From IMG/VR virus record IMGVR_UViG_3300037193_002055, positions 1-28,251 of that record: DNA of 28,251 nucleotides; one strand, written 5' to 3'. A program made the translations under genes and the position numbers. Positions 1-28,251 of this stretch are shown here, one piece after another. The notes under the pieces are model-generated. The model was not told the origin of the DNA. It made no database searches and worked only from the letters and a program-made list of their open reading frames with translations. How positions within the stretch are numbered: position 1 is the first letter of the stretch; each line of letters starts with the position of its first letter. Source of the DNA: a virus.

Positions 1-104
1 ACGGTGTTCGCGCCCCCCCCGAGGACCACATTATCCCGGGGTTTTTTTAGCCGGCGCGCCCCCCCCCCCCCCCCGGCCGAAATGATTAGCGATCTTGACC
101 GGGG
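1..104. other. Low-complexity left end, no gene
   Basis: This stretch has runs of 8 C (13-20), 7 T (42-48) and 16 C (59-74), unlike anything else in the window. GAGGACCACAT at 21-31 reappears at 120-130, where it contains the ribosome binding site and start of the first gene, so the end may hold a corrupted copy of that sequence. I see no coding sequence. A sequencing or assembly artefact at a contig end is the simplest reading. Confidence 0.6.
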
Positions 105-128
105 GTGCTGTCCACATTGGAGGACCAC

Positions 129-548
129 ATGCACCGCCAAATCACCGCCGTAGCTGGCGTGGCCAGCGGCATATTCGGCGCCGCAACCACCATGGCCGTC
201 GCTCTGGGCGCAGATGACGACCGCGTAGTCCGTGGCGACGTGTTCGCCGTACTCCTCGGCATGACCGTCCTTACCGGCATCGTCTCGCTGGACGGCTGGA
301 TCACCACCCTCGCCGTCCGGTCCGCCGTCCGCGACATCGCCGCCGAGGAGCGCGCCGCCACCGAAGCCGCCCTCGCCGCCAACAACAAGTGCATCCGGCA
401 GGCCGTGGTCGACACGTTCCAGGCCGAGTTCGTACCGGTCCTCCGCGTCGAGATCGACCGGGCGGTCGACGAGGCCCTGCGGTCCGGCATCGTCTACGGC
501 GCACAGAAGCTGGAGGCCACCGTCACCCCGCTGCACGGCGGGCGCTGA
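129..548 (+). CDS. Small two-helix membrane protein upstream of integrase
   Basis: This is a 139-residue protein of unknown function. I chose the ATG at 129 over an upstream ATG at 105 because GGAGG at 119-123 lies 5 nt before it. Residues ~5-27 and ~38-58 are hydrophobic and look like two membrane spans. The rest (~65-130) is charged, alanine-rich and probably helical, so it would lie on one face of the membrane. The stop TGA shares a base with the integrase ATG (TGATG), so the two genes are translationally coupled. Coupling to int suggests a role in the integrated or mobile state, but no family is recognised. Confidence 0.7.
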   Translation: MHRQITAVAGVASGIFGAATTMAVALGADDDRVVRGDVFAVLLGMTVLTGIVSLDGWITTLAVRSAVRDIAAEERAATEAALAANNKCIRQAVVDTFQAEFVPVLRVEIDRAVDEALRSGIVYGAQKLEATVTPLHGGR

Positions 549-1696
549 TGGCGTGGATCACCAAGCTGCCAAGCGGGCTGTACATGGCCACGGTGTACAC
601 CCCGCACGGCCGGCGCACGAAGACCCACGAACTGCGCGGCATGGTCGCCAACTGGGCCGGCGAACTGGAAGCCAACATCCGTCGGGGTGAGTTCATTGAC
701 CCCAAGCTGGCGAAGACCACCGTGGCCGCGGTCTGGGAGAGGTACGCGCCCGCGCGCCGGATCGAGAAGGCGTCCCGAGCTCGGGACGAGTCGCACTGGC
801 GATGCTGGGTGGGGCCGCGGTGGGGGCCGGTGGAGGTCGGCGAGATCCTCAAGCCGGACGTCCAGACGTGGGTAAATGAGCTGGAGGAGGACGGCGTCGG
901 CGGCTGGACCATCATCGCCGCCGTCAACGTCCTCAAGGCCGCGCTGGAGCTGGCCGTGGACGCCGGGATGATCCGCGCCAACCCGGCCCGGCGGGTCAAG
1001 ACGCCGCTGCCGCCGGAGCACGTCGACCGGGTGTTCACCGCCGAGGAGGAGCGGCTCCTGCTTGAGCGCCTGGACGAACTGTTCCCCGGCCGCCGCGACG
1101 CCCGGCTGTTCGTCGAGGGCCTGTTCGAGTCCGGCGCCCGGTGGGAGGAAGTGGCCGCGGTCAGCAAGGAGCGAGTGGACCTGCGGCGCGGCCTGTTCGT
1201 CCTCGGTCCGGTGATGGAGCGCGACGGTACCGTGCGCGACTACCCGAAGGGCGCGCGGAGCCGGCGGGCGGCCGGGTTCCGGGACGCTCCATTGGGGACG
1301 GAGTACCTGGCGCGGCTGCGGCCGCTGGTGCTGGCGACCGAGCCGGGTGCGCTGGTGTTTACCGCGCCGCAGGGTGGGTCGATGCTGTACCCGACGTGGC
1401 TGCGCCGGGTGTGGAAGGCCGCGATGCGGGTGCCGGTCCTGGGGGAGGACGGGAAGCCGGCCACCGATGAGCGTGGTCGTCCGATGTGGATGCCGCTGGT
1501 GGCGGACCCCCAGCCGACGCCGCATGACTGCCGGCACAGCTTCGGTACGCGGCTGGCCGAGGCCGGCGTGCCGGATCACGACCGGATGGCCTTGATGGGA
1601 CACAAGGACCACCGGTCCGCGGCGCGGTACACGCACTCCAGCGACGAGCGGCACAACAAGGCCCGGGCGGCGCTGAGGGCCGCGAGGGGCGGCTGA
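548..1696 (+). CDS. int: Tyrosine-type site-specific integrase
   Basis: This 382-residue tyrosine recombinase would insert and excise the element at a tRNA-Val gene. The N-terminal ~55 residues resemble a small arm-DNA-binding domain. Residues ~56-150 form the SAM-like core-binding domain, and ~160-382 the catalytic domain. Catalytic residues visible are R198 (ESGARWEE), a probable beta-hairpin lysine near K234, H326 and R329 (PHDCRH), H352 (MGHKD) and the nucleophile Y361 (ARYTH). Length is normal for actinobacterial phage and AICE integrases. The ATG overlaps the upstream stop codon. The gene ends directly at an arm-type repeat, terminator and tRNA-derived core, so its cognate attachment site lies immediately downstream. 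Confidence 0.96.
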   Translation: MAWITKLPSGLYMATVYTPHGRRTKTHELRGMVANWAGELEANIRRGEFIDPKLAKTTVAAVWERYAPARRIEKASRARDESHWRCWVGPRWGPVEVGEILKPDVQTWVNELEEDGVGGWTIIAAVNVLKAALELAVDAGMIRANPARRVKTPLPPEHVDRVFTAEEERLLLERLDELFPGRRDARLFVEGLFESGARWEEVAAVSKERVDLRRGLFVLGPVMERDGTVRDYPKGARSRRAAGFRDAPLGTEYLARLRPLVLATEPGALVFTAPQGGSMLYPTWLRRVWKAAMRVPVLGEDGKPATDERGRPMWMPLVADPQPTPHDCRHSFGTRLAEAGVPDHDRMALMGHKDHRSAARYTHSSDERHNKARAALRAARGG

Positions 1697-1729
1697 AGAT
1701 CATCACTAATGGCGCACTAGTCAACATCA
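1696..1729 (+). repeat. Arm-type repeat, left copy (P arm candidate)
   Basis: This 34-bp sequence matches 1906-1939 at 29 of 34 positions in the same orientation. Both copies contain AAGATCAT near the left end and ACTAGTCAA near the right end. The left copy begins on the last base of the integrase stop codon. Two similar sites flanking a tRNA-derived core are typical of integrase arm-binding sites. The match is seen directly; the binding role is inferred. Confidence 0.7.
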
Positions 1730-1758
1730 AAAAAGACCCGCCGTTGGCGGGTCTTTTT
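1730..1758 (+). terminator. Intrinsic terminator after int (bidirectional)
   Basis: A 13-bp perfect stem (AAAAAGACCCGCC paired with GGCGGGTCTTTTT) closes a 3-nt GTT loop. The A-run on one side and T-run on the other make it work on both strands. It ends int transcription and lies inside the attachment region, between the left arm repeat and the tRNA core, so it also insulates int from host transcription after integration. Confidence 0.93.
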
Positions 1759-1760
1759 CC

Positions 1761-1807
1761 TGGTGGGCGATACTGGGTTTGAACCAGTGACCTCTTCCGT
1801 GTCAAGG
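1761..1807 (-). other. attP core: 3' part of tRNA-Val(GAC)
   Basis: Read on the minus strand, these 47 bases match the 3' portion of a tRNA. They comprise the anticodon loop TTGACAC (anticodon GAC, valine), the stem GGAAG, the variable loop, a T arm with ACTGG/CCAGT around TTCAAAC, the acceptor strand ATCGCCC, and an encoded CCA at 1761-1763. The sequence beyond 1807 does not supply the 5' half: the D arm, 5' acceptor strand and most of the 5' anticodon stem are absent. It is therefore a tRNA fragment, not a gene. Such a fragment next to an integrase is the usual phage attachment core, which restores the host tRNA on integration. Confidence 0.85.
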
Positions 1808-1870
1808 ATTTCGGGGCACTTCTCGGACCTGCCTGAACGGGCCGACCTGCCCCGTGACCTGGGGATCTGC

Positions 1871-1900
1871 GGACCGCTAGGAACCGCTGGGAACCGCTGG
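1871..1900 (+). repeat. Three tandem 10-bp repeats beside attP
   Basis: There are three consecutive decamers: GGACCGCTAG, GAACCGCTGG and GAACCGCTGG. They lie between the tRNA core and the right arm repeat. The position fits accessory (Xis or host factor) binding sites, but that is only inference from location. Confidence 0.5.
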
Positions 1901-1905
1901 ATTTC

Positions 1906-1939
1906 AAGATCATAACTAGTGGGGAACTAGTCAAGATCA
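1906..1939 (+). repeat. Arm-type repeat, right copy (P' arm candidate)
   Basis: This is the second copy of the 34-bp repeat found at 1696-1729. It contains CAAGATCA at both ends (1905-1912 and 1932-1939) with two ACTAGT hexamers between them. Its last three bases are the stop codon of the leftward gene at 1937-2308. The two copies bracket the tRNA-derived core, 31 nt from it on the left and 98 nt on the right. Confidence 0.7.
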
Positions 1940-2308
1940 CGGTCCGATCAGAGAGACCAGGCGCCACTCGCCGGACTCGTACTGCACCCGACAGGTGTAG
2001 GTGGTGCGCAGCATCGCGCCGAACCGGTTCTCCGAGTCGACCTTGCCAGCCACCATCGTCGGGTTCGACCCGATCACCCGCTCCTCGGAGAACTGCGCGG
2101 TCGCCGGCGCCACGAGCCGGTCGCGGACGTACGTCCGGCACGCCTCCCGCGCCTCGTCCTCCGGGGTGCTGCCGAGTGCCAGGCCCAGGCCGACCGCGGC
2201 GGCCGCGACGGCCAGGCCGACGGCTATCAGGAACTTCCAGTTCCGATCCCACCAGCTCGGCGGGGGCGGCTGCGGCTCAACCCAGTCGTGCGCGACGTGA
2301 TCGGTCAT
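1937..2308 (-). CDS. Single-span membrane-anchored protein, unknown function
   Basis: This 123-residue protein has a short Pro-rich N-terminus with a WW pair (~residues 11-20). One hydrophobic span follows at ~25-46, then a predicted extracytoplasmic domain of ~75 residues with two cysteines (C57 and C106). The C-terminal part (sequence such as TYTCRVQYESGEWRLVS) resembles small NTF2-like or lipoprotein-type secreted domains of actinomycetes, but I cannot assign a family. The start is the ATG at 2306-2308; no strong ribosome binding site is visible, so a different start is possible. Its stop codon lies in the right arm repeat. The gene points towards attP and away from GntR, and may be a superinfection-exclusion or accessory gene expressed from the integrated element; that is speculation. 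Confidence 0.6.
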   Translation of the reverse strand: MTDHVAHDWVEPQPPPPSWWDRNWKFLIAVGLAVAAAAVGLGLALGSTPEDEAREACRTYVRDRLVAPATAQFSEERVIGSNPTMVAGKVDSENRFGAMLRTTYTCRVQYESGEWRLVSLIGP

Positions 2309-2339
2309 GGCCGGCACCGTACGCCGGGGAAGCGCGTGA

Positions 2340-2585
2340 TCACCCTCCGTCGGACGGAGGACCGCCTGTCGGCTCTGCGACGTACACTCCGACGCCGACA
2401 ACGGTCTCGACCAGGCCGCGCATGCGGAGGCGGTCGATCGCCGTGCGGACGACTTGCTGAGACACGTCGAACTCCTCGCGCAGTTCGGCGCCGGACGGCA
2501 GCTTGGAGCCGGGCGGGTACTCCCCGGAGGCGATGCGGCGCTCCAGCTCACGCTGGAGCCGATCAGTCTTGCTCTCGGCGGGCAT
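2340..2585 (-). CDS. GntR-type winged-helix repressor, DNA-binding domain only
   Basis: This is an 81-residue protein consisting almost only of a GntR winged helix. Features include the start helix with TDRLQRELERRI, the GEYPPGSKLPS turn at ~21-31, the recognition helix VSQQVVRTAIDRL at ~41-53, and the wing RGLVETVVGVGVYV at ~56-69. There is no effector-binding domain; many GntR proteins have a further 150 residues. The start is the second of two nearby ATGs (2583-2585), 7 nt after AAGGAG; the ATG at 2589 would be too close to that site. Upstream lies an inverted-repeat operator with a divergent promoter. It is likely a lysogeny or transfer repressor acting on the rightward operon and on itself, as KorSA-type GntR proteins do in actinomycete integrative elements. 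Confidence 0.87.
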   Translation of the reverse strand: MPAESKTDRLQRELERRIASGEYPPGSKLPSGAELREEFDVSQQVVRTAIDRLRMRGLVETVVGVGVYVAEPTGGPPSDGG

Positions 2586-2646
2586 GGTCATACTCCTTGG
2601 CAGGTATGACAATCCGACCACCTCCCACCCAATCGAGTCAAGATTT

Positions 2647-2695
2647 CCGGTGATGACCGGCCATCGTACCCTTGACCTGTCATCACCGGTCATCA
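2647..2695. promoter_or_regulatory. Inverted-repeat operator between gntR and the rightward operon
   Basis: CCGGTGATGACCGG at 2647-2660 is mirrored by TCATCACCGGTCATCA at 2680-2695. Both are built from TGATG and CCGG elements in opposite orientation, with TTGACCTGTCA between them. The site is adjacent to gntR and overlaps the candidate + strand promoter, which suits binding by a GntR dimer or tetramer. Which protein binds is inferred. Confidence 0.6.
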
Positions 2696-2701
2696 TAGGT
2701 T
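2672..2701 (+). promoter_or_regulatory. Candidate rightward promoter under operator control
   Basis: TTGACC at 2672-2677 and TAGGTT at 2696-2701 are separated by 18 bp, close to the actinobacterial sigma-70 pattern (TTGAC and TAnnnT). The spacer is one arm of the inverted repeat. It would drive the structured leader and the genes from 3062 onwards. Confidence 0.45.
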
Positions 2702-3061
2702 GGCGAGCGAGGGTAGGGACTCCTTGGCAGGTGTTCTCCCCCCGACGCCGGGCGCGGTGTCCTGTTGGCGCAAGCCTTGGGGCGTGACTGCCGCGCCCGG
2801 CCCACAACGCCTTGGTGGCGGGCCGCTGGGGTTGCGCGGCGGCCCGCGCCAGGGATCCCCCGCTCGGCGGTCCCAGCCGGTGGTCGCCGGTGGCGCAGTG
2901 GCCGGCCGAGCGGGGGGCCAACAGCATGGGCGCCGCGCCGTTTCGATGACCGGTTGGGGCCGGTCCTGGAGGGCGGTGCGGCGCCCAGCGGTACCCCCGC
3001 CGGGGTCGCGACCTGAGCCTCCGGCCCCGGCGGGACTTCCTGGCGGGAGGTGTCTGAGACG
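2702..3061 (+). other. Non-coding leader with successive inverted repeats
   Basis: About 350 nt lie between the putative promoter and the first start codon, with no convincing gene. Three inverted repeats follow each other: a 12-bp pair CCCCCGCTCGGC (2857-2868) with its complement (2905-2916), a 9-bp pair GGGCGCCGC (2928-2936) with 2978-2986, and a 9-bp pair CCGCCGGGG (2997-3005) with 3025-3033. The last ends 11 nt before the ribosome binding site of the next gene. ACTCCTTGGCAGGT at 2719-2732 repeats 2592-2605. The leader could be a regulatory RNA, but GC-rich DNA gives such pairs easily. Confidence 0.4.
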
Positions 3062-3292
3062 ATGTCCGAGCTGTCCAAGTCCGACGCCAAGCTGTCCGAG
3101 AGGGACGCCGAGGAACTGCGCGAGTTGGCCGGCGCGGCCGCGTGGTGGCGCCACGACATGAAGGTGCGGGCGCTGGTCCGTCGCGGGGTGACGGTGCGGG
3201 CGATCGCCGAAGCCCGCCGGGTAGCCGTCCAGGTGATCGAGGAGATCCTCAGGCCGCCGAGCACGACCCTGCGCAAGGGGCGGCCGCAGTGA
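3062..3292 (+). CDS. Small helix-turn-helix protein
   Basis: This 76-residue protein is highly charged and probably all-helical. A helix-turn-helix is visible at ~41-62 (GVTVRAIAEARRVAVQVIEEI), of the simple resolvase/Sigma-70 region 4 type. A basic tail follows (LRKGRPQ). The start is the ATG at 3062, 11 nt after GGGAGG; an in-frame GTG at 3050 overlaps that site and is less likely. The stop TGA lies within the GTGA start of the next gene, so the two are translationally coupled. It is probably a DNA-binding regulator or recombination directionality factor of the early operon; the family is not recognised. Confidence 0.7.
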   Translation: MSELSKSDAKLSERDAEELRELAGAAAWWRHDMKVRALVRRGVTVRAIAEARRVAVQVIEEILRPPSTTLRKGRPQ

Positions 3293-3747
3293 GCGCCCGG
3301 ACCGTAGAGGACTTCGCCGAGCGGCTGGTGGACCAGCTCGTCGGCGAGGATGCCGCGTGGCCGGAGCCGGTGGCGCGTGAGCGACGGCTGGCGCTGGCGG
3401 ACCGGATCCTCGCGGCGGGCCGCGGCGTGGTGGCCCGCCTGCGCGGAGTTGACCCCGAGGCGCTAGCGCCTCACGATGGCCACGTGGACGACGAGCGCGA
3501 GGTGGTCATCACGGTGGGCGGCGAGCGGGCGTTCACCACGGCCCAGGCGGCGGCCGACCGGGGGATGACGCCCTCGCACCTGCGCACCGTGATCTGGCGG
3601 GCCGGGCTGGAGCCGGTCGGGCACATCGACGCCCGGACGCCGCTGTGGCGCGCGGAAGACCTCGATCGTGCGTTCGAATCGCGGCCCGGTCAGGGTGCGG
3701 CTGGCCGTCCGAAGCCGCGCAAATCGGGCGGCTCTCACTCCGGGTGA
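3289..3747 (+). CDS. DNA-binding protein with excisionase/MerR-like helix-turn-helix
   Basis: This 152-residue protein starts at a GTG overlapping the previous stop. Residues 1-55 are helical and charged. Residues ~82-130 contain a MerR/excisionase-like unit: TTAQAAADRGMTPSHLRTVI (helix-turn-helix), a short wing with HIDARTPLW, and the closing helix RAEDLDRAF. The tail is basic (GRPKPRKSGG). It may be the Xis partner of the integrase, or an operon regulator; the two cannot be separated here. Codons 57-61 form a perfect palindrome (GAGGCGCTAGCGCCTC) and include the rare CTA leucine codon. This suggests that the DNA sequence itself is constrained and that the gene may overlap its own binding site. 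Confidence 0.7.
   Translation: MSARTVEDFAERLVDQLVGEDAAWPEPVARERRLALADRILAAGRGVVARLRGVDPEALAPHDGHVDDEREVVITVGGERAFTTAQAAADRGMTPSHLRTVIWRAGLEPVGHIDARTPLWRAEDLDRAFESRPGQGAAGRPKPRKSGGSHSG
3457..3472. repeat. CTAG-centred 16-bp palindrome, copy 1 (inside gene)
   Basis: GAGGCGCTAGCGCCTC is perfectly self-complementary. It shares the core GGCGCTAGCGCC with the palindrome at 4037-4052. It lies within the coding sequence at 3289-3747. Candidate binding site for a dimeric regulator. Confidence 0.6.
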
Positions 3748-4087
3748 TGCCCGATTCGTTCCAGAGGCCGGTCGGTTTGTCCGTTTGCTAGATGCAGTCG
3801 CTCACATCAGCCCGGGATGTCCGGTTTTGCTACTCAGCCGTTCGGACAGAATGTAGTGGCTCTAGAGCCACCACTGTCCGATTCGCACCTCTCCACAATG
3901 GACAGTCCACAGTGGAACTAACTACGTAGCGCTAGCGCCACCTGGTTTGTCCGGTTTCGGGGCGTCCCGTCTCGGGCAACGCCCCCGGTTCGCCCGCTGT
4001 GCGGGACGTTTCTCCTGGTCAGCGGGCCTATGCGTCGTGGCGCTAGCGCCACATACTTGAGGCACAGCCACCACCGAGGAGGACGCC
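3748..4087. promoter_or_regulatory. Non-coding control or origin-like region with iterons and palindromes
   Basis: There is no gene in these 340 bp. TGTCCG followed by a T-rich tract recurs in direct orientation at 3778-3788, 3818-3830, 3875-3886 and 3948-3960, with an inverted copy (CGGACA) at 3843-3848; GGTTTGTCCG is identical at 3774-3783 and 3944-3953. Three 16-bp CTAG-centred sites are interspersed: GTGGCTCTAGAGCCAC (3856-3871), GTAGCGCTAGCGCCAC (3926-3941) and GTGGCGCTAGCGCCAC (4037-4052). CGGACAG (3843-3849) and CTGTCCG (3874-3880) flank the first of these as a nested dyad. The layout resembles an iteron origin or a multi-operator control region; which one is not decided. Confidence 0.6.
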
Positions 4088-4357
4088 ATGAGCAGCAACT
4101 ACAACATCGCGATGTCGATGCTCTACGTCGAGGACCTGAACGGCCTGTTCGCCCAGCACGGCAGCCCCTGCTGCACCGTCACCGCCGGCACCGTCTGGTA
4201 CCGCATCGAGGCGGCCGGCGACGACACCACATTCCACTGCCCCACCTGCGCCGACAGCCTCCGGCGCCGAATCGCCACCAACGACGACAACCCGTTCCTG
4301 GGCCTGATCGAGATCACCCCGGTCGCCACACGCCGCGCCGCGATGACCCAGCGCTGA
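4088..4357 (+). CDS. Small Cys-rich protein A (GSPCC...CxxC)
   Basis: This 89-residue cytoplasmic protein is preceded by a strong GAGGAGG site at 4077-4083. Four cysteines (C28, C29, C51, C54) could bind a metal as a CC plus CPTC ribbon. WYRIEA at 37-42 lies between the pairs. The next gene encodes a paralogue with the same plan: HGSPCC/QGSPCC, W-Y/W-R-I/V-E-A, then CxxCA at the same position. The gene directly follows the palindrome cluster and is likely controlled from it. Function unknown; a small zinc-binding adaptor or transcription modulator is possible. Confidence 0.75.
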   Translation: MSSNYNIAMSMLYVEDLNGLFAQHGSPCCTVTAGTVWYRIEAAGDDTTFHCPTCADSLRRRIATNDDNPFLGLIEITPVATRRAAMTQR

Positions 4358-4401
4358 CCACCCACCCACCACCAACCGCCGACCCCGAAAGGACGATCGA
4401 G

Positions 4402-4707
4402 ATGAACACGCTGAACCTGTCGACCCTGGCCCACGAGGACGTCGAGGAGATCGCCGCCGAGCAGGGCTCACCCTGCTGCTTCCGCAGCACCAGCGAAGCG
4501 TGGTGGCGCGTGGAGGCGCCGGAGAGCCTGGCCACCATCGGTGGCATCAAGTGCCAGGCCTGCGCGGCCGGCATCGAGAGCCTGATCGAGCACGCCCGCG
4601 CCGAGGGCGACCCGACCGCCGAGCGCATCACCATCCACCCCGTCCGCTCCCGCGCCTGGGCGCTCTCGATCGCCCAGCACGAGATGGCCGGCATCGGCAC
4701 CAACTGA
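4402..4707 (+). CDS. Small Cys-rich protein B, paralogue of A
   Basis: This 101-residue protein has AAAGGA 8 nt before its ATG. It repeats the layout of the preceding gene: an acidic helical N-terminus, QGSPCC at 21-26, WWRVEA at 34-39, and CQACA at 51-55. It then has a helix and a longer C-terminal extension (~65-101) ending in a segment with ITIHPVRSRAW. Tandem duplication is the simplest origin. The conserved cysteines and the tryptophan-arginine-glutamate segment imply a shared fold, probably metal-stabilised. Function unknown. Confidence 0.75.
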   Translation: MNTLNLSTLAHEDVEEIAAEQGSPCCFRSTSEAWWRVEAPESLATIGGIKCQACAAGIESLIEHARAEGDPTAERITIHPVRSRAWALSIAQHEMAGIGTN

Positions 4708-4716
4708 CGACGACGC

Positions 4717-4749
4717 GGGGCCGGGAACGCTCGCATCGCTCCCGGCCCC
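4717..4749 (+). terminator. GC-rich hairpin between small genes
   Basis: A perfect 10-bp stem, GGGGCCGGGA (4717-4726) with TCCCGGCCCC (4740-4749), has a 13-nt loop. No T-run follows, so it may be a weak terminator, an attenuator or an RNA-stability element before the gene at 4793. Confidence 0.5.
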
Positions 4750-4792
4750 TCCCGCCCACCGTAGCGACCACCCACACCCCCGGAGGGACACC

Positions 4793-4987
4793 ATGGAAGA
4801 CGAGATCATCATCGACGCCACCAGCTTCGACAACGAGCGCCTGTACGCCGAGGTCGGCTCCGACGGCGAGACCGTCCGCCTGTACGTCGAGGACGACGAG
4901 GACTGCGTCGAGCTGAAACTCACCCCCGGCGAGGCGCTGGCCCTGATCGGCGGCCTCAGCCGCGCCCTGATCGTCGCGACCGCGTGA
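4793..4987 (+). CDS. Small acidic protein, unknown
   Basis: This 64-residue protein has GGAGGG 6 nt before its ATG. It is strongly acidic, with a run of Asp and Glu around residues 32-38. The N-terminal two-thirds look beta-rich (alternating segments such as RLYAEVG and TVRLYVED). A C-terminal amphipathic helix follows, with TPGEALALIGGLSRAL at ~44-59. Small acidic beta/alpha proteins of this type are common in actinophage accessory regions. Several phage proteins that mimic DNA are acidic, but nothing specific supports that here. Confidence 0.7.
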   Translation: MEDEIIIDATSFDNERLYAEVGSDGETVRLYVEDDEDCVELKLTPGEALALIGGLSRALIVATA

Positions 4988-5003
4988 TCGGGGGCGCGAG
5001 GTC

Positions 5004-5249
5004 ATGGACGAGCTGACCAAGCTGTTTGAGCAGGCGCAGACGGCGGCCGAGGAGTACGGCGACCGGCGGTACGAGGCCGGCCTCGAGGACGGCGCCGCCC
5101 GGGCGTACTTGTTGGTCCAGGAACTCCGCGAGGCCGCAGCCGGGGAGGGCGCCGACGAGGAGTTCATCCGCGCACTGGGCGTGGCGTTGGCCGAGCTGGC
5201 CGAGGCGGGGTGCGACTACGCACTCGAGCGAGCGCGCGCCGACAGCTGA
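5004..5249 (+). CDS. Small acidic helical protein, unknown
   Basis: This 81-residue protein is almost entirely helical by composition, with Glu/Ala-rich heptad-like stretches. The start ATG at 5004 has GAGG only 2 nt upstream, with a better-spaced GGGGG at 4990-4994, so initiation may be weak or coupled to the gene ending 16 nt upstream. It is the last rightward gene before the bidirectional terminator. No domain is recognised. Confidence 0.6.
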   Translation: MDELTKLFEQAQTAAEEYGDRRYEAGLEDGAARAYLLVQELREAAAGEGADEEFIRALGVALAELAEAGCDYALERARADS

Positions 5250-5267
5250 ACCCCGGACACGAAGAAG

Positions 5268-5302
5268 CGGCCCGGTCCCCGAGTGGGGGCCGGGCCGTTC
5301 TG
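5268..5302. terminator. Bidirectional terminator between converging operons
   Basis: A 13-bp stem, CGGCCCGGTCCCC (5268-5280) with GGGGGCCGGGCCG (5285-5297), has one G-T pair, a 4-nt GAGT loop and is followed by TTCTGTTGT. On the other strand it is followed by CTTCTTCG. It separates the rightward small-gene operon from the leftward late operon. Confidence 0.85.
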
Positions 5303-5319
5303 TTGTCGCGGGACCGAGC

Positions 5320-5625
5320 CTACCGGGTGGCGTACCCCCGCGGCTCCGGACTGGTGGCCTCTTCCAGCGCCGGGGCGATGGTGGTCGGCTTCCAGAAGCC
5401 GTGGTAGCTGGCGACCGTGGCGGTGGCGACGATGAGCACCGCGGTGGTGACGTCGCGGCCGGACAGGTCGCCGTTGAGCCAGGCGGTGACGGCGCCTGCG
5501 GCGGCCGAGGACAACAGCGCCACGGTGGCCTTGGCGCCGGACGACCAGGACGAGCGGTTGACGAAGGCCACGAGCAGCGGCAGCAGGGTGCCGACCAGCG
5601 CGGACCACATGGCGAGGTTGGACAT
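5320..5625 (-). CDS. Holin candidate, three membrane spans
   Basis: This 101-residue protein has GAGGAGG just upstream of its ATG. It has three hydrophobic segments: ~4-22 (ALVGTLLPLLVAFV), ~32-50 (ATVALLSSAAAGAVTAW) and ~58-75 (VTTAVLIVATATVASY). A polar C-terminal tail of ~25 residues follows. Size, topology and position at the end of the lysis block fit a phage holin, which would open the membrane so that the endolysin reaches the cell wall. Two other small membrane proteins lie nearby (5949-6236 and 6243-6635), so which is the true holin cannot be settled by sequence inspection. The gene has its own palindrome-containing upstream region. Confidence 0.72.
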   Translation of the reverse strand: MSNLAMWSALVGTLLPLLVAFVNRSSWSSGAKATVALLSSAAAGAVTAWLNGDLSGRDVTTAVLIVATATVASYHGFWKPTTIAPALEEATSPEPRGYATR

Positions 5626-5650
5626 GAACCCCTCCTCGGGGATCAGTTGA

Positions 5651-5674
5651 ATCAGTTGACGGCCGTCAACTGAT
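5651..5674. promoter_or_regulatory. Perfect 24-bp palindrome between divergent genes
   Basis: The half site ATCAGTTGACGG is followed exactly by its reverse complement. A further direct copy of ATCAGTTGA stands at 5642-5650. Each half contains TTGAC, a -35-like element. It lies between the holin candidate (leftward) and the small Cys/His gene (rightward), so it is a likely shared operator or divergent promoter element. Confidence 0.6.
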
Positions 5675-5720
5675 GGATCCGCCCTGGCTAGATCGCCCGG
5701 GGCGGGGTTACGGTCCGGGC

Positions 5721-5927
5721 GTGAGCACCTATCCACCGACCTGCCCGAACGGCCACCCAGCAGCGCCAGTCGTGATGACGCTGTCGTGGGTGTTCTGCGA
5801 CTGCCCGGCCGCCCAGGCCGGTGCGAACGGCCACCACGTGCGGGTCTGCTGGCAGGCGCCCGACGGTAGGCGGTGCAGCGAGGACTACCCGCTGGAGCAC
5901 ACCGGCCAGGAGCGGGATCAGCGGTGA
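5721..5927 (+). CDS. Small Cys/His-rich protein on the opposite strand in the lysis block
   Basis: This 68-residue protein contains several potential metal ligands: CPNGHP (C8, H12), FCDCPA (C26, C28), GHH (H38, H39) and further cysteines C43 and C52. A small zinc-ribbon-like fold is plausible. I chose the GTG at 5721. A TACGGT box at 5709-5714 lies 6 nt before it, so the transcript could be leaderless, as is common in actinomycetes. An in-frame ATG at 5673 overlaps the palindrome and lacks a ribosome binding site. It is the only rightward gene among the late genes, which suggests a moron expressed independently of the lytic operon. Function unknown. Confidence 0.55.
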   Translation: MSTYPPTCPNGHPAAPVVMTLSWVFCDCPAAQAGANGHHVRVCWQAPDGRRCSEDYPLEHTGQERDQR

Positions 5928-5948
5928 CCCAATGATCAGGACATCGGG

Positions 5949-6236
5949 TCAGCCGCGCTCCGATGGCGGCACCGGGTCGGCCGGGTCGGGGTCAATGCTG
6001 TGGCGAATGAGCTGCGCGGCGTACCGGTTCGCGACCCTGCACCAGTAGTCCCGGTCTCGCTCGGCGGCCCGGGCCCGGTTGTCCAGGTCGTCGCGCCAGC
6101 GGCCGAGGTCGTCGACCGCTTCCTTCTCCCTGGCCCGGGCGCCGGAGCGCAGCGACGTGATGCCGCGGAAGACGGCAGCGACGAACAGTGTGCCGCCGGT
6201 GCCGAGAAGCATCCCGACGACCGTGGCGATGTCCAC
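5949..6236 (-). CDS. Small membrane protein with N-terminal span and coiled coil
   Basis: This 95-residue protein has one hydrophobic segment at ~3-24, followed by a charged, Arg/Glu/Asp-rich helical region (~30-80) that could form a coiled coil. The tail is proline-rich and acidic. The start is a GTG at 6234-6236, 6 nt after the stop of the upstream gene. One-span proteins of this layout occur in actinophage lysis cassettes as accessory lysis proteins or holin partners. That role is inferred from size, topology and its position between the endolysin and the holin candidate. Confidence 0.7.
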   Translation of the reverse strand: MDIATVVGMLLGTGGTLFVAAVFRGITSLRSGARAREKEAVDDLGRWRDDLDNRARAAERDRDYWCRVANRYAAQLIRHSIDPDPADPVPPSERG

Positions 6237-6242
6237 CTCGGC

Positions 6243-6635
6243 TCACCCCCCGCCCAGTCGGCGGGCGCGCGCCGTCGCCTCCTTGCGTAGGACCCCGATG
6301 TCCTGCCAGCGGGCGAAGAGCACGGCCGCGATCGCCGCTAGGGCGAGGGCTCCGGCGGCCGACGACAATCGGCCGTTGGACGCGATGACGACGGCGTAGA
6401 CACCAAAGGCGCTCGACAGCAGCGGCAGGCCGGCGTACTCGCCCAACCACCGGTCCGTCACCGCGCCGGCCCCGGCGAGGGTGCCGCCGATGGCGAGCCA
6501 GGCCGCCCAGACGTAGACCAGCCAGCCGGTCGCGGACTCCACCGAGGGGGCCGGCCAGACGATCGCGGCCGCGCCAGCGAGGCCGAACAGGCCGTACCCG
6601 ACCACCCGGGCGACGCGACGCCTCTGGGACAGCAC
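6243..6635 (-). CDS. Four-span membrane protein of the lysis block
   Basis: This 130-residue hydrophobic protein has spans near 12-30, 37-59, 66-86 and 92-109. It has a basic N-terminus (SQRRRVARVV) and a basic C-terminal tail (RKEATARARRLGGG), so both ends are probably cytoplasmic. It starts at GTG, 4 nt after the endolysin stop, and is therefore likely co-translated with it. Proteins with four spans directly after the lysin are common in actinobacteriophages and may act in lysis as holin or antiholin. No specific motif confirms this. Confidence 0.72.
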   Translation of the reverse strand: MLSQRRRVARVVGYGLFGLAGAAAIVWPAPSVESATGWLVYVWAAWLAIGGTLAGAGAVTDRWLGEYAGLPLLSSAFGVYAVVIASNGRLSSAAGALALAAIAAVLFARWQDIGVLRKEATARARRLGGG

Positions 6636-6639
6636 CGGG

Positions 6640-7527
6640 TCAGCCGGCCAGCCGAGCGGCCAGCTCGTCGGCGGCCTCGTCCGCGACCGCCTCCGGTAGC
6701 TCGGCCCGCAGCGCCGCCAGGCGCTCGTCGACCCCGGCGAGGATCGCGGCCGTGTCGACCGAGCCGCCGCCGGCCTCGACCGCCCGGGCCAGGCTGGCGA
6801 CGACCGCGGTCAGCGCGGCCAACTCCGCCCGGAGCGCGGCCACCTGGCCGACGATCCACACCGGGGCGCCGCCCTTGTCCGTCCCGCCCGGGACCGTCCG
6901 GGCGCCGCCGTGGATCAGGGCGTGTCCGGCCTGGTACGCCACGGTGAGTGCCCCGGCCTGCCGGGGTTCCAGCTCCACCGCCATGTCCTCCACCTTTCCG
7001 GCCAGGTACGCACCCACCCGGGCGCGGAACTGGCCCATGTCGAACGTCGGGTCGGTCTTCCGGCCCGGGGTGTGCTCCTTGTGCCCGACCAGCCGGCCCG
7101 AGCTCCAGCCGAGCCGGCGGCAGATCGCCGCCCAGCCGCGGGCGTACGCCTCGTACTGGACGGCCGGCCACGGTTCGGAGACGTTGTCGTTGCACGCCTC
7201 GATGCCGAGGCAGCGCTGGTTGCCGTAGCCGGCGAACGGCGTGCCGTCGTACCCGGCCAGCGTGGTGTTGCAGCGGCCCGACGCGAGGACGTGCCAGGTG
7301 CCGTCGCGGGTCACGGTCGCGTTGGCGATCGGCCCCTCCAGGTCCGATCGCCCATCCCGGACGATCGCGACCTGCGTCGCGTCCGGCTGAGTCCGCGGGG
7401 CGGCGGTGGCGTGGACGATGCCGCACTGCGGCTCCCACGGCTCCCAGCCGCGGGTCTGCCAGCCGGCATGCTCGACCACCGCGCAGCCGGCCGCGCGGAG
7501 AACGTCGGCGAGCCAGAGGACGCGCAT
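6640..7527 (-). CDS. Endolysin, N-acetylmuramoyl-L-alanine amidase (LysA-like)
   Basis: This 295-residue enzyme would cleave the bond between muramic acid and the peptide stem. Residues ~1-172 match the Amidase_2/PGRP fold of actinophage lysins. Landmarks are GIVHATA at 36-42, GRSDLEGPIAN at 59-69, RDGTWHVLASGR at 74-85, LGIEACND at 107-114, GHKEH at 148-152 and KTDPTFDM at 157-164. Likely zinc ligands are H39, H149 and D159. Typical amidases have HHT where this has HAT, and a histidine after GRxN where this has threonine. The C-terminal ~120 residues are Ala/Glu-rich and probably coiled coil, with no recognised wall-binding repeat. The gene lies just downstream of the tail fibre genes and upstream of the membrane lysis proteins. 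Confidence 0.9.
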   Translation of the reverse strand: MRVLWLADVLRAAGCAVVEHAGWQTRGWEPWEPQCGIVHATAAPRTQPDATQVAIVRDGRSDLEGPIANATVTRDGTWHVLASGRCNTTLAGYDGTPFAGYGNQRCLGIEACNDNVSEPWPAVQYEAYARGWAAICRRLGWSSGRLVGHKEHTPGRKTDPTFDMGQFRARVGAYLAGKVEDMAVELEPRQAGALTVAYQAGHALIHGGARTVPGGTDKGGAPVWIVGQVAALRAELAALTAVVASLARAVEAGGGSVDTAAILAGVDERLAALRAELPEAVADEAADELAARLAG

Positions 7528-7530
7528 CGG

Positions 7531-7776
7531 TCAGCCCTCGCCGTACGCGGCCATGGCCAACCACACCTTGCCGTCGTCCACGGCGTCCAGGTCCACGGCG
7601 ACCGTCCGCCGATGCACGGCCCGGTCCAGCGGCGACGCCCGATCGACCTCGCCTGCGGTGTAGACGTGCGCCGTCCGGTCGTGCAGCTCCACCAGCCGGT
7701 CACCGTCGTGCAGGAGCAGGTGTCGCTCGTCGTCGCCGGTCCACGTCCACCGGCCGTCGCCGATCTCCTGCCACAT
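7531..7776 (-). CDS. Small protein between tail fibre and endolysin genes
   Basis: This 81-residue, Trp- and Asp-rich protein is predicted to be mostly beta (WQEIGDGRWTWTGDDERHLLL at the N-terminus, with repeated short strands). I chose the ATG at 7774-7776 because AAGG lies upstream and the previous gene ends 2 nt before it. The 3-nt gap to the endolysin start implies co-translation. It might be a small virion-tip component or lysis accessory. No family is recognised. Confidence 0.65.
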   Translation of the reverse strand: MWQEIGDGRWTWTGDDERHLLLHDGDRLVELHDRTAHVYTAGEVDRASPLDRAVHRRTVAVDLDAVDDGKVWLAMAAYGEG

Positions 7777-7778
7777 GG

Positions 7779-8309
7779 TCAAGCCTTCCTCTTCCACGTC
7801 ACAGCCAGCCGCGGCGTGACTGACCCGGCAGTGTTGGTGTTGAGGCCGGCGCCGCTGTTCTGGTACGCCGCGACCTCGACGTAGTCGCCCGCGGTGAAGT
7901 ACTGGTCGCCAGCGATCGACAGCGCGGTGACGTTGCCATTGACGGGCGGTACCTGTGTCGGCCAGTAGAAGTTGGTGATAGAGCCGTTGATGATGAATGC
8001 CACGCCCCGGAACCCGGTGGCGTTGCTCGCAAACGACGCCGAGCCGGCGAGGTCGTACCAGCCGGACTCGGGCATCGTGTACCGGCTCGTGTTGGTGGTG
8101 GTGGAGTGCCCGTCGCGGTTGTCGTCGTCCTCGATCTCCAGAAGCAGCGGCGTCCACGTGTTGTTCGGAATCGACTGCGCCACAGTGGACCGCCCGACGA
8201 AATGTGGCCGGTCCTCAAGGCCCCACTTGATGGGGTCACGAATGTAGGTGTTGAGTTCGCTCGACGTCAGCACGCCGGAGCCGAAGTCCTTAGTGGACGG
8301 AACGACCAC
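7779..8309 (-). CDS. Tail fibre or receptor-binding protein with jelly-roll-like domain
   Basis: This 176-residue protein starts at a GTG after a G-rich ribosome binding site. The N-terminal ~45 residues (SGVLTSSELNTYIRDPIKWGLEDRP) resemble the short attachment segment seen in many actinophage minor tail proteins. The remainder (~40-172) is rich in beta strands with aromatic and glycine residues (YTMPESGWYDLAGSASF, FIINGSI, YVEVAAYQNSGAGLN). This is typical of C1q/TNF-like jelly-roll domains that bind cell-surface sugars. It is the last large structural gene before lysis, the usual place for host-recognition proteins. Confidence 0.72.
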   Translation of the reverse strand: MVVPSTKDFGSGVLTSSELNTYIRDPIKWGLEDRPHFVGRSTVAQSIPNNTWTPLLLEIEDDDNRDGHSTTTNTSRYTMPESGWYDLAGSASFASNATGFRGVAFIINGSITNFYWPTQVPPVNGNVTALSIAGDQYFTAGDYVEVAAYQNSGAGLNTNTAGSVTPRLAVTWKRKA

Positions 8310-8321
8310 ACGAGCCCCCTC

Positions 8322-8990
8322 TCAGAATGGGACCACGTCGGAACCGCCGAGGCGCGAGCTATCCAGTCGGAACCACGGCCCGGCCTCGCCTGGAGTTGAG
8401 CCGATCACCGGAGAGGTCATCCACTCCACCCGTCGCTCCTGGTCGTCGAGAATGTGGCGCACGCCCTCGACGACCTGGTGTTCGAACCCGTCCGGCCACG
8501 ACGAGGGAACGTCGGTGATCTGAATGCGGCGGCCCTCTGTGACGTCGAGGATGCGCCACTGCTCCGTCGGCGTCCTCCCGTTGAGGATGAGCACGACGAG
8601 CGAGGCGCGCTGCCGGGGCACCGCGCCAGGCTGGGCGTAGAAGTCCAGCACGTACTGCGCAAGGGCTGGTGCTTCTGCGACACTGGACGCCGCGATTGTC
8701 ACGGAGAGCGTGTTTTCTCCGTGCTCGGCCCGGGCGGCACGGTCGATGGCTCGCACGACCGTGCCGTCGGCCGCAGTGACGGCGGCCACCGTGAACGGCT
8801 TGTCTGGGCGCCGCTGATGTGGCGGTGAGATCCATGTGTAGGGGATCTGCACTGGCGCTGGCGGTGTGCCGCCGAAGTATAGGTCCGTCCAGATCGCCTC
8901 GACCGCTGACCCGTGCGGCGCTGGAAACATCCACGCGGCCCGGGGCGATAGGCGTAGGTGCCGGCCCAGTCCGCTCGTCGGATTCGCCAT
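8322..8990 (-). CDS. Minor tail protein
   Basis: This 222-residue protein has a beta-rich composition and no membrane segments. Features include DKPFTVAAVTAADGTVVRAIDRAARAEHG near 63-91, and a C-terminal block in which EQWRILDVTEGRRIQITDVPSSWPDGFEHQVVEG resembles tail-tip or baseplate adaptor sequences of actinophages. It starts 1 nt after the stop of the upstream tail gene and is part of the leftward tail operon. Its position after the tail hub and before the receptor-binding protein suggests a tail-tip component. Exact role unknown. Confidence 0.7.
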   Translation of the reverse strand: MANPTSGLGRHLRLSPRAAWMFPAPHGSAVEAIWTDLYFGGTPPAPVQIPYTWISPPHQRRPDKPFTVAAVTAADGTVVRAIDRAARAEHGENTLSVTIAASSVAEAPALAQYVLDFYAQPGAVPRQRASLVVLILNGRTPTEQWRILDVTEGRRIQITDVPSSWPDGFEHQVVEGVRHILDDQERRVEWMTSPVIGSTPGEAGPWFRLDSSRLGGSDVVPF

Positions 8991-8991
8991 C

Positions 8992-9807
8992 TCAGTACTG
9001 CGCGTACGCGACGGAGCCGGTCAGCGCTCCGACCGCGGTCGCCTGCGGCAGGACCAGGGCGCCGAGCACGCTTGAGTCCCACACTGACGGAAGGGCGAGG
9101 TCGAACGGCCCCCGATCGGTGCCAGTGTTGGCGGTCGGCATCGGCATCCGGGCCACGAGCCGGAACGCCACGAGGTGAATCGCGCCGGACACATACGAGG
9201 TCCCAAGCGTGATGGACTGCACCGACCGGACACCGGTGTCGCCGGCGGCGAGGTTGAGCTGGACCCAGGTACCAACGGCCGCCGTCGCCGGGAACGAGGT
9301 GAGCGTCGCGGTCCGACCGGACGTGCCAGCACTGTTGGTGTACGACACGGTGGTGTTGGTGATGGCGCCACCGTTGCCGGTTGCTGCCGAGCACTCCAGC
9401 GCCAGCATGACGCGCTCGCCGAGGGTGGTGGCGCTGGCATCCCGGGCCGGCCAGGTGGGCGAGGTAATCGCCTGCGCGCCGGTGGTGGTGACCACGGGGA
9501 CGTTGCCCCATAACCGGTCCACGATGGCCAGTGCGCCAACGTTGCCGGCCTGGCTAGCCTCCAGGCGAGCGAGGTAGATCTGCCGCCCGGCGACAGCGGC
9601 CGGTACTGCGATCTGGCCGCTGACCGTGCCGCTGAACGTCGCGCCGTTGAGGCCGCCACCCGGCGCGGCGCCAGCGCCGGGCACTCCGGCCTGGTACCAG
9701 GTGGAGTGCCAGATGCCGGCCGCCTCAGCGGTGACGGCGTCCTTGTTCAGGTCGGCGGGGTACGGGATGTAGCCGGCGATGAGCTGGCTCGCATCGGCGA
9801 TCGCCAC
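8992..9807 (-). CDS. Minor tail protein, beta-rich
   Basis: This 271-residue protein starts at a GTG preceded by GAGGAGG. A short N-terminal segment with PYPADLNKDAVTAEA precedes a Gly/Ala/Thr-rich beta-structured body. It looks like two related beta-sandwich halves with motifs such as GRQIYLARLEASQAGN, then SYTNSAGTSGRTATLTSFP and GAIHLVAFRLVARMPM. No enzyme motif is seen. The composition and position after the tail hub suggest a fibre or tip protein. Function is assigned by position only. Confidence 0.72.
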   Translation of the reverse strand: MAIADASQLIAGYIPYPADLNKDAVTAEAAGIWHSTWYQAGVPGAGAAPGGGLNGATFSGTVSGQIAVPAAVAGRQIYLARLEASQAGNVGALAIVDRLWGNVPVVTTTGAQAITSPTWPARDASATTLGERVMLALECSAATGNGGAITNTTVSYTNSAGTSGRTATLTSFPATAAVGTWVQLNLAAGDTGVRSVQSITLGTSYVSGAIHLVAFRLVARMPMPTANTGTDRGPFDLALPSVWDSSVLGALVLPQATAVGALTGSVAYAQY

Positions 9808-9816
9808 GCGCCCTCC

Positions 9817-11211
9817 TCAGATGTTGTAGAGCCTGCGGCGATCGTGGAAGGTGAGCCGGCCGTCGCCAGACACGATGAGGCGACCCTGCTCGGTTGCGAC
9901 GGCCTCGGCGAACAGATCGGTGGGCTTACGGCCCGCAAGTCTGGCCTGGGCCATCGCAGTAACCCCCGGGTCAATATCGCGGCGCCCCGCTGGCACGCCA
10001 GCGAAGTTGGCGACAGTGGACACTCGCTCGCCGGTGGCCTGACCTGCCAGTCCGCCAATGCCCACCTCTCGCTGGGCCAGGAACTCGTCGTGGCCCCACG
10101 AGGAACCGATGTATACCTGGGCGTGGGCCATGAGGCCCATGTAGCCCGGCGGCGTTTGGCTGGCCGGGCAGCTCACCATCCGAAGCTCGGACGTGCCGGG
10201 CGGGCTCCCGACCAGCGTTGTCGACTCGGCCTGATCGTCAACCCACAGCTCCAGGCCCGCAGTGGACGGCGTGTAACGGATCGCCAACAGTGTGGCCTTA
10301 TTGTCGACCACCCGGATGGTCGACGCGACGGATCCGAACAGCGCCCCGCCGACAAACGCCGTCCACGTCATGGCGATGTCGTCGAACCGCACATGGAGGG
10401 CGCAGGTGTCGACTGGGCCGGTCTCGTCGATCGAAGCGGAGATCGGCAGCACCAGGGAGCCGACGTTTGACAAGTCCGGCTTGAGCCACGCGACGATGGT
10501 CAGAGTCTCGCCGTCGCCGATAGCGTCGCCGACCAGGCCGACCATTCCTGTGGCGCCATCGCCGAACCGCAGGCAGCCAGGCAGGTCGTCGCCGCCGACG
10601 ATGGCCCCCGACTCAACGCTCGGGTCGGGAGTCTGGCGAGGAGCGACCCGCAACGACCGAAGCGCGGTTGCGTCCCCGGACGCCTGATTAACCACCGGCG
10701 GCAGGTTATCGAGAGGCCAGTAGTACACCAGGTCATCGCCGCCGTGATACAGGATGTGCTCGGCCAAGGTGGAGATGAACGTCCGCCCGTTCTCCAGTCG
10801 GCCGAGCAGGTCGACCGCCGCGACCATCACGGTGACGTCCGAGTCGGTGTCGCCGACCTCTTGCGTGACGGCCATCTCCACCGGTGCCTCGATGTGCCCG
10901 TCGAACAGGTCGAAGGCCCGGGCCCCGATCACCTCGCGGACCCGGATGCGCCGGCCCTGCTTCCACCACGGGTAATACGGCGAGCTGGAGTTGCCGGAGG
11001 TGAGCGCGCCGTCCCGGTTCAGCAGCACGAGCTGAAGCCGCCGAGGCTCCCCGGCGACGAGTTCGTTCTGCCGGCCGCCGGCAGTCTCCAAGCCCGACAC
11101 CGCGCGGACGCGGTCGGAGAGGTCGATCCACACCGGGGCCTCGGAGTCTGGGTCAGCGGAGGACACCTCGACGAAGACGAACGAGCCCCACGGCGTCGCG
11201 TCGTTGCTCAC
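9817..11211 (-). CDS. Distal tail / hub-type minor tail protein with lectin-like insert
   Basis: This 464-residue protein starts at a GTG overlapping the tape-measure stop by 4 bp. Residues ~1-160 resemble a siphovirus distal-tail or hub domain: LVLLNRDGALTSGNSSSPYYP followed by QGRRIRVREV is a recurrent pattern. Residues ~163-385 begin with VYYWPLDN and carry Gly/Ser-rich strands typical of a LamG/concanavalin-like domain, which may bind surface glycans. The C-terminus (EAVATEQGRLIVSGDGRLTFHDR) matches the closing segment of such tail proteins. It is the first gene after the tape measure, the usual position of Dit. Its distal location in the tail and its carbohydrate binding are inference. 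Confidence 0.8.
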   Translation of the reverse strand: MSNDATPWGSFVFVEVSSADPDSEAPVWIDLSDRVRAVSGLETAGGRQNELVAGEPRRLQLVLLNRDGALTSGNSSSPYYPWWKQGRRIRVREVIGARAFDLFDGHIEAPVEMAVTQEVGDTDSDVTVMVAAVDLLGRLENGRTFISTLAEHILYHGGDDLVYYWPLDNLPPVVNQASGDATALRSLRVAPRQTPDPSVESGAIVGGDDLPGCLRFGDGATGMVGLVGDAIGDGETLTIVAWLKPDLSNVGSLVLPISASIDETGPVDTCALHVRFDDIAMTWTAFVGGALFGSVASTIRVVDNKATLLAIRYTPSTAGLELWVDDQAESTTLVGSPPGTSELRMVSCPASQTPPGYMGLMAHAQVYIGSSWGHDEFLAQREVGIGGLAGQATGERVSTVANFAGVPAGRRDIDPGVTAMAQARLAGRKPTDLFAEAVATEQGRLIVSGDGRLTFHDRRRLYNI

Positions 11212-13874
11212 GGGTACGCCGCCGCGACTGCGGCTTGCGGCTTGCCGCGGTTGACCGCCTCGGTGATGAGCGCCTTGCGGGTCGCGGCACCAGTCATCGG
11301 GTCGATCAGCGTTACCGGGATGGTCACGACGATCGGCCCGCCCCCACTGCCGGCCGGGTTGACGTACATGTGACGGCTGGCGGTCAGGAACTCCTCGCCC
11401 CGCTCGTTGATCCGCGTCGTCTGGCCCATGTTGACCGGCCCGCCGGACGCCCGCTGCATGCCCTTGCCGCTCGGACCGCCGGTGGCACCCTTCCAGCCAA
11501 TATTGGTGTCGTCGTACTTACTCAGCCGAGCTTCCAGGGCATTGAGCGCACCAGCGTTGACCTTGACCGTGACGGTGGTGGTCTTCAACTGCGGCATCTT
11601 GGTGACTTCATCGATGAGCCGGTGCACGGCCTGCTTGTGGCCATCGGTGCCGACGACGGCGTCCTTGACCTTCTTGATATAGGCGTCGTACGCCCGCTTG
11701 GCCTCGGCGGTCGAGTCCGTCTGCTCGTACGTCTTCTGCGCTACTTCGGCGGCGCTGCGGGCGATGTCGTTCAGCCCCGAGCGAGCCTTTCGGCCCGCCT
11801 CGGTGTTGATGTCCATCGAGCCGCTGGATTCCTTCATCGCCTCGGTCCAGTTGTCCAGACTGGCCTCAGCCTTGATGTTCGCCTCGCTGAGGCCGAGCTG
11901 CGCCCCGTTGAGTTGGTTGAAGATGTCCAGCAGGGACTGGCCCTTGTCGACGGCGCCCTGGAGGCCGTCGGCCAGTGTGCGCGCGTTCGATGCCGCGTCC
12001 CCGAACCCTTTGGCCGCGCCGGCCGTTGCGGCCTTAGCGTTGGCGGTAGCGGTGTTGTACTGCGGCAGCAGCTCGTTCAGTCGCGACAGCGGAGCCCCGG
12101 TCGCGACCCACTGCTCACGGATGAGGTTGTAGGCCATGGCGGCCTGGGTCGCGCCGCCACCCTCCACCATCGCCTTCAGCGCGGAGTCGACTGCCACCAT
12201 GTCGGACTTGAACTGCTCGGCCGTGACGTGGTTGCGGTCAGCCTGCTCGCTGGCAGCGATGCTGCCCTCCAGCAGGTGCTGCTGGCTGTTGGCCGCGCTT
12301 GCGGCGGCCGCATCGAACTCACGCAGCCCCGCGGCGTCGAGGTCAGTGGCAGAGATCGCGCCGGCCAGCCGGGACCAGTTCTCGCCGAACACCTTGGCCA
12401 TCTCGCCGGTCAGCCGGCCGGTGGTCGCAAGGTCGGTCAGTGACCGGCCCATCGCGTCGGCGTCGCGGCGGATCGGTCCCATCTTTTCCGACAGCCACTC
12501 GAAGAACTCTTTCGCCGCAAGGAACCCGGCGCCGAGCACGGTGACGGCGCCGAGAGCCTTGCCGAACTTGCCGATACCCTTCGCGGCCGTCTCGCCGGCC
12601 GGGCCCATGTCGCGCAGCGCCTGGAGGGCGTCGCCGACGGTGCTGCGGATTTTCAGCATGCCGGCCACGACGAGCAGGCTCGCGCCCGACACCCCGGCCA
12701 GCACGGTGATTGCGGTCTGTACCGGCCCGGGTAGGTCGCCGAACCAGGACACCAGGGAGTCGAGGGCCTGGACCAGGAAGCGCAGGCCGCCGTTGGCGCC
12801 TTCGGAGGCTTCAATGGCCAGGGTCTCGAGGCTGCCCTTGAGTCGCTCGACATCGCCGGCCAAGTTGTCCGTTTTGATGGCGGCGGTCTGGGCGGCGTTC
12901 GCCTGGGCGTTGATCTTCTCGTTGTACTTCGCCAGGCCCTCGGCGCCGAGTCCATAGAGGACGTTCGCGGCCCGCATGGCGTCAGCGCCGAAGATTGTCG
13001 CCAGCGCGGCGTTGCGCTGCTCCTGGGTCAGGCCGCCGAGCTTCTCCCGCAGGATTGCGGAGAGCTTCGACGCACCGACGAAGTTGCCGGCGGCGTCGTA
13101 CACGTCGATGCCCAGCTCCCGCATGAGCTTCGACGACTTCTCGGTGGGGTTGGCCAGCATCTGAAGCATGACCTTCAGCGACGTTCCGGCATCCGACCCA
13201 ACCAGCGCGCTGTCGGCGAACGCGCCCAGGACCACCACGGTGTCATCCATGGACATGCCCGCGGCGTTGGCCGCGAGGCCGCCCATCCGCAGGGCCTCGC
13301 CCATCTCGTGAACGTCGGTCGCGGTCGCGTTTGCCGCGCCGGCGAGCATGTCGGCGATGTGCCCGACCGCGCCGGCTTCCAGGTTGAAGACGTTCATCGT
13401 CTTCGCCGCGATGTCGGCCGCCTCAGCCAGGTCCAGGGATCCGGCCGCCGCCAGCGACAGGGCGCCGGACAGGCCGCCGCCGAGGATCTGCGCTGAGGTG
13501 AGGCCGGCCTTGGCGAGTTCCGCCTGCGCCTTGGCTGCCTCGGTGGCGCTGAACACCGTGCTCTTGCCGGCCTCGAGTGCGGCCTCGCGGAGTTCCTTCA
13601 GCTCATCGGCGGTCGCACCGGTGACGGCCTGGACCTCCGACATCTGCTTGTCGAAGGCCATGCTCGTCTTGAGCGCCCAGCCGACGAGGCCGGCCAGGGC
13701 GACACCGACGGCCGCGGCGCCCACCGACATTTCCCGGAACCCGGACTGACTCTCCCGTCGAACCTTGTCCAGCGACCCGCCGAACTCCTTGTTGGCGGCC
13801 ACGCCGTCGCGCATCGGACGGGTGTAGCCCTGCATCTTCGCGATGAGCGCCACCGAGACGGTACGGTCGGCCAC
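11208..13874 (-). CDS. Tape measure protein (TP901 family)
   Basis: This 888-residue protein determines tail length and is ejected during infection. It begins at GTG and is the longest gene here, directly following the frameshifted chaperone gene. A hydrophobic stretch at ~51-68 precedes a TP901-type core (~70-340), with segments such as MSEVQAVTGATADELKELRE, AAKTMNVFNL and GTSLKVMLQ. Further hydrophobic stretches (~386-412 and ~440-458) fit membrane insertion during DNA delivery. The rest is Ala-rich helical, as usual. No lysozyme or peptidase domain is visible. At roughly 0.15 nm per residue (a general rule), the tail would be about 130 nm. Confidence 0.95.
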   Translation of the reverse strand: MADRTVSVALIAKMQGYTRPMRDGVAANKEFGGSLDKVRRESQSGFREMSVGAAAVGVALAGLVGWALKTSMAFDKQMSEVQAVTGATADELKELREAALEAGKSTVFSATEAAKAQAELAKAGLTSAQILGGGLSGALSLAAAGSLDLAEAADIAAKTMNVFNLEAGAVGHIADMLAGAANATATDVHEMGEALRMGGLAANAAGMSMDDTVVVLGAFADSALVGSDAGTSLKVMLQMLANPTEKSSKLMRELGIDVYDAAGNFVGASKLSAILREKLGGLTQEQRNAALATIFGADAMRAANVLYGLGAEGLAKYNEKINAQANAAQTAAIKTDNLAGDVERLKGSLETLAIEASEGANGGLRFLVQALDSLVSWFGDLPGPVQTAITVLAGVSGASLLVVAGMLKIRSTVGDALQALRDMGPAGETAAKGIGKFGKALGAVTVLGAGFLAAKEFFEWLSEKMGPIRRDADAMGRSLTDLATTGRLTGEMAKVFGENWSRLAGAISATDLDAAGLREFDAAAASAANSQQHLLEGSIAASEQADRNHVTAEQFKSDMVAVDSALKAMVEGGGATQAAMAYNLIREQWVATGAPLSRLNELLPQYNTATANAKAATAGAAKGFGDAASNARTLADGLQGAVDKGQSLLDIFNQLNGAQLGLSEANIKAEASLDNWTEAMKESSGSMDINTEAGRKARSGLNDIARSAAEVAQKTYEQTDSTAEAKRAYDAYIKKVKDAVVGTDGHKQAVHRLIDEVTKMPQLKTTTVTVKVNAGALNALEARLSKYDDTNIGWKGATGGPSGKGMQRASGGPVNMGQTTRINERGEEFLTASRHMYVNPAGSGGGPIVVTIPVTLIDPMTGAATRKALITEAVNRGKPQAAVAAAYP

Positions 13875-13889
13875 GGCACCCCCGCTCGG

Positions 13890-14776
13890 TCAGGTGGTGG
13901 AGCGGACGGCGTACACGTGCAGCCCTCGACGGCGGGGCTTCTCCTCGGCCAGGTTCTCCTGGGTGGCCTCGATGATGACGCCGGGGTGGCACACCGACGT
14001 CTCGACGCGCCACTGCCGCTCAGTGCTGGGGTCGCGGCATTCCGACATCGGATAGCCGCAGCCCTGGCAGGTTTCAGCCTCTTCGGCCAGCAGGGCCAGC
14101 ACCGCCACCCGGTCCTCGTCGGTCCACAGTGGATCGCGGACCGTTACGGAGTGGCCGGTGACTTCGCCGTCTTGGCCGTAGTGCGTGGTTTCTTCGCGGG
14201 TTTCCGCGCCGCGGAAGACGGTGAGCGGGACCCCGACTCGGACGGCCGCCTCGACGTCTCGCCGGAAATCTGGCTCAGCGCGGAGACGGCCGCGGAGAAA
14301 GGGACGCTCACCTTGTTCGTGTTCAGGGCCCAGGCCGCCTCGGACAGCTCCAGCCATGAGTCCATCGGCAGGTCGTCCACCAGCTCGACCACCTGCTCCG
14401 GCGTCATCACTGGATCGACGCAGGTCAACGACACGATCTGGCACACGAACGGGAACCAGCGAGCGTTGAACTCTTCCGCCGACTCACCCTCGGCCGGCGT
14501 TGGCCGCGTCTCCCAGAACGGAACCCAGTCGACACCACGGACCGCGCGCAGGTGAAAGTCGACCATGGACTCCGCGACCCGGGCCTGGACGGCCTGGATC
14601 TGCTCGGCGATGACAGTGGCCGGGTTGCGCTCGCCCAGGTTTGTGGGCAGCGGCGCCTCGGCGAGCTGGCGCTCCAGCGCCCTGATCTCGCCGAGGGCCG
14701 CGCCGTCGAGACAGAGCGAGACGACCGTCGCCGGTCGGCTCGCCTTGGCCTTGATCTCTTCGAACGTTCTGGCCAT
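13890..14776 (-). CDS. Tail assembly chaperone GT, made by -1 frameshift
   Basis: This is the frameshifted product, ~295 residues. It shares its first 158 residues with the shorter chaperone encoded at 14144-14776. The ribosome slips back one base at CCCTTTC (14303 down to 14297) and continues for 137 residues in the other frame to the stop at 13890. The extension has no start of its own that makes sense. It carries a Cys cluster ETCQGCGYPMSEC, a feature frequent in the T domain of actinophage chaperones. In lambda, the G and GT proteins coat the tape measure and recruit tail-tube subunits. The gene lies immediately upstream of the tape measure, exactly as expected. Confidence 0.85.
14144..14776 (-). 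CDS. Tail assembly chaperone G (0-frame product)
   Basis: This 210-residue soluble, largely helical protein starts at the ATG within a TGATG overlap with the major tail gene. Segments such as VVELVDDLPMDSWLELSEAAWALN near 128-151 fit the globular G domain. After the slippery site the 0-frame tail is Ser/Arg/Lys/Pro-rich (RKPAKKPRTTAKTAKSPATP) and looks disordered. It is made in excess over the frameshifted form in known phages. Its position between the major tail protein and the tape measure supports the call. Confidence 0.85.
   Translation of the reverse strand: MARTFEEIKAKASRPATVVSLCLDGAALGEIRALERQLAEAPLPTNLGERNPATVIAEQIQAVQARVAESMVDFHLRAVRGVDWVPFWETRPTPAEGESAEEFNARWFPFVCQIVSLTCVDPVMTPEQVVELVDDLPMDSWLELSEAAWALNTNKVSVPFSAAVSALSQISGETSRRPSESGSRSPSSAARKPAKKPRTTAKTAKSPATP
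14297..14303 (-). other. Programmed -1 frameshift slippery site CCCTTTC
   Basis: In the 0 frame this reads C CCT TTC. Slipping back one base re-pairs the tRNAs with CCC TTT, matching the X XXY YYZ rule. The frame entered is the one that stays open to 13890. Such sites in the tail-chaperone gene are conserved among siphoviruses. Confidence 0.83.
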
Positions 14777-15249
14777 CAGGCCATGACCGCCCGGGTGCTC
14801 GCGCGCGAGGACACGAACATCGGGCTCGTGAAGTCCCACACGCCGTCCGGAGTCGGCTTCTCCTGCATCGCTTCACCCGTGTTGACCGGGTAGACCTCCA
14901 GCTTGTCGCCGGCGGCCCACGCGGTGGTGGCGTCTACGCCGCGGCGCACGAACAGAAAGCCGTCCGTGTTGTAGGGCAGCAGGTTGTACGGCACGTCGGT
15001 CGGTGAGCGGTGGTGGAACTTGATGCTGATGTCGAACCGGACCCGGCCGGCCTTGTCGGCGTACTGCTTCGACCCCAGGTTGGAGATGTCGACCTTGCCC
15101 GTGGCCGGGCTGATGTCGAGACCATCCGGGGTGATGTCGTCCTGCAACGCGGTGCCGGCATTCGCCTCGGCGACCGTGGGTGCGTCGACATTGGCGCAGG
15201 CCGTGGCGAACGTGACCTTCACCCGACCGTCGATGATGACCACAGCCAT
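14776..15249 (-). CDS. Major tail protein (tail tube subunit)
   Basis: This 157-residue protein is preceded by AAAGGAG. It is beta-rich and lacks cysteine-rich or membrane motifs. Characteristic segments are a strand-turn region at the start (VVIIDGRVKVTFATACANVDAPT), TPDGLDISPATGKVDISNLGSKQ at ~50-72, and RVRFDISIKFHHRSPTDVPYNLL at ~77-99. This layout fits small actinophage tail-tube proteins. It lies directly before the chaperone and tape-measure genes, and the absence of any sheath gene next to it indicates a siphovirus. The ATG overlaps the upstream stop. Confidence 0.83.
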   Translation of the reverse strand: MAVVIIDGRVKVTFATACANVDAPTVAEANAGTALQDDITPDGLDISPATGKVDISNLGSKQYADKAGRVRFDISIKFHHRSPTDVPYNLLPYNTDGFLFVRRGVDATTAWAAGDKLEVYPVNTGEAMQEKPTPDGVWDFTSPMFVSSRASTRAVMA

Positions 15250-15497
15250 CAGGCACTCTCCTTTGCGGGCTTGCGGGTGGGCATGTCGGCGGCGGGCTCC
15301 GGCTCGGGCTCGGGCGCCAGGTCCAGATCGGGCAGGTCCGGGCCGAAGTCGTTGAGGACCAGCCGGTCCGGTTCGGTCGTCCATGCGGAGACCCGACGCC
15401 AGCCGAGGCCGCGGTGGTGCTCGATGGACGTCTCCGGGCAGACCCCGGGAGTGGCCACGTCGGGGTGGCGGATGACCGCGTAGTGCATCCGGCTCAC
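15249..15497 (-). CDS. Small protein between neck module and major tail gene
   Basis: This 82-residue protein starts at a GTG overlapping the previous stop (GTGA), and its own stop overlaps the next ATG. Residues 1-45 form a compact Trp/His-rich part (MHYAVIRHPDVATPGVCPETS and GLGWRRVSAWTTEPD). The C-terminal ~30 residues are Asp/Glu/Pro-rich and then basic, probably disordered. Such a domain resembles short proteins encoded beside actinophage tail-tube genes. Function unknown. Confidence 0.68.
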   Translation of the reverse strand: MSRMHYAVIRHPDVATPGVCPETSIEHHRGLGWRRVSAWTTEPDRLVLNDFGPDLPDLDLAPEPEPEPAADMPTRKPAKESA

Positions 15498-15832
15498 ACC
15501 CGGTACAGCTCGTACGTCACGCCGGTCAGCGCGCCGCTGAACGTCACGGTGACGTTGCCGGTGGCGTCGTTGAGCGCCGCGCGCGGGATCAACAGCATGC
15601 GCGAGCCGGTCGCCGGGGCCGCGAGCGATGCTGACGTGCCGACGTTGCCGAGCCGCGACAGGTTGGCGTCCACGATGGACACGTTGGTCGCGGTGCCGGT
15701 CGTGATGACCCGCAGAATGGCGCCGGTCACGCCGAGCTGCGACTCGTTGATCGTGTCGCTCGCGGATGGAGTAATCGGCGTCGGCGTGGTCAGCGCCGCC
15801 GAGCTGAGGGATTGTGTGGTGACGGCCGCCAT
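15494..15832 (-). CDS. Small beta-rich virion protein
   Basis: This 112-residue protein has AAAGGGGG before its ATG. It is Ala/Thr/Ser-rich with alternating hydrophobic strands (GAILRVITTGTATNVSIVD, GSRMLLIPRAALND and NVTVTFSGALTGVTYELYRV). The pattern TPITPSASDTI at ~17-27 followed by strands is common in small phage head or tail surface proteins. It sits between the tail terminator and the tail tube and could be a tail-surface or decoration protein. It somewhat resembles the 135-residue protein at 20935-21342 in composition. Confidence 0.65.
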   Translation of the reverse strand: MAAVTTQSLSSAALTTPTPITPSASDTINESQLGVTGAILRVITTGTATNVSIVDANLSRLGNVGTSASLAAPATGSRMLLIPRAALNDATGNVTVTFSGALTGVTYELYRV

Positions 15833-15887
15833 CGCGGCGCCCCCTTTCGTGGTGGGAGGTCCGCCGTGGCGGGGATTGCTGGGTGAA

Positions 15888-16310
15888 TCAGGCCGGCGTC
15901 GAAGTGAGCCGGTACATCTCGATCTGGTCGAGCACCTGGTAGCCCAGGTCGTTGTCGCGGCGCGGTGGCTGCGACCCGTCGTAACGGATGAGGCCACACA
16001 CCCGGCCGGCCACAGTGGGTCGGACATCAAGCCAGGCGGCGCGGACCCGCATCGCTACCGCCCGGGCCGCGATTTCATTGGCGCCGACGCAGTGCGCGAT
16101 CCAGCGGACCGTCCAGCTTCCCGACGTTCCGCCCAGGTTGTTCTCGCCCGCGTCGACCGGGCGCTCGATGTATGCGTAGACCCGGACGTACGGTGGCGGC
16201 GGGGCATCCGGCGTCTCGCCGTTCACGTCCGGGTAGACGGTCAGGCCGGCGTCGGCGCGCAGCAGGGCCAGGCCGGCGTTGACCAGCTGCTCGTCGAGGA
16301 GGTCAGACAC
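15888..16310 (-). CDS. Tail terminator (tail completion protein)
   Basis: This 140-residue protein starts at the GTG at 16308-16310, overlapping the previous stop by 8 bp. It has an N-terminal helix (SDLLDEQLVNAGLALLRADAG), then a Pro-rich turn (NGETPDAPPPPYVRVYAYIE) and a beta region with SGSWTVRWIAHCVGANEIAARAVAMRVRAAWL. This is the layout of the gpU/DUF3168-like tail terminator family. Its position right after the gp10-like neck protein agrees. It would cap the tail tube and join it to the neck. Confidence 0.78.
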   Translation of the reverse strand: MSDLLDEQLVNAGLALLRADAGLTVYPDVNGETPDAPPPPYVRVYAYIERPVDAGENNLGGTSGSWTVRWIAHCVGANEIAARAVAMRVRAAWLDVRPTVAGRVCGLIRYDGSQPPRRDNDLGYQVLDQIEMYRLTSTPA

Positions 16311-16701
16311 CGCCGGGGTCCAGCACGTTCTCGGCGACCTCGACGAGCGCCCGGACGAACCGCGGTTCCTCGGCAGCCAGGGCCGGCATCCCGGCCGGGA
16401 TCGGCGCGTTCTTGACCGTGCCGAACTCCAGGATGTTGCCGAGCGCACCCTGACGGCGCTGCTTGTCCGCGCCGATCTCCGCGCACACCTCGGCGGCCGA
16501 GGAGTCCACGTCGTACGAAATGGCCCGCGGGACAGCCGGCGCGTGCGCCAGGCCGGACCAGCGACGGGCCCAGTCCTTCTTGATGTTCAGCGCGCCACGG
16601 CGCACCACGGCGTCGGCGCCCTTCGACAGCCGACGCTCGACCCGGTTCATGGCGTGGATCAGCTCGTCCAGTCCAGTCACGGTCAGCTCGAACTCGGCCA
16701 T
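16303..16701 (-). CDS. HK97 gp10-like neck protein
   Basis: This 132-residue protein starts at the ATG overlapping the upstream stop (TGATG). Residues 1-45 form a helical start (FELTVTGLDELIHAMNRVERRL), typical of the HK97 gp10-like family. The conserved ILEFGTVKNAPIPAGMPALAAEEPRFVRAL block at ~93-122 contains the EFGT motif and the proline-rich segment seen in that family. Members join the connector complex to the tail. Gene order (stopper, this protein, terminator, tail tube) is standard. Confidence 0.85.
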   Translation of the reverse strand: MAEFELTVTGLDELIHAMNRVERRLSKGADAVVRRGALNIKKDWARRWSGLAHAPAVPRAISYDVDSSAAEVCAEIGADKQRRQGALGNILEFGTVKNAPIPAGMPALAAEEPRFVRALVEVAENVLDPGGV

Positions 16702-17096
16702 CAGGTGACCTCCTCGACCTGGATCCGCCGGGCGGTGGCGTGCGTCTTGTGGTGCAGGTCGCGGATGCGGAACTCGCGGTCGACCAGGTCGGCGTCGTGG
16801 ACGCAGGTGGTGATGGTCACCAGGTCCCCGCGCTCCAGGCCCTCGGTGCCGACGACCGGCAGCTGGACCTCCAGTCGCAGCAGCACCGGCTCGACCTCGC
16901 CGGCCTCGACCCGGGCGCCCTGGGCGAGCGCCTGCTGGACCCGGCACTGTCCGCTGTAGACGGTCTCGTATTGCGGGTAGGTGTGGCCGTCGAGCGGCGA
17001 CGTGCTGGTGCTGACTTGGTGGCGGATCGTGCAGGTATCCACCATCAGCGCCTGGGCGGCCGAGCGGCCGCGGGCGAGGACGGAAGCGGCGGACAT
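16701..17096 (-). CDS. Head-tail stopper-like protein
   Basis: This 131-residue protein has its ATG at 17096, 5 nt after GAGGAGG; an upstream in-frame GTG overlaps that site. It has an N-terminal helix, then a beta-barrel-like region with MVDTCTIRHQV, YETVYSGQCRVQQ, VQLPVVGTEGLERGDLVTITT, and EFRIRDLHHKTHATARRIQVEEV. The layout fits the phage head-tail stopper/joining family (DUF6093-like in actinophages). It would close the connector after DNA packaging. The family name is from memory of the pattern, so the exact assignment is moderate. Confidence 0.72.
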   Translation of the reverse strand: MSAASVLARGRSAAQALMVDTCTIRHQVSTSTSPLDGHTYPQYETVYSGQCRVQQALAQGARVEAGEVEPVLLRLEVQLPVVGTEGLERGDLVTITTCVHDADLVDREFRIRDLHHKTHATARRIQVEEVT

Positions 17097-17112
17097 GGCC
17101 ACCTCCTCGTCG

Positions 17113-18738
17113 TCAGGGTCGCAGGACGGTCCCGGTGTAGGGCCTCGTAATCCGCCCGGTATCCGGGCGACCGACGGTGCCGGTGTTGGGCCTCGGAATG
17201 ACGCCGCCGGTGGACACGGTCACGGCGCCGATGCTCGCGACGGCGGTGACCGTCTCGGCGACGACCGTGGCCCCGGTCGGAACCACGACAGTGGCGGCCG
17301 GTACCGCGGCCACAGCCACAACAGAGGTGGCCGTGAAGGTGGCACTACCGCTGGCAGACGCCGCGCCGACGGCGCTCGTCGCGGTGACCGGGCCGGCAGA
17401 GACCAGTGAGCCGGTCGATAGGACCGGGAGCGGGACGGATGCCACGACTGCTGCCGTGGCCGGCGTCGCCCTGGAGCCGGCCGAGACAGTTGGCGTGGGG
17501 ACGGCGACCGTGGCGCTGACGGACGCTGGGGCAACAGATGCCGAGCCGGAGGCCGTCGGCGACGGGACCGCCGCGGTGGTGGCTACCGTGGCGGCTGCGA
17601 CGTTCGCGGCGCCACCCGCCGATACGGCAGGAACTGGGACCGCCGCTATGGCTGCGACCAGGCCAGGCGCCAGCGTGGACCCGGTGGATGGAGTACCGCC
17701 TGGAACAGCCGCAGTCGCGGCGACCGCAGCCGGCCCGGCCGTAGAACCGGTTGCGACCGACGGCGACAGGACCCCTGCGACTGCCGCAACGGCGGCGGGC
17801 GCGATCTGCGCCGACGACGTGGGGACGGTCGCGGGGATAGCCGAAACCGCAGTGACGGTGGACGGGGCGATGGTCGAGCCGGTCGACAGGGCCGGTGCTG
17901 GCGTTGCCGCGACTGCGGCCGCGACGGCTGGCGTGGGGCGCGAGCCGGTCGACAAGGCGGGTGCCGGGACCGTCGCAACACCAGCGACCGTCGCTGGAGT
18001 GACCGTGGCGCCGCCGCTCGGCGTGGGCGACGGTACCGTCGCAGCCGCAGCGACAACTCCGGGCGTGACGGTCGCCCCGCTGCTGCCCGCGGTACCGCGA
18101 ATCTCGACGGCGACGATCGCATACTTCTGGCCACTCGGCGCCGAGAGTCCGGTGGTCTTCGATCCTGCGGCACCCGCGTCGGACCAGTACGCCGAGTAGA
18201 CGGCGTAGTTGGCGCTGTTACGGAAGTACAGCCTCTCCAGGCTGTTGCCGGCGGTCGGAGTGACGCCGTTGACCGTCCGCCAGGTGCGGGACGCCCCGTC
18301 GCTGGCGTTCCAGTCCGCGTTGCCGACGACGATCGCCGAGTTGTCGTGGGCGGTCGTCAGTGCCAGCGACGGGGCCCCCGACGAGACGTTCGTCTTCGCG
18401 CTGTTGCCGACGCCATCGGAGCCGCGGTACTGGTACACCGTGATGCCATACTTCAGGCCGCCAGTCGAGGTGACCGACACGTCGAACGTGGCCGAACTGT
18501 CGGCGGTGGCGGTCCAGACGTAGGCGGTGCTGTAGTTGGACACCACGACGCTCTGGCGCAGGGTGTAGGTCAGGCTCCCGCCGGTCGGCGTTGACAGGGT
18601 GCAGGAGGAATCCTCCGTCATCCCGACAACGACGAGGACATCGCCGACCTGCGTGGTGACGGAAGCCGTCTTGGGGCTGGTATTGGTGTCCCAGCTGGCG
18701 CCCTCGACCTCGGTGACGAACGTGGGCGGCGTGGCCAT
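17113..18738 (-). CDS. Fibre-like protein with thirteen 22-residue repeats
   Basis: This 541-residue protein appears to be a virion appendage. Residues ~1-215 form a compact beta-rich domain (Ser/Thr/Tyr/Trp-rich, with segments such as VGDVLVVVGMT, LKYGITVYQYRGSDG and KYAIVAVEIRG). From 221 to 510 there are thirteen tandem units, each 22 residues except one of 24 and a 2-residue gap before the last. The consensus is roughly GatvtPatVaavAaVPaPtvSt. The C-terminus (515-541) has short RPxTG-based repeats. Low complexity is almost entirely Ala/Val/Thr/Pro/Ser/Gly. It lies between the head-tail adaptor and stopper genes, where a head-neck fibre or whisker would fit. Receptor binding by the first domain is possible. 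Homology unknown. Confidence 0.72.
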   Translation of the reverse strand: MATPPTFVTEVEGASWDTNTSPKTASVTTQVGDVLVVVGMTEDSSCTLSTPTGGSLTYTLRQSVVVSNYSTAYVWTATADSSATFDVSVTSTGGLKYGITVYQYRGSDGVGNSAKTNVSSGAPSLALTTAHDNSAIVVGNADWNASDGASRTWRTVNGVTPTAGNSLERLYFRNSANYAVYSAYWSDAGAAGSKTTGLSAPSGQKYAIVAVEIRGTAGSSGATVTPGVVAAAATVPSPTPSGGATVTPATVAGVATVPAPALSTGSRPTPAVAAAVAATPAPALSTGSTIAPSTVTAVSAIPATVPTSSAQIAPAAVAAVAGVLSPSVATGSTAGPAAVAATAAVPGGTPSTGSTLAPGLVAAIAAVPVPAVSAGGAANVAAATVATTAAVPSPTASGSASVAPASVSATVAVPTPTVSAGSRATPATAAVVASVPLPVLSTGSLVSAGPVTATSAVGAASASGSATFTATSVVAVAAVPAATVVVPTGATVVAETVTAVASIGAVTVSTGGVIPRPNTGTVGRPDTGRITRPYTGTVLRP

Positions 18739-18761
18739 CGGCTGCTACCGCCTCTCGCCGG

Positions 18762-19058
18762 TCAGTACAGGCCGGTGCCGAGCAGCTTGCGGGTGCTGGG
18801 CCGGAAGTTCTTCGCAACCGCGAGCGCCGCCTGGCCGCGGAAGATGTCGACGAGTTGGCCCATGTCCGCGTAGGCGGTCTTCAGATCGTTGGCGTCGGCC
18901 AGCGTGAAGCCGAAGTTGTCGACGAGCTGCTGAGCGGTGTAGTCGTCGACAACCGCCTTCGCCTTGGCGATGTTATCCATCACCGCCCACAGCGAGGTCC
19001 CGATGGCGCCGGCCACGTTGTTCAGCTCGGCCTGCGTGATGGTGCGACCGATGGCCAC
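18762..19058 (-). CDS. Small helical protein of the neck-appendage block
   Basis: This 98-residue protein starts at a GTG after GGAGGG. It is mostly helical, with segments such as ITQAELNNVAGAIGTSLWAVMDNIAKAKAV, then DYTAQQLVDNFGFTLADANDLKTAYADMGQL and a basic end. It ends 24 nt before the repeat-rich fibre gene. It may be a chaperone or assembly partner for that protein, or a small virion component; there is no direct evidence. No family is recognised. Confidence 0.65.
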   Translation of the reverse strand: MAIGRTITQAELNNVAGAIGTSLWAVMDNIAKAKAVVDDYTAQQLVDNFGFTLADANDLKTAYADMGQLVDIFRGQAALAVAKNFRPSTRKLLGTGLY

Positions 19059-19071
19059 GGCGGCGTCCCTC

Positions 19072-19521
19072 CTACGGGGTCAGGTCGACGGTGAAGATGC
19101 CGCTTGCGTTCCACGTGATGGCGAAGGTGCCGTTCGACGTGGAGTAGTCGGCGCCGAAGTTCACCAGCACGATCGCGTTGTTGCCCGCCAGGGCGTCCGC
19201 GTAGAGCAGGTAGCACCGGGCGTTCGACAGGGTGGTGCTGGCCACGCTGACGTCGGTGGCATCGAAGGTCAGGGTGCCGCTGGCGCCTGTCACGGTGGTG
19301 CCGGTCAGCGCCACGCCGCCGGCGGGCCAGTTGGTGCCGGTGACTTCGTTGGCGTTGTACGGTGCCGCGCCGTACGCAGTGTCGTTCGTGAAGTCGGGGG
19401 TGATGCTGTTGCTGAACAGGGCGCCCTTGTGGGTCTCCAGGTCCAGGTCCAGCGCGAGCTGGGTGGTGTCCAGGACGTCCACGAACGTCGCGACATACAG
19501 CCCAGAGGCGGTGACGGCCAT
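19072..19521 (-). CDS. Beta-rich structural protein
   Basis: This 149-residue protein starts at an ATG 8 nt after GGGAG and ends with TAG. It is rich in Gly, Thr, Asn and aromatic residues, with a strand-turn composition (GTNWPAGGVALTGTTVTGASGTLTFDATD at ~61-89) and few charged residues. This resembles small virion surface proteins such as decoration or fibre-base proteins. It belongs to the 3-kb block inserted between the adaptor and stopper genes. Function is inferred from composition and place only. Confidence 0.65.
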   Translation of the reverse strand: MAVTASGLYVATFVDVLDTTQLALDLDLETHKGALFSNSITPDFTNDTAYGAAPYNANEVTGTNWPAGGVALTGTTVTGASGTLTFDATDVSVASTTLSNARCYLLYADALAGNNAIVLVNFGADYSTSNGTFAITWNASGIFTVDLTP

Positions 19522-19524
19522 GGA

Positions 19525-19758
19525 TCAGCTCCCGTTCTCGTTCTGCCAGCGGAAGTAGAACTCGCTCGGTGCACCGAGCGTGCCGGCGTCGAGTGCCTCG
19601 GCCTCAGCCTGCGGACCGCCGCGGGCGACCCAGCGGGCGTACCGCAGCTCCTCGGCAGCGCTCCGGTGGGCGGCCTTGTCCTCCAAGGAGCCGGTCTCCC
19701 GGTAGGTCTCCTTGGCGGCCATCGCGTCGTAGAGGGCCGCGTCGACCTCGTCGGTCAT
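19525..19758 (-). CDS. Small charged protein, unknown
   Basis: This 77-residue protein has AAGGAG before its ATG, and the start overlaps the upstream stop (ATGA). It is helical and charged (YDAMAAKETYRETGSLEDKAAH, then AAEELRYARWVARGGPQAEAEAL). The C-terminal part is aromatic (EFYFRWQNENGS). It is adjacent to and probably co-translated with its neighbours. No domain is recognised. Confidence 0.6.
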   Translation of the reverse strand: MTDEVDAALYDAMAAKETYRETGSLEDKAAHRSAAEELRYARWVARGGPQAEAEALDAGTLGAPSEFYFRWQNENGS

Positions 19759-19982
19759 CGGGTCTCCTTGGTGATTGGGGCGGCCTTCACCGTGAGGTGT
19801 GGCGCCCGGATGTGGACGTCCTGCCGATCGCCCTTGGCGTGCTCGGTGACGGTGTTGCCCAGCTCGTCGGTGGTGGCCTTGTACCGCGCGCCGTCCGGGC
19901 GACGACCCTCCACCACCGTGTCGCGGGTGCGGCGCCCGACGCTGATCGAGCGCATCTTCTCCAGGTCGATCGGCGTGCCCAT
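19755..19982 (-). CDS. Small basic protein, unknown
   Basis: This 75-residue protein is basic with predicted beta structure (VEGRRPDGARYKATTDELGNTVTEHAKGDRQDVHIRAPHL). The start ATG at 19982 follows GGAGAGG. It follows the head-tail adaptor gene with a 9-nt gap. Its size and place would suit a small connector or virion component. No family is recognised. Confidence 0.6.
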   Translation of the reverse strand: MGTPIDLEKMRSISVGRRTRDTVVEGRRPDGARYKATTDELGNTVTEHAKGDRQDVHIRAPHLTVKAAPITKETR

Positions 19983-19991
19983 CGCCTCTCC

Positions 19992-20615
19992 TCAGACTCG
20001 CTGGTCGTAGGCCAACGGTGCGCCGCCGGCCACGGTCAGCCGCACCGATCCCGGCGGTAGGCCGTACTGAGCGCGCAACGCACCTCGAAGGAACGGCGAC
20101 GCCTCCATCCGGGCATGCATCGCCTCGAACGCCACCGAGTAGTCGTCGATCTGCTCGCGGACGGCGCCGGATGGGTTGCTGTACGCGCCCATCGCCAGGC
20201 CGAGCACGGCAGAGCGGGCGAGCTGGAGCTTCTGGTGGCCGGCCGGGTACCCGTGGGTGTAGGCCACCGTCACGGTGGATGGCTGATCGGGATAGGCGGT
20301 CAGGGTCGACCGCCAGCCCAGCGCGCGCCACAGCCGGGCCCGGGCGAGTTGGGCCGAGTAGTCGGTCACCGCGGTCGCGCCGATCATCGCCGACGACACC
20401 GCAGTGACCGGGCGCTCCGGCAACGGCAGGTACGGCCCGCCGTCGTAGCCGTCGAGGTACAGCGTCACCGTCTCGGTCACCTGGACGATGCGCTGGCCGA
20501 CGATCGCCTGGACCACCGCGGTCGCGCACTCCAGTAGGAGGTTGGCCGTCGAGGCGTCCAGGTCGGATTGCAGCGCGGAGGCGAGGTCTGAGGGCGTCGC
20601 CAGTTGGTCGGCCAT
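19992..20615 (-). CDS. Head-tail adaptor (connector) protein
   Basis: This 207-residue protein has an N-terminal helical part (MADQLATPSDLASALQSDLDASTANLLLECATAVVQAIVGQRI) typical of gp6-like/gp15-like adaptor proteins. A beta strand region with Pro/Gly turns follows (YLDGYDGGPYLPLPERPVTAVSS and STVTVAYTHGYPAGH), then a further helix. The first motif, starting with a PSDL segment, is a hallmark of head-tail adaptors. Position after the capsid and decoration genes agrees. It forms the ring under the portal. Confidence 0.8.
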   Translation of the reverse strand: MADQLATPSDLASALQSDLDASTANLLLECATAVVQAIVGQRIVQVTETVTLYLDGYDGGPYLPLPERPVTAVSSAMIGATAVTDYSAQLARARLWRALGWRSTLTAYPDQPSTVTVAYTHGYPAGHQKLQLARSAVLGLAMGAYSNPSGAVREQIDDYSVAFEAMHARMEASPFLRGALRAQYGLPPGSVRLTVAGGAPLAYDQRV

Positions 20616-20641
20616 TCAGACCTCGCCTCCGCTCGTCTTTC

Positions 20642-20926
20642 TCAGCGCTCGCCGACGCCCGTGGCCTTGTTGGCCGCGTCCGCCTGCGCCTTGCGGGCTT
20701 CCTCGGCCGCGGCCAGGTCGGTCTCCGGGGTCGGCGCCCCGGAGGTCACGCCGGCGACGGTGTAGTTCTCGTTCGGGGTCGGGTCGACCTCAACGCCGCG
20801 GAAGCCGCGCTCCTGCTCGGCGTCGACCTTCTCCTGAACCTCGGCCGAGCCGGTGTCCCGGGTGGACGGTGCCGGCTCGGTGGTCTTGCTCGGGCTGGTG
20901 GCGTTGCCGCCGTCGTTGCGCGCCAT
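20642..20926 (-). CDS. Small acidic, probably disordered head-module protein
   Basis: This 94-residue protein has TAGGAGG upstream of its ATG; the TAG of that site is the stop of the previous gene. It is rich in Ala, Glu, Thr, Pro and Ser, with no long hydrophobic segment, and is probably largely unstructured with a helical end (AAAEEARKAQADAANKATG). A short sequence with NENYTVAGVTSGAPTPE lies at ~53-69. It sits between the decoration-type and adaptor genes. Function unknown. Confidence 0.62.
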   Translation of the reverse strand: MARNDGGNATSPSKTTEPAPSTRDTGSAEVQEKVDAEQERGFRGVEVDPTPNENYTVAGVTSGAPTPETDLAAAEEARKAQADAANKATGVGER

Positions 20927-20934
20927 GGTTCCTC

Positions 20935-21342
20935 CTAGGCGTAGGTGGCGGCGATGGTGACGTTCACCAGGCCGCCGGGGTCTGCGATACCAGTACCCAC
21001 GGCGGTCGACTGCCACTGCAAGACGTCACCGGCGGCCACGTTGAGGTTCGCCGCCGTGCCAGACAGGGTGATGGTGGTCTCGTCGCTGGCCACGGTGTTC
21101 ACGCCCGAGTTGAACTGGAGCGTGGCGATCACCGTGGAGCCGGCGCCGGACTGGCCCTTGTTGACCAGGCTGACGGAGCGGGTGTTGGTGTTCGCGCCGG
21201 TGATCGCGGTGACCGTCGAGTACGTCACGGCACTGACGGTGCCGGCCGACTGGACGACGTGGATGTTGGTGTTACGCGAGTTGCCGGCGGTCGCCTCGGG
21301 GGCGACGACCATCTGTACGGAGCGGCCGAAGGGCGCGGTCAT
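20935..21342 (-). CDS. Putative capsid decoration protein
   Basis: This 135-residue protein is beta-rich and nearly free of charged residues in its second half. It carries alternating Val/Thr/Ser strands (TVSAVTYSTVTAITGANTNTRSVSLVNKGQ, then STVIATLQFNSG and NVAAGDVLQWQST). Immediate placement after the major capsid gene is typical of decoration or cement proteins. The start is the ATG at 21340-21342, with GGAG upstream. Assignment rests on position and composition; no motif clinches it. Confidence 0.65.
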   Translation of the reverse strand: MTAPFGRSVQMVVAPEATAGNSRNTNIHVVQSAGTVSAVTYSTVTAITGANTNTRSVSLVNKGQSGAGSTVIATLQFNSGVNTVASDETTITLSGTAANLNVAAGDVLQWQSTAVGTGIADPGGLVNVTIAATYA

Positions 21343-21357
21343 CTGTCACGTCTCCGA

Positions 21358-22302
21358 TCAGGCAGTCACGAGCCGGGCCACCGGGTACCGGTTCGCCTCG
21401 GTCGACTGGTCGTAGTTGATGAGGTTGGCGACCTGCCAGCCCACGCGGAACGTCACGCGCAGCGCGGTCATGTCCTGCTGGGCGAGGTTGTAGATGATCG
21501 TGCCGGTGTTGTCCTGGATCACGGCCTGGTCCAGCACCTTCATGGTGATGTCCTGCCTGACACCGACGACGAAGTTGCTCCAGTCGCCGGCGAACAGGAC
21601 CGGCACGCCCGAACCGGTCGGCCACAGGCCCCGCATCGGGTAGACGATCGGCACACCATCCAGTTCGGACAGGTTGCCGGTCAGCCGGCCATTGTCGAGC
21701 AGCTGGCCGTCGCTGGCCCGCGCGGACCGCAGCGACGCCCGGACGGTCCGGTTGGCGACGTAGCCGGTGACGTCGTAGCCGTCGGCCTCCAGGAGCGCCA
21801 ACGTGTCGTCGATGTCGCCGAGGAATCCGCCCTGGGCGGCGGTGTTGGCGATGGTGTTGCTGTTGCCGGCCGAGTTGGCGGCGGTGGAAATCGCGGTGGG
21901 CCACGAGGACGGCGCGTTGGTGCCGAAGAACACGGCCGCATCGAGGGTGCGGTAGAACGCCTCCACCAGGTGGGGCATCATCTCGTCCCAGATGTCCACC
22001 TCGACGTCGGCGACGACGTTGTCCGGCACCGGGATGATCGAGGCGATCTCCTCGATGTTGAGGTACTTGTTCGTCCAGTTGACCTCGGAGGTCTGCTTCA
22101 GGCCGGTGTCACCGTTGACGAAGTACGCCACCGGCAGCGCGGACAGCACCGGGAACCGGGTCTGGTTGCGGGCCACCGGCACCCGGCGGAACAGGCGCAG
22201 GGTGGCGGAGTCATCCGTCGCCCGCTTGAGCATTTCCCGCGAGACTTCCTCGGGAATCAGCGCACCGGCGTCGGTACGGCTGACCAGGTTGTTGTACGCC
22301 AC
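21358..22302 (-). CDS. Major capsid protein, HK97 fold
   Basis: This 314-residue protein starts at GTG after AGGAGG. The start (VSRTDAGALIPEEVSREMLKRATDDSATLRLFRRV) is the N-arm typical of actinophage and phage-like capsids. The segment VARNQTRFPVLSALPVAYFVNGDTG at ~43-67 forms the spine/E-loop area. The P domain carries EEIASIIPVPDNVVADVEVDIWD and the later FFGTNAPSSWP. The C-terminal part (QAVIQDNTGTIIYNLAQQDMTALRVTFRVGWQVANL) is the classic phage major-capsid ending. It follows the scaffold gene, as expected. Confidence 0.93.
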   Translation of the reverse strand: MAYNNLVSRTDAGALIPEEVSREMLKRATDDSATLRLFRRVPVARNQTRFPVLSALPVAYFVNGDTGLKQTSEVNWTNKYLNIEEIASIIPVPDNVVADVEVDIWDEMMPHLVEAFYRTLDAAVFFGTNAPSSWPTAISTAANSAGNSNTIANTAAQGGFLGDIDDTLALLEADGYDVTGYVANRTVRASLRSARASDGQLLDNGRLTGNLSELDGVPIVYPMRGLWPTGSGVPVLFAGDWSNFVVGVRQDITMKVLDQAVIQDNTGTIIYNLAQQDMTALRVTFRVGWQVANLINYDQSTEANRYPVARLVTA

Positions 22303-22358
22303 GGGTCCTCCTGGTTTCTACGAGCAGCTCTCCCCGCGGCGTGCCGGGTGCTGCTGGA

Positions 22359-22868
22359 TCAGACCTGGACGCCGGCGTGGCGCCGGATCAGGTCGTTCAT
22401 GTTGGCCGGCTTCCCGGCCGGTGTGCGGGCGCCACCGTCGAAGTCGGTGGCCTTCTGGCTGCCGGCGAGTTTGGCGATGCGGGCCTCGATCGCCTTGGTG
22501 TCGGGCTCACCGTCGTCGCCGACGAACTTCTTCAGGTCGACGTCCTCGAGGTAGGCGGCGAGCGCATCCTTGTCCAGGCGGCCGGCGGCGGCCGCGCGGA
22601 ACTCGGCCTTGACGAGTCGGGCGCCGCTCTCGCTGAGAGCAGCGGATCGACCGCGCTGCTCGGCCTCGGCGACGGCGCGCTCCTGCTCGGTCATCGCCGC
22701 GGCGGCCTTCTTCTTCAGGTCGCCGTAGTCGGCATACTTCGCCCGTTCCCGCGCCACCCGGTCCGCCACGATGCGGTCGAGGTCGGCCTGGGTGAAGGTC
22801 TTGCCTGCGGCCTGAGTGGTCGCGTCGGCGGTCGAGTCGGTGTCGGTGCTGGTGTCCTCTTCGGACAT
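22359..22868 (-). CDS. Capsid scaffold protein
   Basis: This 169-residue protein has its ATG 7 nt after GGAGGAA. It has an acidic, Thr/Asp-rich N-terminal part (SEEDTSTDTDSTADATTQA). Then comes FTQADLDRIVADRVARERAKYADYGDLKKKAAAAMTEQERAVAEAE, a long charged coiled-coil typical of scaffolds. A C-terminal tail with NMNDLIRRHAG could contact the capsid. It is placed directly before the capsid gene. It would guide procapsid assembly and then leave the head. Confidence 0.88.
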   Translation of the reverse strand: MSEEDTSTDTDSTADATTQAAGKTFTQADLDRIVADRVARERAKYADYGDLKKKAAAAMTEQERAVAEAEQRGRSAALSESGARLVKAEFRAAAAGRLDKDALAAYLEDVDLKKFVGDDGEPDTKAIEARIAKLAGSQKATDFDGGARTPAGKPANMNDLIRRHAGVQV

Positions 22869-22933
22869 GGTTGTTTCCTCCGTGAGCCCGTCGGCTGGTG
22901 CTCCGGCCGTTGAGCGCCGGCCGTGGCGCAAAC

Positions 22934-22950
22934 CTCCCCGGGGCGGGGAG
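22934..22950 (-). terminator. Short hairpin between the kinase-partner and scaffold genes
   Basis: CTCCCC and GGGGAG form a 6-bp stem around GGGGC (on the minus strand GCCCC). Only a short T-rich stretch follows. It lies in the 96-nt gap before the scaffold gene and may modulate readthrough. It is weak and could be chance. Confidence 0.25.
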
Positions 22951-22964
22951 TGGTCAGCGAAGTG

Positions 22965-23165
22965 CTACTCCGACTCGCGGGTCAGGACGTAGCCGTTACT
23001 CCATGAGCGAAGGCTCTCGATGATGGCCTCCGGCGTCTCGCCGCGGACCATCCGGTTCTCGACCATCGACCGGGCCTTGCCGGTCTCGTAGGTCAGTTCG
23101 CCGTCGACCAGGGTGATCCGATCGAGCACCGCGCCTGAGCCGACGGAGACGTACTCGATGGTCAT
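22965..23165 (-). CDS. Small protein overlapping the MuF-kinase stop codon
   Basis: This 66-residue protein starts at an ATG that overlaps the stop of the MuF-kinase gene (ATGA). It shows a beta start (MTIEYVSVGSG), then acidic and helical segments ending with GETPEAIIESLRSWSNGYVLTRESE. Function unknown. Small genes coupled to the 3' end of MuF toxin genes are often immunity or partner genes, so this is a candidate for an immunity protein or kinase cofactor. It could equally be a virion component. It is too small for a domain call. Confidence 0.7.
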   Translation of the reverse strand: MTIEYVSVGSGAVLDRITLVDGELTYETGKARSMVENRMVRGETPEAIIESLRSWSNGYVLTRESE

Positions 23166-24781
23166 GTGACCAGCCTGCCAGTTCCGCCGGCATGCTGCTC
23201 AAGTGCATCCAGCCGGGCCATCATCGCGGCGAACCAGTCCTGCCGGTGCAGCCGCGCGAACTCGGCCTCCAGTTCGCCCAGGCGGCGCCGGAGAAGGTCG
23301 ATGTCGGCCGGCGACAGCGGGTTGGTCCGCCACGTGCCGGTCGACGACGACCCGTAATCCGACCACCAGGTGTCGCGGAACTGTGGCGGGCGGCCGGGCG
23401 GGTTGTACTCGTGGTGCCACTGGAACGCCGACCCGTGGTCGATAGCACCGATCCGGTCGCCGTCGATGAGCAGGTTGCCGCCGTTGCGGTCGGTGTTGCC
23501 CATCAGCAGGTCGGCCAGCCCCAGCCGGCGCCCCTCGTCGCTCGCCCGCAGTGCGGCCAGAGTCGCGTCGTCGAACTCGTCGGCGATGGTCCCGGGCAGG
23601 TGTGACATGTACACCTCGGTGACCGAGGCGCGATACACCACCGGTGCCCGCAGACCGACCGCCCGGGCGACGAGCGCGCCCAACTCCTCGGCGTCCTGCT
23701 GGTCGATCGCCGGGATGCCTGAGGAGTCCTTGGCGCGCTTGAACACCGCGCGGGTGCCGTCGGCGAGGGTGACCAGCTCGGTGTCGGCCATGACGCCACC
23801 ACCGAGGCGCTGGCGGTCCTTGACGCCAGCAGCGACCCGGTCCGCGAGCGTCGGCTCGGGACGGTCCCGGATGACCCGGGACGGCGAGCCGGAGATGTAG
23901 CCGTGCTGACGGAGCAGGGCGATCGCCTTCTCGCGATCGCCGCCGGCCTGCCGATAGATCTCTTCCGGCATCAGCCGGGGGCGCTGCCGGCCGCCGGCGC
24001 GCGTCAACTTCTGTCCGCCGGCGGTGTACATGCCCTTGCGGGCGTTGACCACCTGGCCCATGTCGGCGCCGTCGCGAATGGCCTGAGCGCCGGCCCTGGT
24101 GTAGACCCGGTCCTGCTCGGCCCGGGACAGGCCATCGAACAGCTTCCGCGGGTTCTGGACCAGGCCGGCCGCCTTCGCCTGCACGCTCGGCAGGTGGATG
24201 CAGTCGCATTTCGGGTGACGGTCGAACCCCTGGTTCCAGCGGTAGAACTTGCCGGCGAGGATCGTGCAGCGCGAGCAGGTCCGCCCGACGACCACCCGGA
24301 CGTATCCGGACGCGGCCGGACGCGTCGTCAGCGCCACACCGTCCGCAGCCCGGCCGGCGTCGGCGACCTGTGTCGCCACGATCATCCGAGCCGAGGCCAG
24401 GCCGGTCGCCATGGCCTGCTCGACCGTCGCGCCGGCGCCGATCGCGGTCAGCGCGGTGATGCCCGGCTGGGCCAGCAGCGACGCCAGCGCCCGGCCGTCA
24501 GAGGCGATCCCCGCCAGGGAGCGCGGATTGACCCGGCCGTCGGGCGTCGGGTCGATCCCCTGGGCGGCCAGGACCTCAGCGACGTACGCGTCCGCGGCCC
24601 CGGCGGCGGCCTGCTGGGCCGCTGTGGTCGTCGCGGTCACGGCCGGGACGCGCTCGGCCCAGGACGCCGAAATGGCGTCCGGGTCGACGTCGGCCCACAT
24701 CTCGGCCGCCGCCTGCTCGGCCGCGGCCGCGAGCGCCGCCCGCTCCCGCTGGTGGGCGCGAGCGATCTCCTCGGCGGGCAC
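23162..24781 (-). CDS. MuF-like minor head protein with C-terminal kinase-like domain
   Basis: This 539-residue fusion starts at GTG, 1 nt after the portal stop. The N-terminal half (~1-200) is the helical MuF-type minor head protein, ending in a Cys cluster CSRC (169-172) and HPKCDC (189-194) typical of that family. Residues ~200-300 link to a kinase-like domain (~322-520). LGGGVMADTELVTLADGTRAVFK resembles a glycine-rich start with K348 as the ATP-binding lysine. AEELGALVARAVGL supplies the alpha-C glutamate (E365 or E366). GNTDRNGGNLL (428-438) has the catalytic D431 and N436, and AIDHG (446-450) the metal-binding D448. This pattern is of the HipA/PI3-kinase-like superfamily. Plain MuF proteins lack this half. 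It sits between portal and scaffold, as MuF should, so the kinase would be packaged in the head. Confidence 0.82.
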   Translation of the reverse strand: MPAEEIARAHQRERAALAAAAEQAAAEMWADVDPDAISASWAERVPAVTATTTAAQQAAAGAADAYVAEVLAAQGIDPTPDGRVNPRSLAGIASDGRALASLLAQPGITALTAIGAGATVEQAMATGLASARMIVATQVADAGRAADGVALTTRPAASGYVRVVVGRTCSRCTILAGKFYRWNQGFDRHPKCDCIHLPSVQAKAAGLVQNPRKLFDGLSRAEQDRVYTRAGAQAIRDGADMGQVVNARKGMYTAGGQKLTRAGGRQRPRLMPEEIYRQAGGDREKAIALLRQHGYISGSPSRVIRDRPEPTLADRVAAGVKDRQRLGGGVMADTELVTLADGTRAVFKRAKDSSGIPAIDQQDAEELGALVARAVGLRAPVVYRASVTEVYMSHLPGTIADEFDDATLAALRASDEGRRLGLADLLMGNTDRNGGNLLIDGDRIGAIDHGSAFQWHHEYNPPGRPPQFRDTWWSDYGSSSTGTWRTNPLSPADIDLLRRRLGELEAEFARLHRQDWFAAMMARLDALEQHAGGTGRLVT

Positions 24782-24782
24782 G

Positions 24783-26186
24783 TCACGCCTCGGGCTCGGC
24801 GGCCTCCGCCGGCCGGCCGGTCTCTGCGGTGGCGCGGGCCAGCTGGCTCAGCGGATCGCGGGCCGCGGCCTCCTCGGCCATGACCTTCCATCGCTCGATC
24901 TCGACCTGCGACGCACCCCAGCGCTCCCACAGGGCTTCCCGCGGGACGCCGAGGGTGGCCATCTTCGTCAGCGCGTCGACCAACTCGCCCTCGGTGCGGA
25001 ACTCCGGGTTGCGCCAGATGGTCTCCATCGACTCGTCGTCTCCGCCGAGTCGGGCGGCCTTGCGGGCGAGCCGGGCCACGTCCTCCATGCCCTCGCCGGC
25101 GGTCCGGCACCGCTGCCGGACCTTCGACACCAGGCCGGATTCGCTGGCCTTCAGCGTCTCGCCGTTCACGTTGGACATCTCGCCGAGCAGGTATTGGGCC
25201 GGGGTCCGCGTCCTGCTCGCGATGTCCTTCACGTCCTCGCGCTTCGCGAGGCTGTACGGGTCGAGCGGCGCAGAGTCCCACTGGCCGAACTTCGTCTCTG
25301 CCGCGTCGGAGGTGACCATCCGGTCGCGGCCTACGTCAACGCGGTTGACGTTGCCCTCGCTGTCCCTCTCCGGAAAGCCGATGGCCCACTTCTGCGGGAA
25401 GGCGCCGAAGTCCTGGGTCATCAGCCGGTCGGCGAGGGTCTTGCAGATGCGGTCCTGGATCGCCACCACGTCAGCGATCTCCGACACGCCACCGGTGAGC
25501 AGCCGCGGGTTGTTGGCGATCTCGACCAGCGGCACGGCGCCCAAGGGGTTCGGCGCCGGCCATCGCTCACCGCGGACCTCGCGGGGCTTCCAGTCGGGCA
25601 CGGTGATGACGCCCTCGGTGCGGCGGGGTGCCGCGAACTTGTACACGCCGTCGGGCAGGTACAGCGTCGCCATCAGCTGGCCGGACCAGTCGTCCTGCCA
25701 CACCTTCAGCCCGGCCGCCCGAACGCGCCGGGCGGTACCGGGCTCGTGCTCGACGATCGCCTGCGTGGGGTGCTCGGCGTAGATCAGGGGGCGATCGGGA
25801 CGGTCCGCGTTCGGGGCGACGAGCATGTACGAGCTGCCACCAATGGCCGACTCCAGCAGCACTTGGTCGGATCCGGAGTCCAGATTGTTGGCCTGCCAGA
25901 TATCCCAGATGTCGTGGTCTGCCTTCGGCGAGTCGCCGATCCGGAAGCCCTCGACCTGCATCCGCTCGACCATGCTGTCGACGACCAGGCCCATGTAGTT
26001 GCTCTTGGTCAGCGCCAGCAGCCGGTTGAACTCCGACCGGGCCTGCTCCGGCAACCACGGCAGGTTCGGCGGCTCGCCGCGGTAGTAGGCGTCGTAGAAG
26101 TCGAACCGCTCCCGCTGGCCGCGCAGGCGGTCGTAGAGGCGCTTGAGCCACCACTGTGGAGAGAGGGGGGCGAGCAGGTCGGCCAC
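24783..26186 (-). CDS. Portal protein (SPP1 gp6-like)
   Basis: This 467-residue protein starts at GTG. The opening (ERFDFYDAYYRGEPPNLPWLPEQARSEFNRLLALTKSNYMGLVVDSMVERMQVEGFRI) is the standard N-terminus of actinophage SPP1-type portals. Beta segments follow, with YMLVAPNADRPDRPLIYAEHPTQAIVEHE. The stem/crown part has IQDRICKTLADRLMTQDFGAFPQKWAIG and TRTPAQYLLGEMSNVNGETLKASESGLVSKV, matching the conserved portal motif. It forms the 12-mer ring for DNA passage and docks the terminase. Directly after the large terminase gene, as usual. Confidence 0.94.
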   Translation of the reverse strand: MADLLAPLSPQWWLKRLYDRLRGQRERFDFYDAYYRGEPPNLPWLPEQARSEFNRLLALTKSNYMGLVVDSMVERMQVEGFRIGDSPKADHDIWDIWQANNLDSGSDQVLLESAIGGSSYMLVAPNADRPDRPLIYAEHPTQAIVEHEPGTARRVRAAGLKVWQDDWSGQLMATLYLPDGVYKFAAPRRTEGVITVPDWKPREVRGERWPAPNPLGAVPLVEIANNPRLLTGGVSEIADVVAIQDRICKTLADRLMTQDFGAFPQKWAIGFPERDSEGNVNRVDVGRDRMVTSDAAETKFGQWDSAPLDPYSLAKREDVKDIASRTRTPAQYLLGEMSNVNGETLKASESGLVSKVRQRCRTAGEGMEDVARLARKAARLGGDDESMETIWRNPEFRTEGELVDALTKMATLGVPREALWERWGASQVEIERWKVMAEEAAARDPLSQLARATAETGRPAEAAEPEA

Positions 26187-26199
26187 AGCGCCCCTTCCG

Positions 26200-27795
26200 T
26201 CAGTAACCGCGGACCCGGCCGGTCACGCGCGTGAGCGTCTTGCGGGTATGGCCGGCCTCGATCGCGTCGGCGCGGGCCTCATATGCCAGGGCGGCGCCGA
26301 CCACGGAGTCGATCTTTCGGGCGGACTGGTCGTGCTCCTTGCGGACCAGGCGGTGGCCGCCCTTCATCCGCACGTAGGCGTTACCGAAGTGCTCGACCAT
26401 CACCGGATCGCCGCTGTGCCACACCGTGCCCGTCACCAGGTCGGCGTGGAGGCGGTCCAGCGCCGCGGCCATCTGCACATCGCGGCGCGTCTCCCACGAG
26501 ATGACCCGCTCCCGGCCCAGTTCTTCGGCGAGGGCGTCGATGTCGGAGCGCCACTCGTGCGGGTCGGCGTAGAGCCGGGTCACGTCGTAGCGGGCGAACG
26601 CCTCCCGGATCGCCGCCAGGACGTCGCCCCGGGGAACCTCCCACCAGTTGCCCTCCGGCCCGGCCGGCTTGGCCCAGATCCCGACCGGGAACAGGAAGCC
26701 GTCCGACATCCGCGAGCCGATCAGCACCGTGGCGTCGTCGCGCAGCGACCCGTCGAAGCCCAGTGCGATCGGCGTGCCGGCGGCGACGGGCTCCTTGCGG
26801 ATCTGACGCTCCACCACGTCGAGTGCAATCCAGACGTCCTTGGTGGACTGCGCCCGGTTCAGGTAGTACCGCGCCGCGGTGGCGTCGTCCGGGCATGAGC
26901 GCGGGTCGCGCATCTCCCGGTAGATCCGGTCCAGATCCATCCACCCGGCCGCCGCGCCGTACACCTGGCGGAGCTGGGCCAGGGTGTGCGCCGCGTCGTC
27001 GAGGTCGATGCGGCCCTTCGCCTCGCGGTGGTCCACCAGCACTGCCGCGGACAGTTCACCCTTGCGCCAGGCCGTCAGGGTCTGCTCGGCGATCGACTGC
27101 TCACCGGGGCGGTACGCCGTGGTGGTCTGCATCAACCACGGCTCGGCCAGCTTCCGCTTGCCGAGGTTGCGGCGCACCGTGCCGTACATCGCCTTGAGCT
27201 CGCGGAGCACGTACAGGTGCGTCTCGTCAGCGCAGACCCAGGTCTCCTTGCCACCGTCCTTCGACGCCGACCCGGCCGTGCACGCCCGAATCTCGCCGCC
27301 CTGCGGCAGGTACAGCGCCGTCGCCGACTGGTACTGCCGGATGCCGCTTACCCCGCCGTAGATCTCCGGGTGGACGTCCGGGCCCCAGGCGCCGGCAATG
27401 AAGGCGATGTTCTCGAAGGTGTTGCCGGCCTGCGACTCCTCGGTGGCCAGACACTTCAGCAGCGGCGAGACGACCGGACGTCCGACCGGCTGGCCGTCGG
27501 CGTCCCAGCCGTCGAAACGCACCGGAGCGAACGCCTCGGCTACGCCGACGAAGCCGGCCAACTCGCTCTTGGCCCGGCCCTTCGGCCGGGACAGCACAGC
27601 CTCATCGAAGACGCGGCGGCCCGTCTGCGGATCCAGCCGGTAAGCGGCGACCAGGAACGCGAGCCACTCGTCATCCAGCTCGATCGGCTCGCCCTGCACA
27701 TCGCCGGGACCGTGGCAGCAGTACGCCGTGATCCAGTCGGCGACCTGGTAGCCGAGCGAGCAGACGTGGCCGTCGAACAGTTGGCGCCAGGCCAC
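26200..27795 (-). CDS. terL: Terminase large subunit
   Basis: This 531-residue packaging motor and nuclease starts at GTG, 3 nt after the small subunit stop. The ATPase half has a degenerate Walker A, SRPKGRAKS (69-77), preceded by VL, and a Walker B WVCADE with D190 and E191. The nuclease half contains GFDGSLRDDATVLIG (346-360) with candidate metal-binding D348. Later acidic positions occur in RLYADPHEW and in KIDSVVGAALAYEA, completing an RNase H-like site. Length fits the Terminase_1-type actinophage proteins. It would cut and pump DNA into the head. Confidence 0.93.
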   Translation of the reverse strand: MAWRQLFDGHVCSLGYQVADWITAYCCHGPGDVQGEPIELDDEWLAFLVAAYRLDPQTGRRVFDEAVLSRPKGRAKSELAGFVGVAEAFAPVRFDGWDADGQPVGRPVVSPLLKCLATEESQAGNTFENIAFIAGAWGPDVHPEIYGGVSGIRQYQSATALYLPQGGEIRACTAGSASKDGGKETWVCADETHLYVLRELKAMYGTVRRNLGKRKLAEPWLMQTTTAYRPGEQSIAEQTLTAWRKGELSAAVLVDHREAKGRIDLDDAAHTLAQLRQVYGAAAGWMDLDRIYREMRDPRSCPDDATAARYYLNRAQSTKDVWIALDVVERQIRKEPVAAGTPIALGFDGSLRDDATVLIGSRMSDGFLFPVGIWAKPAGPEGNWWEVPRGDVLAAIREAFARYDVTRLYADPHEWRSDIDALAEELGRERVISWETRRDVQMAAALDRLHADLVTGTVWHSGDPVMVEHFGNAYVRMKGGHRLVRKEHDQSARKIDSVVGAALAYEARADAIEAGHTRKTLTRVTGRVRGY

Positions 27796-27798
27796 GGC

Positions 27799-28191
27799 CT
27801 ACGCTCCGCGGGCCGCCCGGGCCCGGTCGAGCGACGACACACTGCCGGCGCCCTTCGGCTGCTGGACGCCGCGGGCCGGCCGGGTCTGCGGCCGAGTGCC
27901 GGTCTTCTCGTCCGGCAGGCGCAGGCTGGCGACGAGCTGCTTGAGCAGGTTCGCCTGCTGCCGCGCCTCGGCGAACGCCGGGTGCGTGATCAGGACGCCC
28001 TTGTCGGTCTCCACGACGGGCTCGGAGGCGCGGCAGACCGCGTCCAGGCGCTCCAGTCGGTCGGCGACGCGGGCCGCCTCCAGGGCCACCTCAGCCTCGG
28101 CGTCGGAGATGTTCGGGTGCTGGGCGTGGATCGACGCCCACAGCCGGCGGCCGCGGTCCTCAAGGCCGGCCGGCGCAGGGGTGGAAGTCAC
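27799..28191 (-). CDS. terS: Terminase small subunit (P27 family-like)
   Basis: This 130-residue protein starts at a GTG 9 nt after GAGGAGG. The helical N-terminal region (LEDRGRRLWASIHAQHPNISDAEAEVALEAARVADRLERLDAVCR) and the central part (PAFAEARQQANLLKQLVASLRLPDE) fit phage P27-type small terminases. The C-terminal tail is basic (RPQTRPARGVQQPKG). It would recognise the packaging site and regulate the large subunit, which begins immediately downstream. First gene of the late operon in this window. Confidence 0.85.
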   Translation of the reverse strand: MTSTPAPAGLEDRGRRLWASIHAQHPNISDAEAEVALEAARVADRLERLDAVCRASEPVVETDKGVLITHPAFAEARQQANLLKQLVASLRLPDEKTGTRPQTRPARGVQQPKGAGSVSSLDRARAARGA

Positions 28192-28251
28192 GTTGAGTCA
28201 CCTCCTCGCGCGCACGCAGAGTGATCTCGGAGGTCTGGATAGCGAGCCACC
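28160..28251 (-). CDS. Possible 3' end of an upstream gene (partial)
   Basis: An open frame enters from the right edge and ends at TGA 28162-28160, overlapping the small terminase start by 32 nt. It shows strong G/C third-position bias (frame reading LAIQTSEITLRAREEVTQ). Only ~30 residues are visible, so no function can be given. It could also be chance in GC-rich DNA. Confidence 0.3.
   Translation of the reverse strand, partial: WLAIQTSEITLRAREEVTQRDFHPCAGRP

Follow-up and report, generated by a model that had tools for sequence, protein, structure and literature searches.

A candidate arm-plus-fibre virion appendage with a 22-residue repeat shaft, encoded between the adaptor and stopper genes of a siphovirus-type genome

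What is the role of a large, strictly repetitive protein whose gene lies between those for a head-tail adaptor and a head-to-tail stopper? The question is raised by a 541-aa protein, hereafter the focal protein, encoded in the 28-kb virus record IMGVR_UViG_3300037193_002055, the whole of which (28,251 nt) was analysed and is referred to as the window. Its siphovirus-type structural block occupies the minus strand and runs from terminase, portal, protease, scaffold, capsid and adaptor through a 75-aa gene, an arm gene, a 98-aa gene and the focal gene to a DUF6093 stopper, tail tube and tape measure (Table 1). Behind the capsid gene lies a small decoration-like gene, and positions 6640-7527 encode an N-acetylmuramoyl-L-alanine amidase (PF01510), the probable endolysin.

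The placement between adaptor and stopper made in an initial annotation of this locus was borne out by family matches on both sides (phrog_442 upstream, DUF6093 downstream); left unmentioned there were the arm gene, the 98-aa gene and probably the 75-aa gene, which also lie between adaptor and focal gene. Relatives of the DUF6093 gene in Arthrobacter phages are annotated as stopper. Nothing separates the adaptor from the stopper gene in Arthrobacter phage EvePickles, Brevibacterium phage AGM1 or one viral contig (L004), and since these stopper relatives lack the intervening genes, the latter represent an accessory element inserted into the neck block. Among bacterial genomes, the window's arm was found in one alone, that of the actinomycete Nonomuraea typhae (77% arm identity), where the same cassette includes a fibre of 22-residue period; together with the high GC content and the DUF6093 relatives, this points to an actinobacterial host. 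An apparently identical 813-aa fibre is encoded in a viral contig (L034) and in the N. typhae genome (L061).

Table 1 Coordinates of the focal gene, its parts and its neighbours within the window
Feature	Position	Strand	Basis
Head-tail adaptor	19992..20615	(-)	phrog_442, E=6e-21
75-aa protein	19755..19982	(-)	conserved beside arm gene in relatives
Arm protein, 149 aa, phrog_644 family	19072..19521	(-)	phrog_644, E=5e-11
98-aa protein between arm and fibre	18762..19058	(-)	without family match
Focal (candidate fibre) gene, 541 aa	17113..18738	(-)	ATG at 18738, stop at 17113-17115
Predicted N-terminal cap domain, residues 1-218, all-beta sandwich	18085..18738	(-)	AF2 model, homologues and BFVD fold matches
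Thirteen 22-residue repeats, residues 221-510	17209..18078	(-)	autocorrelation and unit profile
C-terminal tail with three RPxTG motifs, residues 514-541	17116..17199	(-)	sequence
Probable head-to-tail stopper, DUF6093	16701..17102	(-)	PF19586, E=4e-31

BLOSUM-based autocorrelation over residues 219-512 of the focal protein revealed peaks at lags 22, 44 and 66 (z of 10.1, 9.2 and 10.9 relative to shuffles). An independent unit profile returned 13 units, as opposed to 0.2 expected from shuffles, with spacings of exactly 22 residues in 10 of 12 cases. The array consists of Ala, Val, Thr, Ser, Pro and Gly, its 294 residues including 26 glycines and 33 prolines, the latter at two to three per 22 residues. 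The regular array, its composition and the RPxTG motifs behind it were thereby confirmed as previously described. At the DNA level, the units share a mean identity of 50% (maximum 65%), and Tandem Repeats Finder detected no tandem repeat over the array in the window's DNA. An assembly artefact, named at the outset as grounds for abandoning the fibre reading, was rejected on these two results, which likewise argue against recent slippage or duplication; judged by its sequence, the array is a real and old repeat at the protein level. GC3 coding pattern is weak over the gene, which a GC3 filter did not pick out, because the repeats are rich in Ala and Pro.

The protein closes with three RPxTG motifs (RPNTG-TVG-RPDTG-RIT-RPYTG). 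Sortase anchoring through an LPxTG-like motif was considered and rejected, as the last of them is followed by no more than TVLRP before the stop codon, with no hydrophobic segment and no charged tail. The focal protein matched no family in Pfam, NCBIfam or PHROGs, no phage by tblastn (full length or N-domain) and no solved PDB chain by sequence, and a literature search for a 22-residue repeat in phages returned no match.

One 22-residue consensus, G[AS]T[VA][TA]PA[AVT][VI]xA[TVA][AT][AST][VLI]PAPT[VL]S[AT], is common to 13 proteins including the window's, of which the 12 others provide independent support since the profile seed came from the window. Hydrophobic positions within the unit (4, 9, 15 and 20) follow an 11-residue half period. 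Unit numbers range from 5 (in locus L027) over 9-14, 21 and 23 to 27 (in L037), in line with the suggestion that repeat number varies between relatives. Nine relatives searched against PHROGs gave no match except for the L037 protein, in which residues 303-495, inside the array, match the uncharacterised phrog_3329; four were searched against NCBIfam without a match. The fibres at L027:5150-6187 and L035:9391-12048 end in a zinc-ribbon-like C-x2-C...C-x-FDGW motif, and the C-termini of the L002 and L037 proteins are short W/P/G-rich repeats.

An AlphaFold2 model based on a three-sequence alignment predicts 16 strands in the N-domain, with pLDDT of about 70-84 across most of residues 1-150, in keeping with the folded N-terminal domain proposed initially. 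The repeats show no structure in this full-length model (pLDDT ~24). When five units were modelled from a 17-row alignment of in-phase repeat blocks, mean pLDDT rose to ~51 and short strands recurred around unit positions 9-14; no PDB match was listed for it. Monomer prediction, one of the checks suggested for this protein, hence supports a beta-rich N-domain and leaves the shaft without a confident fold; the beta-solenoid considered initially was not among the confident predictions. No helix was predicted for the repeats in either model, and a T4 fibritin-type whisker, that is, a segmented alpha-helical coiled coil, was discarded on this ground and on that of the proline content. An oligomeric shaft appears likeliest.

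By fold, the N-domain resembles many predicted phage proteins in BFVD, several of them named minor tail protein. Among these matches is a 332-aa protein of phage GodonK that has the same length as GodonK gp96, which is encoded near an arm gene and carries 24-residue repeats. Comparison with the PDB by Foldseek gave no significant match (best E=0.05), the best VIA match to the PDB (Z 7.1, rmsd 3.1 over 110 residues) falls within the usual background, and a genome scan using the N-domain returned no match.

How cap and repeat are combined differs between loci. L002 and L007 encode the window's cap (54-55% identity) joined to 20-residue repeats of another sequence, and L035 has it as an internal domain (36%) together with the window-type repeat. 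Conversely, the window-type repeat occurs with another cap family in L030 and L033, and with a third in L044 and L037. As caps and repeats are each shared separately, the two recombine independently. The L002:926-5940 stretch, which lies just before the terminase gene, combines the cap homologue with a second repeat protein, of 18-residue period and containing two sandwich-like domains, and with a weakly GDSL-lipase-like protein; no arm gene was found on the stretches of L002 that were read. In tail-tip versions (L018:5732-7231, L023:6271-7269, L024:3921-4883) the repeats come first and a sandwich-like domain last, the reverse of the window type, and the free end of the repeats carries short W/P/G-rich motifs in several cases of both domain orders.

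The best functional clue to the focal fibre is the arm gene. An 18-member phrog_644 alignment that includes the window's arm matches the Bxb1 'Tail wing arm, gp31' (PDB 9d93; E=1.2e-8), the only solved protein hit by the family profile. This homology to a solved appendage and the minor-tail-protein fold of the N-domain both support the initial view of the focal protein as a fibre-like virion part. Scanning with the window's arm identified 34 further viral contigs, which collapsed into 28 non-redundant groups at 95% arm identity; a close arm homologue was also found in one Nonomuraea prophage. In 16 of the 28 groups, a periodic ORF (z>=5 for the dominant period) began no more than 1.5 kb downstream of the arm, with periods of 18-24 residues: 22 in 14 groups, 24 in one and 18 in one. 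The remaining 12 had no such ORF, in some because the contig ended. A strong 18-25-residue period marked 11 of 49 genes within 1.2 kb of an arm, compared with 5 of 150 genes farther off (Fisher p=1e-4). In this comparison the loci are not wholly independent of one another and the gene boundaries are approximate; L002, the carrier of the cap homologue, contributes three of the five distant genes. By tblastn, matches to the 75-aa protein (38-69%) immediately precede the arm gene at many of the 34 loci and occur in the Nonomuraea prophage as well, and a 104-aa ORF fills the slot of the 98-aa gene in L035.

Proteins of 22-24-residue period are also encoded near more remote members of phrog_644, in phages of Gordonia, Rhodococcus, Mycobacterium, Caulobacter and Pseudomonas. 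Mycobacterium phage Onyinye has two arm-family genes (L019:448-888 and L019:4983-5417), each near a protein of this kind, and Pseudomonas phage F116 encodes, near its arm homologue, a 987-aa protein (gene 51; L020:6717-9680) of 22-residue period and quite different sequence. In Caulobacter phage phiCbK (gp242; L017:5492-10390), where the arm pair lies near capsid genes, and in a Brevundimonas jumbo phage (L025:5580-10393), a giant glycine-rich or lectin-like protein directly follows the arm homologue and could be a candidate head or neck filament.

Taking together the repeat family, arm homology, linkage, module shuffling and unit-number variation read from these sequences, we propose, with a probability of about 0.6, that the focal protein serves as the fibre in a modular arm-plus-fibre virion appendage. 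Given the location of its cassette between adaptor and stopper, the appendage would most likely decorate the neck of this phage. By analogy to Bxb1, the 149-aa arm protein would dock on the virion, and its linkage to the repeat gene suggests that the fibre attaches to the arm. Judged by their period and composition, the beta-prone 22-residue units with two beats (2 x 11) would form the shaft, which is probably oligomeric; the exchangeable beta-sandwich cap, given its fold and its exchange, probably binds a ligand on the host surface. Repeat number would then set fibre length, and cap exchange specificity. The original reading of the protein is thus partly supported overall, its observations on the sequence being confirmed as such. 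More tentative, and in our view rather doubtful, is the wider proposition of a widespread, horizontally mobile neck-appendage cassette that re-uses a tail-wing-arm homologue at the head-tail junction and combines a hitherto undescribed oligomeric beta fold of the shaft, of conserved 22-residue (2 x 11) period, with cap-set specificity and repeat-set length.

Where on the virion such a fibre would be mounted depends on which evidence is followed, as gene order favours the neck and homology the tail tip. The fibre might be a tail-tip (baseplate) wing fibre like that of Bxb1, its genes merely inserted in the neck block, which we regard as possible yet unlikely. In its favour, the one arm homologue whose structure is solved belongs to a tail wing, and most arm-repeat pairs examined in cultured actinophages (from Gordonia, Mycobacterium and Rhodococcus) reside among minor tail, tail-tip or lysis genes; moreover, in TP901-1 the gene for the neck protein comes behind those of the baseplate (PMC4493119), a precedent for gene position differing from virion position. 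On account of these pairs and this precedent, gene order constitutes weak evidence for a neck site. However, the cassette recurs among head-tail connector genes despite different head modules: in the window, in L007, where the pair accompanies an unrelated head module, and in L044, where it lies between capsid genes and DUF6093, in the same slot beside DUF6093 as in the window. In addition, no second arm gene was found near the window's tail-tip genes. Elsewhere, the pair precedes the tail terminator (L030) or follows the major tail protein gene (L033). Gene order makes a site on the neck, as opposed to the tail tip, plausible.

Attachment to the capsid, with the protein serving as a head fibre or decoration and not as a neck or tail part, is improbable: the arm gene does follow capsid genes in phiCbK and in podovirus ctEqG8, and the window has its decoration-like small gene behind the capsid gene, but arm homology points to a tail protein and the sequence bears no sign of capsid binding. 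Least probable is a secreted or cell-surface adhesin carried as non-virion cargo, with RPxTG as a sorting signal. The gene is accessory, being missing from stopper relatives, and Ala/Pro-rich repeats are frequent in surface proteins; against this, the ORF starts directly with a folded domain, the predicted fold of that domain resembles phage minor tail proteins, and the gene is embedded in a structural block beside an arm gene. The modular arm-plus-fibre appendage remains the reading we prefer. Through it, an arm protein whose structure is known becomes connected with a large class of repeat fibres, most of them unannotated, for which the arm gene offers a sequence handle where the fibres themselves vary too fast for similarity searches. 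The common consensus and variable copy number also render shaft length and cap specificity directly testable.

Of the known systems, the Bxb1 tail wing is matched by homology of the arm family at profile level and by gene order: arm gp31, a 63-aa gene and gp33, named 'Tail wing brush' in the PDB entry, parallel the window's succession of arm, one short gene and fibre. The Bxb1 arm gene is preceded by that of gp30, for which the annotation gives a minor tail protein and lysin activity. The Bxb1 genes follow the tail-tip genes, unlike those of the window, and the brush is glycine-rich and lacks the 22-residue repeat of the focal fibre; no sequence relation between the two was found. The brush is described as a PPII bundle (PMC13243192). 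A glycine-rich brush of the gp33 type was rejected as a model for the focal fibre in view of its glycine count and the lack of a PDB sequence match.

Vasanti gp28, GodonK gp96 and xkcd gp29 share with the focal protein repeats, here of ~24 residues, and a nearby arm gene, and the GodonK minor tail protein of gp96's length has a predicted fold matching the window's cap. They differ in the sequence of their repeats, in having the repeats first and the sandwich-like domain last, and in being encoded among tail-tip and lysis genes. Fibrous neck-attached structures, at the site proposed from its genes for the focal fibre, are known from A-1(L) gp80-82 and the TP901-1 neck passage structure (PMC10966104, PMC4493119). 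In A-1(L), separate trimeric beads are strung into chains to make the fibres, and in the TP901-1 structure the N-terminus is BppU-like and the C-terminus hydrolase-like, for neither of which the focal protein gave a Pfam or PDB sequence match. In the satellite MiniFlayer, whose fibres were seen binding the neck of its helper, the authors suggested an adsorption module formed by a tail fibre gene together with three hypothetical ones (PMC10690885). MiniFlayer gp6-gp9 resemble the cassette in that a phrog_644 gene is followed by a short gene and then by one for a long protein, all of them between the capsid and adaptor genes, and judging from gene order gp6-gp8 are probably the authors' three hypothetical genes. 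The long protein, gp8 (1376 aa), contains a lectin-like (Laminin_G) domain and repeat-like stretches; it differs from the focal fibre in that its sparse repeats are broken by large domains and score weakly for period. The arm-plus-fibre arrangement also points to a partner, open to testing, in the attachment of MiniFlayer to its helper.
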